This document shows positions 1-64,000 of a stretch of 64,000 bases of DNA, in pieces. Within the stretch, counting starts at the first letter, position 1, and every line of letters begins with the position of its first letter. The notes below the pieces were generated by a model that worked only from the letters and a program-made list of their open reading frames with translations, was not told the DNA's origin and ran no database searches. A program made the translations under genes and the position numbers. The stretch lies in contig JODI01000013.1 of the NCBI GenBank assembly GCA_000720805.1, positions 62,001 to 126,000 on the forward strand, read 5' to 3'. The DNA comes from Streptomyces violaceoruber (GTDB lineage: Bacteria; Actinomycetota; Actinomycetes; Streptomycetales; Streptomycetaceae).

Positions 1-959
1 ATCCGCGCCGGATCCCGGCCGGCCAGCACATTGGTGCCCTGCTCGACGGTGATGGGCCGCTCGGTGTTGTCCCGCAGGGTCACGCACGGCACGCCCAGCG
101 CGGTGGTCTCCTCCTGTATGCCGCCCGAGTCGGTCAGCACGAGGCGGGCGGAGTCCTGCAGGGCGATGAAGTCAAGGTATCCGGCGGGTGACACCAGCCG
201 GATACCTCCGGGGACGCCGATGTCGGCCAGTCGTCCTGCCGCCCGCGGGTGCACGGGCAGCAGGAGCGGGCAGCGGCCGGCGATCTCCCCAAGGGCCTTC
301 AGGAGTCCGGCGAGGACCTCGGGGTCGTCCACGTTGGCGGGACGGTGCAGGGTGACCAGGCCGTACTCGCCTGCGGTGAGGGCGTAGCGGCTGAGGACGT
401 CCGAGGCCCTGGCCCGTTCCAGGTTCGCCAGCAGCGTGTCGATCATGACGTTTCCGACCAGGTGGATCTGGTCGTCCCGGTACCCCTCCGCCCGCAGGTT
501 CTCGGCGGCGTCGGGCGAGGGGGCCAGCAGGTAGTCGCTGACGCGGTCGGTGGCGACGCGGTTGATCTCCTCCGGCATGCTCCAGTCGCGGCTGCGCAGG
601 CCGGCCTCGACGTGGGCGAGCAGCGGTCCGGCCTTGGCGGTGACCAGGGCGCAGCCCAGGGTGGAGTTGATGTCCCCCACCACGACGACGATGTCCGGGG
701 CGACCTCGGTGAGCAGCGGCTCGAACGCGGTCATCACGCGTGCCGTCTGCTCCGCGTGGGTGCCCGAGCCGACCCCGAGGAAGCGGTCGGGCGGACGTAT
801 GCCGAGGTCGGCGAAGAACACGTCGTTCATGGCCGGGTCGTAGTGCTGACCGGTGTGGACGAGGACCACCTCGGCGCCCCGGCGTTCCAGGGCGTCCATC
901 ACCGGTTTGATCTTCATGTAGTTGGGTCGCGCCCCGGCGACGCAGACGACTCGCGGCAT
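1..959 (-). CDS. wecB: UDP-N-acetylglucosamine 2-epimerase (non-hydrolysing), 3' end beyond window
   Basis: Converts UDP-GlcNAc to UDP-ManNAc in the cytoplasm, the first step toward UDP-ManNAcA. The protein begins MPRVVCVAGARPNYMKIKPV, the usual N-terminus of the family (GARPNxxK), followed by HTGQHYD, a VVGDINST segment, HVEAGLRS and PEEINR, then LVTLHRPANV and a C-terminal SGGIQEE nucleotide-binding motif, all in family order. About 320 residues are visible; the usual length is about 370, so only the C-terminus is missing past the left edge. The ATG overlaps the stop of the upstream dehydrogenase gene (TGATG), which fixes the start and implies translational coupling in one operon. Confidence 0.93.
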   Translation of the reverse strand, partial: MPRVVCVAGARPNYMKIKPVMDALERRGAEVVLVHTGQHYDPAMNDVFFADLGIRPPDRFLGVGSGTHAEQTARVMTAFEPLLTEVAPDIVVVVGDINSTLGCALVTAKAGPLLAHVEAGLRSRDWSMPEEINRVATDRVSDYLLAPSPDAAENLRAEGYRDDQIHLVGNVMIDTLLANLERARASDVLSRYALTAGEYGLVTLHRPANVDDPEVLAGLLKALGEIAGRCPLLLPVHPRAAGRLADIGVPGGIRLVSPAGYLDFIALQDSARLVLTDSGGIQEETTALGVPCVTLRDNTERPITVEQGTNVLAGRDPAR

Positions 960-2218
960 CAGAGCACCTCGATCGTGGGTCCGGACGACAGCCGCCGACG
1001 GCAGTCGAGGACCAGGGAGGCATGCTCGGTGATGAGTTCGTAGTCGAAGCTGTCGTGATCCGTGAGCAGGACCACCACGTCGGCGGCCGCCAGCTCCTCC
1101 GGTGCCGGTTCGACCCGCACCAGCCGGGTGTCCACCGGCAGGCTCTCGACGACGTGCGGGTCCGCCGCCCTGACCTGGGCCCCCATGTCGAGGAGCAGCT
1201 GGGAGATGCGCAGGGCGGGCGATTCGCGGGCGTCGCCGGTGTTCTTCTTGTACGCCAGGCCGAGCAGCAGGATGCGTGAGCCGTTCACGGAACGGCGTCG
1301 TTGGTTGAACAGGTCCGTGATGCGGCGCGTCACGTACTCGGGCATGTGGTTGTTGATGTCGTTGGCCAGTTCCACGAAGCGGAAGCTCTGGCCGAGTTCA
1401 CGCTGCACCCGCCAGGACAGGTACGAGGGGTCGATCGGCAGGCAGTGGCCGCCGACGCCCGGTCCCGGCGTGAACTTCATGAAGCCGAAGGGCTTGCTGG
1501 AGGCGGCGTCGATGGCCTGCCAGACGTCGATGTCGAGGTGGTGGGCGAACATCGCGATCTCGTTGACCAGCGCGATGTTCACATGCCGGAAGGTGTTCTC
1601 CAGCAGCTTGGCCAGTTCGGCCTCCTTGGGCGAACTCACCGGCACGGTGGTGTCGACGAGTTGCGCGTAGAAGTCCTGCACGGCCTGGAGCGAGGACGCG
1701 TTCACGCCGGATACGACTTTCGGGGTCTCCTTGAATCCCCAGACGGCGTTTCCGGGGTCGATCCGCTCCGGGCTGTAACCGAGGTGGAAGTCCGTGCCCG
1801 CGGTCAGGCCCGAGCCGTCCTCCAGGAGCGGGGCGAACAGTTCCTGGGTGGTGCCCGGGTAGGTGGTCGACTCCAGGACGACGGTGGCTCCCGGGCGCAG
1901 GTAGCGGGCCAGGGTGAGGGCCGATTCCCTGATGTAACGCAGGTCGGGAGTGCCCTCGTGCAGCGGGGTCGGCACGGTCACGACGGCGACGTCGAAACCA
2001 CCGCAGTCGCGGGCCGATTCGCTCGGGCGGTAGGCGCCGCGGTCCATGGCCGCGCGGATCCGCTCGGAGGAGACGTCCTCGACGAAGGACTCACCGGCGG
2101 CAAGGCTCTTGACCCGCCGGGAGTCGACGTCGTAGCCGATCACCTCGTGTCCGACCTCGGCGGCCCGGATGGCCAGTGGCAGTCCGACATATCCCTGTCC
2201 AACCACGACGACACGCAT
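959..2218 (-). CDS. wecC: UDP-N-acetyl-D-mannosamine dehydrogenase family (UDP-sugar 6-dehydrogenase)
   Basis: NAD-dependent four-electron oxidation of a UDP-hexose to the uronic acid; next to a 2-epimerase the likely reaction is UDP-ManNAc to UDP-ManNAcA. 419 residues, normal for the family. It starts MRVVVVGQGYVGLP (Rossmann GxGYVGLP), has the central helix motif KEAELAKLLENTFRHVNIA around residues 198-217, and the catalytic thiol segment GPGVGGHCLPIDP with Cys near 259. The open frame runs about 50 codons further upstream, but that extension is inside the next gene; the ATG overlaps the stop of the glycosyltransferase gene as TGATG. Family assignment is firm; the exact sugar is inferred from neighbours. 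Confidence 0.93.
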   Translation of the reverse strand: MRVVVVGQGYVGLPLAIRAAEVGHEVIGYDVDSRRVKSLAAGESFVEDVSSERIRAAMDRGAYRPSESARDCGGFDVAVVTVPTPLHEGTPDLRYIRESALTLARYLRPGATVVLESTTYPGTTQELFAPLLEDGSGLTAGTDFHLGYSPERIDPGNAVWGFKETPKVVSGVNASSLQAVQDFYAQLVDTTVPVSSPKEAELAKLLENTFRHVNIALVNEIAMFAHHLDIDVWQAIDAASSKPFGFMKFTPGPGVGGHCLPIDPSYLSWRVQRELGQSFRFVELANDINNHMPEYVTRRITDLFNQRRRSVNGSRILLLGLAYKKNTGDARESPALRISQLLLDMGAQVRAADPHVVESLPVDTRLVRVEPAPEELAAADVVVLLTDHDSFDYELITEHASLVLDCRRRLSSGPTIEVL

Positions 2219-2988
2219 CAGTGTCTCCTGTTCGCGGGAGCGGTCGACGGGGTGAGCCGGATGAGCTCTCGCGCCGTCATGAGGACGAAGGCAGCATTGG
2301 TGGTGAGATAGCGCCGGCCCAGGCGGCGCGGTTCCTGCAGTGCGCGGTAAAGCCACTCGGCTCCCCACCGCTGCCAGGACTCGGGGGCCCGCCTGGTGAC
2401 GCCCGCCAGGATGTCGAAGGAGCCGCCGACCCCGTGTACGACACGGGCGCCGGTGCGTGCGCCGTAGGCGGCGGTGAAGATCTCCTTCTTGGGCGAGGTC
2501 ATGCCGAGGAACAGCATCTGGGCGCCGCTGTGGGCGATCGCGCCCGCTATGGCCTCCTGCTGGGAATCCTCGAAGTAGCCGTTCCGGCTGCCCGCCACCT
2601 TCAAGCCGGGGAAGCGGTCGGCCACCCGGTGCAGCATCTGGTCCAGCACCTCCTCCTTGGCCCCGAGGAAGTACACGGACAGCCCTGCCGATTCGGCCTC
2701 GGCCAGCAGCCGCAGGAAGAGGTCGATTCCGGCCACCCGCTCCGGCAGTGGGGCGCGCAGGATCCGTCCGGCCCAGACCACGGCCTGACCGTCGGCGAGG
2801 ACGAGATCGCAGCCGGCCACGGCCCGGGCGAGCCGGTGGTCCCGCCGCATGTTCACCAGCTTCGCGGCGTTGACCACGCCGATCTCGAGCTGGTGGCCGT
2901 CGCGGACCGCTTCGAGGCAGCGCCGCACGGTCTCGTCCATGGTCAGCGGGTCCAGCTCGACCCCGAACAGGGTCTGACGCTGGTTCAT
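2218..2988 (-). CDS. WecG/TagA/CpsF family glycosyltransferase
   Basis: GT26-type transferase that adds a sugar (in WecG, ManNAcA; in TagA, ManNAc) to a polyprenyl-linked acceptor at the inner membrane face. 256 residues with the family motifs in order: NAAKLVNMRRD (about 40-50), LADGQAVVWAGR (about 64-75), GMTSPKKEIF (about 160), and VGGSFDILAGVTRRAP (about 188-203). The genes for epimerase and dehydrogenase follow directly, so the donor is probably UDP-ManNAcA or UDP-ManNAc. The start MNQRQTLFGV overlaps the stop of the upstream gene as ATGA. The last about 25 residues are basic and likely membrane-associating, as in TagA. Confidence 0.9.
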   Translation of the reverse strand: MNQRQTLFGVELDPLTMDETVRRCLEAVRDGHQLEIGVVNAAKLVNMRRDHRLARAVAGCDLVLADGQAVVWAGRILRAPLPERVAGIDLFLRLLAEAESAGLSVYFLGAKEEVLDQMLHRVADRFPGLKVAGSRNGYFEDSQQEAIAGAIAHSGAQMLFLGMTSPKKEIFTAAYGARTGARVVHGVGGSFDILAGVTRRAPESWQRWGAEWLYRALQEPRRLGRRYLTTNAAFVLMTARELIRLTPSTAPANRRH

Positions 2989-4151
2989 CTGCTGCCCCCG
3001 AGCCAGGCGTGAAGCATCCAGCCGAATTCGTACGGCCGGCACTCGCGGTCCACGGAGACGGGGCGGTAGACCCGGTCCAGGGACTTCAGCCGGAGGTTCG
3101 GCGCGACTCGCGTACCGAGTCCTCGGGCGGCTCGTACGGCCTTCTTCGGGTCGCCCCGGTAGACCTTGCGCCAGGTGACGCCGAGCTCGTCGAGGATCAA
3201 CGGCTCCCGGTGCTCCGGGCGGGCGGCCAGTTCCGGTACGTCCGTCATCCAGCGCAGCCCCTTGCGGACCGACGCGCCGAAGTCGGTGCCGCCGGCGTCG
3301 GCCAGGTCGAACAGGGCGGTCGGTGCCATCGCGTGCTGGTGGACGCTGTAGACCGGATAGCCCTCAACGACAGAGCCGGTGCGCGCGTCGTAGTGCCACC
3401 ACCACTGCCCGCCGTAGCCCTGCAGCTCGCAGATGCGCGCCGCGCACGCCTCGGACGCCGCCAGCGCCTCCGGATCGCCGTCGCCGTCGGCGTGTGCGCG
3501 GGCCAGTGCCTGCAGCGGATAGGTCTGGTCGGCGAAGCAGCTCACGTGCGCCCGGTACCAGGGCACCAGGCCGGGACCGGTGGCGTGCGGGAACAGCGGA
3601 CTGTCCCCGATCCGGGCCCGCAGCAGACGGCCGCGAGCCGCGGAGAAACGTCTCTCCACATCAACCGTGCTGCGCGCTGCAGCCAGGGCGGACAACACCC
3701 ATGCGGCCTCGACCGTGTACTGGGGCCGGTCCTCCTCGTCCAACGCTTCGACCCTCGCCACGGCGTCGGAGAGTTTGGGGTGCCCGGTCTCGGCGGCGGC
3801 CCAGGCGATGAGCGCCGCGTCACCGAGGTTGGTCACCGCGGGCAGTGACTCGACCAGCAGACCCGTGAACTCCTCGGCGGTACGCCCTCCGAGCACCGCG
3901 CGCTGGCGGTCCTCGGGCAGGAACCGGGCGCCCAGCACGGTGATGGCCGCGTACCGGGTGCTGGTCCCGCGCCGCTCCACGGTCCAGGAACCGTCGGGCG
4001 TCTTCCGCCCGGCCATGGTGAAGGCGAAGGCCTCACCGCCGGGGAGCAGCATCGACCCGAGTCCCGATTCGGCGACGGCGAGAAGTCGTTGGGCGAGCGC
4101 GAGCAGCGCAGGCTCCTCACGGCCGAGCGCCGCCAGACGTGTGGTGGTCAT
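2985..4151 (-). CDS. Hypothetical alpha/alpha-toroid-like protein in glycan operon
   Basis: I do not recognise a named family. The 388-residue product has no signal peptide or membrane helix. Its centre and C-terminus carry spaced aromatic and helix-pair segments such as GYGGQWWWHYDA, GYPVYSVHQHAMAPTALFDLAD and KGLRWM, which resemble alpha/alpha toroids (prenyltransferase/squalene-cyclase-like or six-hairpin folds). It is coupled to the downstream glycosyltransferase gene by an ATGA overlap, so a role in the same surface glycan is likely. Start is uncertain: ATG at 4151 (MTTTRLAALG) is used here; an in-frame ATG at 4184 (MDPQGGW) and a farther ATG at 4244 are also open. Confidence 0.75.
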   Translation of the reverse strand: MTTTRLAALGREEPALLALAQRLLAVAESGLGSMLLPGGEAFAFTMAGRKTPDGSWTVERRGTSTRYAAITVLGARFLPEDRQRAVLGGRTAEEFTGLLVESLPAVTNLGDAALIAWAAAETGHPKLSDAVARVEALDEEDRPQYTVEAAWVLSALAAARSTVDVERRFSAARGRLLRARIGDSPLFPHATGPGLVPWYRAHVSCFADQTYPLQALARAHADGDGDPEALAASEACAARICELQGYGGQWWWHYDARTGSVVEGYPVYSVHQHAMAPTALFDLADAGGTDFGASVRKGLRWMTDVPELAARPEHREPLILDELGVTWRKVYRGDPKKAVRAARGLGTRVAPNLRLKSLDRVYRPVSVDRECRPYEFGWMLHAWLGGSR

Positions 4152-4406
4152 CTTTTGGGCACACCAACCCCCCTGTGGGTCCATGTTTTTCCGCAGACTT
4201 GTGAGCGCCGCGGCGAACCAGGCCATGCGGCGTGACGCAGACATCAGGCGGCGGAGCGGCTGTCACTCCTCGCCTAAGACACGGGTGTCCCCACCACCCG
4301 GTACCCCCCCTGGGCACTGCCGGTTCGTGTGCTAACTGTGATCAGTCTGCACGGTTCGGACACATGTTATGCCTATAGATGTTCGATGCTTGGTGTTTTG
4401 GGAGAA

Positions 4407-5012
4407 TCAGGAGTTAACACGCTCGACGAGTTCGCCGTCCTTCTCGTCGTAGAGCGCGCCCGTCTCGGGGCACTCCCACCCACCCGGCTCGCCTTCCCGT
4501 TCGACCAGTCGCGCGCCGGCCCGGCCGACCCAGCCGATCCGGCGCGCCGGAACGCCGGCCACGAGCGCGAAGTCCGGCACATCCCGGGTCACCACGGCAC
4601 CGGCAGCGACCAGCGCCCACCGGCCGACGCGCACCGGCGCCACGCACACCGAACGGGCCCCCAGCGACGCCCCTTCGGCCAGCACCACCGCCACGGCCTC
4701 CCAGTCGCCACCGCGCTTCAGCCGGCCCTGCGGGTCCACGGAACGGGGGTAGTAGTCGTTGGTGAGAACCGCCGCCGGGCCGACGAACACCCCGTCACCG
4801 AGCACCGCGGGCTCGTAGACCAACGCGTAGTTCTGGAGCTTCACGTTGTCGCCGATCCGCACCCCCGGCCCGACATACGCTCCCCTGCCCACGACGCACC
4901 CGCTGCCCAGCCGGGCGTCCTCCCGTATCTGGGCCAGATCCCAGATCGTCGTCCCGTCACCGATGGTGGCCGTCTCGTCGACCTGGGCGGTCGGCTGAGT
5001 CCTGAAACTCAT
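4407..5012 (-). CDS. Left-handed beta-helix sugar N-acetyltransferase (WbpD/WlbB-like)
   Basis: 201 residues dominated by hexapeptide repeats (for example VDETATIGDGTTIWDLAQIRE, then ADARLGSGC, VGPGVRIGDN and LGDGVFVGPAAVLTND), giving the left-handed beta-helix of acyl-CoA-dependent transferases. The VLTNDYYPRS loop and a C-terminal VAGVPARRIGWVG segment match the group that N-acetylates 3-amino-sugar nucleotides such as UDP-2-acetamido-3-amino-glucuronate. A GAAAGG ribosome-binding site lies about ten bases before the ATG. It sits 255 bp upstream of the glycan operon on the same strand, so it may be its first gene or a separate unit. The family is firm, the substrate is not. Confidence 0.85.
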   Translation of the reverse strand: MSFRTQPTAQVDETATIGDGTTIWDLAQIREDARLGSGCVVGRGAYVGPGVRIGDNVKLQNYALVYEPAVLGDGVFVGPAAVLTNDYYPRSVDPQGRLKRGGDWEAVAVVLAEGASLGARSVCVAPVRVGRWALVAAGAVVTRDVPDFALVAGVPARRIGWVGRAGARLVEREGEPGGWECPETGALYDEKDGELVERVNS

Positions 5013-5635
5013 CTGGATGAACCTTTCTTCTCGTCGAGCGGAGCCGCCAACGTGACGGACCGCGTCGATCCGTACCTGCCGGCAGGGAGTGCCTCAGGAC
5101 GCCGCGCGTCGGGCGGGGAGCGGACCCGACCAAGACGGTATTGGTGGCCGGCGGGCCCGTCCGGGGTTCGCCGACCAGCCGGAGATCTTCGGGTCAGGAC
5201 GGACCAGGCCCTGCCTCTACCGCCGGTGCCGTAACGGACGCCGACACGCGCGGCGGCGGCGCGGGCGCACGCCCACTGGGCGCGCGTGGCCCCGGTTGGG
5301 CGCGCGCCCGCCGCTACCTGCCCGTGACGTCAGCATCCCCCACGTCCCGCACCGGGCCCTCCCCGACCGCAGGCCATCCGGCACCACCGTACAGAACCCT
5401 CTCTCACCAGTACGGACAAGTCACGGGTGCATCACCGGAAAACACAGTTCGCACCCCGCCTCCGGGAGCACCGCCGCAGCCGGTCGTGTCGGCCACCCCC
5501 GGACGGCTCCGCCCCACCCCGCCCCTGAAGCCGTGCCGGAACGGGCGGAAACAGTCCGATGTCAGGACATTTCGCCTCCGCCTGCGGCAGGTGGCCGATC
5601 GTCGGCACCTGCCGGGCAGGAAAGGTCGGTTCTCG
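5013..5635. other. Intergenic, no supported gene
   Basis: 623 bp between the stop of the XRE gene and the start of the acetyltransferase gene, both minus strand. It is open in several frames only because of its base composition; none of these frames shows a motif or a good start. The promoter of the acetyltransferase gene should lie at its left end. I see nothing else. Confidence 0.5.
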
Positions 5636-6472
5636 TTACGAGATGGCTCGGAGCCGGCCGTAGGGCTGGCGGCGGAGCTGGGCGACGGCCTGCGCCGTCC
5701 CCTCGTCCGCGGGGAGGAAGACGACCAGTTGTTGTGCGTCCGAGGACAGTTCGAGCGTCTCGCGGGACAGCTGAAGTTCGCATCCGGACGGGTGATTGAG
5801 CCGGAGAGCTCCGCGCTGGGGAATCAGGTGACGGTTCAGGCGGCGGGTGAAGTCGGGGCCGGCGGTGGAGGCCAGTTCTGCCGCCAACCACTCGGTGTTC
5901 TCCACGGACGGTCCGAGCCACAGGTCGAAGGCATATTCGTCCGCGACGTCGTCCCAGTCGGCGAAGAACGTCCGGGCGCGGGAGTCGGTGAACACGTAGC
6001 GGGTGAGGTTGGGGACCTCGGAGTCGAGCAGTCCGGTTCCGTTCGTTACCGATGCGAAGCCGCTGGTGTGGGCGAGGACATCGCCCAGCCGGTTGGTCAC
6101 GATGGCGATTCCCGGTTCGAGAAGGCGGAGTGTCTCCAGAACCGACGGCCGGACGTCGCGGCGGGGTGGTGCGGGCCGGGTGCGCGTGCAACATTCGCCG
6201 CCGGTGATCTTCGCGAGGTAGCGCAGATGGTTGCGTTCCGCGGGGTCGAGGCTGAGCGCATCCGCGAGCGCGTTCATCACCGCTGTCGAGGGATTGCGGT
6301 CGCGGCCCTGTTCCATACGGGTCAGGTATTCGACGCTGATGCCGGCCCGTGCGGCGAGATCCGAGCGTCGCAAACCCGGTGACCGGCGGCGGCCGTGAGT
6401 CGGCAGTCCCAGTGTTTCCGGCTGAACGCTGTCACGCTTGGCCCGGATGAAGTCCCCTAATGGCGTACCCAT
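5636..6472 (-). CDS. XRE-type regulator with MmyB-like C-terminal domain
   Basis: 278-residue transcription factor. Residues about 30-75 form a helix-turn-helix of the Cro/C1 class (RRSDLAARAGISVEYLTRMEQGRD, then NPSTAVMNALADAL). The remainder is the MmyB-like ligand-binding domain that Streptomyces proteins of this kind share (LDPAERNHLRYLAK, then the FFADWDDVADEYAFDLW and LNHPSGCELQLSRE regions). It is divergent from an FMN reductase gene 113 bp away, the usual arrangement for this family, so that oxidoreductase is its probable target. There is no clear ribosome-binding site; a TATTCT hexamer lies six bases before the ATG, which suggests a leaderless transcript. Confidence 0.92.
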   Translation of the reverse strand: MGTPLGDFIRAKRDSVQPETLGLPTHGRRRSPGLRRSDLAARAGISVEYLTRMEQGRDRNPSTAVMNALADALSLDPAERNHLRYLAKITGGECCTRTRPAPPRRDVRPSVLETLRLLEPGIAIVTNRLGDVLAHTSGFASVTNGTGLLDSEVPNLTRYVFTDSRARTFFADWDDVADEYAFDLWLGPSVENTEWLAAELASTAGPDFTRRLNRHLIPQRGALRLNHPSGCELQLSRETLELSSDAQQLVVFLPADEGTAQAVAQLRRQPYGRLRAIS

Positions 6473-6478
6473 GCCCTG

Positions 6479-6484
6479 AGAATA
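6479..6484 (-). promoter_or_regulatory. Putative -10 element for leaderless XRE mRNA
   Basis: On the minus strand TATTCT is followed by six bases (CAGGGC) and then the ATG of the XRE gene. This spacing would place the transcription start at the A of the start codon. No Shine-Dalgarno sequence competes with this reading. A matching -35 is not obvious. Confidence 0.4.
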
Positions 6485-6585
6485 CGGCGCGGCTCAGCGA
6501 CGGCGGGACTGCTCAGCCTGGCCCTGCGGGGGCCAGCCTGAGCACGGTCTGGTTGGAGCCGGGGCGTGGCCCCATCGTGGTGGGC

Positions 6586-7182
6586 ATGGAGAAGAACAAG
6601 CACAAGCTGGTGATCATCGTCGGAAGCGTCCGGGACGGGCGGTTCGGCCCGGTCGTGGCCTCGTGGGTGGCCGAACAGGCAGGAATGCACGGTGGTTTCG
6701 AGGTGGACGTCGTCGATCTGGCCGGGATCGACATCCCGTTGGAGCTCCCCGCGGCATCGCCGAAATCGGCAGGCGATGACTACCCCCGTCCCGCCGGGAT
6801 GGCGGCGCTGACTTCGGCTCTGCAGGACGCTGACGCGTTCATCGTGGTCACGCCGGAGTACAACCACAGCTATCCCGCGTCGTTGAAGGCGGCCATCGAC
6901 TGGCACTTCACGCAGTGGACGGCCAAGCCCGTCGGCTTCGTCAGTTACGGGGGCGCGGCCGGTGGCCGGCATGCGGTGCTGCACCTGGAGAACGTGCTGA
7001 CCGAGCTGCATGCGGTGACGATCCGCGACGGTCTCGCCTTTCCGAACTACTTCACGGCGTGGCAGGACGGTCGCCCCCTCGACCCTGAGGCTCCCGGCTA
7101 CACCAAGACGATGCTCGACCAGTTGGCCTGGTGGGCGGTCGCGCTCCGGGCGGCACGCGATGCCGCCCCCTACCCGGCGTGA
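6586..7182 (+). CDS. NADPH-dependent FMN reductase (flavodoxin-fold oxidoreductase)
   Basis: 198-residue flavoprotein. It begins MEKNKHKLVIIVGSVRDGRFG, the phosphate-binding loop of the FMN_red family, followed by a DAFIVVTPEYNHSYPASLKAAIDW segment, the signature that contacts the flavin, and GFVSYGGAAGGRHA. It probably reduces quinones, azo compounds or free FMN with NAD(P)H. The frame is open back to 6460, but the N-terminal extension is Gly/Pro-rich and outside the domain; the ATG at 6586 is preferred, although no strong ribosome-binding site precedes it. Divergent from the XRE/MmyB regulator, its likely controller. Confidence 0.9.
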   Translation: MEKNKHKLVIIVGSVRDGRFGPVVASWVAEQAGMHGGFEVDVVDLAGIDIPLELPAASPKSAGDDYPRPAGMAALTSALQDADAFIVVTPEYNHSYPASLKAAIDWHFTQWTAKPVGFVSYGGAAGGRHAVLHLENVLTELHAVTIRDGLAFPNYFTAWQDGRPLDPEAPGYTKTMLDQLAWWAVALRAARDAAPYPA

Positions 7183-7427
7183 GCGCGGTGACGAGGGCGT
7201 AACACCGCTCGGGGGCACCGGCATCGAGGAGGAGTCGCTCGACCGGCTCCGCACGCAAATGCCGGAGAGACGGCGGTTGCACGGGGCTCACCGGTCCGGC
7301 GCCCGGGACCGATCCCTGGGCCGTGGATTCCCGGCCGCCGGCCCGTCGTCGAAGGCTTCGGCGCCGGGTTGGGTTTCCGACTCCCGTTCAGGTCGCGGCC
7401 TCCGGTGACACCCTCCCGGCGCACCTC

Positions 7428-7895
7428 TCACGCCGACGACGCCCGCGCAGCCTTCCTGCCTGCCCTGGTCGAGGGTTTCCCACCCAGGGCAACGGTGAGC
7501 AAGGACAGCGTCCTCGTGAGTTCGCCATGGTCGTCGATGGCCTCCAGGAGGCGGGACTGCTCGGCCTGGACACGGTGTGCGGTGCGCCGGTGGAGGACGC
7601 CGCCACGGTCGGAGAGGTAGAGAAGGACCCGACGACGGTCGTCGGGATCGGGACGACGGTAGACGAGATTGTCGGCGACCATACGGTCGACGAGCTTGGT
7701 CAGGCTGGGCGCGGGCATGAGCGCGTACTCGGCGATCTCGGTCATCGGATGGCCCTCGCCGTCGGCGGCGATCGACAGGACGCGCCACTGCTCCACCGAG
7801 CAGCCTTCCTCCGTCAGCACGGCGGCGAGACGCTCGACGAGGCGCCGCTCGGCGTGGCTGAGCAGGTACGCGAGATCCTGCGATTCGGGCGGCAT
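7428..7895 (-). CDS. MarR family transcriptional regulator
   Basis: 155 residues. The winged-helix core is clear: LLSHAERRLVERLAAVLTEEG, then VEQWRVLSIAADGEGHPMTEIAEYALMPAPSLTKLVDRMVADNLVYRRPDPDDRRRVLLYLSDRG, which includes the recognition helix and the DxRR wing. The start at 7895 (MPPESQDLAYLL) has GGAAGG eight bases upstream. The frame stays open for 220 more codons; an alternative start near 8284 also has a good GAGGGGG site but would add a low-complexity, Arg-rich segment that is not part of the family, so it was not used. The partner gene is not evident: the reductase before it is convergent and the NCS1 permease lies 870 bp away, divergently. Confidence 0.9.
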   Translation of the reverse strand: MPPESQDLAYLLSHAERRLVERLAAVLTEEGCSVEQWRVLSIAADGEGHPMTEIAEYALMPAPSLTKLVDRMVADNLVYRRPDPDDRRRVLLYLSDRGGVLHRRTAHRVQAEQSRLLEAIDDHGELTRTLSLLTVALGGKPSTRAGRKAARASSA

Positions 7896-8768
7896 TACCG
7901 GGGTCCTTCCGGGCGGTCGACTGTGCGCGCACATGGACGAGTCGGGGCCTGCGGGGTCGCGTGCCACCAGGACCCGACATCGCTCCTCGTGGCGCCGTTG
8001 CGGGGGCCGGCAGCCTTGTGGGGGCCGTGGCGCGAGCCGGCCGCGCGTCTCGCGCTGACCAAGAGGGCGCTTGCGCTGGGAACGGGGGCTGTGCGCGAGG
8101 CACGGGGAACGGTCGCGTCCGAAGGGCCACGGCGCGCACTGCGGCCGTGCGGCAACCCTCTCGGGCAGTGGCTCCGCCCTGCGCGGGCGGACGTCCCCGT
8201 CTTCGCCGTCGTCGTCCAACTCGGACCTCCAGCCGCGTTCGCCGGTCAGCTCATCCCGGGCCGCTGCTCGGCGTGCCGTTGACATTACCCCCTCACGGAA
8301 ATAGTTTCTAGGGGAAGCATTGAGCCGGAGGGAGTCCCTGCCCGCACCGGGGGCGAAGCACGCCGCTCGGCCCGACCGCGCACACCCCCGCGGGCGACCA
8401 CGAGGCGGGCAGCCGGGCCCGGACCGCCGAACACCCCCAGCAGTCCACGCGGTTACAGAATTGACCACCTCGCCCGAATGACAGGCAGCCTCTCGCGAAC
8501 CCGGAACCAGTTCACCGCAGCCCCTGCCGTACGAGCCCGTCAAGCGCTCACACCGATCACCCAATACCCACCTCGGAGCATTCCGGATAACGCGGACTAT
8601 GCGACACGGAGGCTTTTAGCGCCTTTATCTACGCGCGTCGAATAAAGACAAAATAAAGCATCTTGTATTTAAAGGTCGTGAAATTTCGAGGAAACAAGAC
8701 GGCGGGAATGTTCCGTGACACCCGGGGTCCTCCGGGGTGTGACCTGGTGCGCGGAAGAGGGAAGTGCC
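7896..8768. other. Long divergent intergenic region between MarR and permease genes
   Basis: 873 bp without a supported gene. The right end (about 8600-8720) is strikingly AT-rich for this genome, with runs such as GAATAAAGACAAAATAAAG near 8639, and probably holds the permease promoter. A short hairpin (ACACCC paired with GGGTGT, 8718-8740) sits in the leader of the permease gene. A GAAATAGTTTCTAG element at 8298-8311 resembles half-sites bound by MarR proteins; this is only a suggestion. Confidence 0.5.
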
Positions 8769-10502
8769 GTGACGGAGATAGTCGACAACGAACCGGAGAC
8801 AGCCCCCGCGGGGGCGACGGGCATCGACGCCGGGAACTCGGCTACGACAGGCCGAAGGTACAACCGCTGGACGCAGAACGACACGCTGGAGGACTACTCG
8901 CTGCGCTACGCACCGAAGTCCTTCCGCCGCTGGTCGCCCTATGTGGTGGCTACCACCGCCCTCGGCGGCATCGCCTACCTGGCGGACTTCGCCATCGGCG
9001 GTTCGATCGCCATTTCCAACGGCTTCTCCAGTGCGATGGTGGCCATCCTGGCGGCCGCGGTGGTCATCTTCCTCACCGGTATCCCGATCTCGTACTACTC
9101 GGCGAAGTACTCCATCGACATGGACCTGCTGACCCGAGGTGCGGGCTTCGGGTATCTGGGGTCGACGCTCACGTCGGTCATCTACGCCAGCTTCACCTTC
9201 ATCTTCTTCGCCCTCGAGGGCTCGATCATGGCCCAGGCACTCGAAGTGGGCCTGCACATACCGCTGGCGCTCGGCTACCTCCTGTGCTCGCTGGTCATCC
9301 TGCCGATGGTGATCTACGGCATGACGGCGATGTCGAAGATGCAGGTATGGACCCAGCCCGTCTGGCTGGTCCTGATGGTCGCCCCGTTCGTCTCCATCGC
9401 CATCCAGGACCCGAGCAAGTACGCGAAGTTCGCCCACTTCGCCGGCAACTCGCCCACCGGCTCCAGCATCAGCATGCTCGGCGTCGGCGCGGGCGCCGGT
9501 GTGGCCCTGTCCCTGATCGCACAGGTCGGGGAGCAGGTGGACTACCTGCGCTTCATGCCGGACAAGACCCCGGAGAACGCGAAGAGCTGGTGGGCCGCGG
9601 TGCTCTCGGCCGGCCCCGGCTGGGTGGTCCTCGGCGCGTCCAAGCAGATCGGCGGCGCCTTCCTGGCCTTCTGCATCGCCGGCAGTGTGGGCCTGTCCAA
9701 GGCCAACGAGCCCATCCAGATGTACATCTCCGGCTTCAAGACCTTCGCGGCACCGGTCGCGCTGGGCCTGGCCACGTTCTTCGTCATCCTCTCCCAGATC
9801 AAGATCAACGTGACGAACGCCTATTCGGGCTCTCTGTCGTGGTCGAACTTCTTCTCCCGGCTCACCCACCGCCACCCCGGCCGCGTCGTCTACATCTTCC
9901 TGAACGTCGGCATCGCGCTGGCCCTGATGGAGGGCGGCGTGTTCGGCTTCCTCAACACGGTCCTCGGCTTCTACTCCAACGTCGCCATCGCCTGGATCGG
10001 CGCGGTCGTCGCGGACCTCGTCATCAACAAGCCCCTGAAGCTCAGCCCCTCCTTCATCGAGTTCAAGCGGGCCCACCTGTACAACTTCAACCCGGTCGGC
10101 TTCGGCGCGATGCTCGTCGCCTCGGCCGTCTCCATCCCCGCCTACTTCGAGGCGTTCGGCGACTACGGCAAGGCGTACTCGCCGTTCATCGCGCTCTTCC
10201 TGGCCATGGCTCTGTCCCCGCTGATCGCGTGGCTCACCAAGGGCAAGTACTACATCGCCCGCCTCGACGACCTCGACGAGCCGCTGATCGGCGCGGACGG
10301 CCTGCCGTCCGCGGTCACGCTGACCTGCTCGGTGTGCTCGGACGCCTTCGAGCGCCCCGACATGGCGAACTGTCCCTTCCACGAAGGCGCGATCTGCTCG
10401 CTGTGCTGCAGCCTGGACAAGGAGTGCCACGACACCTGCAAGAGCGGCAACGGCGTCGGTCCGGTCGACCTCTCCATGCCCGCCATGCGATCCGCGGGCT
10501 GA
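8769..10502 (+). CDS. NCS1 family permease with C-terminal Cys-rich domain
   Basis: 577-residue membrane protein of the nucleobase/cation symporter-1 (purine, cytosine, hydantoin) family. It has the N-terminal NRWTQNDTLEDYSLRYAP segment, about twelve hydrophobic helices, GEQVDYLRFMPD and the SGSLSWSNFFSR stretch usual for NCS1. The last about 65 residues form a soluble tail with CSVCSDAFE, MANCPFHEGAICSLCCSLDKECHDTC: nine cysteines likely to bind metal. The same Cys motif is known to me as the linker between an NCS1-like membrane domain and a hybrid histidine kinase; here the kinase is absent. The GTG at 8769 follows a GAGGGAA site; the open frame extends 18 codons further without one. It stands alone, preceded by an AT-rich leader. 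Confidence 0.88.
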   Translation: MTEIVDNEPETAPAGATGIDAGNSATTGRRYNRWTQNDTLEDYSLRYAPKSFRRWSPYVVATTALGGIAYLADFAIGGSIAISNGFSSAMVAILAAAVVIFLTGIPISYYSAKYSIDMDLLTRGAGFGYLGSTLTSVIYASFTFIFFALEGSIMAQALEVGLHIPLALGYLLCSLVILPMVIYGMTAMSKMQVWTQPVWLVLMVAPFVSIAIQDPSKYAKFAHFAGNSPTGSSISMLGVGAGAGVALSLIAQVGEQVDYLRFMPDKTPENAKSWWAAVLSAGPGWVVLGASKQIGGAFLAFCIAGSVGLSKANEPIQMYISGFKTFAAPVALGLATFFVILSQIKINVTNAYSGSLSWSNFFSRLTHRHPGRVVYIFLNVGIALALMEGGVFGFLNTVLGFYSNVAIAWIGAVVADLVINKPLKLSPSFIEFKRAHLYNFNPVGFGAMLVASAVSIPAYFEAFGDYGKAYSPFIALFLAMALSPLIAWLTKGKYYIARLDDLDEPLIGADGLPSAVTLTCSVCSDAFERPDMANCPFHEGAICSLCCSLDKECHDTCKSGNGVGPVDLSMPAMRSAG

Positions 10503-10918
10503 CCACCGCCCCGTGACATCCGCCGCCGGTTGCCCCGCTCCGCGTCGAGGACGCGGACCGGGGCGACCGGGCGTCGCGGAGCCACACTCGGCACACTCCG
10601 GCATCAGCCCCGACTCACCCGCTCCGCTGCCGGCCGAGACCTCCGTACGACAGCACGGGACCCCCTCTGCCGCTGCCAGCACCGCACCGCACCGCACCGG
10701 ACCGGACCGTCGAGAGCACCAGCGCCAGGACCACAGTCGGCACGAAGGGGCCGGCCGCATCACAGTCACGGGCCTGCCTCCGGACTGCCGTCGGGCTCCG
10801 CCCCGGCCGGTTCGCGCCGACGGCACGGAAACGACCCCATCGACGGCGGAAGCGGGCCGGAGACGGGCCGGAAGCGGGCCGGAAGCGGTGGTGGGAGCCC
10901 GTTCCGTACCCTTGCGGC
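10503..10918. other. Intergenic with 11-bp tandem repeat
   Basis: 416 bp with no supported gene. Just before the sirtuin start, 10847-10888 holds three and a half copies of an 11-bp unit, CGGAAGCGGGC (second copy CGGAGACGGGC). A shorter ACCGC run lies near 10680-10700. The sirtuin promoter should be here. Confidence 0.55.
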
Positions 10919-11818
10919 ATGCGCATGCGCCCCACAGTGAGCTGGACCCCTGCCGCGGACCTGCCGCCGGGCACCACGGATCTGGAGCCGGTCGCCGAGG
11001 CGCTGGGCACCGGCAACGTGCTGGTGCTCAGCGGGGCGGGCCTCTCCACGGAGTCGGGCATCCCCGACTACCGGGGCGAGGGCGGAAGCCTGAGCCGGCA
11101 CACCCCGATGACCTACCAGGACTTCACCGCCGACGCTCGTGCCCGGCGCCGGTACTGGGCGCGCAGCCACCTCGGCTGGCGCACCTTCGGCCGCGCCCGC
11201 CCCAACGCCGGGCACCGGGCCGTGGCCGCGTTCGAGCGCCAGGGCCTCCTCGCCGGGGTGATCACCCAGAACGTCGACGGCCTGCACCAGGCGGCCGGCA
11301 GCGAGGACGTCGTGGAACTCCACGGAAGCCTGGCTCGGGTCGTCTGCCTTTCCTGCGGCTCCCTCACCCCGCGCCGCGAACTCGCCCGGCGGCTGGAGGA
11401 GGCCAATGCGGGCTTCGAGCCGGTGGCCGCCGGCATCAACCCGGACGGTGACGCCGACCTCACCGACGAACAGGTCGGGGACTTCCGCGTGGTGCCCTGC
11501 GCGGTCTGCGGCGGCATCCTCAAACCGGACGTGGTGTTCTTCGGCGAAGCCGTTCCACCGCAGCGCGTCGAGCACTGCCGCCGACTGGTCCGGGAGGCGG
11601 CCTCGGTCCTGGTCCTGGGCTCCTCGCTGACGGTGATGTCCGGGCTCCGGTTCGTCCGCCAGGCGGCCCAGACCGGGAAGCCGGTACTGATCGTCAACCG
11701 GGACCCGACCCGGGGCGACCAGCATGCCCTCACCCGGGTCGCACTCCCCCTCGGAACGGCCCTCACCACCGTGGCCGGTCGGCTGAACATCCCCGTGGAC
11801 AGCCAGGCGACTGCCTGA
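10919..11818 (+). CDS. Sir2 family NAD-dependent protein deacylase
   Basis: Removes acyl groups from lysines using NAD+. 299 residues with all key features: GAGLSTESGIPDYRG (39-53) for NAD binding, TQNVDGLH (117-123), the catalytic His in VVELHGS (His135), and a structural zinc site made of CLSC (143-146) and CAVC (194-197), then KPDVVFFGE and LGSSLTVMSG. The Ala-Tyr/Arg pair that marks desuccinylases (class III) is not evident, so deacetylation is more likely. The start is chosen at 10919; another ATG lies two codons on. No good ribosome-binding site was seen. Confidence 0.93.
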   Translation: MRMRPTVSWTPAADLPPGTTDLEPVAEALGTGNVLVLSGAGLSTESGIPDYRGEGGSLSRHTPMTYQDFTADARARRRYWARSHLGWRTFGRARPNAGHRAVAAFERQGLLAGVITQNVDGLHQAAGSEDVVELHGSLARVVCLSCGSLTPRRELARRLEEANAGFEPVAAGINPDGDADLTDEQVGDFRVVPCAVCGGILKPDVVFFGEAVPPQRVEHCRRLVREAASVLVLGSSLTVMSGLRFVRQAAQTGKPVLIVNRDPTRGDQHALTRVALPLGTALTTVAGRLNIPVDSQATA

Positions 11819-12337
11819 GGGAGACGGTGACGACGGTGGGGCGTCACCGGCCGGGGGGCGGGTATCCGGCGTATTCGGCCGACTTCCGGCCGTTCTTCCG
11901 GCCGTTCTTCCGGCCCACCGGACCGACCAGACGGCGGACGTGGTCCCGCCTTCGCCGAAGCGGTCCGACACGACGGACGCGGTGACCGCTGAAGACTTGG
12001 CGAGCATGAACCACCTGGTGCTCGGCGAGCACATCAACGCCGACCGTCCCGGCCGATTCCGGACCCCAGACAGCCCGCCGACGTGGCCGTGAATGGTTGT
12101 CGTGGCCGTGAAAGGTTGTCGTGGGCGAGAAGAAGCCGTCCTCGGCCTGCCGGCTGATGGAGCGGGGAAGCGAGGATCGGTACCTGCCATGTGCGGGACC
12201 GTCGCGGTCTTCCGACACCGGCCATGTGCCGGTCCGTCGCGGTCTTCCGACACCGGCCATGTACGGGTCCGTCGCGGTGTTCCGGCACCACCTTCTGGTC
12301 CAGGACACGCGCTCGGCCGCTCGCCCGTCGTCCGCGG
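11819..12337. repeat. Repeat-rich intergenic region with three separate tandem arrays
   Basis: 519 bp holding three unrelated tandem arrays. (1) 11883-11915: 12-bp unit CTTCCGGCCGTT, two full copies and a partial. (2) 12083-12120: 19-bp unit GTGGCCGTGAATGGTTGTC in two copies with one mismatch. (3) 12187-12291: 35-bp unit in three copies, each beginning CCATGT and ending near TTCCGACACC. Across the first junction of array 3, ACCGGC-CATGT-GCCGGT forms an inverted repeat, and copy 1 contains GACCG-TCG-CGGTC. Minus-strand frames through it encode only repeats, so I do not call a gene. Confidence 0.75.
12187..12291. repeat. Three direct 35-bp repeats with internal hairpins
   Basis: Copies at 12187-12221, 12222-12256 and 12257-12291, contiguous and head to tail. 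Copies 1 and 2 differ at two positions (GCGGGA against GCCGGT); copy 3 carries a few more changes. Too short and too GC-rich at the junctions, and without spacers, to be a CRISPR array. Confidence 0.8.
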
Positions 12338-12880
12338 CTATTCCGGAAGTTCCAGCATGGGTTCACCGCAGGACTGGCATTCGGCGAAGACGTCGAGTTC
12401 GTTGAGTATTTCGGCGTAGTCCGAGTGGCCCTTGAGCGCCGCCGTGGCGGCGAGCAGGTATCGGGTCATGATCTGGTCGTGCTCTGCCGTGGCCAGCGTT
12501 TCCGCCAGGAGGGTCAAGGCCTCCGGGAGGGCCTGACGATAGGCGTGCGTGATGTCGTGCGGCAGGTCTGCCGGGGCCTGACCGTATTCACCGGAGCACA
12601 TGGCCACGAGGCCGACGACGTAGAGGTATTCGTCGCGTCCGTCCGCAGGAAGGCCCCGCGCGATGGCGACGAGGTGGGGCACGGCAGCATAGGAGGCCGG
12701 CCATGCGGTGCCCTCGGAGCACAGGTACGGCCACAGGTCCACGAAGCGCTCACCGTCGGCGGGATGGGCCATCAAGTGGCGCAACTCGTCTGGGACGAAG
12801 GGGGCGCCGGGCACACCCTGCCCCTGGGACCAACCACGGTGGTCGAGGGCGGGCCAGCGCGGATCGTCCAGGGGCATCAT
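12338..12880 (-). CDS. Hypothetical cytoplasmic protein
   Basis: 180 residues, no signal or membrane segment; family not recognised. The N-terminus has a distinctive LDHRGWSQGQG and PFVPDELRHLMAHPADGERFVDLWPYL stretch, followed by helices (SYAAVPHLVAIARGLPADGRDEYLYVVGLVAMCSGEYG) that look like HEAT-type pairs, and ends with a CQSCGE motif close to the C-terminus. Proteins of this look occur singly in Streptomyces genomes, some near toxin/immunity loci, but nothing here supports that role. Start at the first of two adjacent ATG codons; no clear ribosome-binding site. Confidence 0.7.
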   Translation of the reverse strand: MMPLDDPRWPALDHRGWSQGQGVPGAPFVPDELRHLMAHPADGERFVDLWPYLCSEGTAWPASYAAVPHLVAIARGLPADGRDEYLYVVGLVAMCSGEYGQAPADLPHDITHAYRQALPEALTLLAETLATAEHDQIMTRYLLAATAALKGHSDYAEILNELDVFAECQSCGEPMLELPE

Positions 12881-13011
12881 GGGCGAAAGTGTAGGCGGGC
12901 GGGCAGCACAGCCCTTGGGCGGTGCGGTCACCCCGGGCCGGCTTCTGTTCGAAGCGGTAGTGTCGCCGCGCAGCAGAGCGACCTGACGCACACGGGGAGA
13001 GCGGGGCACGG

Positions 13012-14784
13012 ATGCACGTCCTGGAGCCGGGAGATCCGCGGCGAATGGGGGACTTCACGCTGATCGGCAGGCTGGGTGCCGGCGGTATGGGCCAGGTCTT
13101 CCTGGGGCGTTCCGCGGGCGGGCGGGCCGCGGCGGTGAAGGTGGTCAAGGCCGCGCTCGCCGAAGTCCCCGAGTTCCGGGCGAGGTTCCGCCAGGAGGTC
13201 GCCGCGCTGCATCGGGTGGGCGGTGAGTGGACGGCGCCGGTGCTGGGCGCCGACACCGAGGCCGCCGCCCCCTGGGTGGCCACCGAGTACGTGCCTGGAC
13301 CTTCCCTGCACCAGGTCGTCACGTCGAGCTATGGGCCGCTGCCCGAGGCCACACTGCAATCCTTGGCCGGGCGGCTCGCCCGTGCGCTGCGCGCCATCCA
13401 CGGGGCGGGCCTGGTCCACCGCGACCTCAAACCGTCGAACATCCTGCTGACCGTCGACGGTCCGCGCATCATCGACTTCGGCATCGCCCGGGCACTGGAC
13501 AACGTGGAGGGCAGTCTTCGCACCTCCACGGGGGTCGTGCTCGGCTCGCCGGGTTTCATGTCGCCGGAGCAGGTGCGCGGACAGCGGGTGACGCCTGCCG
13601 CGGACGTGTTCAGCCTCGGTTCCGTGCTGGTGTACGCGGCGACAGGGCGACTGCCCTTCGGCTCCCCCGAGTTGGGGCTGCACGCGCTGATGTTCCGTAT
13701 CGCCGAGGAGGAGCCGGACCTCACCGGGGTGCCGCAGACGCTGACCGGCCTGATCACGGCCTGCCTCGCCAAGGACCCACAACGGCGGCCCACAGCCGAG
13801 CAGCTCGCCGTCCACGCACGCAGCGACACGGACGGCCCCTGGCTGCCCTCGGAGTTGCTGGCCGAACTGGGCCGGCTCGCCGCCCGGATGCTCACCGCGG
13901 AGACACCGCCGCAGGGCACGCCGGCGCCGACGCGGTCCACACCGCGGTGGCGGCCGGTCCTCGCCGCAGTGGTGGCGCTCGCCACGGTGGCCACGGGCAC
14001 GGCGCTGGCACTGCGTGACGACGGCGAGAAGGATCCCGCGGCGATCGGCGCGCCCTCGGCGACCTCATCGGCGTCGGCCTCACCGAGCGCCGAACCGGGC
14101 ATCCCCGACGAGTACGTCGGCGCCTGGGAAGGCGTACTCAAGGGGGATTCCGAACTGCCGAAACGGGTGCTGCGGCTGGAGATCTCACCGGGCCGGCCGG
14201 GAGACAAGGCCGCCGCGTACATCGACACCGACGGCGATCTGCAATGCACAGGGCGCGGCAAGCTGGTCTTCGCCGATGCCGACACGCTGGTCGTCGGCAA
14301 GGGCCAGGTGACGGCGGCGGTGCCGCGGGGACGCTGCACGCCACTCCCCCAGCAAACCCTCCAGGTGCGGTCGCGGGACATACTGGAGTGGAAGTCCGGC
14401 GGTCTGACGGCCGATATCTACCGGTCGGTCGGCGGACGGAACGCAGTGCCGGACAAGTACGTCGGCACCTGGGTGCCGGCCGATGCAACCTATCGAGAGC
14501 AGGAGTTGATCCAGGTGACCCAGGGCCCGGTCGGCGGCCGTCTGGTGCGGGTGGGGGTCACGGCGGACATGGACGACGGCACGAAGCAGTACTGCGACAG
14601 CACCTTCGTCATCGGCGCTGTGTCCCCGGTGCTGGCGCTCAGCCCCGCGACATACACCACGGCGTCGGGCAAGGACTGCCGCCAGCCCGACTCGGTCTTC
14701 CTCACCGTCGCCCGCAACGGCCATCTGCTGCTGTACAGCATGAACGCGGACGCAGAACCGGCAGAGTACGTGCGCAGGTCCTGA
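13012..14784 (+). CDS. Membrane-anchored Ser/Thr protein kinase (Hanks type)
   Basis: 590 residues. The kinase domain spans about 13-280: GRLGAGGMGQVFLG P-loop, VK lysine at 43, GLVHRDLKPSN catalytic loop (Asp138), DFGIA (155-159), and SPGFMSPEQVRG in the activation segment, all intact, so it should be active. A proline-rich linker precedes one membrane helix (about 318-337, PVLAAVVALATVATGTALAL). The exported part has two similar modules that begin IPDEYVGAWEG and VPDKYVGTWVP and contain paired cysteines; it is a sensor-like tail without PASTA repeats. It resembles other Streptomyces kinases with this AWEG/TWVP-type ectodomain. Monocistronic. Confidence 0.93.
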   Translation: MHVLEPGDPRRMGDFTLIGRLGAGGMGQVFLGRSAGGRAAAVKVVKAALAEVPEFRARFRQEVAALHRVGGEWTAPVLGADTEAAAPWVATEYVPGPSLHQVVTSSYGPLPEATLQSLAGRLARALRAIHGAGLVHRDLKPSNILLTVDGPRIIDFGIARALDNVEGSLRTSTGVVLGSPGFMSPEQVRGQRVTPAADVFSLGSVLVYAATGRLPFGSPELGLHALMFRIAEEEPDLTGVPQTLTGLITACLAKDPQRRPTAEQLAVHARSDTDGPWLPSELLAELGRLAARMLTAETPPQGTPAPTRSTPRWRPVLAAVVALATVATGTALALRDDGEKDPAAIGAPSATSSASASPSAEPGIPDEYVGAWEGVLKGDSELPKRVLRLEISPGRPGDKAAAYIDTDGDLQCTGRGKLVFADADTLVVGKGQVTAAVPRGRCTPLPQQTLQVRSRDILEWKSGGLTADIYRSVGGRNAVPDKYVGTWVPADATYREQELIQVTQGPVGGRLVRVGVTADMDDGTKQYCDSTFVIGAVSPVLALSPATYTTASGKDCRQPDSVFLTVARNGHLLLYSMNADAEPAEYVRRS

Positions 14785-14938
14785 CCGCCGCCCTGGACGG
14801 CGCCGGCAACGTGGAGGAGTCGCGGGATCCGGTCCCGAGTCCGGACCGCTGTTCCACACTCCACTCGACCTGCGGTGCCAAGATGGGCGGCGACTCTGGA
14901 CGTGCGGACGAGTGCGAGTGGACGAGTGCGAGTGGATC

Positions 14939-15589
14939 ATGCCGTTGCTGATGCTGGACCTCGACAACACCCTCGTCGATCGCGATGCGGCCTTCCGTGC
15001 CGCCGTCCAGGCGTTCCTGACCGAGCACGGCCTGCCCGGCACCGACCTCACCTGGGTGATGACCGTCGACTCCGGCGGCTATACCCCCCGCCACGACGTC
15101 GCCGCGGCCATGGCCCACCGGTACGGGGCCTTGGTGCCAACTTGCGCCATCGGTGCCCTGCTTGACAATGGAGCAGCCGATCGCGTGGTGCTGGCGAACT
15201 CCTCCCGAGAGGCACTGAGCAGAGCGCAGGCCGAGGGCTGGACCTGCGTGGTCGTCACCAACGGACGTATCGCCCAGCAGGAGGCGAAGATCCGCAATGC
15301 CAGACTCGACCGGCTCGTGCAGGGCTGGGTGATCTCTGAAGGAGTCGGCCACAAGAAGCCGCGACCGGAGATCTTCCACGCCGCGGCGGAGGCCGTCGGA
15401 GTCTCCCTCTCCCGTGCTTGGGTCATCGGCGATTCTCCGCACGCCGATATCGCGGGCGCGCACGCGCTCGGCCTTCGAAGCGTGTGGGTCTCGGCCGGCC
15501 AACCGTGGACGCAGGACTCATACCAGCCCACCCACATGGCTGACGACGTTGCCTCCGCGATCGGTTACGCCGTCACCGCGCCGGGATAG
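14939..15589 (+). CDS. HAD superfamily hydrolase
   Basis: 216-residue phosphatase-like protein with all four HAD motifs: LMLDLDNTLVDRD (nucleophile Asp7, acid Asp9), VVTNGR, a Lys in GHKKPRPEIF, and VIGDSPHADIAGA. A helical cap separates motifs I and II, so it is subclass I; probable small-molecule phosphatase (phosphoglycolate phosphatase type or sugar phosphatase). The frame is open from 14912, but motif I starts right after the ATG at 14939. The bases just before it are a 14-bp tandem duplication (GGACGAGTGCGAGT at 14906 and 14920), which obscures the leader and may have altered the original start. Confidence 0.88.
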   Translation: MPLLMLDLDNTLVDRDAAFRAAVQAFLTEHGLPGTDLTWVMTVDSGGYTPRHDVAAAMAHRYGALVPTCAIGALLDNGAADRVVLANSSREALSRAQAEGWTCVVVTNGRIAQQEAKIRNARLDRLVQGWVISEGVGHKKPRPEIFHAAAEAVGVSLSRAWVIGDSPHADIAGAHALGLRSVWVSAGQPWTQDSYQPTHMADDVASAIGYAVTAPG

Positions 15590-16006
15590 GACACCATCAC
15601 CGGCCCGGTCCGCCGCCTCGGCACGGTACGGCCGAACGTGGCCGCGCCGCGTGGACGCCGCGCAGGGCCGACAGCAGCGCCTCCCATGCAACCAAGGAGA
15701 GTTGCACGGGCGGCCGCCTCTTTCCCGCACGATCGGCGTCAACCACATCGACGCCGCTGCCGGGATCATGAGCCTCTCGCGGGCATGCATCCCGGGGGGT
15801 AAGCCAAGTCCGCACGCACCTCAACCTTGATCGGTCACACCACCTGACGGACGTCGTCCGCCCGCTGCCGGCAGGGCACCCGACACGGGGGTCCTGAACC
15901 CCTTGGGGCGCAACAACCATGCGAGAGCGCGTGGCGTCGCGTTTCCTGACGACCCATGGGTGAGCATGTGCGGACCCAGCCCCTCTTCCCGCACCGAGGC
16001 GAAGCG
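15590..16006. other. Intergenic with possible decayed coding
   Basis: 417 bp. One plus-strand stretch near 15735-15770 reads GVNHIDAAAG, reminiscent of the GVNHIDTA motif of aldo/keto reductases, but neither side continues the family. Otherwise I see nothing. Confidence 0.4.
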
Positions 16007-16543
16007 ATGCCCGACCGCGCCGAACCCGTCCGTCCCGAGAGCGTCGAACCAAGGTGGCTCCTGCGGCACCGGCCGTCGGAACCGTCCCTGTTCAGCGGCA
16101 TCTACGGACTGGTACTGGCCAGCGCGCTCGTGGCCGCGCTGGACCCGGCAGGCGAGCAGGCCAATCCCGGTCCGGACGCGCTGTGGGTCCTGTTCACCGC
16201 GCTGGCGTCGGGCGCCGCCCATGGGTACGCGCACGTCATCGCCCAGCGTGCGTCCGTCGACGGGGCAACCACCACGAGCAGACTGCGGTTGGTGCTCGCC
16301 GAGTGGCCACTGGTCGCTGCCGTGCTGCCCACAGTGGGGATACTGCTTGCCGCGGTGGCCGGGTGGTGGGCGGAGGCCACGGCTGTGGACACGGCCCTGC
16401 TGTTCAACACCGTCGCCTTGTTCGGCTGGGGCGCCTGGGCCGCCCGTACCGCCGGGCACGGATGGCCGTCCTCATTCCGGGCGGGGAGCATGGACATGCT
16501 GATCGGCCTGCTGATCATTATCGCGAATGCCCTGATCAAGTAG
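16007..16543 (+). CDS. Small integral membrane protein, unknown function
   Basis: 178 residues with about four hydrophobic helices: FSGIYGLVLASALVAAL, WVLFTALASGAAHGYAHVIA, VAAVLPTVGILLAAVAGWW with ALLFNTVALFGWGAWAA, and MLIGLLIIIANALIK at the very end. The soluble N-terminus is charged. ATG at 16007 follows GAGGCGAAGC, a plausible ribosome-binding site; the frame is open from 15956. A family of such proteins occurs in Streptomyces, without assigned function. No operon partner. Confidence 0.78.
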   Translation: MPDRAEPVRPESVEPRWLLRHRPSEPSLFSGIYGLVLASALVAALDPAGEQANPGPDALWVLFTALASGAAHGYAHVIAQRASVDGATTTSRLRLVLAEWPLVAAVLPTVGILLAAVAGWWAEATAVDTALLFNTVALFGWGAWAARTAGHGWPSSFRAGSMDMLIGLLIIIANALIK

Positions 16544-16643
16544 CCGGGCCGCAGGGTGCCGTGTCGGCGGCAATCGCCCCTCCACTGGCATACGCGGCCG
16601 GACCGAACCACCAGGAAACGGAAGGCGGCACGGCGGCTTTCCG

Positions 16644-17492
16644 TCAGGGGTCCTGAGTAGGGTCCAGGTCGGTGTACAGCAGATGGTGGTCCGAGTACGG
16701 GGTGGGTTGCACACGGTGCCTGAGCGGGACGATGCCTCGCAGGAAGACGTAGTCGAACTTGCTGTTCCAGTCGGTGGTCGGCTCGCACGAACTGGCGGGC
16801 GAGGGATGACACTGGGCGTCTGTATCCGTCGCCAGCGCCCATATCGGGGCGAGTTCGGGAGCGTCCGGCACCGCGTTGAAGTCGCCGAGGACGATTGCGC
16901 GGTCGTGCCGGGCGACTGCTGCGGCGAGTACGCCGGTCTGGTCCGCTCGGACTGCTTCTTGGCGTCGTTGGGCGAGGTGTGTGTTGAAGACCCGGACAGG
17001 GCGGCCGCCCACCATGGTGGTGACTGCCATGTAGCCACGGTCCTCGGATCCGCCGTCGGGGTATTCCACGTTGACGCGATCTGTCATCGGTGTCGCCGAG
17101 AGGATCGCCTGGCCGAAGGCGCCAGGGCTCCACGGCGCTCCCCCGCAGCGGCCCCAATTGCGAAGAACCGTCCCGTACTCGACGTGGTAGACCAGCCCGT
17201 ACAGTCTCTCCAGAAAGCTCCGGATCCTCCTGACGTCACGCGCGCACGCTTCCTGCAGGCCGATGATCTGGGGCGCATACGTGGCGATCTCCGCTGCCCG
17301 GTCGACGTTGCTTTCGTCGCAGGGGTTGCAGAGGTTCCACGTCATGACCCGGTTCGCCACGACATCCCTGACGGCGTCGGCGGGCAGTGACCTGCCGAAG
17401 AGGGCGCTGCTTGGTGCGCTGGGGCCGACAAGCACCACGCAGGCCACGGTCATGGCGCCCGCGAGCAACCGCATACCCCTTCCGAGCACCAT
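16644..17492 (-). CDS. Secreted endonuclease/exonuclease/phosphatase family protein
   Basis: 282 residues. N-terminal Sec-type signal (MRLLAGAMTVACVVLVGPSAPSSA) followed by an EEP domain: VMTWNLCN, IIGLQE (metal-binding Glu), VRVFNTHL, AIVLGDFNAVPD, a C-terminal FDYVF and the catalytic YSDHHLL. The fold is that of DNase I, sphingomyelinases and phosphatases; secretion suggests extracellular nuclease or phosphodiesterase activity. The start is ambiguous: ATG 17492, GTG 17489 (best spacing from GGAGG) and ATG 17474 (after GGAAGGGG) are all possible, and all leave the signal intact. Confidence 0.88.
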   Translation of the reverse strand: MVLGRGMRLLAGAMTVACVVLVGPSAPSSALFGRSLPADAVRDVVANRVMTWNLCNPCDESNVDRAAEIATYAPQIIGLQEACARDVRRIRSFLERLYGLVYHVEYGTVLRNWGRCGGAPWSPGAFGQAILSATPMTDRVNVEYPDGGSEDRGYMAVTTMVGGRPVRVFNTHLAQRRQEAVRADQTGVLAAAVARHDRAIVLGDFNAVPDAPELAPIWALATDTDAQCHPSPASSCEPTTDWNSKFDYVFLRGIVPLRHRVQPTPYSDHHLLYTDLDPTQDP

Positions 17493-17722
17493 CGCCTCCT
17501 CGGTGCGGACAGACACGGCGTCTGACCTCTCCATGCATGAGGTTACGGGACAGGGATGTGGGCAACACCTGCCTCTGTCTTCTCACCAGGCTCTCCATCT
17601 CGGCCCCTGGGGCCCGGAACTGGGCTGGTGGGCCCGTCAGTTGGCAGACGGCCGCGTCGCAGCGACAAGTCCCGTACCGTCGTCCGCGGTTACGGGCCGT
17701 GGTGCGCTGTGAAGGAGCGATC

Positions 17723-17990
17723 GTGAACGTGCTGCGGATGACCTCCCGACGAACAACGGTGCCCGTCGACGACTCCGAACTGGCGGACCGCACAGCCCAC
17801 CCCGCCGCCGAAGTGCGCACCGCCCGCGACATCAAGCAGGAGGCCGACCGCAGGCCCGGGGGCCGCACACCTGGTTGTCGTACCGGGTGTCACCCGCCTC
17901 TTCGACGAGGAGGGCGGCGCTGGAACAGGTCGCCGACACCGCCCGGCAGTGGCGCGACGGCCTACTGAAGGCCGTACCGAGTGACCACCA
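17723..17990 (+). pseudogene. Remnant of a dienelactone-hydrolase-like gene
   Basis: A GTG with a good GAAGGAGC site opens a frame reading TSRRTTVPVDDSELADRTAHPA, similar to the N-terminus of actinobacterial dienelactone hydrolases. About 40 codons on, another frame reads AAHLVVVPGVTRLFDEEG and a third continues ALEQVADTARQWRDGL; together these match the family C-terminus (usually VPGATHLFEEPGALEQVA), with the catalytic His changed to Arg. So some 150 internal codons are missing and at least one frameshift is present. Such hydrolases are often fused or adjacent to the phosphoribosyltransferase type encoded next, which supports the reading. Family recall, not alignment, is the basis. Confidence 0.5.
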
Positions 17991-18075
17991 CCGTGCTTCG
18001 ACCTCCCGCGGGGCGGGTACGCGGAGGCCGGACCCAGAAAGGCTCACTCCCGCGCTGAGAGGAGTGACGGCCGCG

Positions 18076-18726
18076 ATGCAGTTCCGTGACCGAAGGCAGG
18101 CCGGACGGCGACTGGCCGAGCAGCTGCGGATCCGGCAGGAGCAGGGCGCCCTCCCCGACCCCGTGGTCCTCGCCCTCCCCCGGGGCGGCGTCGCCGTGGC
18201 CCAGGAGGTGGCCCGGGAGCTGGACGCCCCCCTCGACGTGCTCGTCGTACGCAAGATCGGCGCCCCGTTCCAGGAAGAGCTCGGCGTCGGCGCGATCGCC
18301 GGGGACGACGAGCCGCTGTTCGACGAACGCACCCTGGACAGCCTGGGCCTGAGCCAGTCCGTCCTGGCCGAGACGGTCGAACGGGAGCGATCCGAACTCC
18401 ACCGCCGCGAACAGCTCTACCGGCAGGGTCGCCCCGCCCCCGAACTGCGCGGACATACCGTGATCGTCGTCGACGACGGACTGGCGACCGGCGCCACCGC
18501 CCGCGCCGCGGTGCGCTCTGTGCGGCGGCAGGCGCCCGAGCGGGTCGTGCTGGCCGTGCCGATCTGTTCGCGGGAGGGGTCGGACCTGTTGCGCGGCGAG
18601 GCCGACGAGGTGGTGTGCCTGCACCGTCCGGCCTCTTTCATGGCCGTCGGCCTCTGGTACGAACACTTCGACCAGCTGTCCGACAAGGACGTGCTCGCCG
18701 CGCTGCGTTCGGACGCCGAACGGTGA
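18076..18726 (+). CDS. Phosphoribosyltransferase family protein
   Basis: 216 residues. LPDPVVLALPRGGVAVAQEVA and LDVLVVRKIGAPFQEELGVGAIA open the type I PRTase fold, and VIVVDDGLATGATARAAV is the PRPP-binding loop; EVVCLHRPASFMAVGLWYEHFDQLSD ends the domain. Proteins of this group (as in mycobacterial Rv0571c) have no settled substrate and are often joined to a dienelactone hydrolase, whose remnant lies directly upstream. ATG at 18076 lies about 11 bases after GAGAGGAG; the open frame upstream belongs to the remnant. Confidence 0.88.
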   Translation: MQFRDRRQAGRRLAEQLRIRQEQGALPDPVVLALPRGGVAVAQEVARELDAPLDVLVVRKIGAPFQEELGVGAIAGDDEPLFDERTLDSLGLSQSVLAETVERERSELHRREQLYRQGRPAPELRGHTVIVVDDGLATGATARAAVRSVRRQAPERVVLAVPICSREGSDLLRGEADEVVCLHRPASFMAVGLWYEHFDQLSDKDVLAALRSDAER

Positions 18727-19166
18727 GCCACTCGAACGCGCGAACACCCGCGCCAGTCGGGTCGAGTTCGACTACCTCGGCCGCCTCGGCTGCCTCGTCG
18801 CGTGCTCCGTGCGACCCTGTGCATGAGCGATCGCCCGCAAGCCGCCCGGTGCGGGCGTAGGCCGACCGGTGCGGGCGTAGGCCGACCCGCCGTGCCGTCA
18901 CCCGGGGACCCGCTCCATCTGCTCAGAACCGGCCGGACCGTGCACTACTGGCGGCCGGTGCCCATGTGTCGATACGGGCGTCGGCGGTATGCGGCACCGA
19001 TCGGTGGCCGCTCTTGTCCTGCCACCGTGCCGGGCTGTTGTGGCGGTCACGGTCGTCGTCCCTGTCGCCGACCGTGCCCGGTGCCTTCTCGACCACAGCG
19101 CGTACCCGCTCGCGCTGGATCCTGCTGCCACTGAGGGCCCGGCAGCCCGCGGGTTGCGGCGAGCAC
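18727..19166. other. Intergenic with a 20-bp tandem duplication
   Basis: 440 bp between convergent genes, no supported coding. 18847-18886 is an exact tandem duplication of CGGTGCGGGCGTAGGCCGAC. Nothing else was seen. Confidence 0.5.
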
Positions 19167-19460
19167 TCAGGCGCGGGCGTCACGCCCTGTCATCTCGTCG
19201 ACCCCCGAGTGATGCCTGTCGTGCGTCCGCCACCCGTGCCGGCTGCGATGCGTCGTCCCGCCGACCGCCGCGGCCACGCCGAGACAGAAGATCAGCGCCA
19301 GCGCGAGACCAGAGCAGAAGATCTCGAGGGAGTTCATGGTGGCGATGTGGTGGCCGAGCACCGACACGCTGTACTCGGGGCCCCCAGACAGATTGTCGGC
19401 GATCGCCAGGCCGGTGAAAGCGGCAGTGGCCGCGAGGAGGAGCAGTCCGATGAAACGCAT
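19167..19460 (-). CDS. Small two-helix membrane protein
   Basis: 97 residues: helix one FIGLLLLAATAAFTGLAIAD, a short external loop (NLSGGPEYSVSVLGHHIATM), helix two LEIFCSGLALALIFCLGVAAAVGG, and a basic, His-rich tail. Streptomyces genomes contain several such proteins of unknown role. The frame opens at 19598, but GAGGAG lies nine bases before the ATG at 19460 and directly abuts the ATG at 19469, so 19460 is the likely start. Confidence 0.75.
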   Translation of the reverse strand: MRFIGLLLLAATAAFTGLAIADNLSGGPEYSVSVLGHHIATMNSLEIFCSGLALALIFCLGVAAAVGGTTHRSRHGWRTHDRHHSGVDEMTGRDARA

Positions 19461-19854
19461 CCGAGTCATCTCCTCGAAAGAGGCTTCCATGCCAGAGGCT
19501 TCCACGCCTCCGTGTACCCATGCCCCGGCAGGCCATACGGTGCCTGACCATGCCTTCCCGACCGGTCCCCAGACGTTCGCGGCTCCCGCATGCGGCATGG
19601 CGTGGCGGCACGACGCCTTGAGCCGGCCCCGCGTGTCGTGTACGCAAGGGCCGGCTCGGACGCCGTCCGGCCACCGATCAACCCGTCGGACGGCCGTGGG
19701 AGTCAGGGACTCCGCACGGCGGGCTCAACCAGTACGCATCCATGCCGCAGGCCACAGCGGCGAACGGCCGGCCTCGTCCGCGCCAGGGCCGTGTACCGGG
19801 CCCGCGTACGAACGTCGACGACCGCGCTGCCCCGGCGGCACCCGCAAGGGAGAA
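19461..19854. other. Intergenic, nothing seen
   Basis: 394 bp between two minus-strand small genes. No motif, repeat or convincing short frame. Confidence 0.4.
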
Positions 19855-20088
19855 TCAGCCGCCGCTCTTGCGCCGGAACGCCCGCTTGTTCGCGGCCGAG
19901 CCGTGCGCGCCGCGGATCTTCGACGCATCCGCGTGCGCGGCACCTTCCACCTGCTCGTCCCGCTTACGCGCGAGAGCCTCACGGAACTTGGCCTTGAGGT
20001 CGTAGTTGCCCTCCTCGTCGGGCGCGAGAGACGAGTGCTCGGCGTCAGCCGGCTGGGGACCTTCGAGCGATGACGACTCGCCAGTCAT
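19855..20088 (-). CDS. DUF5302 family protein
   Basis: 77 residues, highly charged. GNYDLKAKFREALARKRDEQ followed by a basic, Ala/Gly-rich end (KIRGAHGSAANKRAFRRKSGG) is the pattern of DUF5302 proteins, small actinobacterial proteins of unknown function. AGGAGG lies seven bases before the ATG, giving a firm start. Confidence 0.85.
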   Translation of the reverse strand: MTGESSSLEGPQPADAEHSSLAPDEEGNYDLKAKFREALARKRDEQVEGAAHADASKIRGAHGSAANKRAFRRKSGG

Positions 20089-20301
20089 GATGACCTCCTG
20101 GGATCAGACGGTGGAGTGCACAGCGTGTCACGCCCGGGCCCGGACCCGACACCATGACCGTCGGCGGCGGGGTGCGGCGGCTCACGGCCTGCTTCCTCAT
20201 CCTCTCGACACAGCCGAGAGCGGGCACTCCCCCGCGGGTGAAGGGCCTGGTGGCGGGTGCCCGGCTGGTCGACCTCACGACGACGACATCGGGGCAACGC
20301 C

Positions 20302-20454
20302 TCAGGGCCAGGTCGGGTGCTCCGGTTCCCCGCCGTCGGCCTCGTACACCTTGGTCCAGGTCGCCCCGCACCGGCAGCGGGAGTGCTCGATCAGTTCCCC
20401 TTTTTCCGACACGCTCAGGCCCTGGCTGAGTCGCACATGCACATGATCGGCCAT
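20302..20454 (-). CDS. 50-residue putative zinc-binding protein
   Basis: A short frame beginning MADHVHVRLSQGLSVSEKG, followed by EHSRCRCGATWTKVYE and ending EPEHPTWP. The CRC pair with flanking His suggests a metal site; the amphipathic opening and the composition look coding. An AAGGAAAG site lies eleven bases upstream of the ATG. Same strand as and 214 bp before the DUF5302 gene. I do not know its function; a search for conserved homologues would decide whether it is real. Confidence 0.5.
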   Translation of the reverse strand: MADHVHVRLSQGLSVSEKGELIEHSRCRCGATWTKVYEADGGEPEHPTWP

Positions 20455-20678
20455 GAGGAGCTGCTTTCCTTGACGTTCCCCCGCTCGGCCTCATGATGGA
20501 GGTTTGTCGCTTTCACCGGCAATACCGCAGGTCACACGGTCACAGGCTCGATCACGGCACTTGGTTCCGCCGTACGGTTGCGGAGGTGGATCTCGGTGAG
20601 GCGCACCGCAGCGCATGCGTCGGCGGTGTGCGTGCGGGTGCTCTCGGCGTCGCCGTCCCCTGCCGAGGCGCACGCCGG

Positions 20679-21965
20679 TCAGGGCCGAAGCCGGTCGAAG
20701 CGGAACGGTGTCAGGGGCTCGGGCCGGTGGCCGGTGAGGATGTAGTCGGCGAGTCGGTGACCGGTGGCCGGCCCCAGTGTGACGCCGAGCATGCCGTGGC
20801 CGGTGGCCGCGAAGGCGTTGTCGTGTTCCGGGACGCGGTCGATCACCGGGAGCCCGTCGGGGAGGAAGGGCCGTCCGCCGACCCAGGGGTCCCTGATCAG
20901 GCTGACCAGGTCGTCCGGATCGTCGAACCAGCGGCCCAGGTAGTGCCGGCTGGCCAGGGCGACGGCGACGATACGGCGCCAGTCGAGGCGGTTGTTGTTG
21001 CCGCTCAGCTCCATCGTGCCGCCGATCCGCGTGGTGCCGGCGATCGGTGAGGCCACGGCCCTGCGCTCGCCGAAGTACAGCGTGTGGCGGGGCGCCGGAT
21101 CCAGGTCCACCGAGAAGCTGTAGCCCTTGCCCGCCTGCAGGGGCAGCGGCTGTCCCAGGGAACGCAGCAGAGCGGGGGAACGCATGCCGGCCGCGACGAC
21201 AACGGCCCCGCAGGGGATCTCGCCCTGCGCGGTACGCAGGGCGGTGACCCGGCCGCCGGTGGACCTGAATCCGGTGGCCTCCGCGTTCTCGTGGACCTTG
21301 ACCCCCTGGGCGGACAGCGCCTCCCCGAGCGCCCGGGCGAACGCCTCGGGGTCGACCACACCCTCTCCCTCGACGAGGTAGGCCGCGCGTACCCGGGGTG
21401 ACAGCGCCTGGTCCAGCAGACGCGCCTCGGGTCCGGTGGTGACGTCGGCGGGCATCGGGTAGCGGCCGTCCGCCATTTCCCGCTGGATCGCGAGGTGGTG
21501 ACGGGCCTCGGACTCCGACAGGAAGGCGTGCACCATGCCCGGCCGGGTCAGTGTGGTGTCGATGCCCGCCGCGCGCAGGCCGTCGAAGAGGTCAAAGGTG
21601 TCGCGGTTGAGCTCGGCGATCGCCGCGTACCCGCGCCGGAAGGCGGCCGGGGTGCTGCTGCGCCAGAACCGCCACAGCCATCGGACGAACGCGGGATCCG
21701 GCAGGGGCCGCAGATACAGCGGGGAGTCCGGGCGTCCCAGCGAGCGCAGGGCGTAGCGTACGACTCCCGGGGACGGGACGGGCGTCGAGTGGCTGAGGCA
21801 GACCCACCCGGCGTTGCCGCGGGACGCCCCGGAGCCCAGGGCGCGCCGCTCGACGACCTCGACCTGAACACCTGCCGCGGCGAGGTAGTACGCCGTGCAC
21901 AACCCCACCACGCCGCCCCCGACGACCACGACGGGTCCCGCACTGTCGTCGAACACCTGTGTCAT
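20679..21965 (-). CDS. D-amino acid dehydrogenase-like FAD oxidoreductase (DadA type)
   Basis: 428 residues of the DAO fold. VVVVGGGVVGLCTAYYLAAAG (about 12-32) binds FAD, then GNAGWVCLSHSTPVPSPG, typical of DadA, an AVVVAAGMRSPALL segment, GTTRIGGTMELSG and the C-terminal GHGMLGVTLGPATGHRLADYI motif. It would oxidise D-amino acids or related amines to 2-oxo acids at the membrane face. The ATG overlaps the stop of the ABC ATPase gene (ATGA), so uptake and oxidation are coupled in one operon. The large upstream open frame is a shadow of the ABC genes. Confidence 0.9.
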   Translation of the reverse strand: MTQVFDDSAGPVVVVGGGVVGLCTAYYLAAAGVQVEVVERRALGSGASRGNAGWVCLSHSTPVPSPGVVRYALRSLGRPDSPLYLRPLPDPAFVRWLWRFWRSSTPAAFRRGYAAIAELNRDTFDLFDGLRAAGIDTTLTRPGMVHAFLSESEARHHLAIQREMADGRYPMPADVTTGPEARLLDQALSPRVRAAYLVEGEGVVDPEAFARALGEALSAQGVKVHENAEATGFRSTGGRVTALRTAQGEIPCGAVVVAAGMRSPALLRSLGQPLPLQAGKGYSFSVDLDPAPRHTLYFGERRAVASPIAGTTRIGGTMELSGNNNRLDWRRIVAVALASRHYLGRWFDDPDDLVSLIRDPWVGGRPFLPDGLPVIDRVPEHDNAFAATGHGMLGVTLGPATGHRLADYILTGHRPEPLTPFRFDRLRP

Positions 21966-22792
21966 GACGCGGACCCGTACGAGGCGAGGAACTCCCGGGT
22001 GCGGGCCTGACCGGGAGTGTCGAGGACGTCCTGGGGCCGCCCCTCCTCCACGATCCGCCCGCCGTCGACGAAGACGACGTGGTCGGACACCTCGCGGGCG
22101 AAGGGCAGTTCGTGGGTGACCAGCAGCATGGTCATGCCGTCCGCGGCCAGTTCCCGCATCACGCTCAGTACCTCGCGGGTGGCCTCCGGGTCCAGGGAGG
22201 AGGTGGGTTCGTCGAAGAGCAGCACGGCCGGCTTGAGGGCGAGGGCCCGCGCGATGGCGACGCGCTGCTGCTCGCCGCCGGAGAGCTGGTCGGGCAGGGC
22301 GAGGCCGCGGTGGGCCACCTTGACCCGGCGCAGCAGCATGACGGCCCGCTCCAGCGCCTCCGCTTCGGGGACGCCTGCCGTGCGCTGTGCCAGGACGACG
22401 TTCTCGACGGCGGTGAGATGGGGGAACAGGTTGAAGCGCTGGAAGACCATCCCGACGGTGCGGCGCAGCGCGGGCAGGTCGCTGCAGACCAGCCGGCCGC
22501 CGCTGTGCACCACCTGACCGGCGACCTCGACCGTGCCCTCGTCCGGGCGCTCCAGCAGGTTGACACACCGCATCAGGGTCGTCTTGCCGCCGCCGCTCTG
22601 CCCGATGACGCTCACGATGCGGCCGCGGCCGACCTCGAGGTGGACGTCGTCGAGTACCAGCCGGCCGTCGAAGGACTTGCTCAGTCCCTCGATGCGTACG
22701 ACGGGCGCGGCGGGCGCCGAGGCGGGTGTCCCGGTGCCGGTCCCCTGGTGCGTGTGCTGGGGGGTCGTCGCTGTGGTGAGGGGCTCGGTCAT
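21962..22792 (-). CDS. Polar amino acid ABC transporter, ATP-binding protein
   Basis: 276 residues. Walker A GQSGGGKTT, Q-loop MVFQRFNLFPHLT, signature LSGGEQQRVAIARAL, Walker B VLLFDEPTSSLDPE and the H-loop VTHE are intact. It groups with GlnQ/HisP-like ATPases of the polar amino acid uptake family. A Thr/Pro-rich N-terminal extension of about 30 residues precedes the domain. Start overlaps the permease stop (ATGA); its own stop overlaps the DadA start. Confidence 0.94.
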   Translation of the reverse strand: MTEPLTTATTPQHTHQGTGTGTPASAPAAPVVRIEGLSKSFDGRLVLDDVHLEVGRGRIVSVIGQSGGGKTTLMRCVNLLERPDEGTVEVAGQVVHSGGRLVCSDLPALRRTVGMVFQRFNLFPHLTAVENVVLAQRTAGVPEAEALERAVMLLRRVKVAHRGLALPDQLSGGEQQRVAIARALALKPAVLLFDEPTSSLDPEATREVLSVMRELAADGMTMLLVTHELPFAREVSDHVVFVDGGRIVEEGRPQDVLDTPGQARTREFLASYGSAS

Positions 22793-23580
22793 ACCGCCGC
22801 CTCCTTCCGGTCGGTGCGGTGGGTGTCCCCGCGGACGGGCCCGATGTCGGCGGCCAGCAGTACGCGGGCCGCCCGCACCCGGCGCCGTCGCCACGGGGAC
22901 AGCGGTACGCCGGCTCGTACCTTGCGCTCCAGCAGCAGGAGGAACTGGGAGAGCGGGTAGCACAGGGCGAAGTAGACGGCCGAGATGACCAGGTACACCT
23001 CCAGGGCACGGAAGGTGGCCGAGGTGATGAGCCGCCCCTCGGACATCAGCTCGGCGGCGGAGACGGTGACGAGCAGCGAGGTGGATTTGAGGAGGTCGAC
23101 CAGCATGGTGTTGGTGCCGGGCAGTGCCTGCCGCAGGGCCTGGGGCAGGATGATGTGGCCGAAGATGCCCACCTTGCCCAGGCCCAGTGCCTCGCCCGCC
23201 TCGGTCTGGCCGTCGTGCACTCCGCTGATCGCGGAGCGGAAGATCTCGGACAGGTAGGCGGCGTAGAAGACGACCAGGCTGAGGCAGCCGGCCGTGAACA
23301 CGTCCAGCCGAATCCCCGCCGAGGCGAGGCCGAAGTAGCTCAGGAAGATGATCGCCAGGAGCGGAACGTTCTTGAACACCTCGGTGTAGACGGCGGCGAC
23401 GGCACGCGCCGGCCACACCTTGCTCAGCCTGAGCAGGGCCACGGCCAGGCCGAGCAGCACCGCGCCGGCGAAGCTCACGGCCGTGTAGGAGACGGTGCGC
23501 CACAGCGCGTGGAGCAGGTCGGGCCGGTAGTCGGACCAGGGGACCTGGAAGAGCGAGGACATGGGTGTCATTCCCTTCAC
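22789..23580 (-). CDS. Polar amino acid ABC transporter, permease
   Basis: Up to 263 residues, five or so membrane helices, with the HisM/GlnP-type core: EVFKNVPLLAIIFLSYFGLA, and the EAA loop QTEAGEALGLGKVGIFGHIILPQALRQALPG. A C-terminal basic tail of about 45 residues is unusual. GTG at 23580 overlaps the stop of the binding-protein gene (GTGA), but ATG at 23571 and ATG at 23562 (nine bases after AAGGGA) are good alternatives. Forms the channel with the ATPase and binding protein. Confidence 0.92.
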   Translation of the reverse strand: MKGMTPMSSLFQVPWSDYRPDLLHALWRTVSYTAVSFAGAVLLGLAVALLRLSKVWPARAVAAVYTEVFKNVPLLAIIFLSYFGLASAGIRLDVFTAGCLSLVVFYAAYLSEIFRSAISGVHDGQTEAGEALGLGKVGIFGHIILPQALRQALPGTNTMLVDLLKSTSLLVTVSAAELMSEGRLITSATFRALEVYLVISAVYFALCYPLSQFLLLLERKVRAGVPLSPWRRRRVRAARVLLAADIGPVRGDTHRTDRKEAAV

Positions 23581-24512
23581 TGCGCCGCGACGGACGGCGG
23601 CGTCCAGTCCTGGGGCCGGTCCACGCCGCGACGCGCGGCGGCGACATCGGCGGAGGGCTTGAGGAACTGCTCCGGGTCACCGCCGTACTTCGTGACGAGC
23701 TTCGCCATCTCGCCGTTCGCGTACATGGCGTCGATCTGCGCGGAGACGGCCTTCTCCAGCGCGGTGGCCTTCTTGGGCAGGTAGAAGCCGGTCTGATACG
23801 GCTGGAAGTAGGCGTAGGCGGGCTTCGCCTTGACCTGCGCGGCGGTCGGCGGCGTCAGATACTCCGTCTTGATCTTCAACTCCGGCCGTTCCTTCTGCGC
23901 CGCGATGATGATCAGCGGGTCGAGGAACCCGACGTCGGCCCGCCCGGCGCCCAGGTCGTCGAACACCCCGTTGGCATCCGGGTAGGCGTGCAGCGTGGCG
24001 CCGGGCACGGACTGGATCGACTTGACCCACACATAGCCCTCGACCGTGCCCAGATTCAGGCCCTTGAGGTCGTCGACCGTCTTGTACGTCTTCCCGGAGC
24101 GGACGGCCATCGCCGGGGGCGAGTAGTAGGGAGGATCGGTGAACAGTCCCTGCTTCTGCCGTTCGGCGGTCCAGGCGACGCCACCGATGGTGATGTCCAC
24201 CCGGCGTGACTGCACCCCGGCGAGCATGCCGGCGAAGTCCGTCACCTGGGGCTTGACCGTCAGGCCCAGCTTCTTGGCCGCGTAGTTGAGGATGTCGCCG
24301 TCCAGGCCGACGATCTTGCCGCCTTGGACGCTGGTGTAGGGAGCGTACGGCTGGACGGCCACCTTGATCACGCCGGGCGTGATCGTGCCCAGCGCGGCGG
24401 TCTTCGCGGACACGTTCTTCGGGGCGTCGTCACCGCCCGAGCCGCAGGCGGCGGCCGTCGGCACCAGGAGAATCGCTGACAAAACAGCAACAAGCGAACG
24501 CACACGGGTCAT
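23577..24512 (-). CDS. Amino acid ABC transporter substrate-binding lipoprotein
   Basis: 311 residues. Lipoprotein signal with lipobox PTAAAC (VRSLVAVLSAILLVPTAAACGSGG). The SBP_bac_3 fold shows PYAPYTSVQGGKIVGLDGDILNYAAKKLG, then TDFAGMLAGVQSRRVDITIGGVAWTAER and TDPPYYSPPAMAVRSG, typical of polar amino acid binders. A GGAAGG site precedes ATG 24512; the frame opens 23 codons earlier without support. First gene of the four-gene operon, divergent from the PucR-type regulator gene. Confidence 0.92.
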   Translation of the reverse strand: MTRVRSLVAVLSAILLVPTAAACGSGGDDAPKNVSAKTAALGTITPGVIKVAVQPYAPYTSVQGGKIVGLDGDILNYAAKKLGLTVKPQVTDFAGMLAGVQSRRVDITIGGVAWTAERQKQGLFTDPPYYSPPAMAVRSGKTYKTVDDLKGLNLGTVEGYVWVKSIQSVPGATLHAYPDANGVFDDLGAGRADVGFLDPLIIIAAQKERPELKIKTEYLTPPTAAQVKAKPAYAYFQPYQTGFYLPKKATALEKAVSAQIDAMYANGEMAKLVTKYGGDPEQFLKPSADVAAARRGVDRPQDWTPPSVAAQ

Positions 24513-24638
24513 CGGCTCGGGCCTTCCGTAACGGCGTAACGGCGGAGGGGCGCATCGGCCCTGGGGAAACCCGCCGTTCACCGCGCTGTGTCCCCGGCGG
24601 GGAGAGTGACTGGGCCCAAACGCTATGGATCGGCCCGC

Positions 24639-24663
24639 CGTACGTCACCGGTCACTTCGTACG
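24639..24663. promoter_or_regulatory. Candidate operator: CGTACG repeated 13 bp apart
   Basis: CGTACG-N13-CGTACG, two copies of a self-complementary hexamer, thus an overall inverted repeat, centred in the 272-bp divergent region between the amino-acid transporter operon and the PucR/CdaR-type gene. The position fits binding by that regulator. No second copy was seen, so this stays a candidate. Confidence 0.35.
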
Positions 24664-24784
24664 AACTTGTGGCCGAAATCGCTCGCTCTGCTGTACGGTG
24701 CGTCCATCTCCGGCCTGCACACGGTCCCCTCCGGATCCGCCCTCGGCCGTTTCCGGAAGGTCCCCCACGGCGGGAGGAACGTGC

Positions 24785-25987
24785 GTGCTCAGTCCCTCAC
24801 TCGCCCAGGAGATCGCGGGGGACACCTCCGCGGTCATCGGCTTCAACGTGCTGATCACCGACGCGGACGGCATGGTCATCGGCAGCGGTGACAGCAGCCG
24901 GGTCGGTACCTTCCACGAGGCGTCCGTCGAGGTCGTCCGGACCAAGGAGCCCGCCACGCACAGCGCGTCGCAGGCTCATCTACTCCGAGGAGTGCGCCCC
25001 GGCGTCACCCTGCCGCTGGTCACGGACGGGCAGGCGGTCGGCACGGTCGGCATCACCGGGACCCCCGCCCAGGTACGCCGCTTCGGGCTGCTGGTCAAAC
25101 GCCAGACGGAAATCCTGCTGAGGGAGTCCGTGATGCTGCGCTCCCGTCTGCTCGGTGAGCGGGCGGCCGAGAAACTCCTCACCGACATCGCCTCCTACGA
25201 CCCGCACGTGGTGGAAGGCGACGTCCTCACGTTCCGGGCGGCCGAACTCGGCTTCGACCTCCGCCTCCCCCGGGTCGCGGTGGCGTTCGAGGTGACCGTG
25301 CCGCCCGGGCCCGGTGCCGGCACCCGCCGCCAGGCCTCGGCTCCCGCCGCCCGCGACATGGCGCTGGCCCGCTCGGAACTGCTGCGCACGATCCGCGATG
25401 TTTTCGCCGACCCCCAGGACATCGTGGCCGGCACCGCGCCGGGATTCATCGGCGTGCTGCACCGGCTCCCGGCCCGCGGCCCGGCCCCCTCCCCGGCCGA
25501 GAACTGCCGGCGCCTCATCGACGTGATCGCCGCCCAGGACGGCCTGCGCGCCCGCGCGGGAATCGGCGAGCCGGCCGTCTCCGTCGCCGGCCTGCACGCC
25601 TCCTACCAGGACGCCTGCGACGCGCTGCGCCTGGGAGTCCGCCTGGCCGGCGACGCGCCCGTCCACCAGATCACCGACCTGCGCGTCCCTCAGGTCCTGG
25701 CCGCACTCGGTCAGCCCGCCCGCAACCGCCTGCTGGAAGGCTGCGCCGCGGACCTGCGCAGCCAGCCGGACTGGCCGGTGCTGCGCGACACCATCACCGC
25801 CTGGTGCGAGAGCGGTTTCAATCTCGTACGGGCGTCCGCCGCCCTGCACATCCACCGCAACACCGTCGTCTACCGCATGAGCAAGATCGAGCAGGTGACC
25901 CACCGCCCCCTGCGCGACCACCGCTTCGCCATGGCCCTCTACCTCGCCTGCCTGGCCGACCGACTGGGCGGCGGAGTCGCCCCGTGA
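24785..25987 (+). CDS. PucR/CdaR family transcriptional regulator
   Basis: 400 residues. The N-terminal sugar-diacid-recognition-like domain (LSPSLAQEIAGDTSAVIGFNVLITDADGMVIGSG, and later GVTLPLVTDGQAVGTVGITG) is followed by a GGDEF-like middle and a C-terminal PucR-type helix-turn-helix (CESGFNLVRASAALHIHRNTVVYRMSKIEQVTH). The GTG at 24785 lies seven bases after GGGAGGAA, better than any other start in the frame. It is divergent from the DadA/ABC operon, its likely target; the inducer may be a D-amino acid or its oxo acid, which is inference. Confidence 0.9.
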   Translation: MLSPSLAQEIAGDTSAVIGFNVLITDADGMVIGSGDSSRVGTFHEASVEVVRTKEPATHSASQAHLLRGVRPGVTLPLVTDGQAVGTVGITGTPAQVRRFGLLVKRQTEILLRESVMLRSRLLGERAAEKLLTDIASYDPHVVEGDVLTFRAAELGFDLRLPRVAVAFEVTVPPGPGAGTRRQASAPAARDMALARSELLRTIRDVFADPQDIVAGTAPGFIGVLHRLPARGPAPSPAENCRRLIDVIAAQDGLRARAGIGEPAVSVAGLHASYQDACDALRLGVRLAGDAPVHQITDLRVPQVLAALGQPARNRLLEGCAADLRSQPDWPVLRDTITAWCESGFNLVRASAALHIHRNTVVYRMSKIEQVTHRPLRDHRFAMALYLACLADRLGGGVAP

Positions 25988-26453
25988 CCGGGTGATCCCG
26001 GTTCATCGCCGACCCGCCCGGGCCTCCGTGTTGACATCCTGGGGCGCGGTGGGAGACCGCCATCGATGCAGCCGAGTGACCGGAGTTGACTCACAGCCCT
26101 CGGACACCCGGGTCTTCCTGCGGCGCCGCTGCCCGGTCTGCCGCCGGCGCCCCGACAGCCTCGGCGGCAGCCGAGCAACTCGCCCGGCAGGAGCAATTGG
26201 GGCTGTCGCCGTCCTGGTGCGGGGGCGGCGGAGACGACGAGGCCGACGGACGAGTGGACGTGGGTCGCATTCGACCTCGCGCGAGGATCGATTGCGGCTC
26301 TGGGCACCAGCCCGGTCGCACTGACATCGCAACCTCGCGGGGCGGCACCGGCGTTCTCGCCCGCACCGCGCACTCCGCCGGTGTCCCACAACCCGCGCGG
26401 CCACGGCATGCCGGCCTGCGGGCCTCCCGCGGGCGACGCGACTTGACGCCGTT
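25988..26453. other. Intergenic, nothing clear
   Basis: 466 bp between convergent genes. A weak hairpin (ACCGGG-TGAT-CCCGGT, 25987-26002) overlaps the stop of the regulator gene and could help termination. No coding signal. Confidence 0.4.
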
Positions 26454-28157
26454 TCACCCAGTCGCGCCCGCCCCCGCCCGGTCCTCCGGTGGGCGTCGCC
26501 CGGACGCGGTGACCTCACCGGCCGATTCCTCCGTCCTGGGCACCGCGGGGCCCGCGGCGGCATCGAATGCGTGAGTCACCTCTGGTGCGGTGCCCTTCAC
26601 CAGCAGGCGCCGGGCGAGCTCCTCGTAGCGGCGGTCCGTGCCCGTGAGCCGACTGTGGTGCTGGGCGAGATGCTCCGCCCAGGAGGCGACCAGGTAGTTC
26701 TCGATGAACCGCTCCGGATCGTTGCCGTCCTGGTAGAGCCCCCAGGTGAGGGCTCCCGTGCGCTGACGTGAAAGAGCCACGTGGCCCATGCAGTCGGTGA
26801 AGGCGTCCCAGCTGCCGGGGTCGACCCGATAGGCCACGGAGACCAGCACGGGGCCGTCGGCCGGTCCGGGCTCGAACACCAGGGGCGGAACGGGCCAGTG
26901 GTCGGACAGGGTCGGGTCGATCCCGTCCGTGCCGTGCAGCGGCCAGCGGCGCACGCTCATCGCGCCGGCCAGGAGCAGCCCGCTGCCGGCCAGGAGCGAG
27001 ACGCTCAGCCCGAATCCATCGGCCAGCGCACCCCACAGGGGCGCCGCCAGTGCCTGCCCGCCCTGGAAGACCAGGAGATAGGCGGCCAGTCCCCGGGCCC
27101 TGACCCAGCCGGGCAGCCGTGTCTGAAGGGCCGCGTTCAGGATGGACAGCACTCCGATCCAGGCCAGGCCCGCGGGCAGCAGCACGGCCACCGCGAGCCA
27201 GGGAACCCGGACCGTGGCCAGTACCGCCAGCACTCCGGCGAAGACGACGGCGCCCGCGGCGAGAGTGCCGTTGACGCCCAGAGCGCGGCGGGCGGCGGGG
27301 AGGACGAAGGCCCCGCCCACGGCACCGACACCGACCGCACCCAGAAGCAGCCCGTAGCCTCCCGAGCCCAGGCCCAGGGAACGGCTCGCGACCAGAGGAA
27401 GCAGCGACCACAGCGCGGCGCCTCCGGGTATGAACAGCACCGTACGCAGCAGGACCCGACGGACTCCGGGCGCGTACCACACATAGCGGCGGCCGGCGTG
27501 CAAAGCCGTCAGGAGCCTCTCGCCCTCGGCCGTGGGCACTTGGTTCGGTGGCCGCTTCCACCACATGAGAACGGCGGCGATGCCGAGGAAGGAGGCGGCG
27601 TTGAAGGCGAACACCCAGCCCGCGCCCGCCGCCGCGACCACAGCTCCGCCGACAGCCGGGCCGAGGGCGCGGGCCAGGTTCATGTTCACGGCGCCGAGCG
27701 CGGCCGCCTGTCCCAACTGGCGGCGTTCCACGAGCTCGGGCTGGATCGCCTGCCAGGCCGGGCCCATCAGAGCGGTGCCGCAGCCCAGCAGGAAGGTGAG
27801 GCCCAGCAGTAGCGCCGGAGTGAGGGCATCCGCGAAGGCCAGCACGGTCAGCACGGTGGAAACCGCGAGCATGGCGAACTGTGCCGCGAGCAGCACCCTG
27901 CGGCGGTCATGGCGGTCGGCCAGCACGCCCGAGGGCAGGGCCAACAGCACGACGGGGAGGCTGGAGGCGGTCTGAACGAGCGTCACCAGTGCGGCACTGT
28001 GCCCGACCAGCAGCCACTGTGCGCCCACGGCCTGCATCCAGCTGCCGACGTTGGAGACCAGTTGCGCGACCCACAGCGCGCGGAAGACGCGCACCGCGAA
28101 CGGGGCCCAGGCCGAATCCGGTCCTGGGCGGTCTGTTGGTGACGGTGCAGAGTTCAT
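26454..28157 (-). CDS. MFS transporter fused to an antibiotic-biosynthesis-monooxygenase-like domain
   Basis: 567 residues. Residues about 20-405 form a twelve-helix MFS_3 (EntS-like) transporter, with the loop LADRHDRRRVLL between helices 2 and 3 and an N-terminal FRALWVAQLVSNVGSWMQAVGAQWLLV. Residues about 425-535 form an ABM-like ferredoxin fold (VLVSVAYRVDPGSWDAFTDCM, then ALTWGLYQDGNDPERFIENYLVASWAEHLAQHHSR). Such fusions are recurrent in bacteria; the role of the ABM part is unknown, perhaps binding or oxidising the cargo on the cytoplasmic side. Start ATG 28157 (MNSAPSPTDRP); ATG 28196 is also open. No good ribosome-binding site for either. Confidence 0.88.
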   Translation of the reverse strand: MNSAPSPTDRPGPDSAWAPFAVRVFRALWVAQLVSNVGSWMQAVGAQWLLVGHSAALVTLVQTASSLPVVLLALPSGVLADRHDRRRVLLAAQFAMLAVSTVLTVLAFADALTPALLLGLTFLLGCGTALMGPAWQAIQPELVERRQLGQAAALGAVNMNLARALGPAVGGAVVAAAGAGWVFAFNAASFLGIAAVLMWWKRPPNQVPTAEGERLLTALHAGRRYVWYAPGVRRVLLRTVLFIPGGAALWSLLPLVASRSLGLGSGGYGLLLGAVGVGAVGGAFVLPAARRALGVNGTLAAGAVVFAGVLAVLATVRVPWLAVAVLLPAGLAWIGVLSILNAALQTRLPGWVRARGLAAYLLVFQGGQALAAPLWGALADGFGLSVSLLAGSGLLLAGAMSVRRWPLHGTDGIDPTLSDHWPVPPLVFEPGPADGPVLVSVAYRVDPGSWDAFTDCMGHVALSRQRTGALTWGLYQDGNDPERFIENYLVASWAEHLAQHHSRLTGTDRRYEELARRLLVKGTAPEVTHAFDAAAGPAVPRTEESAGEVTASGRRPPEDRAGAGATG

Positions 28158-28510
28158 GCTGGTCCATACCGGAACGAGAACGCGGACACCTTCCATCCGG
28201 CAATGTCTCAGGCGCCGTACGCATAGCTGATGGCGACTGTACGGGCGGACGGCGGAGGGCAGTTGACCGAGAGCGCACCGCCTGTGGCCCCTGAGCGCAG
28301 CGCACGGCGGTATTCCCCGGACACTCGCCGGCGGCCCGCCGGGAGAAGAGCGCCGTGCGGGCCCGGAACCGCTGCCTTGCCGTGCCGCGCCGTGGACCCT
28401 CCCGACTTTCCGCTCCTCCCCGGCCGTCCCAGGACCGCAGTCCAAGGCGGCGTCCCGGCGCCGCGGCGGTGGACAGGTCCAGGACCGGTGCCCCGCGTCG
28501 CATCCTGCCC
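28158..28510. other. Intergenic, nothing seen
   Basis: 353 bp between two minus-strand genes. It must hold the MFS promoter; no repeat or motif stood out. Confidence 0.4.
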
Positions 28511-29878
28511 TCAGCCGACCCCTGACCCGCTGGTCCGGGCACGCCCGCCCGTTGTCCACCGGTGAAGCGCTGCGACGGCCTCCGCGCGGTCGCCGGGGGG
28601 CAGGGCCGCGATCGTGACATGGTGGTTGCCGCCGGGCACCCACAGCACTCGCGCGTCACGGGGCCCGGGCCGGAAGGGCTCGGCGACGGACGGGTCCTGG
28701 GTGCCGTTGACGAAGAGCAGCCGGCTGCCCCGCCGCCGCACCCAGCGGTCGATGTCGGGCATGGCCTCTGTGTCGAAGCGCATCGGGATGTCGCGCGGCA
28801 CGAAACTGCGGGGTTCGATGGCGTCCGGGTACTGCAGAAGTCCGTCCAGATGACCGGTGGGAACGTCCAAATAGCCCATTTCTGTGCCGAGTTGGTACCA
28901 GTAGGGAATGTACTGCCGGGCCGTGGAGTCGGCGTAGACGGTGAGGGCGGCCGTATCGTCCAGCCACGCGTACAGCGCGTCGGTGGAGGCGTCCGGGCCG
29001 GGGACGGCGGCGACGTCCGCAGCGGTGCGGTTCTGCCAGAACATGAATGGCACCCGCAGGACGGCGATCTCCAGCGCCTTGTCGGCGCTGCCGACGATAC
29101 GGAAGGTGTCACCGGTGGCGGCCGCCCAGGTCTCGTAGCGGGCCACCAGCTCGGCGCGGCGCAGCAGCATGTGCCGCTGTGCCGCCTTCAGGGCGTCGCG
29201 GGCGGCGGGGGTGCCCACATGCTCCAGGAACCGCAGGTAGGCGGAGTCCTCGCGGTCGTCGACGTTGTTCGGGGCGGAGTAGGCGACCGTGGCGTCGACG
29301 TCGTGGGGGTGGAAGCGGCGGTGGTACACGCTGGTCATGCCGCCCTTGCTGCCGCCGGTGGAGATCCACGCGCCGGGGTACAGCGAGCGGAGGAGCCGGA
29401 CCACGCGGTGGTGATCGTCGGCGGCCTGGCGGATCGTCAGGTGGGTGAGGTCGAGGGCGGCCGACGGACGTGAGGTGCCGAAGAACCGGTGCTCGACGCC
29501 GATCTGGTTACCGCCCAGCAGGACGGCCGGTTCGGTCCGTCGCGGCGTGAGCGGCACTTCGTATCCGGTGCTGAACAGGACGGTGGGCCGGTCGACGGCG
29601 GTATGGAGCAGGGTGAGGCGCTGCTCGAAGGTCCCGGCCCCTGGATCGGTGTGGTCGACGGGTTGGCGCAGGCCGAGCACGAAGAAGCGGTATCCGGGCT
29701 CGGCACCCGGCCGTTCTTCGATCACCCGCAGGCCCGGCAGTGCCCGCAGGGCGTCCGCCACGTCATCGGCTGCCGCGCGGGGCCGGTCCGCGGCCCGCGC
29801 GGGCACGGTGGCCAGACCGGCCGCCGAGGCCGCCGATACGGCCGTGCCGAGCAGACGTCGTCTCGTGAGGGTGCGCAT
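28511..29878 (-). CDS. Tat-exported S37 family aminopeptidase (PS-10 type)
   Basis: 455 residues. Twin-arginine signal (TLTRRRLLGTAVSAASAAGLATVPARA). The mature part has PVDHTDPGAGTFEQRLTLLH and the nucleophile motif STGGSKGGM, both hallmarks of the S37 prolyl tri/tetrapeptidyl aminopeptidase family known from Streptomyces, where the enzyme trims N-termini of secreted proteins. Likely acid partner in FVNGTQDP and His in PGGNHH. AGGAAGG lies nine bases before the ATG at 29878. Divergent from the DHA2 efflux gene; any functional link is unclear. Confidence 0.88.
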   Translation of the reverse strand: MRTLTRRRLLGTAVSAASAAGLATVPARAADRPRAAADDVADALRALPGLRVIEERPGAEPGYRFFVLGLRQPVDHTDPGAGTFEQRLTLLHTAVDRPTVLFSTGYEVPLTPRRTEPAVLLGGNQIGVEHRFFGTSRPSAALDLTHLTIRQAADDHHRVVRLLRSLYPGAWISTGGSKGGMTSVYHRRFHPHDVDATVAYSAPNNVDDREDSAYLRFLEHVGTPAARDALKAAQRHMLLRRAELVARYETWAAATGDTFRIVGSADKALEIAVLRVPFMFWQNRTAADVAAVPGPDASTDALYAWLDDTAALTVYADSTARQYIPYWYQLGTEMGYLDVPTGHLDGLLQYPDAIEPRSFVPRDIPMRFDTEAMPDIDRWVRRRGSRLLFVNGTQDPSVAEPFRPGPRDARVLWVPGGNHHVTIAALPPGDRAEAVAALHRWTTGGRARTSGSGVG

Positions 29879-30018
29879 ACAGATCCTTCCTGGTGCCGTC
29901 GTCAGCCTCAGTACATCGGCCGGAGGCACCGAGGAGATCCCACGCGCGAGGGAGCCCTCTCCCCCAGCCGAGGGAGAGACCACTTCAGCGCCGATCACCT
30001 TCGACCCGCCTCCCCCAA

Positions 30019-30036
30019 CGAAACGCTTGCGTTTCG
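30019..30036. promoter_or_regulatory. Perfect palindromic operator upstream of MFS gene (site 1)
   Basis: CGAAACGC-TT-GCGTTTCG: 8-bp arms, perfect, spacer two. It overlaps a -35-like TTGCGT (30027-30032), which is 17 bp before TAAGCT (30050-30055). The size and symmetry fit a TetR-family dimer. Confidence 0.7.
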
Positions 30037-30055
30037 CTTACTCGGCACGTAAGCT
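30027..30055 (+). promoter_or_regulatory. Candidate promoter of DHA2 efflux gene
   Basis: TTGCGT, 17-bp spacer, TAAGCT. It lies between and overlaps the two palindromes, so a repressor bound at either would block it. The predicted transcript start falls near 30062, at the second palindrome. Confidence 0.45.
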
Positions 30056-30062
30056 CATCTGT

Positions 30063-30077
30063 ACGAAACCGTTTCGT
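30063..30077. promoter_or_regulatory. Perfect palindromic operator upstream of MFS gene (site 2)
   Basis: ACGAAAC-C-GTTTCGT: 7-bp perfect arms about a single base. It shares the CGAAAC/GTTTCG half-site with site 1. Centre-to-centre distance from site 1 is about 42 bp, four helical turns, which would allow cooperative binding on one DNA face. Confidence 0.7.
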
Positions 30078-30119
30078 TTCACATGTTCGTAACCTGATCT
30101 ACGACTGGAGTACGTCCCC

Positions 30120-31631
30120 ATGGCTCAGACAGCCGCAGCGCCGGACACGGCGCCTCTCCGGAAAAGCGGTGCGCAGGCCGATGAGGCCGGGCCCCGCCAT
30201 CGGTGGTGGATCCTCGCCGTCATCGGGCTCGCCCAGCTGATGGTCGTACTGGACGCGACCATCGTGAACATCGCCCTGCCGTCCGCCCAGGCCGACCTCG
30301 GCTTCTCCGACGGCAACCGGACCTGGATCGTCACCGCCTACTCGCTCGCCTTCGGCAGCCTGCTGCTGCTCGGCGGCCGGATAGCCGACCTCTTCGGCCG
30401 CAAGCCCGCCTTCCTGATCGGCGTGAGCGGCTTCGCGGCCGCCTCGGCCGTGGCCGGCGCCGCCGTCAACTTCGAGATGCTGGTCGCGGGCCGCGCCCTC
30501 CAGGGCCTGTTCGGCGCACTGCTCGCCCCCGCCGCGCTCTCCCTGCTGACGACCACCTTCACCGACGCCAGGGAACGCGCCAAGGCGTTCGGCATCTTCG
30601 GCGCCATCGCCGGCTCCGGAGCGGCCGTCGGCCTGCTGCTCGGCGGTGTTCTCACCGAGTACCTGGACTGGCGCTGGACCCTCTACGTCAACCTCTTCAT
30701 CGCGGCCTTCGCGATCGTCGGCGGCTCGCTGCTGCTCCAGCGCACGGCTCGGGACCGCACCGCCAAGCTCGACATCCCCGGCACCGTCCTGGTCACCACC
30801 GGCCTCTTCAGCATCGTCTACGGCTTCTCCAACGCCGAGTCCCACGACTGGAGCTCGCCGCTGTCCTGGGGCTTCCTCACGGCCGGCGCCGTGCTGCTGG
30901 CGGCCTTCACCTGGTGGCAGACCAAGGCCTCGCACCCGCTGCTGCCGCTGCGCGTGCTGCTCGACCGGAACCGCGGCGCCTCCTTCACCGCCATGCTGAT
31001 CTCCAGCGCCGGAATGTTCGGCGTGTTCCTCTTCCTCACCTACTACCTGCAGCTCAGCCTCGGCTTCACCGCCGTACGGACGGGCCTGGCCTTCCTCCCG
31101 ATGGTCGGCGCCCTCATGGTGAGCGCCACCATGTCCACCAGCTTCCTGATACCGCGCGTCGGTCCGAAGATCGTGGTCCCGCTCGGCGCGGTCCTCGGAG
31201 CCGTCGGCATGGTGTGGCTGACCGGCCTCGGCCTGGACAGCACGTACGCGGCCCACGTCCTGCCGCCGCTGCTGGTCACCGGGTTCGGCATCGGCCTGAT
31301 CATGGCCCCTGCCATGAGCCTCGCCACCAGCGGCGTGGCCTCGGACGACGCCGGCGTCGCCTCGGCCTCCGTCAACACCATGCAGCAGATCGGCGGTTCC
31401 ATCGGTACGGCGCTGCTCAACACCCTCGCCGCCAGCGCCGCCACCTCCTACCTGGTCGGCAAGGACCCCGCGAACAAGCTCAACCAGGCCCACGCCGCAC
31501 TGGAGTCCTACTCCACGGCCTACTGGTGGTCGGCCGGCTTCTTCGCGGCCGGCGCTCTGATCACGGCGCTGCTCTACCGGCGCGGTGTCCCGGCTGTCGA
31601 CGCGGACGCCGCTCCCACAGTCCACATGTAA
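30120..31631 (+). CDS. DHA2 family drug:H+ antiporter (EmrB/QacA type MFS)
   Basis: 503 residues, fourteen predicted helices. Motif D1 LAQLMVVLDATIVNIALPSAQADL, motif A GGRIADLFGRKPAFLIG, motif C GSGAAVGLLLGGVLTEYLDWRWTLYVN are all present. Probably exports toxic hydrophobic compounds. No repressor gene is adjacent, yet two perfect palindromes overlap its promoter, so control by a TetR-type protein coded elsewhere is likely. The nearest TetR gene (36.4 kb) has a different operator. A strong terminator follows. Confidence 0.93.
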   Translation: MAQTAAAPDTAPLRKSGAQADEAGPRHRWWILAVIGLAQLMVVLDATIVNIALPSAQADLGFSDGNRTWIVTAYSLAFGSLLLLGGRIADLFGRKPAFLIGVSGFAAASAVAGAAVNFEMLVAGRALQGLFGALLAPAALSLLTTTFTDARERAKAFGIFGAIAGSGAAVGLLLGGVLTEYLDWRWTLYVNLFIAAFAIVGGSLLLQRTARDRTAKLDIPGTVLVTTGLFSIVYGFSNAESHDWSSPLSWGFLTAGAVLLAAFTWWQTKASHPLLPLRVLLDRNRGASFTAMLISSAGMFGVFLFLTYYLQLSLGFTAVRTGLAFLPMVGALMVSATMSTSFLIPRVGPKIVVPLGAVLGAVGMVWLTGLGLDSTYAAHVLPPLLVTGFGIGLIMAPAMSLATSGVASDDAGVASASVNTMQQIGGSIGTALLNTLAASAATSYLVGKDPANKLNQAHAALESYSTAYWWSAGFFAAGALITALLYRRGVPAVDADAAPTVHM

Positions 31632-31682
31632 GCGGCATGTGGTGGCCCGCGCCCACCTGTGGGGACGGGGCGGGTACGGGCG

Positions 31683-31714
31683 ACGGGCCCGGTGCTTTCG
31701 AGCACCGGGCCCGT
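31683..31714. terminator. Strong intrinsic-type terminator hairpin
   Basis: A perfect 14-bp stem (ACGGGCCCGGTGCT paired with its complement) closed by a TTCG tetraloop, 51 bp after the efflux gene stop and between convergent genes. No U-run follows, as is common in high-GC actinobacteria. It can serve both strands. Confidence 0.85.
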
Positions 31715-31820
31715 GCACGTGTGCGGCGCGTGTACCGCCGGTGCCTCGCGAAGGGCTGCGGCCGCCGGAGCGGCGGTGTTCCAGCGGCCGAACGGTCGCA
31801 GGGCGTGCACACCCCCGCTG

Positions 31821-32588
31821 TCAGACGGCTGCCCAGCCGTCGTCGACGGGGAGGACGGCGCCGTTGACGAAGGAGGCGGCGTCGGAGGCCAGGTAGACGA
31901 TGGCGTCGGCCTGTTCCTCGGCCGAACCCAGTCGGCCGATGTTGGCGCCGATCAACGGGCTGATGACGGTGGGGCCGTGGGCTTCCTGACCGGCGTCCAC
32001 GCGGATGTTGGTGGCGGTGGGCCCGGGGGCGACGGCGTTGGCGCGGATGCCCTGTCCCCGGTACATGACGGCGAGGTTCTTCACCAGACCGACGATGCCG
32101 TGCTTGGAGGCGGTGTAGGCGGCTCCCGCCGAGCCGCCGCGCAGGCCGGCCTCGGAGGCGGTGAAGACGATCGAGCCGCGTCCGGCGGCCAGCATGTGCG
32201 GCAGGACGGCGCGGGTCAGGAGGAAGGGCGCCGTCAGATTGACCCGGATGACCCGCTCCCACTCGGCGTCGGCGGTCTCACCGAGCGCGGACATACGGTC
32301 CATGATCCCGGCGTTGTTCACCAGGACGTCCACCCCGCCGAATACCTCGACGGCCCGCTCGACGACACCGTCCACGACCTGCTGGTCGCTCAGGTCTCCG
32401 ACGACCGCGACGGCGGTTCCCCCGGCCGCGCCGATCTCCTCGACCGTCTTCTCCGCGCCCGCCCCGTCGAGGTCCGCGACCAGAACCTTCGCACCTTCCT
32501 GCGCGAACCTCAGGGCCGTGGCCCTGCCGATGCCGGACGCGGCGCCGGTGACGACGACACCGCGCCCTTCAAGACCCGTCCCGCCCAT
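31821..32588 (-). CDS. Short-chain dehydrogenase/reductase
   Basis: 255 residues with classical SDR motifs: VVTGAASGIGRATAL (cofactor loop), DLDGAGAE after strand 2 (Asp suggests NAD preference), LVNNAGI, catalytic Ser in FTASEAG, YTASKHG (Tyr/Lys), and a C-terminal SFVNGAVLPVDDGWAAV. Last gene of the TetR-BVMO-propeller-SDR set, 61 bp after the propeller gene; likely oxidises an alcohol to the ketone used by the monooxygenase. AGAAGG lies eight bases before the ATG at 32588; a GTG at 32597 is less well placed. Confidence 0.92.
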   Translation of the reverse strand: MGGTGLEGRGVVVTGAASGIGRATALRFAQEGAKVLVADLDGAGAEKTVEEIGAAGGTAVAVVGDLSDQQVVDGVVERAVEVFGGVDVLVNNAGIMDRMSALGETADAEWERVIRVNLTAPFLLTRAVLPHMLAAGRGSIVFTASEAGLRGGSAGAAYTASKHGIVGLVKNLAVMYRGQGIRANAVAPGPTATNIRVDAGQEAHGPTVISPLIGANIGRLGSAEEQADAIVYLASDAASFVNGAVLPVDDGWAAV

Positions 32589-32649
32589 GTGATGCACCTT
32601 CTCTCTGTGGAATGCCCACGGTCTCTGTGCGAAGCCGATCGCGGCTCGG

Positions 32650-34287
32650 TCACGTCTTCAACTGCCACACGCTTCCCTCACCGTTGGCCGACAGGAAGAG
32701 GGAACCGTCCGGGGCGACGGCGAGGCCGGCGAACGGAGGCGGCGAGCCGGGCATGCCATGGGTGAACAGCGCGGGTTCGGTGCGGGGTGCGGTGCCCGGG
32801 GGCGGTCCGACCGGCAGGTCCTCGGCATCGACCCGGCTCTCACCGGTGGTCAGCGAGACGGCCCACAGCCGTCGGTGCTCGACGTCCACCGCGAACAACT
32901 CGTCGCCGCGCACGGCCAGTCCCTGCGGTGCGCCGAGCTCGTCCGCGACGACCTCCGCCGTCCCGTCCTCCCCGATCCGCAGCAGTGCTCCGAGCCGGTC
33001 GTCGCTCACATAGCAGTGCCCGGCGGTGTCGAAGGCCACGTCCACGGGATGGTCGAGCCCTTCGGTGAGCACGGTGACGGTGTCGCTGTCGTCGATGGCC
33101 ACGACCCGGCCGGCGCCCGCCTCGGCGACGACCAGCGACCCGTCCGGCCCCACGGTGATGCCGACGGGCTGGTCGAGTCCGGTCGCTCGTTGCCGTGTGC
33201 CCCCCAGGCCGGGGTCGTAGGTGTGGACGTCGCCGTACTGGGAGGTGATGTGCACGAAACCGCCCGCGCCCGCGAGCCCGTGCACGAACGGTGGCAACAG
33301 GTTGAGGGTCGTGAGGTCGCCCGCGCGGTCCGCGTCACCCATGGCGCCCCCGTCGGAGGGCTCCGGGGTCGTCAGCCGGTAGTGGTCGGCCACGTACACC
33401 GTGCCGCCGAGATCGACCGTTATGCCGTAGGGGCCGTCGAGGCCGCGGGGGACGATCTCGCGCGTACGGCCGTCGGGGTGCAGTTCGGTGACGCCGCCGG
33501 CGGCGTAGCTGGAGACGAACATGCGGTTGTCCGCGTCGAAGGCCGCGTTGTCCAGGCCGACCAGGCCGCTGGTGACGAGCGTCCGCGAGCCGCTGCCGTG
33601 CAGGTCGATCCGCGTCACGATGCCTTCCACGCCCCGGGACAGGACATGCAGGACTCCGCCCTGGTCGAAGCGGACCGCGACCGGCTCGTGCACGTTCTCG
33701 GCGACCACCTCGGGCACACCGCCGTCCGGCGGGATGCGCCACACCTGGCCGGTCATCATGTGCGGGTAGTACAGCCGGCCGTCCGGGCCGAGTTGCATGG
33801 CGTTGCCGAGCGCGAGCCCCTCGGTGAGCACCACGGCTTCGCCACCGTCCGGGAACAGCTCCAGCAGCCGGCCCCCCGGCCGCATCTCGTTGACGAAGAG
33901 CCGGTCGCCGACACAGGTGATGCCGTTGGGCACCTTCACCTCGGCCGAGACCAGAAAGTACTCGCCCTGCGGGCTGCGTCGCCACACCCGGCCGGGCACC
34001 AGGTCGGCGATGTACATCGAGCCGTCAGCGCCGAAGGCGAGGTCGTCGGGCGACTGCACCGGGCCGTCCATCGGTACGACGATGTCGACGTCTCCGGTGG
34101 CCGGGTCGACGGCGCTGATCTGCCCGGCGAGGAACTGGGCGACGTACAGCCGCCCGTCGGGACCGAAGGCGACGCCGTTGGAACCCCACAACCGGCTGGG
34201 CGGGTTGAGGCGCCTGGCCTGCCTCCGGGTACTCACGGCGGGCCGGCTGCCGGTTTCGTCGAACCGGCTGGGATACGAGGTCCTCAC
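32650..34287 (-). CDS. SMP-30/gluconolactonase-like beta-propeller protein
   Basis: 545 residues made almost only of propeller blades of the pattern GVAFGPDGRLYVAQFLAGQI, DLAFGADGSMYIADLVPG, GITVGPDGSLVVAEAGAG, GLAVAPDGSLFLSANGEG; about a dozen such strands, so one large or two tandem propellers. No signal peptide, so cytoplasmic. The GTG start overlaps the stop of the monooxygenase gene as GTGA, which fixes it despite a far longer open frame. Proteins of this fold include lactonases; after a Baeyer-Villiger enzyme, lactone hydrolysis is a reasonable but untested role. Confidence 0.85.
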   Translation of the reverse strand: MRTSYPSRFDETGSRPAVSTRRQARRLNPPSRLWGSNGVAFGPDGRLYVAQFLAGQISAVDPATGDVDIVVPMDGPVQSPDDLAFGADGSMYIADLVPGRVWRRSPQGEYFLVSAEVKVPNGITCVGDRLFVNEMRPGGRLLELFPDGGEAVVLTEGLALGNAMQLGPDGRLYYPHMMTGQVWRIPPDGGVPEVVAENVHEPVAVRFDQGGVLHVLSRGVEGIVTRIDLHGSGSRTLVTSGLVGLDNAAFDADNRMFVSSYAAGGVTELHPDGRTREIVPRGLDGPYGITVDLGGTVYVADHYRLTTPEPSDGGAMGDADRAGDLTTLNLLPPFVHGLAGAGGFVHITSQYGDVHTYDPGLGGTRQRATGLDQPVGITVGPDGSLVVAEAGAGRVVAIDDSDTVTVLTEGLDHPVDVAFDTAGHCYVSDDRLGALLRIGEDGTAEVVADELGAPQGLAVRGDELFAVDVEHRRLWAVSLTTGESRVDAEDLPVGPPPGTAPRTEPALFTHGMPGSPPPFAGLAVAPDGSLFLSANGEGSVWQLKT

Positions 34288-36110
34288 GCCTCCTCCGCCC
34301 CCACCAGCACGTCGTCCATGCCGCCGTCCGCCCGCCAGCGCCTGAGCAGCTCGTGGAAGACGACCGGCCCGTCGGCGTACGCCACCCGCTCCCTGGGCAT
34401 GCCCTCGTTGTTGTAGTAACCAGGGGTGCACTCCGCCAGGAAGGCGTGCAGGTCGGGTGCGTTCTCGCGGAGGGTGGCCAGCCAGACGTCCTGCGCCTCG
34501 GGGGTCGGCTCGACGTACCGGGCCCGGCGTTCGCGGGCCGCGGCCACGACCTCGGCGACGTGCTGGGCCTGTTCGTCGAGGATGTGGACGAAGTTCACGG
34601 CGGACGCGTTCTGCAGCGGGCCGAGCTGGAACAGGTTGGGGAAGCCGTGGCTGTAGAAGCCGTGCAGGGTCTTCGGGCCTTTGGCCCAGGCCTCGAAGAG
34701 ATGGACGCCTCCCCTGCCGTACACCGGGAGCCGTCCGGAGAGGATCCCGGAGACCCCGGTCTCGAAACCGGTCGCGAAGATGACGCAGTCCACCTCGTAC
34801 TCGGTGTCGCCGACCACGACGGCGCTCTCCGTCATCCGCTCCACGCCGTGGGTGTCGGCCGTGTCGACGAGGGTGACGTTGGGCCGGTTGAAGGTCTGCA
34901 GGTAGCTGTCGCTGAACGTGGGCCGCTTGCACATGTAGCGGTACCAGGGCTTGAGCTTCTCCGCCGTGGCCGGGTCCTCGACGATGCGTTCCACGCGGGC
35001 GCGGATCTCGTTCATCTTCTGGAAGTCGGCGAGTTCGTAGGCGCGTTCGCGTTCCTCGGGCGGGACGTCGGCGTAGGCGTTGGTCGGGATGAGTTTTTCC
35101 TGGAGCCGGGCGCTGCTGGTCCAGGAGTCGTTCACCAGGTCCTGGTCGGTGCGGACTCCGGTGACCACCTTGAGGAAGTTTTCCATGCGCTGCCGCTGCC
35201 AGCCCGGCGCCAGGGAGTCGGCCCACCCCGGGTCGGTGGGGCGGTTGTCGCGGACGTCGACGGAGGAGGGCGTGCGCTGGAACACGTACAGGTGCTTGGC
35301 GTCCGCGCCGAGATGGGGCACGACCTGGATGGCGGTGGCGCCGGTGCCGATCAGGGCGACGCGCTTGTCGGCGAGCCCGGTCAGATGGCCGTTCGCGTCG
35401 CCGCCGGTGTAGGCGTAGTCCCAGCGGCTGGTGTGGAAGGTGTGGCCCTTGAAGGTCTCGATGCCGGGGATGCCGGGTAGTTTCGCCTGGCTGAGCGTTC
35501 CGGTGGAGACGACCACGTAGCGGGCCCGGATGCGGTCACCGCGGTCGGTCGCGACGATCCACTCCGACTCGGCCTCGTCCCAGCGCAGTTCACTCACGCC
35601 GGTCTGGAAGCAGGCCTCGCGGTAGAGATCGAAGTGACGGGCGATGGCCTGGGCGTGCTGCCGGATCTCCTCGCCCGGCGCGTAGCGCCACTTTGGGACG
35701 TAACCGACCTCCTCCAGCAGGGGCATGTAGATGTACGACTCGATGTCGCAGTGGATGCCCGGGTACCGGTTCCAGTACCAGGTGCCGCCGAAGTCCCCGC
35801 CCTTGTCGATGACCCGGATCGACTCCACGCCGGCCTGCCGCAGCCGGGCCGCGGCGAGCAGACCGCCGAAGCCCCCGCCGACGATCACCGCCTCCACGCG
35901 GTCGTGCAGGGGCTCGCGGGTGAACTCCGGGTCCGCGTGGGGGTCTTCGGCGTAGTAGCCGAACTCGCCGCCGGTGCCCCGGTATTGGGCGTTGCCGTCA
36001 GGGCGGATACGGCGGTCGCGTTCGGCACGGTAGCGCGCACGTAAGGCCTGGAGATCGAGCCCGGGGTCCTGCGAGTGGGTCGGGCTGGAGGAGGTGTGGG
36101 GGGTGGACAT
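34284..36110 (-). CDS. Flavin-containing Baeyer-Villiger monooxygenase
   Basis: 608 residues, the size of the cyclohexanone/cyclododecanone/steroid monooxygenase group with an N-terminal extension. Two Rossmann motifs, VIVGGGFGGLLAAARL and LIGTGATAIQVV, flank the type I BVMO fingerprint FKGHTFHTSRWD (FxGxxxHxxxWD); CDIESYIYMPLLEE and FATGFETGV are also typical. It inserts oxygen next to a ketone using NADPH and O2. First gene of the operon with propeller and SDR genes, 250 bp after the TetR gene. An operator-like palindrome lies upstream. The substrate is unknown. Confidence 0.93.
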   Translation of the reverse strand: MSTPHTSSSPTHSQDPGLDLQALRARYRAERDRRIRPDGNAQYRGTGGEFGYYAEDPHADPEFTREPLHDRVEAVIVGGGFGGLLAAARLRQAGVESIRVIDKGGDFGGTWYWNRYPGIHCDIESYIYMPLLEEVGYVPKWRYAPGEEIRQHAQAIARHFDLYREACFQTGVSELRWDEAESEWIVATDRGDRIRARYVVVSTGTLSQAKLPGIPGIETFKGHTFHTSRWDYAYTGGDANGHLTGLADKRVALIGTGATAIQVVPHLGADAKHLYVFQRTPSSVDVRDNRPTDPGWADSLAPGWQRQRMENFLKVVTGVRTDQDLVNDSWTSSARLQEKLIPTNAYADVPPEERERAYELADFQKMNEIRARVERIVEDPATAEKLKPWYRYMCKRPTFSDSYLQTFNRPNVTLVDTADTHGVERMTESAVVVGDTEYEVDCVIFATGFETGVSGILSGRLPVYGRGGVHLFEAWAKGPKTLHGFYSHGFPNLFQLGPLQNASAVNFVHILDEQAQHVAEVVAAARERRARYVEPTPEAQDVWLATLRENAPDLHAFLAECTPGYYNNEGMPRERVAYADGPVVFHELLRRWRADGGMDDVLVGAEEA

Positions 36111-36348
36111 CGGGGTCCTCTTCCTCTCTGTGTTCCGTCGGGGTGCCGCCCGGGCTGTCGCGGGGGCGTCCGGGCGTCGAGCCGGCCTGTCGCATGGCGT
36201 GGCACGGGTGTTGCGGTGAGCGCCCCGCCGTGAACCACCCCCTCGCCGGTGCCGGTCGGCGGTGGGGGCGTCGGGTCACCGCCTTCCGCCGTGCGTCTCG
36301 ATGGCCGCGCCGCGCGTGACCGCGTCGTCGCGAGCGGTGAAAATCTAT

Positions 36349-36366
36349 CACTCAAAAACTTTAGTG
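36349..36366. promoter_or_regulatory. Candidate TetR operator before the BVMO operon
   Basis: CACTCAA-AAAC-TTTAGTG, arms matching at six of seven positions with a four-base centre; AT-rich within GC-rich surroundings. It overlaps the stop codon of the TetR gene and lies about 240 bp before the BVMO start. A half-site-like GTACTTGAGG lies before the TetR gene near 37006. Confidence 0.5.
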
Positions 36367-36996
36367 ACCAGGATGATCGCGACGCTTCGCCTCCTGCCCG
36401 GCCTCGGCCGAAGGCGCCAGCACCCGCGCGAACGTCTCGGCGATCGCGGCGATATCCACCGTGGGGTCGTGCATCCACTGGATCTGCAAACCGTCCATCA
36501 CCGCCAGCACCGCCCTGGCCAGATGGTCGGCCGGCTGGTCGGCCCGGAGCGCACCGGCCTTCTGCTGCGCCTCCAGTTCCTGCGTGACCTCGGCGGCGAG
36601 GGCCCGGTAGCGCTCGGTGAAATAGTCGTGCGCGGGGCTCTCCGGATCGGTGGCCGCCGCCGACAGCGTGACGGACAGCTTGGCCAGTCCTGGATGATCG
36701 GTCGCGTGCCGGGCGCTTGCCGCCATGCCCTCGACCATGCCCTTGCCCGATGCGGCGGCGCCCGCGATTTCCTTGCCCCTCATGTCCCGTCGTTCCAGAA
36801 CGGCGAGGAGCAGGTCGTCGCGCGTGGGGAAGTAGTACGTCAGCGCCGGCTGCGTCACCCCGACCCGGTCGGCGATGTCCTGCAGCGAGGCACGCTCTCC
36901 GTGCTCGTCGATGGCCTCGTAGGCGGCCTGGAGGATCTGCTCCCGCCGCTCCGCGCTCTTGCGGTACGGGCCTCGTGGATTTCGCTGGTTCGTCAC
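36361..36996 (-). CDS. TetR family transcriptional regulator
   Basis: 211 residues. N-terminal DNA-binding helices RREQILQAAYEAIDEHGERASLQDIADRVGVTQPALTYYFPTRDDLLLAVLERRD, standard TetR, followed by a ligand-binding all-helical domain with a C-terminal BetI-like region (VLAVMDGLQIQWMHDP). GTG start at 36996 without an evident ribosome-binding site. It precedes the BVMO operon on the same strand, so it probably represses that operon and responds to the ketone or lactone. Confidence 0.92.
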   Translation of the reverse strand: MTNQRNPRGPYRKSAERREQILQAAYEAIDEHGERASLQDIADRVGVTQPALTYYFPTRDDLLLAVLERRDMRGKEIAGAAASGKGMVEGMAASARHATDHPGLAKLSVTLSAAATDPESPAHDYFTERYRALAAEVTQELEAQQKAGALRADQPADHLARAVLAVMDGLQIQWMHDPTVDIAAIAETFARVLAPSAEAGQEAKRRDHPGH

Positions 36997-37446
36997 TCGT
37001 CAGACCGTACTTGAGGGATATGGCGCGTCACGGGCGCGCTGCGGCCTGCCCCGGTCGCCACCTCCGGCTCGCGTCCCGCGACGTCCCGACCGGCCGACGG
37101 CGGTGTCTCGGGCAGCGGAGGCATCTCCACGACCACCATGCTGATGGCCATGAAGATGCGGGGCATGGGTAGTGCGGCCGGCGGCGGCAAGGGGATGACG
37201 CCCCCTCGGCGGCCGGCCGCTGTACCGGTGCACAGGTGACGTGGAGGCCGGGGAGGTGGAGGGCCGGGCCAAGGACAAGATGTGGTTCGCGGCCGCCTCG
37301 TCCGGCAGGAAGTCCGACATGGCGGGCGGATCGGAGTGCCACAGCCGTGGAGCCGCCGTCGCAGCGTGGTGTCGGCGGCCGTCGGGCCGCGACGGCGCGC
37401 CTCATCACAGTGGTCGAGCCCAGCCCGTCATCGCTGTGGCGACGGC
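36997..37446. other. Intergenic, possible decayed coding
   Basis: 450 bp between two minus-strand genes. A plus-strand stretch at 37240-37330 reads DVEAGEVEGRAKDKMWFAAA and looks coding in composition, but has no start, family or continuation. The TetR promoter should be at the left end. Confidence 0.4.
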
Positions 37447-40122
37447 TCACCGCGGCAGGTCGACGGCAGCGGCCGCCGTCACTCGGGTGGTGTCTGCCGC
37501 CGGTGCGGCGGTGGCGGTGGACCGGTCGGTGGCGTCCTGTGGCCGCCAGATGGTGCTGGTGCCGGTCGCCAGGGTGGTCACGCCGCCGTCGGGCCAGCTG
37601 ATCTGCGCGTTCGCTCCAGTCGGCACCGTCGCACGCACCTCGATGCCCGAGGCGTGCAGCTCCCACCGGATGGCCACACGCCCGTACGGCGACTCGTGGG
37701 CGGCGGCGGCCCAGGTGAGGCCGCCGCCCGGCCGGGGGCGGAAGACGATGTCGCGGTATCCGGGTGAGGCAGCGGTCAGACCGGCGACCGTGGTGTGCAG
37801 CCACTGGGCGATCGCGCCCAGGGCGTAGTGGTTGAACGACGTCATCTCGCCCGGGTTGACGGTGCCGTCGGGGAGCATGCTGTCCCAGCGTTCCCAGATG
37901 GTGGTGGCGTCGTGCTTCAGCGCGTACAGCCAGGAAGGGCACTCCTGTTGGAGAAGGAGGGAGTAGGCGGTGTCGACGTGGTCGGTGGAGCTCAGGGCGG
38001 GTGCCACGAGCGGCGTGCCGATGAAACCCGTCTGGATGGTGTGCCCGCCCGCCGCGACCAGCTCTGCCAGGCGGTCTCCAGCGGTGGTCCGGGCCGCCGG
38101 GCCGGGAAGCAGACCGAACTGGAGGGCCACGGCGTACGCGGTCTGGGTGTCGCTGGTCATCAGGCCGGAGGGGAGCAGGTAGGCGTCGATGAATGCCTGG
38201 CGTACCCGGTGCGCGAGCTCCTCGTAGGTGTGCCGGTCCTCGTCGAGTCCGAGGACGCCCGCCATGCGCGCCGTATGCCGCGCGGACCAGGCGTAGTAGG
38301 CGGTGGCGATGAGGTGGCGGTCGGTGCGGCCGGCGCCGGGGTCGTCCGGGGGTGCCGAGGGGTCGAGCCAGTCGCCGAGCTGGTAGCCGCTGTTCCACAG
38401 GGCGGACGGTCCGGCGAGTTCGGTGATGAGGTCGACCCAGCGGCGTGCGCTGTCGTACTGGGCGGCCAGCAGCCCGGTGTCGCCGGAGTCCTCGTACAGC
38501 GCCCACGGGGTCAGCGTGACGACGTCGCCCCAGCCGGCGCCGGGCCGGGCCGGTGTCCACTGCGGGCCTCCGGGGATGGCCGGCACGTACCAGGGCACGG
38601 TGCCGTCGTCGTGCTGTTCGACGGCGACGTCACGCAGCCAGGACGCGAGCATGCCGTGACAGTCGTAGAGGAAGGCGGCGGTGGGTGCGAAGACCTGGAT
38701 GTCGCCGGTCCAGCCGAGCCGTTCGTCACGTTGCGGGCAGTCGGTGGGGACGTCGACGAAGTTGCCGCGCAGGCTCCACACCACGTTCGCGTGCAGCCGG
38801 TTCACCTGCTCGTCGGAGCACGCGAACCAGCCGGTGCGGGCCATGTCGGTGTGGTGGACGCGGGCGGTGATGTCGCGGTGCGGGTCTCCGCCTCGCCAGC
38901 CGGTGATCTCGGCGTGGCGGAAGCCGTGGAGGGTGAAGCGCGGTTCCCATGTCTCGGCGCCGCCGCCGCGCAGGACGTACCGGTCGGTGGAGAGGGCCTC
39001 GCGCAGGGGGCGTACGCACAGTTCTCCGTCCTGGAGCACCTCGGCGTGCCGGATGACGACCGTGTGCCCTGCCGGCCCGGTCACGGTGATGCGGATCCTG
39101 CCGACGAGGTTCTGGCCGAAGTCCACCAGGAGACGGTCGCCGTCGAGGGCGGTCACCCGGGCCGGGGTGATCTCCTCGGTGCAGCGCACCGGCGGGCCGG
39201 TGGGGGCGACCAGCGTCGCCGGATCCCGGGTGACCGTGCCGACCGGTGACCAGTCGCTGTCGTCGTATCCGGGGCTGGACCAGCCCGGCCGTTCGTCGCG
39301 GGCGTCGTGGACCTCGCCGTCGAGCAGGCCCGAGGACACGATCGGTCCATGGGCGGCACGCCATGAGGTGTCGGTGCCGATGGTGGTGCGGGTTCCGCCG
39401 CGGTGGACGATTTCCAGTTGGGCCATGAGGGCGAGTCGGTCGCCGTAGAGGTTGGAGTGGCCACCGTGAAAGCCCAGCCGCCCGCGGAACCAGCCGTCGG
39501 CCAGCCACGCGCCGAGGGTGTTGTCGCCGGCCCGCAGGTGTTCGGTGACGTCGTGGGTCTGGTAGCGCAGCCGGTGGTCGTAGCTGGTCCAGCCGGGCGC
39601 GAGGGTGTGGTCGCCGACCCGCCGGCCGTTGATCTCGATCTCGTACAGCCCGTGGGCGGTGACGTACAGCCGTGCCCGCTCGATGTCCGCCCCGGCCTGG
39701 AAGTCCTTGCGCAGCAGCGGTGGGCGGCGTTCGCCGTCGGGCTGTTCCGGCCACTGCGGCGAGATCGCGTGCGCCGTCCAGTCCGCCGGCTCCAGCAGTC
39801 CTGTTTCCAGGTGCAGGGCCGGGCTCCAGTCGCCGGCCGTGCCGTCGGTACCGCGGACCCGCACGCGTATCGCGGCGCGTTCCCGTGAGGCCAGTGGCCT
39901 GTCGCAGGGCCAGTCGACGAGTACGGACTCCGGAGAGGTCACCCAGTCCGTGCGGTGCGTCCCGTCGGCGCGCATGACCTCGATCTGGTACGCCTGCTGC
40001 GTCCAGCCGGGCGGTGCCGTCGTCTTCCAGGAGACGCGCGGCGCCGGTTCACCGATGCCGAGCGGCTCCCGGTGATGTTCCACGGTCGGCGCGGCCACTG
40101 CTGGGATCGGCTCGTGGGTCAT
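37447..40122 (-). CDS. GH78 alpha-L-rhamnosidase, cytoplasmic
   Basis: 891 residues. N-terminal beta domains (REPLGIGEPAPRVSWK, then LLRKDFQAGADIERARLYVTAHGLYEIEINGRRVGD and DNTLGAWLADGWFRGRLGF) lead to the (alpha/alpha)6 catalytic domain with the signature DCPQRDERLGWTGD near residue 460; the Glu in DERLGW is the expected acid. No signal peptide, so it acts on imported oligosaccharides, releasing L-rhamnose. The ATG at 40122 overlaps the stop of the permease gene (ATGA) and follows GAAGGG; the frame stays open much further as a shadow. Last gene of the transporter operon. Confidence 0.93.
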   Translation of the reverse strand: MTHEPIPAVAAPTVEHHREPLGIGEPAPRVSWKTTAPPGWTQQAYQIEVMRADGTHRTDWVTSPESVLVDWPCDRPLASRERAAIRVRVRGTDGTAGDWSPALHLETGLLEPADWTAHAISPQWPEQPDGERRPPLLRKDFQAGADIERARLYVTAHGLYEIEINGRRVGDHTLAPGWTSYDHRLRYQTHDVTEHLRAGDNTLGAWLADGWFRGRLGFHGGHSNLYGDRLALMAQLEIVHRGGTRTTIGTDTSWRAAHGPIVSSGLLDGEVHDARDERPGWSSPGYDDSDWSPVGTVTRDPATLVAPTGPPVRCTEEITPARVTALDGDRLLVDFGQNLVGRIRITVTGPAGHTVVIRHAEVLQDGELCVRPLREALSTDRYVLRGGGAETWEPRFTLHGFRHAEITGWRGGDPHRDITARVHHTDMARTGWFACSDEQVNRLHANVVWSLRGNFVDVPTDCPQRDERLGWTGDIQVFAPTAAFLYDCHGMLASWLRDVAVEQHDDGTVPWYVPAIPGGPQWTPARPGAGWGDVVTLTPWALYEDSGDTGLLAAQYDSARRWVDLITELAGPSALWNSGYQLGDWLDPSAPPDDPGAGRTDRHLIATAYYAWSARHTARMAGVLGLDEDRHTYEELAHRVRQAFIDAYLLPSGLMTSDTQTAYAVALQFGLLPGPAARTTAGDRLAELVAAGGHTIQTGFIGTPLVAPALSSTDHVDTAYSLLLQQECPSWLYALKHDATTIWERWDSMLPDGTVNPGEMTSFNHYALGAIAQWLHTTVAGLTAASPGYRDIVFRPRPGGGLTWAAAAHESPYGRVAIRWELHASGIEVRATVPTGANAQISWPDGGVTTLATGTSTIWRPQDATDRSTATAAPAADTTRVTAAAAVDLPR

Positions 40123-41015
40123 CCCTTCACCGCGCCGGCGGTCAGGCCCTTGATGATGCGCTGGTTGATCAGGAGGTACAGCACCAGGGCGCCGACCACG
40201 TTGATGCTGATCGCGGCGAACAGTGGTCCGTACGCCGTCTCGCCGTACTGCCCGGTGAAGTTGAGCAGCCCCACCTGGATGGTGCGCAGGTCGTCGTCGG
40301 TGGTGAAGGTGAGCGAGATGAGCAGGTCGTTCCAGATGAAGAAGAACTGCACCAGTCCGACGGTGAAGACGGCATTGCGGACCAGGGGGAAGGCGATCCG
40401 CCAGAAGGCTTTGAGGATGCTCGCCCCGTCGAGGGTGGCGGCCTCGAAGACCTCGCGCGGGATCGAGCGGAAGTAGGTGGCCATCATGAAGACGGTCAGC
40501 GGGAGACCGGCCGCGGTGTAGGTGAGGACGAGCGGCCACAGGGTCCCGGACAAGCCGGTCTGGAAGTACACCCGGAACAGCGGGAGCAGGATCATCTGGC
40601 TCGGCACCATGATGCCGAGGAGGAAGACGAGCAGCACTCGGTGGCGTCCGCGCCAGACCATCACCTCCAGGGCGAAGCCCGCGGCGACGCCGAGCAGGAT
40701 GATGAGGGCCAGCGAGGGCACGGTGGCCAGGAGGCTGTTGCGGATGTACAGGGCGACGTGCCCGGTCGTCCACGCCTCGGTGTAGTTGTGCAGGCCCCAG
40801 CTCTTCGGCAGCGACCAGGCGGGGTCGTTGACGAACTCGGACTGGGACTTGAAGGAGCTCAGCAGCAGCCACAGCAGCGGCGCCACCTCGATCACCAGCA
40901 GCAGGGCGACGAGTGCGTTGCGCACCAGGCGCCGGGTGTGCCGGCTCTTGCGCCGGGGCGCCGTGGGCGGGCGGGTGAAGAGTTCCCGCGGCAGTGCCGT
41001 CAGGGTGTCGGTCAT
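40119..41015 (-). CDS. Carbohydrate ABC transporter permease (MalG type)
   Basis: 298 residues, six membrane helices after a basic N-terminus (HTRRLVRNALVALLLVIEVAPLLWLLLSSFK). The EAA loop REVFEAATLDGASILKAFWRIAFPLV contacts the ATPase. Ends in the usual INQRIIKGLTAGAVKG. Pairs with the permease gene six bases upstream. No ATPase gene is present in the cluster, so the shared MsiK-type ATPase of Streptomyces would be used. Confidence 0.94.
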   Translation of the reverse strand: MTDTLTALPRELFTRPPTAPRRKSRHTRRLVRNALVALLLVIEVAPLLWLLLSSFKSQSEFVNDPAWSLPKSWGLHNYTEAWTTGHVALYIRNSLLATVPSLALIILLGVAAGFALEVMVWRGRHRVLLVFLLGIMVPSQMILLPLFRVYFQTGLSGTLWPLVLTYTAAGLPLTVFMMATYFRSIPREVFEAATLDGASILKAFWRIAFPLVRNAVFTVGLVQFFFIWNDLLISLTFTTDDDLRTIQVGLLNFTGQYGETAYGPLFAAISINVVGALVLYLLINQRIIKGLTAGAVKG

Positions 41016-41021
41016 GGGAGG

Positions 41022-41906
41022 TCAGCCCTTGCTCGGGTCGCGGCGCGAGAAGCGGAAGATGATCAGGGAGACGCCCAGGCAGACGACGGTGAGCAGCGAC
41101 GCGATGGTGCTGCCGTAGCCGTAGTCGCCGTAGGAGAACGCGGTGCGGAACATGTACAGCGTCAGGGGTGTGGTGTCGCTGCCCGGCCCGCCGTTGGTCA
41201 GGGCCAGGACCGAGTCGAACACCTTGAGTGTGCCGTTGATGCTGAACACGGCCGACGACAGCACCACCGGCCAGGACAGCGGCAGGACGATGTGCCGGAT
41301 CAGCCGCCATCCCGTGGCACCGTCCATCCGCGCCGACTCGATCGTCTCCTCGGGGATGTCGAGCAGTCCCGCGTAGATGAGCACGCCGTAGAACCCCATG
41401 GAGCGCCATACGTCCATCACGACCAGGACGAGGAAGGCGCCGCCGCCACTGGCGAACCAGTCCCCGTGGTGGATGCCCAGCGCTTCGATGGCGGTGTTGG
41501 CCAGGCCGTTCTGCGGCGCGACGGCGAAGAGCTTCTGGAACATCAGGGCCACGGCGACGGTCGGCAGGATCACCGGGAAGAACACCAGCGTGCGGATGAG
41601 CGCGGACGACTTGCGCAGTACGAACACGTAGAGCAGGGCCAGGAGGTACCCGAAGAGCACCTGCCCGACGCTGACGACGACCCCGTACTTGAAGGTGAAC
41701 CACAGGGCCGAGTGCGCCTGCGGGTCGTGCCACAGCTTCTCGAAGTTGCCGAACCCGTCGAAGGTGAACCCTTCGATGACGTTCCCCTTGAAGAAGGTGT
41801 AGCCCAGGGACCAGCCCATCGGCACCAGCATCACCAGTGTGTACACGAGCAGTGCCGGACCCAGCAGGATGGCGAGGGCGCGGCGGTCTCCCAGAACGGA
41901 ACGCAT
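41022..41906 (-). CDS. Carbohydrate ABC transporter permease (MalF type)
   Basis: 294 residues, six helices, starting ALAILLGPALLVYTLVMLVPMGWSLGYTFF. EAA loop EETIESARMDGATGWRLIRHIVLPL. GGPGSDTTPLTLYMFRTAF is typical of sugar-oligomer transporters. Lies 53 bp after the binding-protein gene and six before the second permease. Confidence 0.94.
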   Translation of the reverse strand: MRSVLGDRRALAILLGPALLVYTLVMLVPMGWSLGYTFFKGNVIEGFTFDGFGNFEKLWHDPQAHSALWFTFKYGVVVSVGQVLFGYLLALLYVFVLRKSSALIRTLVFFPVILPTVAVALMFQKLFAVAPQNGLANTAIEALGIHHGDWFASGGGAFLVLVVMDVWRSMGFYGVLIYAGLLDIPEETIESARMDGATGWRLIRHIVLPLSWPVVLSSAVFSINGTLKVFDSVLALTNGGPGSDTTPLTLYMFRTAFSYGDYGYGSTIASLLTVVCLGVSLIIFRFSRRDPSKG

Positions 41907-41959
41907 GTCGGCTCTTTCACGAAGGGTTCGAAAACGGTGCGCGGGCGGCGGCGGACGGG

Positions 41960-43261
41960 TCAGCCGTTGTCGAGGTCCGTCTGGATCTTCCGCATGAAGT
42001 CCTTCGCGGAGAGGGACCCGGTGACCAGCGGCGCGGCGTTCGTCTGGCTGGTCTCGGTGGCCTTCGTGTTGAACAGCGCCTCGAACCAGAGGGTGCTGGT
42101 CGTGGTCTTGGAGATGGTGTCCTGTACCTGCTGCGTGAGCGGCGGCAGCGTGCCGGTGTCACCGCTGGGCTTGAACCCGGAGATCGTGCCCTGGTCCTTC
42201 AGTGAGCCGGCGCCGTAGTTCTTGGCGGTGCAGGAGAGCCAGTCGCCGACCTTGGCGTTGTACGACTTCGCGGAGACGGCGACCGGGAGACCGACGTTGG
42301 CGGGGATCTGGTCCGCGGACCCCTTGCCGCCGGACACGGTCGGGAACGGCATGTAGCCGACGTTGTCCAGACCGATCTTGTTCTTGGTCTTGTCGTTGAA
42401 GTCGCCGAGTTCCCAGCTTCCCATGTAGAACATGGCGGCCTTGCCGGTCAGGAACTGCTGCACCCCGGTGTCGTAGTCGATCGATCCGACGCCCTTGCCG
42501 AAGTAACCCGCCTTGCCGAGGTCGGCGATGGCCTGCGCGGCCTTGACGTACTGGGGGTCGGTGAGCTTGGCCTTGCCGTCCGCGACCGCCTGCAGGGCGT
42601 CCGGGCCCAGCTCCCGGTAGAGGTAGCCGCTGACGAGACGCGTGAGGGGCCACCCCTCCTTGCCGGCCGCGGAGAAGGGGGTGACGCCGGCGCTCTTGAG
42701 CTTCGCCGCGGCCGCGACCAGTTCGTCGTACGTCGTCGGGACGGCTATGTGGTGGGCGGCGAGAAGCTTCTTGTTGTACCAGATGCCCTCGATGTTGAAC
42801 TGGTAGGGCATCACGTTGAACTTGCCGTACAGGTTCTGCACCGTCTTGACCGCGGCCGGCTGGATGTCGTCCCACACCCCGAGGTCCTTGAGTGTCTTCT
42901 CGAGGTCCAGGACCTGGCCCGCCTTGTCCAGCGTCTTGGTGAGCTGCGGGGTGCCTCCCGCCGCGAACTGCACGGGCAGCGCGCCCTGCCCGGCGAGGAG
43001 CTGCACCTTCTGGTCGACGTTGCTGATCGGCAGCGTCTGGATCCTCAGCGGCAGAGCCGTGTTCTGGGTCCTGCACGCGCCGGTGCTCAGGGCCTTGAGC
43101 TCCTGCTGCACGATGTGGTTGTCGTCGTTGATGGTGAGGGTGTACGCCTTGGCGCCGCTGCTCGATGCGCTCGTGCCGCCGCCGCAGCCGCTCAGCAGGA
43201 GGCCGACGGTGGAGGCGGTCGCCAGGATGGCGAGGCTGCGGGGCTTGAGGGTGTGGTGCAC
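41960..43261 (-). CDS. Carbohydrate ABC transporter substrate-binding lipoprotein
   Basis: 433 residues. Signal with lipobox LLSGC (ILATASTVGLLLSGCGGG). SBP_bac_1 features: GTPQLTKTLDKAG, the GIWYNKKLLAAHHI segment, KAAMFYMGSWELGDFND, all usual for oligosaccharide binders. GTG at 43261 follows GAGGAGCAACCCC. Probable ligand: rhamnose-containing oligosaccharides, since a cytoplasmic rhamnosidase is in the same operon. A LacI-type palindrome lies 28 bp upstream, at the expected promoter. Confidence 0.93.
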   Translation of the reverse strand: MHHTLKPRSLAILATASTVGLLLSGCGGGTSASSSGAKAYTLTINDDNHIVQQELKALSTGACRTQNTALPLRIQTLPISNVDQKVQLLAGQGALPVQFAAGGTPQLTKTLDKAGQVLDLEKTLKDLGVWDDIQPAAVKTVQNLYGKFNVMPYQFNIEGIWYNKKLLAAHHIAVPTTYDELVAAAAKLKSAGVTPFSAAGKEGWPLTRLVSGYLYRELGPDALQAVADGKAKLTDPQYVKAAQAIADLGKAGYFGKGVGSIDYDTGVQQFLTGKAAMFYMGSWELGDFNDKTKNKIGLDNVGYMPFPTVSGGKGSADQIPANVGLPVAVSAKSYNAKVGDWLSCTAKNYGAGSLKDQGTISGFKPSGDTGTLPPLTQQVQDTISKTTTSTLWFEALFNTKATETSQTNAAPLVTGSLSAKDFMRKIQTDLDNG

Positions 43262-43700
43262 GGGGTTGCTCCTCGCGGTGCACAGCGCTTGAAGCGCTTC
43301 AATGTTGCCCGGAACCTACGGCCCGCTACAGAGCCGTGTCAAGGACGATTCGTCGATATTTCCGAACAGCAATGCGCGCACGGTGTCAGGAATCGGGCAT
43401 GGCAAGGGGCACGGCGCCGAGGTGACGGGCCGGGGCCCGAGAGGACGGGCCGGGCCTTGCTGTGACGGCCCCGGCTGTGAGGTGACGGCCCTGGGTTTGA
43501 GGTGACGGCCCCGGGTTTGAGGTGAAGGGGGTGTGGGCTCCGGGCTCCGGGCTCCGGGCTGCGGTCTCCCGGCTCTTGGCTCCGGCTCAGCGCAGCGTGC
43601 GCTGGTGGAGGGCTTCGGTGCGGGACTTCAGTGCGGGGCCCGCCCGGCAGCGGGCTTCCAGGCCGGACCCGGCACCGGGCTTCCGTGCCGGCCTCCGAGT
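43262..43700. other. Intergenic with operator and short tandem repeats
   Basis: 439 bp between the LacI stop and the binding-protein start, both minus strand. Besides the operator at 43289 it carries tandem arrays: a 20-bp unit GAGGTGACGGCCCTGGGTTT twice (43479-43518) with degenerate flanking copies, and the 7-bp unit GGGCTCC three and a half times (43535-43562). No gene was seen. Confidence 0.7.
43289..43302. promoter_or_regulatory. LacI-type operator, copy 1
   Basis: TTGAAGCGCTTCAA, a perfect 14-bp palindrome with the CG centre typical of LacI-family sites, 28 bp upstream of the transporter/rhamnosidase operon start. Confidence 0.85.
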
Positions 43701-44744
43701 TCAGCGCGGCGCGCTCGTGCGGATGATCAGCTCTGGCTCGAGCACGACGGTGACGTGCCGGTGCTGCTCGCCCGAGGCCACCTCGTCCATCAGCAGCCGC
43801 ATCGCTTCCTGCCCCATCGCCCGCCCGGGCAGGTCCACCGCGGTCAGGGGCACCGCCGCGGAACCGGCCGTGCGGTTGTTCTCGCACCCGACGACCGCGA
43901 CCTGGTCGGGTACCCCGACTCCCGCCACCGTGTGCAGTTCGTGGATGATGCCGTTGGCCAGCTCGTCGGCGACGACGACGAGACCGTCCGGCAGGTCGCC
44001 GGGCTTCCGCCGGGCGAGGTCCTTGCCGACCAGGTGCCCGTGCGCCGTGGTCAGTCCTGCGCTGTCGATCTCCTCCAGCGTCACGCCGGCGCCGGCTTCC
44101 TCAACCGCCGCGCGCACCCCCCTGCGCCGGTCGCGCACCGGCTGGTAGTCGTCGTGCGCGACGACGTACGCCAGCCTGGTGCGTCCGGTGTCGATGAGGT
44201 GACGCGCCGCGAGATACCCGACGTGCTCGTTGTTGACCAGCACGGAGCAGCACGTGCCCGGTTTGGGCGCGAAGTTGAGCAGCACGATCTGGCGTCCGTG
44301 CGAGCGCATCCGGGCGATGCCGGCGGTGGAGTCCTCCATCGGGGCCAGCAGCACGCCGGTGACGCGAGCCTCGTCGAAGAGATCCAGGTACTCGTCCTGG
44401 AGCCCCATGTCACACGTGGTGTTCGCGAGCAGCAGGTTGAGTCCGGCCGCGCGGGCCGCCTGCTGTGCGCCGTGCGCCATGTCGATGAACAGCGAGTTCT
44501 CGATGTCGGCCAGCACCATCCCGACGCTGTCGTTCGACCCGGACGCCAGCGACCGGGCGGCGTCATTGCGCACGAAACCCAACCGGGAGATGGCGTCGCG
44601 CACGCGCTGCGCCGTCACCGGGCTCACTTTGGCCGGATGGTTCAGCACGTTGGAAACGGTGCCGAGCGAGACGCCCGCCGCCTTCGCGACGTCCTGCATG
44701 CTCGGACCGGCGTGTCCGTTTGCTCGTGGACCTGCGGCTGCCAC
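43701..44744 (-). CDS. LacI family transcriptional regulator
   Basis: 347 residues. N-terminal helix-turn-helix MQDVAKAAGVSLGTVSNVLNHPAKVSPVTAQRVRDAISRLGFVRNDAARSL with the LacI hinge, then a periplasmic-binding-protein-like sensor domain (DSVGMVLADIENSLFIDMAHGAQQAA, and the C-terminal VPLTAVDLPGRAMGQEA). GTG at 44744 with GGAG four bases upstream; the very long N-terminal open frame contains the operator and is not coding. Three matching palindromes in the locus are its probable binding sites, including one before its own gene. Confidence 0.93.
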   Translation of the reverse strand: MAAAGPRANGHAGPSMQDVAKAAGVSLGTVSNVLNHPAKVSPVTAQRVRDAISRLGFVRNDAARSLASGSNDSVGMVLADIENSLFIDMAHGAQQAARAAGLNLLLANTTCDMGLQDEYLDLFDEARVTGVLLAPMEDSTAGIARMRSHGRQIVLLNFAPKPGTCCSVLVNNEHVGYLAARHLIDTGRTRLAYVVAHDDYQPVRDRRRGVRAAVEEAGAGVTLEEIDSAGLTTAHGHLVGKDLARRKPGDLPDGLVVVADELANGIIHELHTVAGVGVPDQVAVVGCENNRTAGSAAVPLTAVDLPGRAMGQEAMRLLMDEVASGEQHRHVTVVLEPELIIRTSAPR

Positions 44745-44832
44745 GACGCTCCTCGACTCCGGTCTCGTTCGGCCTGGACACGACGTTGACGCGGCCAGGA
44801 TGGGGTGGACAGGCGCAGGATACATGCTCCCG

Positions 44833-44846
44833 TTAAAGCGCTCCAA
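44833..44846. promoter_or_regulatory. LacI-type operator, copy 2
   Basis: TTAAAGCGCTCCAA, matching the palindrome of copy 1 at 12 of 14 positions with the GCGC core intact. Lies about 90 bp before the LacI start codon, consistent with weaker autoregulation. Confidence 0.7.
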
Positions 44847-45075
44847 TGCTTCTGCGGAGCCACACCCTCCCGGCCTGCGGGCGGGGGCACGGACACCGAG
44901 GTCACGACACTGCTTCCTGGATGCCCATGCGGGCCTCCGGATGCTCCCGAGGTCACCTGCCACCCGAAGCCCTCCGGGGAAACACCGCCAGGCGCACCCG
45001 GTTCCGCCTGCCAAATGACTGCGCGGGCCCTTGACGGGCGGCGCGGAGGGTGTCAGCCTCGCACCGCTGAATGGA

Positions 45076-45089
45076 TTGAAGCGCATCAA
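45076..45089. promoter_or_regulatory. LacI-type operator, copy 3
   Basis: TTGAAGCGCATCAA, 13 of 14 positions identical to copy 1, about 180 bp before the secreted GH93-like gene. Flanked by A and T, extending the symmetry to 16 bp (ATTGAA...TCAAT). Confidence 0.75.
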
Positions 45090-45265
45090 TCCTCGTCCCC
45101 CACCGTCCCCCGCCTTCGCCCTCCGCATCCCCACCCCTCGCATCACCCAGCGAGCGATGACGTCCCGGCGCCGCGTCCGGCCGTGGTTCGACCTGACCAG
45201 CTGCCGTTCTTCTCCCACTGCCCGTCTCACCGCCCGTCTCTCACCGTCGAGGGAGTCACCCGACC

Positions 45266-47266
45266 ATGCACAGGAACAGACGATCGTGGGCGAAGACCGC
45301 CGCCATCGGCGCGGTGGCCGCCCTGGCGCCCTTCGCGATACCGGCCATGTCCGCCCACGCGGTCACCTACAACGGCGGTGTCATGTGGCAGCCCCCGAGC
45401 GGGGCGCCCTCCTACGGCTCGCTCTACACGCACGCGATCCGGCTCCAGCACAGCACCGACTCCAACGGCACCCTGCTGGCCTCCTTCGAGCAGTACTCCG
45501 GAAACGGCATGCCGGTGTACCGCAGCACCGACTCGGGGCGCACCTGGACGCAGATCTCCACGATCCACGACCAGGTCAACTCCTGGAACAACATCCAGCT
45601 CGAACCCGTGCTGTACGAGCTTCCGCAGGCGGTCGGCTCACTTCCGGCCGGCACGATCCTCGCGGCGGGTGACTCCATCCCCACCGACAACTCCAAGACC
45701 AAGATCGACATGTACGCCAGCACCGATCACGGAGTGACCTGGAGCTTCGTCAGCTCCATCGCCACCGGCGGAGACGCCGTCGCTTCCAACGGGCACACTC
45801 CCGTGTGGGAACCGTTCTTCCTCGTGGCGAACAACAAGCTCATCGCCTACATCTCGGACCAGCGGGACCCCGCGCATGGTCAGAAGCTCGCCCACTTCAC
45901 CAGCACGGACGGTGTCAACTGGTCCTCCGAGGTTGACGACGTCACGTACCCGGCCTACGCCGCTCGGCCGGGAATGGCGATCGTCGCCCGGCTCGGCAAC
46001 GGGAAATACATCCTCACCTATGAGTACTGCGGTGCCCCCAGCGGCGGCTGCCCCGTCTACTTCAAGATCGCCGACGACCCGGAGAACTTCGGCTCGGCCA
46101 CCGGAGTACAGCTCATCACCACGGACAACAGAAAGCCGGACGGTGACCCGTACGTCACCTGGCTCCCCACCGGCGGCCCGAACGGAACAATCGTCGTGCA
46201 GGCCTACAGCGACCAGCAGCTGTACGAGAGCACCGACAACGGCGCGACCTGGGTGCGGATGTTCTCCAACACCATCCAGGGTTACAGCCGCGGCCTGCTC
46301 CCCCTCGCCGACGGCAAGAGCCTCCTGGTCACCCGCGGCGGCGCGCTCGTCACGAACGGCACGAACAAGGTGACCTACGGCATCGATGATTACGGCGGCG
46401 GCATCTCGACCGGGGCCACCTACAAGGTCCAGAACGCGCTGAGTTCCGACGTCCTGGGCGTCCCCAGCTCCACCTCAGGAGCCCAGGTCGTCCAGGCGAA
46501 CGACAACGGGACCCCCGACCACAACTGGCAGTTCCAGCTCCAGAGCAACGGCTACTACCGCGTCTACAACACCTTCAGCCAGAAGTACCTGGCCATCCCC
46601 AGCGGCTCGCTGTCCTCCGGAACGGGCGCCATCCAGTGGACGGCGACGGGCGGCGCGGAGCAGGACTGGTCGGTCCAGCCGTCACCGGCCGGCGGATACA
46701 CCGTCGTCAACCGGCGAAGCAACCTGGCACTGACCATGGCGACCGACGCGAACGGCCAGACCTCGATCAACGAGCAGGTCACCCAGGCGCCGCTGACGTC
46801 CTCGTCGAACCAGCGATGGAACCTGGTCCAGACGGCGGCTCCGGACTTCACCGCCGGACAGTTCGTCATGACCAACGTCAACAGTGGAAAGTACGCGGAG
46901 ACGGTCGGAAGCGGCGACGGAACACAGGCCGACCAGTACCGCAACGTGAACCACCCGGATCAGTACTGGACCTTCACGCAGACCGGCTCCTACTACACGA
47001 TCACGAACGCCTCCTCTGGCGACCTCCTCGACTCGGCGGGGGCCACCGCCGGCGGCAGCGCGGTCGTCCAGAAGCCGGCGTCCGGCGGAACGTCCCAGCA
47101 GTGGTCTCTGGTCGACACCGGAGCCGGCAGGTACCAGGTGGTCAACCGTGCCAGCGGACTGGCGCTGTCCGTGACCAACGCATCGACCGGCGACGGAGCC
47201 CTTCTGGACCAGGAATCCACCTCGACGGCGTCCGCACAGCGGTGGACGATCACGAAGATCAACTAG
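45266..47266 (+). CDS. Secreted sialidase-fold (GH93-like exo-arabinanase) with two ricin-type lectin domains
   Basis: 666 residues. Sec signal (AKTAAIGAVAALAPFAIPAMSAHA). Residues about 33-380 form a six-bladed sialidase-like propeller with Asp-box motifs STDSGRTW, STDHGVTW, STDGVNW and STDNGATW; gene context and GLLPLADGKSLLVTRGG fit GH93 exo-alpha-L-1,5-arabinanase better than a sialidase, and no Arg triad of sialidases was evident. Two trefoil lectin units follow (about 390-525 and 535-666) with QxW-type repeats (DHNWQFQ, EQDWSVQ, NQRWNLV, DQYWTFT, QQWSLV, AQRWTITK), likely binding plant polysaccharide. An operator of the LacI regulator lies upstream. Substrate by inference only. Confidence 0.85.
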   Translation: MHRNRRSWAKTAAIGAVAALAPFAIPAMSAHAVTYNGGVMWQPPSGAPSYGSLYTHAIRLQHSTDSNGTLLASFEQYSGNGMPVYRSTDSGRTWTQISTIHDQVNSWNNIQLEPVLYELPQAVGSLPAGTILAAGDSIPTDNSKTKIDMYASTDHGVTWSFVSSIATGGDAVASNGHTPVWEPFFLVANNKLIAYISDQRDPAHGQKLAHFTSTDGVNWSSEVDDVTYPAYAARPGMAIVARLGNGKYILTYEYCGAPSGGCPVYFKIADDPENFGSATGVQLITTDNRKPDGDPYVTWLPTGGPNGTIVVQAYSDQQLYESTDNGATWVRMFSNTIQGYSRGLLPLADGKSLLVTRGGALVTNGTNKVTYGIDDYGGGISTGATYKVQNALSSDVLGVPSSTSGAQVVQANDNGTPDHNWQFQLQSNGYYRVYNTFSQKYLAIPSGSLSSGTGAIQWTATGGAEQDWSVQPSPAGGYTVVNRRSNLALTMATDANGQTSINEQVTQAPLTSSSNQRWNLVQTAAPDFTAGQFVMTNVNSGKYAETVGSGDGTQADQYRNVNHPDQYWTFTQTGSYYTITNASSGDLLDSAGATAGGSAVVQKPASGGTSQQWSLVDTGAGRYQVVNRASGLALSVTNASTGDGALLDQESTSTASAQRWTITKIN

Positions 47267-47565
47267 TCGCGCGCTTGCACACATCGGGATGGCCGGCCAA
47301 GGCGCCTCACCGCACAAGCGCCCGCCGGCACCTCCGCCGCTCACACGAGCCGGTCGCGCGACCAGCATCCAGGCCCTCCGACCCCGGCACCGCCCATCCC
47401 CAGACGACGGGCCCGCAAGCGGGCCGTACCAGGCGGCGGACCACCACGAGCCCGGGACCGGGAGCCGAGGACCGAGAGCCGAGCACAGACCACTGACCAC
47501 TGACCACTGACCGCCGACCACGCGTTCCCACGCACCCGCACCTCAGCCACACAAAGGAATTCCGT
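47267..47565. other. Intergenic with short direct repeats
   Basis: 299 bp between two secreted glycosidase genes on the plus strand. ACCACTG is repeated three times at 47489-47509. The downstream gene has an AAAGGA site just before its start. No LacI-type palindrome was seen, so the GH43 gene may be read through from the upstream gene. Confidence 0.5.
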
Positions 47566-48996
47566 ATGACCACTCAACGCAGGGAAGGCTCACGCCCCGC
47601 GATCTGCAGACGGCGCGTCCATCCCGCCCTCGCCGCACTCCTGGCCGCCGCGCTGACCGTTCTCGGCCTGGTCACCGCCGGCCAGGCGCACGCACTCAGC
47701 GGGGACACGCGGATGCACGACCCCTCGGTCATCAAGGTGGGCAGCTGCTACTACGGCTTCTCCACCGGGTTCGAGCACGACTCGCTCAACCCGAGCGGTT
47801 CCATCACCGAACGCAGGACGTGTGACAGCACGGCGGCGACCGGCTGGACCAAAATCGGCAACGTGTGGAACTCCACGCCGTCCTGGATCACGGCCAGGCT
47901 CGGTTCCACACCGCCCAACATCTGGGCACCGGACATCAAGTACTTCAACGGCAAGTACCACCTGTACTACGCCGGTTCGCTCTGGGGCACCTCGTACGCC
48001 GTCATGGGCCTCGCCACCGCCACGAACATCGAAGGCCCCTGGACCGACCAGGGCATGGTCACGGACGTCAACTACCCGATCGACCCCAACGTCGACTGGG
48101 GGCCGGACGGCCGGCTGTACGTCTCCTGGGGTTCCTGGACCGGCTCCGGCACCTACATGCATGTCCTGGACCAGTCCACGGGCAAGCTGTCCACGACCGA
48201 CAACAACCTCTGGCACATCGCCGTCGGCATCGAGAACCCGACGATCGTCCTCAACGGCGGCTCCTACTACCTCTTCGGGTCGAAGGGCACCTGCTGCAGC
48301 GGGGTCAACAGCACCTACTACACCGTGGTCGGACGGTCGACCAGCATCACCGGCCCCTACCTCGACCAGAACGGCGTGGACATGGCCTCCGGCGGAGGGA
48401 CCCCCGTGCTCGCCGGCGCCTACCCGAAGGTGGCGGCCGGGGGTGCGGACGCCTACGACGACGGCACGTCGAAGTTCCTCGCCTACCACTACTACGACGG
48501 GAACAACAACGGGCAGGAGACGCTCGACATCCGCCAGGTCACCTTCGCCAACGGATGGCCCGTCCTTGCGCCCCCGCTGGGCTCCGCCAACAACCACCTG
48601 CTGAACCGCAACAGCGGCAAGTGCGCCGACGTCTGGTACGCCAGCACCGCCGACGGGGCAGCCGTGAACTCCGGGAACTGCAACTCCGGAACCAACCAGC
48701 AGTGGGTGCTCACCCCCGCCGGATCCAACTACCAGCTGGTCAACGTCAACAGCGGAAAATGCCTGGAAATCCCCGGCGCCTCCACCGCCGACGGCGCCGC
48801 GGCCGATCAGGCGACCTGCAACGGCGGCACACATCAGCTCTGGACGAAGAGTCCGGTCATCGGAGGCTACGTCACCTTCACCAACGCCAACAGCGGCCGA
48901 TGCCTCGAAGTCGCCGGAGCGTCGACGGCCAACGGAGCGGCCCTGGACCAGTCGACCTGCGCCTCCGGGACGAACCAACAGTGGCTGGTCGTCTGA
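47566..48996 (+). CDS. Secreted GH43 arabinan endo-1,5-alpha-L-arabinosidase with ricin-type domain
   Basis: 476 residues. Signal segment LAALLAAALTVLGLVTAGQAHA. The GH43 five-bladed propeller begins TRMHDPSVIKVG (base Asp), then PPNIWAPDIKYFNGKYHLYYAGS, PIDPNVDWGPDGRLYVSWG (pKa-modulating Asp) and GIENPTIVLNGG (acid Glu), the arrangement of endo-arabinanases. Residues about 345-476 are a CBM13 trefoil with NQQWVLT, HQLWTK and NQQWLVV. AAAGGA lies eight bases upstream of ATG. It would cut arabinan side chains of pectin outside the cell, in keeping with the neighbouring exo-enzyme and rhamnosidase. Confidence 0.92.
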   Translation: MTTQRREGSRPAICRRRVHPALAALLAAALTVLGLVTAGQAHALSGDTRMHDPSVIKVGSCYYGFSTGFEHDSLNPSGSITERRTCDSTAATGWTKIGNVWNSTPSWITARLGSTPPNIWAPDIKYFNGKYHLYYAGSLWGTSYAVMGLATATNIEGPWTDQGMVTDVNYPIDPNVDWGPDGRLYVSWGSWTGSGTYMHVLDQSTGKLSTTDNNLWHIAVGIENPTIVLNGGSYYLFGSKGTCCSGVNSTYYTVVGRSTSITGPYLDQNGVDMASGGGTPVLAGAYPKVAAGGADAYDDGTSKFLAYHYYDGNNNGQETLDIRQVTFANGWPVLAPPLGSANNHLLNRNSGKCADVWYASTADGAAVNSGNCNSGTNQQWVLTPAGSNYQLVNVNSGKCLEIPGASTADGAAADQATCNGGTHQLWTKSPVIGGYVTFTNANSGRCLEVAGASTANGAALDQSTCASGTNQQWLVV

Positions 48997-49095
48997 GACG
49001 AGTGAGCCGCCCTCGTCGGGCACCCGGACCGCTTCCCGTCGAGGGCCCCCGGCCGGCTCGGGCACCACGAGGCCTGATGATCGATTCCAAGGGGT

Positions 49096-49161
49096 TCAGT
49101 GGTCGTAGACGGTCAGTGCGCGCATGACCGGCTGTCCGCGCATGAACCTGTCTCCACTCAT
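49096..49161 (-). CDS. Possible 21-residue peptide (MSGDRF...)
   Basis: A short frame starting MSGDRFMRGQ and ending LTVYDH, with AGGGGGA four bases before the ATG. It fills the hairpin element exactly, from inside one arm to the other, and is divergent from the methyltransferase. A frame with the same first codons (MSGARF) begins at 50093 in the copy on the far side. Whether it is translated is unknown; it could be a leader peptide, a precursor peptide or a truncated gene start. Confidence 0.35.
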   Translation of the reverse strand: MSGDRFMRGQPVMRALTVYDH

Positions 49162-49183
49162 CAATCCCCCTTGGAATCGATCA
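49144..49183 (-). repeat. 40-bp inverted repeat flanking the methyltransferase gene, left copy
   Basis: Read on the minus strand it begins TGATCGATTCCAAGGGGGA and ends CAGGTTC. It matches 50071-50110 on the plus strand at 37 of 40 positions. Each copy points away from the methyltransferase gene and contains a ribosome-binding site and ATG-AGT-GGA. Confidence 0.85.
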
Positions 49184-49185
49184 TC

Positions 49186-49191
49186 TAGGCT
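49186..49191 (+). promoter_or_regulatory. Putative -10 element for leaderless methyltransferase mRNA
   Basis: TAGGCT, then six bases, then the GTG start of the methyltransferase gene. No ribosome-binding site lies in between, so a leaderless transcript starting at the GTG is likely. The hairpin arm ends immediately upstream, so the -35 region lies inside the repeat. Confidence 0.45.
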
Positions 49192-49197
49192 GGCGCG

Positions 49198-50049
49198 GTG
49201 ACTGGTGAGCGGGAGCGCGTGCAGCCGTCGGGGGTGTGGGCCACCGCGGTGGGGGTGGCCCGGGTGCGGGCGCTGGAGACCGAGCGGGAGAACGCGCTGT
49301 TCCGCGACCCACTGGCACAGGCCTTCGCCACTGCCGGCGGCTTGTGGCCCTCCTCGCCGTCGCTGCCTGATGACGAGGTCGCGCGACGCCGCCGGCTGGC
49401 CGTGTCGTTCTCCATCGTCATCAGGACGAAGTTCCTCGACGACCTGTTGCAGCAGGCCTCCGCGTCCGGGGTCCGGCAGGTCGTGCTGCTCGGCGCCGGC
49501 ATGGACAGCCGGGCCTTCCGGATGGACTGGCCCGAGGGCACCCGGCTGTTCGAGGTCGACACCGCCGCGCCACTGGACTTCAAGGCTTCGGTGCTGCGCC
49601 AGGAGCGGGCCGTCGCACGCTGCGAGCGGATCACCGTCGAGGTGGATCTGCGTGAGGACTGGCCAGGCGCGCTGGCCGCCGCAGGGCACGACCCGGCCGT
49701 GCCGACCGTGTGGATTGCCGAAGGACTGCTGATCTATCTGCCCGAGGACGCGGTGGAGCTGCTGCTGGCCCGGATCAGCGCGCTGTCGGCGGCAGGCAGC
49801 CGGATGGGGCTGACGTTGGGCTCGCGCGGCGTGATCGAGCGCTTCGGCGCGGACGCCGTGCCGGGATCGGCGGCGTCCATGTGGGTCTCGGAGATGCCGG
49901 ACGACCCGGTGGGCTGGCTGGCCGGGCACGGCTGGGAGGCCGACAGCCACACCCTGCGCGAGCGCGCTGCCGCCTACGGCCGCCCGATCAGCACCCCGCC
50001 GCAGCGCGAGGAGCGGCCCGGCGGACTGATCTCGGCGGTCCGCCGGTAG
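49198..50049 (+). CDS. SAM-dependent methyltransferase, TIGR00027/leucine-carboxyl-methyltransferase type
   Basis: 283 residues. ALETERENALFRDPLAQAFA near the N-terminus, SAM-binding VVLLGAGMDSRAFRMDWPEGTRLFEVDTAAPLDFKASVL, and VWIAEGLLIYLPEDAVELLLARI are the family signatures, known from many mycobacterial and Streptomyces methyltransferases of unknown substrate (O-methylation is usual). GTG start at 49198 with a -10-like TAGGCT six bases before. The gene is bracketed by 40-bp inverted repeats. No biosynthetic partner lies nearby. Confidence 0.9.
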   Translation: MTGERERVQPSGVWATAVGVARVRALETERENALFRDPLAQAFATAGGLWPSSPSLPDDEVARRRRLAVSFSIVIRTKFLDDLLQQASASGVRQVVLLGAGMDSRAFRMDWPEGTRLFEVDTAAPLDFKASVLRQERAVARCERITVEVDLREDWPGALAAAGHDPAVPTVWIAEGLLIYLPEDAVELLLARISALSAAGSRMGLTLGSRGVIERFGADAVPGSAASMWVSEMPDDPVGWLAGHGWEADSHTLRERAAAYGRPISTPPQREERPGGLISAVRR

Positions 50050-50070
50050 AGCGCCTCCCGGTTCCATGGG

Positions 50071-50110
50071 TGATCGATTCCCAGGGGGACTGATGAGTGG
50101 AGCCAGGTTC
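50071..50110 (+). repeat. 40-bp inverted repeat flanking the methyltransferase gene, right copy
   Basis: Begins TGATCGATTCCCAGGGGGA and ends CAGGTTC, 21 bp after the methyltransferase stop. It carries AGGGGGA, then an ATG at 50093 opening MSGARFCRRL. That frame continues to 50485 but beyond about 40 codons it is composition-driven and overlaps the next gene, so I do not call it a gene. Confidence 0.85.
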
Positions 50111-50318
50111 TGCCGTCGGCTGCGTCCCCGGGGACCGTGCGGGGCGTGTCCGGGCGGGCTGCCCCAGCTACCGCCCCGCTTGCGCACCACAGCCGGCCAC
50201 CCAAGGCTGGACGTGAAGGGTGCACCGGGCGGTCCCACGGTGCCGTCCGGCCGGCCTCAGCCACCACTCGTTCCCGAGTGTCACCTTCCTCTCAGGGGCG
50301 ACGAGGAGGTGCAGTCCC

Positions 50319-50906
50319 ATGGGCAAGGCGAGGCAGTGGCGGTGGCGGTGGCGGTGGCGGTGGCGGAGCAATCCGTTGCGCCGGCGCACGGACGTCGTCG
50401 AGGCCTGGATCGTGCTGGCCGTCTGGACGGTCATCGCGCTGGGCGGCACTCTCGTCGGCCTGGCGACGGCCCACGCGGCCGATGAGTCCTTCGCGCTGCT
50501 GCGGCGCGAGCGCCACTCGGTACCGGCCGTCCTCGCGGAGAGCACGTCCGGAGCGGTGCCGACGGGGGAAGGTACGGCATCGGGGCAGGTCCGGGCGAAA
50601 GTCCGCTGGTCCGCTTCGGACGGTGCCACCCGTACCGGCCGGGCCATGGTGGACTCCGGTCGCAGCGCCGGATCGAAGGTAGTGGTCTGGATGAACGGCC
50701 AGGGGCAGCTCACCGAAGAGCCGCCCGCCGAGGGTGCGGCGGCCGCCGAGGCGGCCCTGCTCGGCATCGGGGCCGCGCTCGCCTTCTCGGGTCTGACGTT
50801 CGCCGTCGGCCGCTTCGCACTGTGGCGCCTCGACCAGGGGCGTTACGACCAATGGAGCCGTGAGTGGGACACCGTCGGACCGCAGTGGGGGCGTAAGGGC
50901 ACATGA
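50319..50906 (+). CDS. Rv1733c-like two-helix membrane protein
   Basis: 195 residues. A basic N-terminus with a WRWRWRWRWR run, then SNPLRRRTDVVEAWIVLAVWTVIALGGTLVGLATAHA (NPLRR and helix one), an external domain with VRAKVRWSASDGATRTGRA and SAGSKVVVWMNGQGQL, and helix two (EAALLGIGAALAFSGLTFAV) followed by RYDQWSREWDTVGPQWG; this matches the Rv1733c family of actinobacterial membrane proteins. The WR run comes from five GGCGGT-type hexanucleotide repeats (50337-50368), a site prone to slippage. GAGGAGG lies eleven bases before ATG 50319. Confidence 0.88.
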   Translation: MGKARQWRWRWRWRWRSNPLRRRTDVVEAWIVLAVWTVIALGGTLVGLATAHAADESFALLRRERHSVPAVLAESTSGAVPTGEGTASGQVRAKVRWSASDGATRTGRAMVDSGRSAGSKVVVWMNGQGQLTEEPPAEGAAAAEAALLGIGAALAFSGLTFAVGRFALWRLDQGRYDQWSREWDTVGPQWGRKGT

Positions 50907-51029
50907 CGAAGCACGGGCGTTCAGAAGAAGCTCAGAACTTGCTGTGCAAAGCTGACGCGCCCCACCGGTCGGCACGGACAGACCGTGCGAGCACCGGCTC
51001 TCCACGGCCGCCTTCTGGAGGAACACCCG

Positions 51030-51566
51030 ATGAGCCTCACCGTCGTCAACGGTCTGCCGGCGCACGTCCTCTTCGTGCACTTCGTCATCGTGCTCGTTCC
51101 CCTGAGCGCACTGGCGCTCGTGGTCGGCGCGATCTGGCCGAGTGCCGCCCGTCGCATGGGCGTGGTGCTGCCGCTGATGGCCCTGGTGACGCTGGCGAGC
51201 GTGCCTCTGGCCACGCATGCCGGCGAGTGGCTGGAGGAGCACGTCGGCAGCACCGCCCTGGTGCGCAGGCACGCCGAACTCGGTGACGGGTTGCTCCCCT
51301 GGGCCGTGGGCCTGTTCCTGTTGGCGACGGCGGTCTGGTGGACGACCCGCAGGTCGGCCGCGGCGCAGGCCGCCCCCGGGGGACGGACCCGGTCCACCTC
51401 GTCCCGGTCGGCGGTGGTCGTCCGCGTCGCGGCGGCGGTGCTGTCCGTCGGGGTGGCCGCGGGTGCCGTCGTGGACGTGTACAGGATCGGCGACTCCGGG
51501 GCGAAGGCCGCCTGGCAGGGCAGCTTCTCCAAGACCGCCACGGGCGACGGAGGTGACAACGGCTGA
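51030..51566 (+). CDS. DUF2231-like four-helix membrane protein
   Basis: 178 residues. MSLTVVNGLPAHVLFVHFVIVLVPLSALALVVGAIWP, with the paired His characteristic of DUF2231, then helices VVLPLMALVTLASVPLA, LLPWAVGLFLLATAVWW and VVVRVAAAVLSVGVAAGAVVDVYRIG; GEWLEEHVG and a His in RRHAELGD lie between. The conserved His residues may bind haem or metal, as proposed for relatives. GGAGGA lies eight bases before ATG 51030. Same strand as, and 123 bp after, the Rv1733c-like gene. Confidence 0.85.
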   Translation: MSLTVVNGLPAHVLFVHFVIVLVPLSALALVVGAIWPSAARRMGVVLPLMALVTLASVPLATHAGEWLEEHVGSTALVRRHAELGDGLLPWAVGLFLLATAVWWTTRRSAAAQAAPGGRTRSTSSRSAVVVRVAAAVLSVGVAAGAVVDVYRIGDSGAKAAWQGSFSKTATGDGGDNG

Positions 51567-51678
51567 CGCGGGCAGCTCGGTAGGTGGAGCGGAGAGAGCG
51601 CGGCCGGCGGGGTCGTGTCCCGCGTAGGCCGGAGAAACCTGCTCGGCCGCGCAGAAACAGGGCGCGGAGGTCACCGGG

Positions 51679-52731
51679 CTACTGATCCTGGGGTTGTTCA
51701 GGCGTTTGCACGTGCTCGGTGTCGCACGCGTCCACGGCCCCCTGAGGTGGCGGTTTCCGGTCGGCGATCGCCTCGCGAAGGCGGCGTCGCGCGGTGGCGG
51801 AGGCGCCCGCCGTGAGGAGTGCCTCGGTCACCGCCCCCACCACCGGGGGTACGTCGAGCACGCGGGGCCGGGCCAGCGGGGCCTCGGCGGCCAGCCGCGC
51901 CTGGATGTGGTCCCGGAGCAGCACCTGACCGTTCTGCAGGGTTCCCCCGCCGAGTACGACCGGCGTCGGGGTGCGCAGGAGGCGGAGCCGGCGCAGCAGC
52001 GCGGTCACCATGGCGACGATCTCGTCGCCGAGCCGTATCACGATGCCCCGCGCCACGGCGTCGCCGCTCGCTGCGGTCGCGAAGACCAAGGGTGCCAGTC
52101 CGTGCAGGGCCGGGACCGGTATCTCGCCGCCGCTGACGGCCAGCGCGACGGATTCCACGCTGGCCAGGCCGAAGTGGGCAGGAAGGTCCCGCCTCAGCCG
52201 GGTCGCCGGGCCCCGTCCGTCGCCCGCGCGGACCGCGGCACCCAGTCCGGCCCGTGCCACGGCGAGCCCGCCGCCCCAGTCCCCCGTGATGTCGCCGAGG
52301 GAGAGGAAGCGGGCCTGACGGCCCTCGGGGTGGACCGCGGCCGCGTTGATGCCGGCGCCGGACACCACCGCGACGCCCCAGCCGTCCGGCGCCCCGGCCC
52401 GCAGAACGGCGAGCGTGTCATTGCGTACGACAGCCCGCTCGGCCACACCCAGCCGCGTCAACTGCCGTAGCGCCGACCGCTCCTGGGCCCGCCGGTCCAC
52501 ATTGGCGAGGAAGTACGCGCCGACCGCGACCGGGGTCGGGTGCGCGAGGCCGGCCTCCGCCAGTGCCCGCCGGCCCAGGTGGGCGAGCCGTTCGGCCGTG
52601 ACCTCCATCCCGTCGGTGTGCGGGCGGGTGCCCTCCCCGCGTGCCCAGGCCAGCAACCGTCCCTCGGTGTCCGCGAGGACGAGGTCGGTCTTGGAGTTTC
52701 CGCCGTCGACGCCCACCACGAGGTCAGGCAT
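51679..52731 (-). CDS. BadF/BadG-type sugar kinase (N-acetylglucosamine kinase-like)
   Basis: 350 residues of the ASKHA fold: LVVGVDGGNSKTDLVLADTEGRLLA (phosphate 1), VVRNDTLAVLRAG, GVAVVSGAGINAAA (phosphate 2), SLGDITGDWGGGLAVAR and a C-terminal TPVVLGGGTLQNG adenosine motif, as in GlcNAc kinases. It would phosphorylate the imported sugar in the cytosol. Overlaps the GH4 gene by eight bases, last gene of the ROK-controlled operon. A C-terminal extension of about 30 residues is polar and probably disordered. Confidence 0.88.
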   Translation of the reverse strand: MPDLVVGVDGGNSKTDLVLADTEGRLLAWARGEGTRPHTDGMEVTAERLAHLGRRALAEAGLAHPTPVAVGAYFLANVDRRAQERSALRQLTRLGVAERAVVRNDTLAVLRAGAPDGWGVAVVSGAGINAAAVHPEGRQARFLSLGDITGDWGGGLAVARAGLGAAVRAGDGRGPATRLRRDLPAHFGLASVESVALAVSGGEIPVPALHGLAPLVFATAASGDAVARGIVIRLGDEIVAMVTALLRRLRLLRTPTPVVLGGGTLQNGQVLLRDHIQARLAAEAPLARPRVLDVPPVVGAVTEALLTAGASATARRRLREAIADRKPPPQGAVDACDTEHVQTPEQPQDQ

Positions 52732-54007
52732 CGACGGCCTCGCCTGCGAAGAACCGGGGCAGATGGCGGCGGTTGGCCGCCAACAGCGCGTTCAGGAGTG
52801 CGTCCGCCCGGTCCCATTCGCGTACGAGGGGATTGGCCACGAGGGCGCGCCGGGCCACCGCCCGGTCCCCCGTCAGGGCGGCTTCGACGGTGAGGGTCTC
52901 GTACGCGGTGACCGACTGGACGAGCCCGAGCATCTCCGGCGGCAGGGCAGGTACCGGTTCCGGGTGCGGTCCGGCGGTGTCGACCTGTGCCGGTACCTCG
53001 ACGACGGCGTCGTCCGGCAGGCCCGCCAGGACGCCGTCGTTGCGCACGTTCACGTAGTGGTGCGCGCCGTCGCCGGTGAGCAGGCTGGTGACCAGGGCGG
53101 CCGCGGCCTCGCTGTAGTACGCCCCGCCTCTGCGGTCCAGCAGTTCGGGTTTGCGGTCCAGCGCGGGGTCCGTGTAGAGGGTGAGCAACTCCCTCTCGAT
53201 GGCCATGACTTGGTCCGCCCGGTGGGTCCCGGACTGCTGGCTGCGGACCTCGTCGTCGGTGCAGTAGAAGTAGTGCAGGTAGTACGAGGGGATGGCCCCG
53301 AGGTCGCGCAGCGCACCGGCCGGGACACGCACCTGCGCGGCGAGTTCGTCGAGCGCGTCGCCGGTCAGCAGCTCCGGCAGGCGGTCCACTCCGTCCACGG
53401 TGACCGAGCGGATCCAGGACAGGTGGTTGAGGCCCGCGTGGCCGAGCCGTACCCGGTCGGGGTCGGCGCCGAGCCGGGCGGCCAGCTGCCGCTGGAACTT
53501 GATCGCCACGTTGCACAGACCGACGGCGCGGTGGCCGGCGTCCAGCAGTGCGCGGGTGACGATGCCGACCGGGTTGGTGAAGTCCACGATCCACGCGCCG
53601 GGCAGGGATCTGCGGCGTACCTCCGCGGCGATGTCGAGCACCACCGGGACCGTGCGCAGCGCCTTCGCGAAGCCACCGGGCCCGGTGGTCTCCTGGCCGA
53701 GCAGGCCGAACTCGTTCGGCAGGGTCTCGTCCACCAGCCGGGCCGCCTGGCCGCCCACGCGCAGTTGGATCAGCACCGCGGCCGCTCCGTCCAGCGCGGG
53801 ACCGAGGTCGGTCGTGGTGGTCAGCCGGCCCCGGAATCCGTGCCGGTCGAGGATGCGGCGGGACAGGCCGCCGACCACGGCCAGGCGTTCGGCGTCGATG
53901 TCCTGCAGGACGAGTTCGTCGACCGGCAGCAGCTGGGCACGCCGGGCGAAGCCCTCGATCAGTTCGGGCGTGTACGTACTGCCACCGCCGACAACGGTGA
54001 TCTTCAC
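52724..54007 (-). CDS. GH4 glycosidase (6-phospho-beta-glucosidase-like)
   Basis: 427 residues. NAD-binding KITVVGGGSTYTPEL at the start, DIDAERL after strand 2, DFTNPVGIVTRALL, metal ligands Cys in VGLCNVAIKFQ and His in AGLNHLSWI, and SYYLHYFY around the catalytic Tyr: the GH4 set with redox-assisted cleavage needing NAD+ and Mn2+. Most beta-type relatives read CNVPI; here the Pro is Ala. GTG at 54007 after GGGAG is chosen; a TTG four codons earlier is open. A sugar kinase gene follows, so kinase and GH4 may act in sequence. Confidence 0.9.
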   Translation of the reverse strand: MKITVVGGGSTYTPELIEGFARRAQLLPVDELVLQDIDAERLAVVGGLSRRILDRHGFRGRLTTTTDLGPALDGAAAVLIQLRVGGQAARLVDETLPNEFGLLGQETTGPGGFAKALRTVPVVLDIAAEVRRRSLPGAWIVDFTNPVGIVTRALLDAGHRAVGLCNVAIKFQRQLAARLGADPDRVRLGHAGLNHLSWIRSVTVDGVDRLPELLTGDALDELAAQVRVPAGALRDLGAIPSYYLHYFYCTDDEVRSQQSGTHRADQVMAIERELLTLYTDPALDRKPELLDRRGGAYYSEAAAALVTSLLTGDGAHHYVNVRNDGVLAGLPDDAVVEVPAQVDTAGPHPEPVPALPPEMLGLVQSVTAYETLTVEAALTGDRAVARRALVANPLVREWDRADALLNALLAANRRHLPRFFAGEAVDA

Positions 54008-54055
54008 TCGTGCTCCCAAGGCTGTGTGTGGGGGGCGCTGCGGGTGTGTGGGGCC

Positions 54056-54919
54056 TCAGCCCTTGACGCCGGTCAGCGCGATACCCTCGACGAAGACCTT
54101 CTGCGCCAGGAAGAACAGCACCAGGACGGGCAGCAGGAACATCAGCGAGGCCGCCATCTGCAGCTGGTAGGCGTTCTGGTGCCCGTTCTTGGCGAGCTGG
54201 CTGAGGGCCACCGCGAGGGTCTGGCCGGTGTCGCTGTTCCCGGTGTAGAGCAGCGGGTTGTAGAAGTCGTTCCACGCGTACAGGAACGCGAAGAGGCCCA
54301 CGGCGGCGATCGCCGGCCTGGTCATGGGGACCAGGACCCGCAGCAGGATGCGCAGCTCCCCCGCGCCGTCCATCCGGGCGGCCTCGGTGAACTCGTCGGG
54401 GATGGTGAGGAAGAACTGGCGCAGCAGGAAGATGCTGAACGCGTCGCCGAAGAACGTGGGGACGATGAGCGGTTTGAGGGTTCCCACCCAGCCGATGTGC
54501 GAGTACATCACGTACAGAGGCAGGCTGGTGACCTGGGCGGGGATCATCATCGCGGCCAGTACGACCATGAAGACGGCCTCGCGGCCCCGCCACCGCAGCC
54601 GGGCCAGCGCGTAGGCGACCGGCACCGAGGAGATGACGACGCCGATCGTGGACAGCCCGGCGTACAGCATCGTGTTGGCCAGGTCGCGGCCGAACGGCAT
54701 GGCAGAGAAGACCTCCCGGAAGTTGCCGAACTCCCAGGGTGAGGGCCACAGCGAGCCGGTACCGGCCTGGTGCTGGGTCATGAACGCGGTGAGGACGCAG
54801 ATCGTCAGCGGCAGCAGGAAGCAGAGGGCGACCGCGACGGCGGGCGCGTGCTCGGCCAGCAGGTACAACAGACGGCGCTTGAGCGGACGTTGATGCTTCG
54901 TCAGGTCCAGTGTGCTCAT
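54056..54919 (-). CDS. Carbohydrate ABC transporter permease (MalG type)
   Basis: 287 residues, six helices. EAA loop DEFTEAARMDGAGELRILLRVLVPMTRPA. AAMMIPAQVTSLPLYVMYSHIGW and the C-terminal QKVFVEGIALTGVKG are typical. The ATG overlaps the stop of the other permease gene (ATGA). No dedicated ATPase gene, as in the rhamnosidase locus. Confidence 0.94.
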   Translation of the reverse strand: MSTLDLTKHQRPLKRRLLYLLAEHAPAVAVALCFLLPLTICVLTAFMTQHQAGTGSLWPSPWEFGNFREVFSAMPFGRDLANTMLYAGLSTIGVVISSVPVAYALARLRWRGREAVFMVVLAAMMIPAQVTSLPLYVMYSHIGWVGTLKPLIVPTFFGDAFSIFLLRQFFLTIPDEFTEAARMDGAGELRILLRVLVPMTRPAIAAVGLFAFLYAWNDFYNPLLYTGNSDTGQTLAVALSQLAKNGHQNAYQLQMAASLMFLLPVLVLFFLAQKVFVEGIALTGVKG

Positions 54920-55920
54920 CGGCCACCGCCCGCGTGGTGTACGAAGCGGCGCGAGGCGCGGATGAACACCACGGTCGCCGCGAAGATGACCAGGAACAGC
55001 AGCCAGGCCATGGCCGAGGCGTATCCGGTCTTGAAGTAGGAGAAGCCCTGCCGGTACAGCTCCGTCGAGTAGAACAGCAGGGAGTTGCCGGGATAGCCGA
55101 TCAGGTCGTTGCTGGACGACGTGGCGTTGGCCGAGCTGGAGGCGACGAACGCCTCGGTGAAGTACTGGAAGGTGTAGATCATCCCGGTGAGCAGGGCGAA
55201 GAAGATGACGGGGGAGATCGCCGGCAGGGTGATGCTCCGGAACTTCTGCAGGGCGTTCGCGCCGTCGAGTTCGGCGGCCTCGTACAACTCGCGTGGTACG
55301 TCGAGCATGGCGGCGGAGAAGATGACCATCACGTTGCCGCTGGCCCACAGCGCCATCAGGACGAGGCTGGGCTTGGACCAGGCGGGGTCGGCGAACCATC
55401 CCGGGCCGGTCACGCCCACCAGGTCCAGCAGCCGGTTGAGCGGTCCGACCGGGTTGAGCAGCACGATGAAGGACAGGGCGGCGGCCACCACCGGCACCAT
55501 GGACGGCAGGAAGAACAGGGTGCGGTACACGGCCCTGCCGCGCTTGACGCGGATGATCACCCAGGCGGTGAGCATGGCCCAGCCGGTGCGCAGCGGCACC
55601 ATGACGACGACCATCCACACGGTGTTCCGCACCGCCACCCAGAAGGTGTCCGACTGGCTGAACAGGGCGCGGTAGTTGCGCAGTCCGACGAACTGGACCG
55701 GCCGGTACGAGCCGGCCTGGAAGTCGGTGAGCGAGTAGTACAGCGTGGCGCTCACCGGGTACAGCACGAAGACGGCGAACCCGATGACGAACGGGGACAG
55801 GAAGCCGAGTACGACCCACCAGCGGGCCCTGCTCGGACGGCGCCGGGAACCCCGGGCGGGACGCGTGCGCGTCCCGCCCGGGGCGTCGCCGACGGGGGCG
55901 ACCACGGTCGTCATCGTCAC
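54916..55920 (-). CDS. Carbohydrate ABC transporter permease (MalF type)
   Basis: 334 residues. A basic N-terminal stretch rich in Arg and Pro, then VVLGFLSPFVIGFAVFVLYPVSATLYYSLTDF and five more helices; EAA loop RELYEAAELDGANALQKFRSITLPAISP. GTG start overlaps the stop of the binding-protein gene (GTGA). FQYFTEAFVASSSANATSSSND is a longer Ser/Asn loop than usual. Confidence 0.94.
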   Translation of the reverse strand: MTMTTVVAPVGDAPGGTRTRPARGSRRRPSRARWWVVLGFLSPFVIGFAVFVLYPVSATLYYSLTDFQAGSYRPVQFVGLRNYRALFSQSDTFWVAVRNTVWMVVVMVPLRTGWAMLTAWVIIRVKRGRAVYRTLFFLPSMVPVVAAALSFIVLLNPVGPLNRLLDLVGVTGPGWFADPAWSKPSLVLMALWASGNVMVIFSAAMLDVPRELYEAAELDGANALQKFRSITLPAISPVIFFALLTGMIYTFQYFTEAFVASSSANATSSSNDLIGYPGNSLLFYSTELYRQGFSYFKTGYASAMAWLLFLVIFAATVVFIRASRRFVHHAGGGR

Positions 55921-57263
55921 TGCCCGCTCTCGGAGTTGAGAGAGTCGATCTTCTTCCCGACGGCGGCGAGTCCGGCGGCGGCGTCCTTGACCTTGCCCTG
56001 CTCGTACTCGAGCAGGAACGCGCGCCAGGTGTCCATGTCCTCGACGCCCGCCGGGGTGAGCGTCTTGTAGGAGGAGTCCGGGTTCTGGAAGATGTCGACG
56101 AACGGCTTCCAGTGCGGGTCCTTGGCCTTGTCCCAGGCCTTCAGCGCGGCGAACGTGGTGGGGATGTTGTAGACAGTGTCGGCGAGGGTGTTGAGGAAGG
56201 TGGTGTCGGTGGTGAGCTGCTGGAGTGCGAAGAAGGCCTCCTGCTTGTGCTGCGAGCCGGCCGACAGATAGGCGACGGTGCCGAGGGTGCTGCCCGCGCC
56301 GTACGTCCCCGACGATCCGTCGAGCACCGGCATCGGGACGACGCCGTAGTCGAAGTCCTTCTTCTCGGAGGCGATCTCACCGACGTGCCACTCACCGTCG
56401 AACTCCATGGCCGCGGCACCGGTCAGCAGCGGGTTGCCCGCGTCGTCGGCGTGCGGCTGGTAGCGGCCGACGAACTTCTGCACGTTCGCCTTGCCGTAGT
56501 AGTCGATGAGGTCCTGGTCCCACTTCAGCAGCTGCTGCCACTTGGGGTCGGAGGCGAAGGTCGTCTTGCCGTCCTTGCCGTAGAAGTCGCTGCCGCTGTG
56601 CGCTCCGGTGAAGGCGTACCGGTTGACGTCGAAGTCGGAGCGGGGCACGAAGCCGAAGGTCTTGATGGAGCCGTCCGCGTTCTTCACGGTGAGTTTCTTC
56701 GCGGCGGCGGTCAGCTCGGCGAGCGTCCTGGGCGGCTTGAGGCCGGCCGCGTCGAACATCTTCTTGTTGTAGTAGAGGGCGAACGCGTCGGTCAGCAGCG
56801 GCAGCGCGCACTGCTTGCTCTGGTAGCGGGTGTAGACGAGGGTCGCGGGCGGGAACGTCTTGGCCGTGTCCACACCGGCCGAGGACAGGTACGGCTTCAG
56901 GTCGGCGACCGTGCCGTTGTAGCAGAACTTGGCCACGTTGTCGGGCGTGGAGCTGATGAACACGTCGGGCGGGTTGCCCGCGGCGACCGCCTTGGCGTAG
57001 GCGGCGTCGTCCTTGTTGGGCACGAAGTTGACGGTCAGCCACGGGTACTTGGTGTGCAGTTGGCCCAGCGTCGCCTTGAAGGCGGCGACCTCGTTGGGGA
57101 GGTGGTTGAACGTCCAGACGGTGACGGTGGTGGGCTTGTGTGACGCGCCCGCCGAGATGGCGGTATCGGGTTCCGACGACGTGGGCCCGGTGGACGTACA
57201 GCCGGCCAGCAGCAGTACGCCGGCGGCCGTGACGGCCGCGGCCCCGGTGATAGATTTGAACAC
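55917..57263 (-). CDS. Carbohydrate ABC transporter substrate-binding lipoprotein
   Basis: 448 residues. Lipobox LLLAGC (ITGAAAVTAAGVLLLAGCTST). SBP_bac_1 features: TVWTFNHLPNEVAAFKATLGQL, NPPDVFISSTPDNVAKF, LTDAFALYYNKKMFDAAGLKPPRTLAELTAAAKKL, and GAAAMEFDGEWHVGEI. GTG start with GAGGAAGG nine bases before. It lies 126 bp after the ROK gene and heads the transport genes. Confidence 0.94.
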   Translation of the reverse strand: MFKSITGAAAVTAAGVLLLAGCTSTGPTSSEPDTAISAGASHKPTTVTVWTFNHLPNEVAAFKATLGQLHTKYPWLTVNFVPNKDDAAYAKAVAAGNPPDVFISSTPDNVAKFCYNGTVADLKPYLSSAGVDTAKTFPPATLVYTRYQSKQCALPLLTDAFALYYNKKMFDAAGLKPPRTLAELTAAAKKLTVKNADGSIKTFGFVPRSDFDVNRYAFTGAHSGSDFYGKDGKTTFASDPKWQQLLKWDQDLIDYYGKANVQKFVGRYQPHADDAGNPLLTGAAAMEFDGEWHVGEIASEKKDFDYGVVPMPVLDGSSGTYGAGSTLGTVAYLSAGSQHKQEAFFALQQLTTDTTFLNTLADTVYNIPTTFAALKAWDKAKDPHWKPFVDIFQNPDSSYKTLTPAGVEDMDTWRAFLLEYEQGKVKDAAAGLAAVGKKIDSLNSESGQ

Positions 57264-57389
57264 TGATCGTCCTTCCTCGGAGATGGCATTCCCTGGGTGA
57301 CGGATCGGTCGGTCGGTCCTCCGGGCGTGGCAACGCCCGGTGACCTCTGGCGGCGACGCTGTCCGGCAAGACGGCGTCGCCGCGGTGCA

Positions 57390-58601
57390 TCAGGTCAGAG
57401 ACAGCGGTGGCTCCGCCGGTGCGTCGGGGGTGGTGGCGGCGGCGAAGGCGGACTCACGCGCCAGCTCCGCCGACATGGTGGTGGCACCGGTGAGGACGGC
57501 GTCCGGACCGAGGTCCGAGACGACCACCGGGGGCCGGAACGTACTGAAATCAGCCAGGTGACGGGCGACCGGTTCGAGCAGCAGGTCACCGTTGGCGCCG
57601 ATGGCGCCGCCCAGCACGATGAGTGCCGGGTCGATCAGGGGCACCACGCAGGCCACCACGTAGGCGACGCTGCGGGCGGTGTCGTCCACGATCCCGAGCG
57701 CGCCGGGATCTCCGGCTCGGGCGAGTTCGAAGACGGTACGGGGACTGCCGTCACCCGGCAGTCCCAGGCTGTGCGCCCGGGCGCTGATGTACCGCGCGCC
57801 CAGGTGGTCCTGTACGAGGTCCCGGCGCTGCCCGACCGGCGCGATCATCCGGTCGCTGGGCAGATAGCCCGCCTCCCCCGCGACTCCGGTGGCACCCCGC
57901 CGGACGCGGCCGTCGACCACCAGGCCGAGGCCGAGGCCGACGCCCAGGCTGACCAGGACGAAGTCGTCGACCTCGGTGCCGCGGCCGTGAGTGCGCTCGG
58001 CCAGCGCGGCGAGGTTCACGTCGTTCTCCAGGACCAGCGGCACGGGTACGACGCGGCCGAGCGCCTCGCCGAGCCCGCGTCCGGCGTCGGGGAGCCCGGC
58101 CGCGTACGACAGGCTGCGTCCGTCCGGGCCGACCGCGGCAGGCAGACCCATGACGACCTGGGTGATGCCCTCCAGCGGGCGGTCCACCTGCCGGGCCAGC
58201 TCCACGCACATCTGCAGGACCTGCCCGACGAGTGCGTCGCCGCCCTGGTGGCCGAGCTGCTCGGCCTCGGACCGCGCCCGGACCCGCCCGGTGACGTCCG
58301 CGACAGCGGCCCGGATCTTCCGGTGCCCCACGTCCACGCCGACCGCGAAGGCGCAGTCGGCGTTCACCTCGTACTGCGCCGGCGCCGGCCCCTTACGCCC
58401 GGTCACCGGGCCCACCTCGGTGATCACCCCGCGCTCCAGCAGCAGCCCGACCGCAGCCGCCACGGTCGGGCGGGACAGGGGGAACCGTCGGGCGAGGTCG
58501 GTGGTCGTGATCGGTCCCGCCTCGTCGATCGCCTCCAGCACAGCGCGCCCGTTGAGCGAACGGAGCAGCCGCTGCGGGCCTGCTGGGTAACGGCGGGTCA
58601 C
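57390..58601 (-). CDS. ROK family transcriptional regulator
   Basis: 403 residues. N-terminal winged helix LRSLNGRAVLEAIDEAGPITTTDLARRFPLSRPTVAAAVGLLLERGVITE, then a ROK kinase-like sensor fold with AVGVDVGHRKIRAAVADVTG and ENDVNLAALAERTHG, VSLGVGLGLGLVVDGRVRRGATGVAGEAGYLP. The CxCGxxGCxE zinc motif normal in ROK proteins is not present after the GEAGYLP segment, so metal binding may be lost. GTG at 58601 follows GAGGGCACC. First of the minus-strand set, with an inverted repeat 28 bp upstream, and probably controls the operon. Confidence 0.9.
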   Translation of the reverse strand: MTRRYPAGPQRLLRSLNGRAVLEAIDEAGPITTTDLARRFPLSRPTVAAAVGLLLERGVITEVGPVTGRKGPAPAQYEVNADCAFAVGVDVGHRKIRAAVADVTGRVRARSEAEQLGHQGGDALVGQVLQMCVELARQVDRPLEGITQVVMGLPAAVGPDGRSLSYAAGLPDAGRGLGEALGRVVPVPLVLENDVNLAALAERTHGRGTEVDDFVLVSLGVGLGLGLVVDGRVRRGATGVAGEAGYLPSDRMIAPVGQRRDLVQDHLGARYISARAHSLGLPGDGSPRTVFELARAGDPGALGIVDDTARSVAYVVACVVPLIDPALIVLGGAIGANGDLLLEPVARHLADFSTFRPPVVVSDLGPDAVLTGATTMSAELARESAFAAATTPDAPAEPPLSLT

Positions 58602-58962
58602 GGTGCCCTCATCTCGCCATCCGGGCTGTAAGAAAGAAAGTTGCTTATTTATACGCGCGGGTCTGGCCGGAATCAACCCTTCACGGACATCACTTCCACC
58701 CACGGATTCCGTCGGCGCGCGCGTCTCCTGGGTGACCGGCCGCGAGCACGCCCAAGCACGGCCTGATCCCCCAGCGAAGCCGGACGCGACCCCCAGACAT
58801 CGGTCCACTAGCCACCTTCGGCGAGAGGGCTGGACGGGACAGCCGCAGCCGGCCTGCTAATACAGCCATCGCCGATTTCCAATAGGTCGGAGGTCTTCCC
58901 CTTGACTCAAGAGGCCTGCACTATGCCCAGGAAGTTCACAACCAGAAATGGGAGGCACCTAC
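58602..58962. other. Divergent regulatory region, ROK / GH95-like
   Basis: 361 bp holding the promoters of both units and the operator at 58629. An AT-rich patch (TTGCTTATTTATACG) lies at 58641-58655. No gene was seen. Confidence 0.6.
58629..58647. promoter_or_regulatory. Candidate ROK operator
   Basis: TAAGAAA-GAAAG-TTGCTTA, arms pairing at six of seven positions, AT-rich in GC-rich DNA. It lies 28 bp before the ROK start codon. Sites of this look (AAGAAA/TTTCTT half-sites) are usual for ROK regulators of Streptomyces. Confidence 0.55.
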
Positions 58963-61287
58963 GTGACCGCGACACCAGTGAACGGCATCTCTCGAAGAGG
59001 CGTGATCGGTACGGCGGTCGCGGTCGCCGCCACGGGCTGGTCAGCCGGGTCCGGCACCGCCTGGGCGGCACCCCGGTCGTCCGGAGGCGCGGAGGATGTG
59101 TACGAACGCATGGCCAGAGCCGCCGCCTTGCGGTGGCGGCGGATGCCCGGCGACTGGAAGGACGGCCCCTTCCTCGGCAACGGTCTGCTCGGGGTACAGG
59201 TCTACCGGGGCGCGACGGCCAACTCCGTGAAGGTCATGGTCAGCCACAGCCAGGTGCAGGACCAGCGACCTCAGTGGCGTGCCCCGTACGGATTCTCCCG
59301 GTTGCCCATAGGGCATTTCGACCTCACGCTCGCCGGTGAGGTGACCGGCGTCGGCTGGACCTTGGACATCTGGGACGCCGAGCTGCGCGGTACCGTCACC
59401 ACCACCCGCGGCAGCGTCCGCTTCTCGATGCTGGTGCACAACGCCCGCACCGCGCTGCTGATCTCCACCCGGCCCAGCGCCGGCGAGGAGACCGCGGCCT
59501 GGTCGTTCACGTGGCTGCCTGCCATCTCGCCCCGCGAGAAGGACAAACCGGCCGACTACACGGGCAACCCCGACCCCCGCACCGGATCCGCCGGCACGAC
59601 CCACTACGTCGAGCAGCCGCTGATCGCGGGCGGCGGATGGACCACCGCCTGGCGCGAACGGCGCGTCGGCAGCGGCAGGTTGCTGGCCGCGCACATCGTC
59701 TACGGCTTCCCCGAGGACCTCTCGCGCACGACGGAGCGGGCGGTCGCCGAAGTGTCGCGCACGCTCTCCGCCGACCCGGACGAACTGGTGCGCGCCCACC
59801 GCGCCTGGTGGCACCGCTTCTACCGGCGCAGCCTGGTCTCGGTACCCGACAAACGCATCCAGAACTTCTACTGGATCCAGCTCTACAAGGCCGCCTGCGC
59901 CACCCGCGCCGGCGGGCCCTCGATGTCCGAGTGGGGGCCGTGGTACCCGGAGACCGGCGGCAGTTGGAGCGCCGTCTGGTGGAACCTCAACGTACAGATC
60001 GCCACCTGGCTCATCCAGGGATCCGCTCACCCCGAACTCGACTCCGTCACCTCGACCTTCAAGAACTTCGAGAAGTACCTGCCGCTGTCCGTCCCGCCGG
60101 AGTACCAGGACGGCGACACCTACGCCCTGGCCCACCCCTCGGACTGGATGCTGCGCCCCGGCGCCAAGACGGTCGGCATCCCCGGCACCTCCACCAAGAC
60201 CGACAACAACGGCAATCTCATCTGGGCCATGCACAACGTCTGGCTCAGCTACCGCCACACCATGGACGTGTCGATCGTGCGGGACGTCCTCTACCCGATC
60301 CTCGTCAAGGCGGTGAACTTCTACGACCACTTCCTGTACGAGGGCAGCGACGGAAAACTGCACCTGCCGCTCACCCGTTCGCCCGAGTGGGCGGACGCCA
60401 CCGACTGCACCTACGACCTCTCCCTGATCCGCTGGGGCTGCGCCACCCTCCTCGACTGTCTGCGCATTCTCCGCACGGATCATCCGCGCGCCGGACGCTG
60501 GCGCGAGATCCTCCAGCGCCTGGTGGACTACCCGCGCGACGCGACCGGCGTCAACATCGGCGCCGGCAAACCCCTCACCGAGTCCCACCGGCACTTCTCG
60601 CACATGCTGTGGCTCTTCCCGCTGCACGAGCTGAGCTGGGACCGCCCCTCCGACCGGGACACCATACGGACGACCTTCGACCACTGGGTCGAGGACCGCA
60701 GCCTGTGGGCCGGTTACAGCTACGCCGCCGCGTCCTCGATGGCCTCCTTGGTGGAACGACCTGAGGACGCCCTCGACTTCCTGACCTTCTTCACCGACGG
60801 CAACCTCATCAAGAACGCGTGGATGACCGCGAACACCATGTATGTGGAGGGCGGGAACCTGGCCATCGAGAGCCCGCTGACGGCGGCCCAGTCGGTCCTC
60901 GACATGGCGGTGCAGAGCCACGGTGGTGTCGTACGGGCCTTCCCCTCCGTGTCACGGCGCTGGCCGGACCTGTCGGTGCAAGGCCTGCGCACCCAGGGCG
61001 CGTTCCTCGTCGACGCGAACCGATCGGGCGGCCGGACCCGATGGGTGCGCGTCCGCAGCGAGGCCGGCGCGCCGCTCGTGCTGCAGCACGGCATCGGCGG
61101 CGCCATCGACGTACGGGACGAGCGCGGGCGGCGGCTGCGGTACCGGGAGACAGCCCCCGGCCGCATCCTGATCCCGCTCGGCCGGAACGAAACCGCCGTC
61201 GTACTCCCCCGCGGCACCGACCCGGACCTGGGCCCGCGTGACGTGCCGGCCCTCGGCGACGCGAAACCGTGGGGACTGCCGGACTGA
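58963..61287 (+). CDS. Tat-exported GH95-like glycosidase
   Basis: 774 residues. Twin-arginine signal (ISRRGVIGTAVAVAATGWSAGSGTAWA). Then an N-terminal beta domain (DGPFLGNGLLGVQVYRGA, usual for GH95 alpha-L-fucosidase/galactosidase relatives) and an (alpha/alpha)6 barrel: PWYPETGGSWSAVWWNLNVQIATWLI, LPLTRSPEW (likely catalytic Glu), SHRHFSHMLWLFPLHELSWDRP, and VEGGNLAIESPLTAAQSVLDM. GTG at 58963 with GGGAGG seven bases upstream is better than the ATG five codons before. Divergent from the ROK/ABC/GH4 operon, it probably frees the sugar that the transporter imports. Confidence 0.85.
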   Translation: MTATPVNGISRRGVIGTAVAVAATGWSAGSGTAWAAPRSSGGAEDVYERMARAAALRWRRMPGDWKDGPFLGNGLLGVQVYRGATANSVKVMVSHSQVQDQRPQWRAPYGFSRLPIGHFDLTLAGEVTGVGWTLDIWDAELRGTVTTTRGSVRFSMLVHNARTALLISTRPSAGEETAAWSFTWLPAISPREKDKPADYTGNPDPRTGSAGTTHYVEQPLIAGGGWTTAWRERRVGSGRLLAAHIVYGFPEDLSRTTERAVAEVSRTLSADPDELVRAHRAWWHRFYRRSLVSVPDKRIQNFYWIQLYKAACATRAGGPSMSEWGPWYPETGGSWSAVWWNLNVQIATWLIQGSAHPELDSVTSTFKNFEKYLPLSVPPEYQDGDTYALAHPSDWMLRPGAKTVGIPGTSTKTDNNGNLIWAMHNVWLSYRHTMDVSIVRDVLYPILVKAVNFYDHFLYEGSDGKLHLPLTRSPEWADATDCTYDLSLIRWGCATLLDCLRILRTDHPRAGRWREILQRLVDYPRDATGVNIGAGKPLTESHRHFSHMLWLFPLHELSWDRPSDRDTIRTTFDHWVEDRSLWAGYSYAAASSMASLVERPEDALDFLTFFTDGNLIKNAWMTANTMYVEGGNLAIESPLTAAQSVLDMAVQSHGGVVRAFPSVSRRWPDLSVQGLRTQGAFLVDANRSGGRTRWVRVRSEAGAPLVLQHGIGGAIDVRDERGRRLRYRETAPGRILIPLGRNETAVVLPRGTDPDLGPRDVPALGDAKPWGLPD

Positions 61288-61607
61288 GCCGACGCCTCGC
61301 ATCCTCCTGCCGGGCCCGCACATGGTGCGACGTGTTTTCCGGCGGGGAGCAGCAGGGAAGCGGCGTGACCTCCCCAGGCGCTGCGCCGCTTCCCTGCCAG
61401 CACCACGCGGATACCCAAGGTCGTCGGTTCTAGGCTCACCTCGCCTCGACAGTGCGCCACGCCACACCGCGACCGCGGCCGCCGGATGTTCGCGCCCAGC
61501 CCCTTGCAGCTTCCGGGGGCCACCCTCGTACTCTCCGCAAGGGGGCACCTCGCCGCAAGGGGGCACCTCAGCCGCACTCCCGTCCCGGGCTCCCCTACAG
61601 TACGTCC
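61288..61607. other. Intergenic with an 18-bp tandem duplication
   Basis: 320 bp. CCGCAAGGGGGCACCTC is repeated at 61535 and 61553, just before the promoter of the zinc-ribbon gene. Nothing else was seen. Confidence 0.5.
61596..61601 (+). promoter_or_regulatory. Putative -10 element for leaderless zinc-ribbon mRNA
   Basis: TACAGT, six bases, then GTG. No ribosome-binding site, so translation probably starts at the mRNA 5' end. Confidence 0.45.
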
Positions 61608-61829
61608 GTGGAAATCAAGTGCACCCAGTGTCAGGCCACCGACCTGCGCCCCGGGTTCATCGAAGACGGCGGCGACCACTCGAGCGGATACACCCGTTGG
61701 ATACCCGGGCCACTGGAACGGGGGCTCTTCGGGGGAGCCAAGCGCTGGGGACGTGCGAGGTACCAGATCGACGCCTACCGGTGTTCCTCCTGCGGCCACC
61801 TCGAACTCTTCGCCCCGCACGAGGTCTGA
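61608..61829 (+). CDS. Small zinc-ribbon protein
   Basis: 73 residues: VEIKCTQCQATDLRPGFIEDGG at the start and QIDAYRCSSCGHLELFAPHEV at the end, so two CxxC knuckles about 45 residues apart, forming a zinc ribbon. Function is unknown. The start is set by the first knuckle and by a leaderless-type TACAGT; the frame is open from 61452. Confidence 0.78.
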   Translation: MEIKCTQCQATDLRPGFIEDGGDHSSGYTRWIPGPLERGLFGGAKRWGRARYQIDAYRCSSCGHLELFAPHEV

Positions 61830-61971
61830 CGGCACCCCCTGTCAGCCCGCACGAAGGGCTCGTCATCGACGACCGGGCCGCACGGCCCCGAAGAGTCAGC
61901 CACCGACCTGGAGAACCGACAGAACTCCGCCCCGGCCCGCAGAGGGCCGGGGCGGCCACCGACCACCGCGT

Positions 61972-62229
61972 CTACTGCTCCCGCTGCTCCGTTCGGTTCA
62001 GCCCGCGGGCGATCTCCTGGAGGATCTCCTGTTCGGACTTTCCGGTCATGTGGGCCATTTGGTTCAGCAGCAGCGCGCACAGCGCCGTGGCGCCGTCCGC
62101 GACCTGGTCGAGATTTCCGTCGGAGTCGCGGCGTTCCCTCATGTACGTCGTCATGAGGGCGTTGCCGGAAATGTATGCGGTCATGGCCTCGATGCCGAGG
62201 CGTACCCGGTCGTAGTCGCTGTCTGGCAT
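61972..62229 (-). CDS. Hypothetical small helical protein
   Basis: 85 residues, soluble, probably all-helical: YDRVRLGIEAMTAYISGNALMTTYMRERR, then LDQVADGATALCALLLNQMAHMTGKSEQEILQEIARGLNRTE. I do not know the family. The start ATG at 62229 has only a weak GGTGG upstream. Confidence 0.7.
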   Translation of the reverse strand: MPDSDYDRVRLGIEAMTAYISGNALMTTYMRERRDSDGNLDQVADGATALCALLLNQMAHMTGKSEQEILQEIARGLNRTEQREQ

Positions 62230-62274
62230 CAGGCCACCGTTCCATGGATGTACTGGTCGGCGCCACCTTCATCT

Positions 62275-62745
62275 CTCCCGTGCCCGGCCGATGGCGTGCA
62301 CTCCGTCGTCCGCGGCGGGGCGGCCGAGCCCGCACCGCCGGAGCACTCCGGCATCTGCGCCTTCCGCACCATCGTGCCCGCCCACGCCGCGCGCGACTTC
62401 GCCCTCCGCCGCGCCCGGACGCTGTGGCTCGGCCCCGGACGGCACTTCGTGCGCTACCCGATGGCCGACGGGAGCGCCGTCAACGTCGACAGCCACGATC
62501 GAGGAGTTCCACGCCGAGTTCGCCGACTGGGAGCCGCGGGTGACGGACCTGATCGCCGCCGGCGGTGCCCGGGGCGCTGGGCACTGCTGGACCGGGCGCC
62601 CCTTCGGCACGGGAGCCGAGGCGGGCTGACACTGCTCGGCGACGCCGCGCACCTCATGTTCCCCTTCCGCGCCCAGGGCGCCGCCCGGTCGATCGAGGAC
62701 GCCGCTGTGCCGGCGCGCTGCCTCTGTGGGCCCGAAGCTCACCGT
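62275..62745 (+). pseudogene. Broken FAD-dependent monooxygenase
   Basis: Fragments of an aromatic-ring hydroxylase (PF01494 type): ADGVHSVVRGG, then HFVRYPMADGSAVNVDS, then, in the +1 frame from about 62505, EEFHAEFADWEPRVTDLIAAGG, then back in the first frame from about 62575 ALLDRAPL and LTLLGDAAHLMFPFRAQGAARSIEDAA. The N-terminal FAD-binding half and the C-terminus are missing, and two opposite frameshifts surround about 70 bp. The GDAAH motif survives. Confidence 0.85.
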
Positions 62746-63002
62746 GCCGTCGGTCAACGTGAACGGAAGCTGGGTCGCCGCGCCGGACGTAGCGTCCCTC
62801 AGCTGCCATCTGCCCGCGGAGACAAGCAGCAGCCGCAGCGCGGCGGGAGAGATGTGGAACACGTCGTAGAAGCCGTAGCTGCACCCAAGTGATGACTCGG
62901 ACTACCGGCACCTGCAGGGTCACCGGCGTTCGACTCGCTGACCACCAGATCCGAGTCCGGCGGTCCGGCCGGACGGCGCCGAAGGCGCCGCGGCCACCAC
63001 CT
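62746..63002. other. Intergenic with a possible minus-strand remnant
   Basis: 257 bp. On the minus strand 62720-62875 reads YGFYDVFHISPAALRLLLVS and later LPFTLTDGTVSFGPTE, plausible as the end of an unknown gene, without a start or an upstream continuation. Confidence 0.4.
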
Positions 63003-63962
63003 TCACATGAGGAACGGGCGCGTCTTGCCAGGAGTCCGGCCGAAACGGCTCCGAAAGACCCGGGTGAAGTGAGCCTGGCTGGCGAAGCCCCAACGATGGG
63101 CGACATCGGCGATCGTCAGATGGCGTGAGCCGGGATCGGCGAGCGCCTGCCGGGCCTTGTCCAGCCGCTGTTCGAGGATGTGGCGGGAGGGGCTCACCCC
63201 GGTCGGCTGGAAGATACGACTGAGGTGCCGGGCCGACACTCCGATCGCCTCGGCGACCCGCCCTGCGCTCAGCCCGGGGTCGGCCAGGTGCCGGTCTATG
63301 TAGTCCTTGGCCACGGCCAGCTGGGAGAGTTCGGCAGGCGGCGCGGAACCACCATCCAGCCTCGGTGCGGCCAGCGTACGGACGAGGTCCAGCACGGTGT
63401 CCTGGGTGCTGATCGAGTCATCGCTCTCCTGCCCCGTGACCCAGCCGGCCAGTACCGCGTGCAGCGCGGAAGTCAGCGCACCCTCGACCGCCGACCCCCT
63501 GCCGAGCAGGATCGGCGCCGACACGTCGCCGGAGGCGCACCGCGTGGCGAACACTTCGCGGGGGATGTCCACCAACAGCTGGTGCATCGGGGTGGGAAAC
63601 CCGAACAGGTACGACCGGCGCGTGTCATAGAGGATCAGGTCGCCCGTCTGCAGGGTGTGGCAGCCGCCCTCGTGGAAGAACACCCCGCGGCCCGCTGTCA
63701 GCAACGAGACGAAGACGGAGTCCTTCGGGAGCGCCTGACACGTCCGTGGAGTCCGCTCGATGACGTGCTCGTTGCCGGAGATCTCGGCCAGTCGCAGATC
63801 ACCCAGCTCGATGTTCGTCTCCGTGGCCAGCAGACCCTGTTCCGAGTAGGAAGAGCAGGTCAAGCCCACCAACGCCCGTCGGTTGTGTTCCTCCCAGAAG
63901 TCGATGCGGTCCGCCGGATCGACCGACTGCGTGGACACGCGGGAGACGATGGGTACGGTCAC
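63003..63962 (-). CDS. AraC family transcriptional regulator
   Basis: 319 residues. N-terminal AraC-binding-like domain (ADRIDFWEEHNRRALVGLTC, then VFVSLLTAGRGVFFHEGGCHTLQTGDLILYDTRRSYLFGFP) and a C-terminal double helix-turn-helix (DYIDRHLADPGLSAGRVAEAIGVSARHLSRIFQPTGVSPSRHILEQRL, then LTIADVAHRWGFASQAHFTRVFRSRFGRTPG). GTG at 63962 after GGAAGGGAG is preferred over a TTG at 63995. Its target may lie beyond the right edge; the adjacent monooxygenase is dead. Confidence 0.92.
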   Translation of the reverse strand: MTVPIVSRVSTQSVDPADRIDFWEEHNRRALVGLTCSSYSEQGLLATETNIELGDLRLAEISGNEHVIERTPRTCQALPKDSVFVSLLTAGRGVFFHEGGCHTLQTGDLILYDTRRSYLFGFPTPMHQLLVDIPREVFATRCASGDVSAPILLGRGSAVEGALTSALHAVLAGWVTGQESDDSISTQDTVLDLVRTLAAPRLDGGSAPPAELSQLAVAKDYIDRHLADPGLSAGRVAEAIGVSARHLSRIFQPTGVSPSRHILEQRLDKARQALADPGSRHLTIADVAHRWGFASQAHFTRVFRSRFGRTPGKTRPFLM

Positions 63963-64000
63963 CTGAGTCTCCCTTCCGACCCCTACATCCGACAACGGTG

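Follow-up and report, generated by a model that had tools for sequence, protein, structure and literature searches.

Layout of the locus

What kind of locus is formed by a methyltransferase gene that lies between two inverted 40-bp repeats, each with an ATG facing outward? The question is raised by a 64,000-nucleotide stretch of Streptomyces violaceoruber DNA (the window), for which the initial annotation offered two readings: a mobile methyltransferase cassette lacking a transposase of its own, or a methyltransferase with paired small-peptide genes. An inverted-repeat search recovered the two 40-nt copies as annotated, 37 of 40 positions (93%) being complementary and 887 nt separating them, and both ATGs do face away from the methyltransferase, in a minus-strand frame on the left and a plus-strand frame on the right (Table 1). 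In a search of the 10.5-Mb genome each copy retrieved its partner at E=1e-8, so the repeat is not due to chance, and this partner is the only full-length match to each copy in its own genome. The left copy was also described as one arm of a hairpin with 18-bp perfect arms around a 21-codon frame. Hairpin and frame are real, but the perfect arms (100% complementary, 72 nt apart) are 19 nt long. The 18-bp arm is present in three copies at the locus, while elsewhere in the genome it has matches only with two or three mismatches, the two 2-mismatch matches lying on contigs C57 and C77.

An outward MSG(D/A)RF peptide frame had been proposed for each repeat. Both ATGs exist, but only the left one (ATG 49161-49159, stop 49098-49096) opens a frame of 21 codons. 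The right copy is truncated at 50110 and its frame consequently runs on into flanking DNA; the locus therefore has one 21-codon frame, not two. Between the units that contain the repeats, the methyltransferase is the sole recognised coding sequence and no transposase was found by open reading frames and profile searches. No target-site duplication was seen at the window locus, no Rfam match was obtained at E up to 1 within positions 44000-56000, no tRNA was found in the window, and a scan for consensus promoters and terminators returned no site. Adjoining the cassette, positions 45266-48996 encode two carbohydrate-active proteins that both have ricin-type lectin domains; one contains BNR-like repeats and the other is GH43 arabinanase-like. 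GGTGGC repeats at 50332-50366, close to where the Rv1733c-family gene starts, give rise to an alternating Arg-Trp run.

Table 1. Coordinates of the features of the methyltransferase locus in the window
Feature	Position	Strand	Basis
Left IS982-derived unit, complete, 110 bp	49076..49185	-	19-bp perfect arms and 3' IS982-family match
Left unit, outer terminal repeat	49076-49094		Perfect arm
Left unit, transposase 3' remnant including outer terminal repeat	49076-49138		IS982-family match
Left unit, inner arm	49167-49185		Perfect arm
Left 40-bp repeat, inner part of left unit	49144..49183	-	
21-codon frame MSGDRFMRGQPVMRALTVYDH with stop, transposase C-terminal remnant and not a peptide gene	49096..49161	-	L123 tail and absent coding constraint
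TAGGCT, -10-like, possible leaderless promoter	49186..49191	+	Position kept in 76 of 88 loci
Class I SAM-dependent methyltransferase, 283 aa, TIGR00027 / PF04072	49198..50049	+	Profile score and purifying selection
Right unit, truncated: inner arm and 5' part only	50071..50110	+	Outer terminal repeat and transposase remnant absent
Right MSGARF frame, 130 codons into flanking DNA	50093..50485	+	Overlaps Rv1733c-family gene in another frame

Origin of the end unit

The outer 63 bp of the unit (unit bases 48-110) match the 3' ends of IS982-family elements, with 92% DNA identity to L123, and consist of the transposase tail and terminal repeat of such an element. Unlike these elements, the cassette has no transposase body and holds the methyltransferase between two units. 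The best match to the tail comes from the transposase gene of L123. This gene is itself frameshifted further upstream, and its C-terminal segment ends in HTGQPVMRALTAYDH before the stop codon. The consensus peptide tail GQPVMRALTAYDH is identical to the end of this segment, and the window peptide shows a single difference from it, V for A. The peptide frame is thus a transposase gene end preceded by a fortuitously in-frame ATG.

The half of the unit with the peptide C-terminus occurs in many genomes apart from the methyltransferase. Forty stretches matching the unit were retrieved, six of which are methyltransferase loci (L141, L185-L187, L202 and L203). Among the 34 without methyltransferase, 32 contain an IS982-type transposase in part or whole, and no transposase was found in the retrieved stretches of L124 and L126, which match the outer half. 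The transposase of L134 scores 167.3 bits against the IS982-family profile NF033520 (cut-off 130), and the terminal repeats of this element differ from the arm at 3 and 4 of 17 positions. Four IS982-type elements (L127, L134, L135 and L129) measure 992-1000 bp between like terminal repeats; the remaining elements fall below or above this range. The 5' half of the unit was found solely beside methyltransferase sequence and in no IS982 element among the stretches examined. In the window's own draft genome (350 contigs) no complete IS982 transposase of the matching type was found, only two C-terminal matches.

A longer IS982-type form, with about 1.5-1.8 kb between its terminal repeats compared with about 1.0 kb, was observed in L123, L188, L189, L192, L193, L194, L196 and L200. 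The extra sequence lies upstream of the transposase and in L123 is a repetitive coding-like stretch, perhaps a passenger gene. We had also considered the 18-bp arm as a regulatory site and dropped this idea, IS982 elements bearing the same ends.

The methyltransferase gene

The methyltransferase scores 277.1 bits with TIGR00027, above the cut-off of 93.55. Relatives of known structure in this family are ML2640 (2CKD) and Rv0731c (6ID6), with a family match over about 195 query residues; the window enzyme belongs to a mobile Streptomyces clade. We sampled 88 loci, namely the best 80 of 205 relatives by protein similarity (91-97% identity), seven further loci and the window, having dropped L096, L097 and L100-L103, whose flanks are identical to others, and L107-L111, which are partial or divergent. 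An open reading frame is present in 86 of the 88 copies, in a sample that, being chosen by protein similarity, is tilted towards intact genes; L107, L110, L111, L208 and L209 are broken copies. The two failures are L033 and L069. In L069 the only stop lies at codon 284 and there is one extra base, and this case may be a boundary effect. The 66 copies without gaps show 691 distinct changes, of which 389 are synonymous, compared with 212 +/- 12 expected, and by this pattern of substitutions the gene is under strong purifying selection. The window gene is open and probably encodes a working enzyme.

TAGGCT occurs within 25 nt upstream of the gene in 78 of the 88 loci, at an identical position in 76 and with far more variable sequence above it; in the window, 6 nt separate it from the GTG start. 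The remaining ten loci have some TANNNT upstream, which could easily be chance. A sigma-70 scan returned no promoter site; the conserved hexamer fits a possible leaderless promoter.

Distribution across genomes and sites

In searches for the unit and for the methyltransferase, two candidates were scored per genome. The methyltransferase was detected in 88 of 392 genomes of the genus at E <= 1e-100 (the window's own counted), in five of them at only 71-82% identity, and not in G236, the one same-species genome searched. The 82 sampled loci with enough flank fall into 67 context clusters, a count lowered by one seven-member cluster that a shared ISL3 region holds together, and one that host synteny too diverged for detection would raise. 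Copies L018 and L025, one from Streptomyces and one from Kitasatospora, share 98% DNA identity. A search for the repeat beside such genes, as proposed in the initial annotation, located the unit at 91 of the 176 flanks (55 left, 36 right) of the 88 loci, which include the best 80 of 205.

The proposed search for an empty site did not succeed. In G236 alignment of the right flank begins at 50159 and the left neighbour differs, so that this genome offers no clean empty site for the window locus. Among 100 relatives, searched at E up to 1e-15 with the scoring of three candidates in each genome, none showed the two flanks together with the cassette missing.

A conserved neighbourhood of the methyltransferase recurs in L015, L037, L047, L086 and L095. 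In L015, L037 and L086 the methyltransferase lies between two genes named by eye as a PadR-type regulator and PhzF-like, and several of the five have a repeat of the type CTTCAGTGGCAATCGGTCAAGG near the methyltransferase. A different left-flank type is common to L016, L017, L034, L042, L077 and L085. Genome G359 has two equal-scoring copies in opposite orientation, one near the contig start (C1:60376) and one at 8.85 Mb (C1:8851155), perhaps corresponding to the terminal inverted repeats of a linear chromosome.

Complete copies of the cassette

Two loci, L146 and L149, carry the full unit on both sides of the gene and, outer arms included, are 1103 bp long. Both have IS982-type terminal inverted repeats at their two outer ends, whereas the window copy lacks the right outer end. 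An IS982 transposase supplied in trans would be likely to act on the outer repeats of L146 and L149. The 967-bp segment suggested earlier is probably not the transposing unit, given that the 40-bp repeats are inner arms and the complete copies are longer. Complete units have their own inverted ends, often bounded by CTAG; this motif at the element ends is palindromic, and an end is therefore indistinguishable from a target duplication. In L018 an IS4-family transposase lies 3' of the methyltransferase gene, and the flanking repeat in L021 and L082 resembles that beside the L018 gene.

Alternative explanations

We consider it highly probable that the window locus is a decayed, transposase-less mobile insertion cassette derived from an IS982-family element and carrying a TIGR00027 methyltransferase, with putative mobilisation in trans. 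The complete cassette would consist of the gene between inverted end units derived from an IS982-family insertion sequence, each ordered as terminal repeat, short 5' piece, last transposase codons and terminal repeat. An IS982 transposase would have moved it in trans via the outer repeats, and ISL3 elements would also have come to carry it. This explanation draws on the homology of the outer half, the two complete copies, the scatter over sites, the ISL3-bounded copies with duplications described below, and opposite selection on a constrained gene and an unconstrained peptide frame. Several results count against it: the window locus yielded neither an empty site nor a target duplication, its draft genome yielded no complete transposase of the matching type, the unit's 5' half was seen in no IS982 element, the L123 gene with the best tail match is frameshifted, L124 and L126 showed no transposase, and the ISL3-bounded L026 and L092 have no target duplication. 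The transposase-less cassette of the initial annotation is well supported.

The other annotated reading, in which paired small-peptide genes encode precursor or leader peptides modified by the methyltransferase or regulating it, appears very improbable, even though a purine-rich stretch precedes the ATG in both window copies and 25 of the 52 units covering the whole frame retain a start and have neither gaps nor an internal stop. An ATG or GTG is kept in 38 of these 52 units and lost in 14, and nine are frameshifted. In the gap-free units, 39 of 180 changes are synonymous versus 36.3 +/- 4.9 expected by random placement, counts that are not independent events and refer to a majority-type unit set by hand; the suggested check for a coding pattern thus ends at chance level. 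The frame coincides with a transposase tail, the right window frame has no stop at 21 codons, and with the unit at fewer than all flanks many gene copies lack one or both. Conservation of translation signals rather than ends, taken earlier as a sign of duplicated gene starts, also fails, since the terminal arm is the least divergent part of the unit (6.1%) and the peptide frame differs by 8.6-10%; it is the ends that are conserved. Judged by its sequence, the frame is a transposase remnant under no coding constraint and not a peptide gene, and what looked like a pair of small-peptide genes consists of transposase scraps at a locus bracketed by leftover transposable-element ends. Two independent MITEs beside a gene that spreads by other means would account for the free-standing, miniature-element look of each complete unit, with its own inverted and often CTAG-bounded ends. 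We find this improbable, as the unit 5' half is present in 27 of 30 loci retrieved by the unit search and methyltransferase sequence accompanies it in all 27, while the other three hold the outer half only, from base 48-52 on. Loci L185-L187, L202 and L203 and the gene remnants L208 and L209 agree with the pairing of unit and methyltransferase, and no solo unit was seen among the loci examined, weak matches having been examined in part.

ISL3-family elements could instead be the main carrier, with the IS982-derived units as passive baggage. ISL3-type ends were detected in 19 of 123 scanned sequences and at 16 of the 88 sampled loci. In L026 (2639 bp) ISL3-type ends enclose the cassette together with an adjoining ISL3 transposase gene, which is interrupted, and about 290 bp or more of the right flank of L026 is common to eight loci (L019, L025, L029, L046, L050, L051, L075 and L090). 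Exact 8-bp target duplications, TCGGTGCG and CTTCCACG, are present in two of four examined ISL3-bounded elements, L035 (1300 bp) and L104 (1061 bp), and none was found in L026 and L092 (1068 bp). These ends and duplications suggest that the cassette has also moved between ISL3-type ends. However, a scan that allowed up to 7 mismatches found no ISL3-type end in 72 of the 88 loci, the window included, nor where the two complete double-unit copies lie (scanned as L034 and L094), and we regard ISL3 as main carrier as rather unlikely; it overlaps with the IS982-derived cassette that we prefer, and the two probabilities do not add up to one. Tentative, and less likely than not, is the idea that a single TIGR00027 methyltransferase is a promiscuous passenger of Streptomyces insertion sequences (IS982-derived units, ISL3 and perhaps other families, given the IS4-type transposase of L018 and the related repeat in L021 and L082), retained by selection because many hosts benefit from it as soon as it arrives.

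Comparison with known systems and implications

Non-autonomous, gene-carrying derivatives of insertion sequences are called mobile insertion cassettes in PMC3129680 and PMC5444012, and passenger-carrying insertion sequences are mentioned in PMC3129680. The qnrS2 cassette (MIC/MICE) of Aeromonas plasmid pAC3, as described in PMC5444012, is an internal-deletion derivative of an insertion sequence with a passenger between inverted repeats and no transposase, an organization that the methyltransferase cassette resembles. Compared with that account, our cassette ends in double-armed units with a transposase tail, its passenger is a methyltransferase, its hosts are Streptomyces and kin, and the window copy lacks one outer end. 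The complete form thus has the parts of a mobile insertion cassette and putatively works like one, with doubled ends and an unusual passenger. The ISL3 elements with passengers offer a further likeness through the L026 cassette beside its transposase gene and the duplications of L035 and L104, a likeness that does not extend to the window copy, which has no ISL3-type end. No publication on the methyltransferase cassette was among the matches listed, though one may exist.

The lead of twin peptide genes falls away, the frames being transposase ends. With its right outer repeat lost, the window copy is probably immobile as a whole, probably a stranded relic in which only the methyltransferase still matters. 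This gene is carried by about a fifth of the sampled genus, at many unrelated sites and mostly intact. Its combination of mobility and constraint makes it a good accessory-function candidate.
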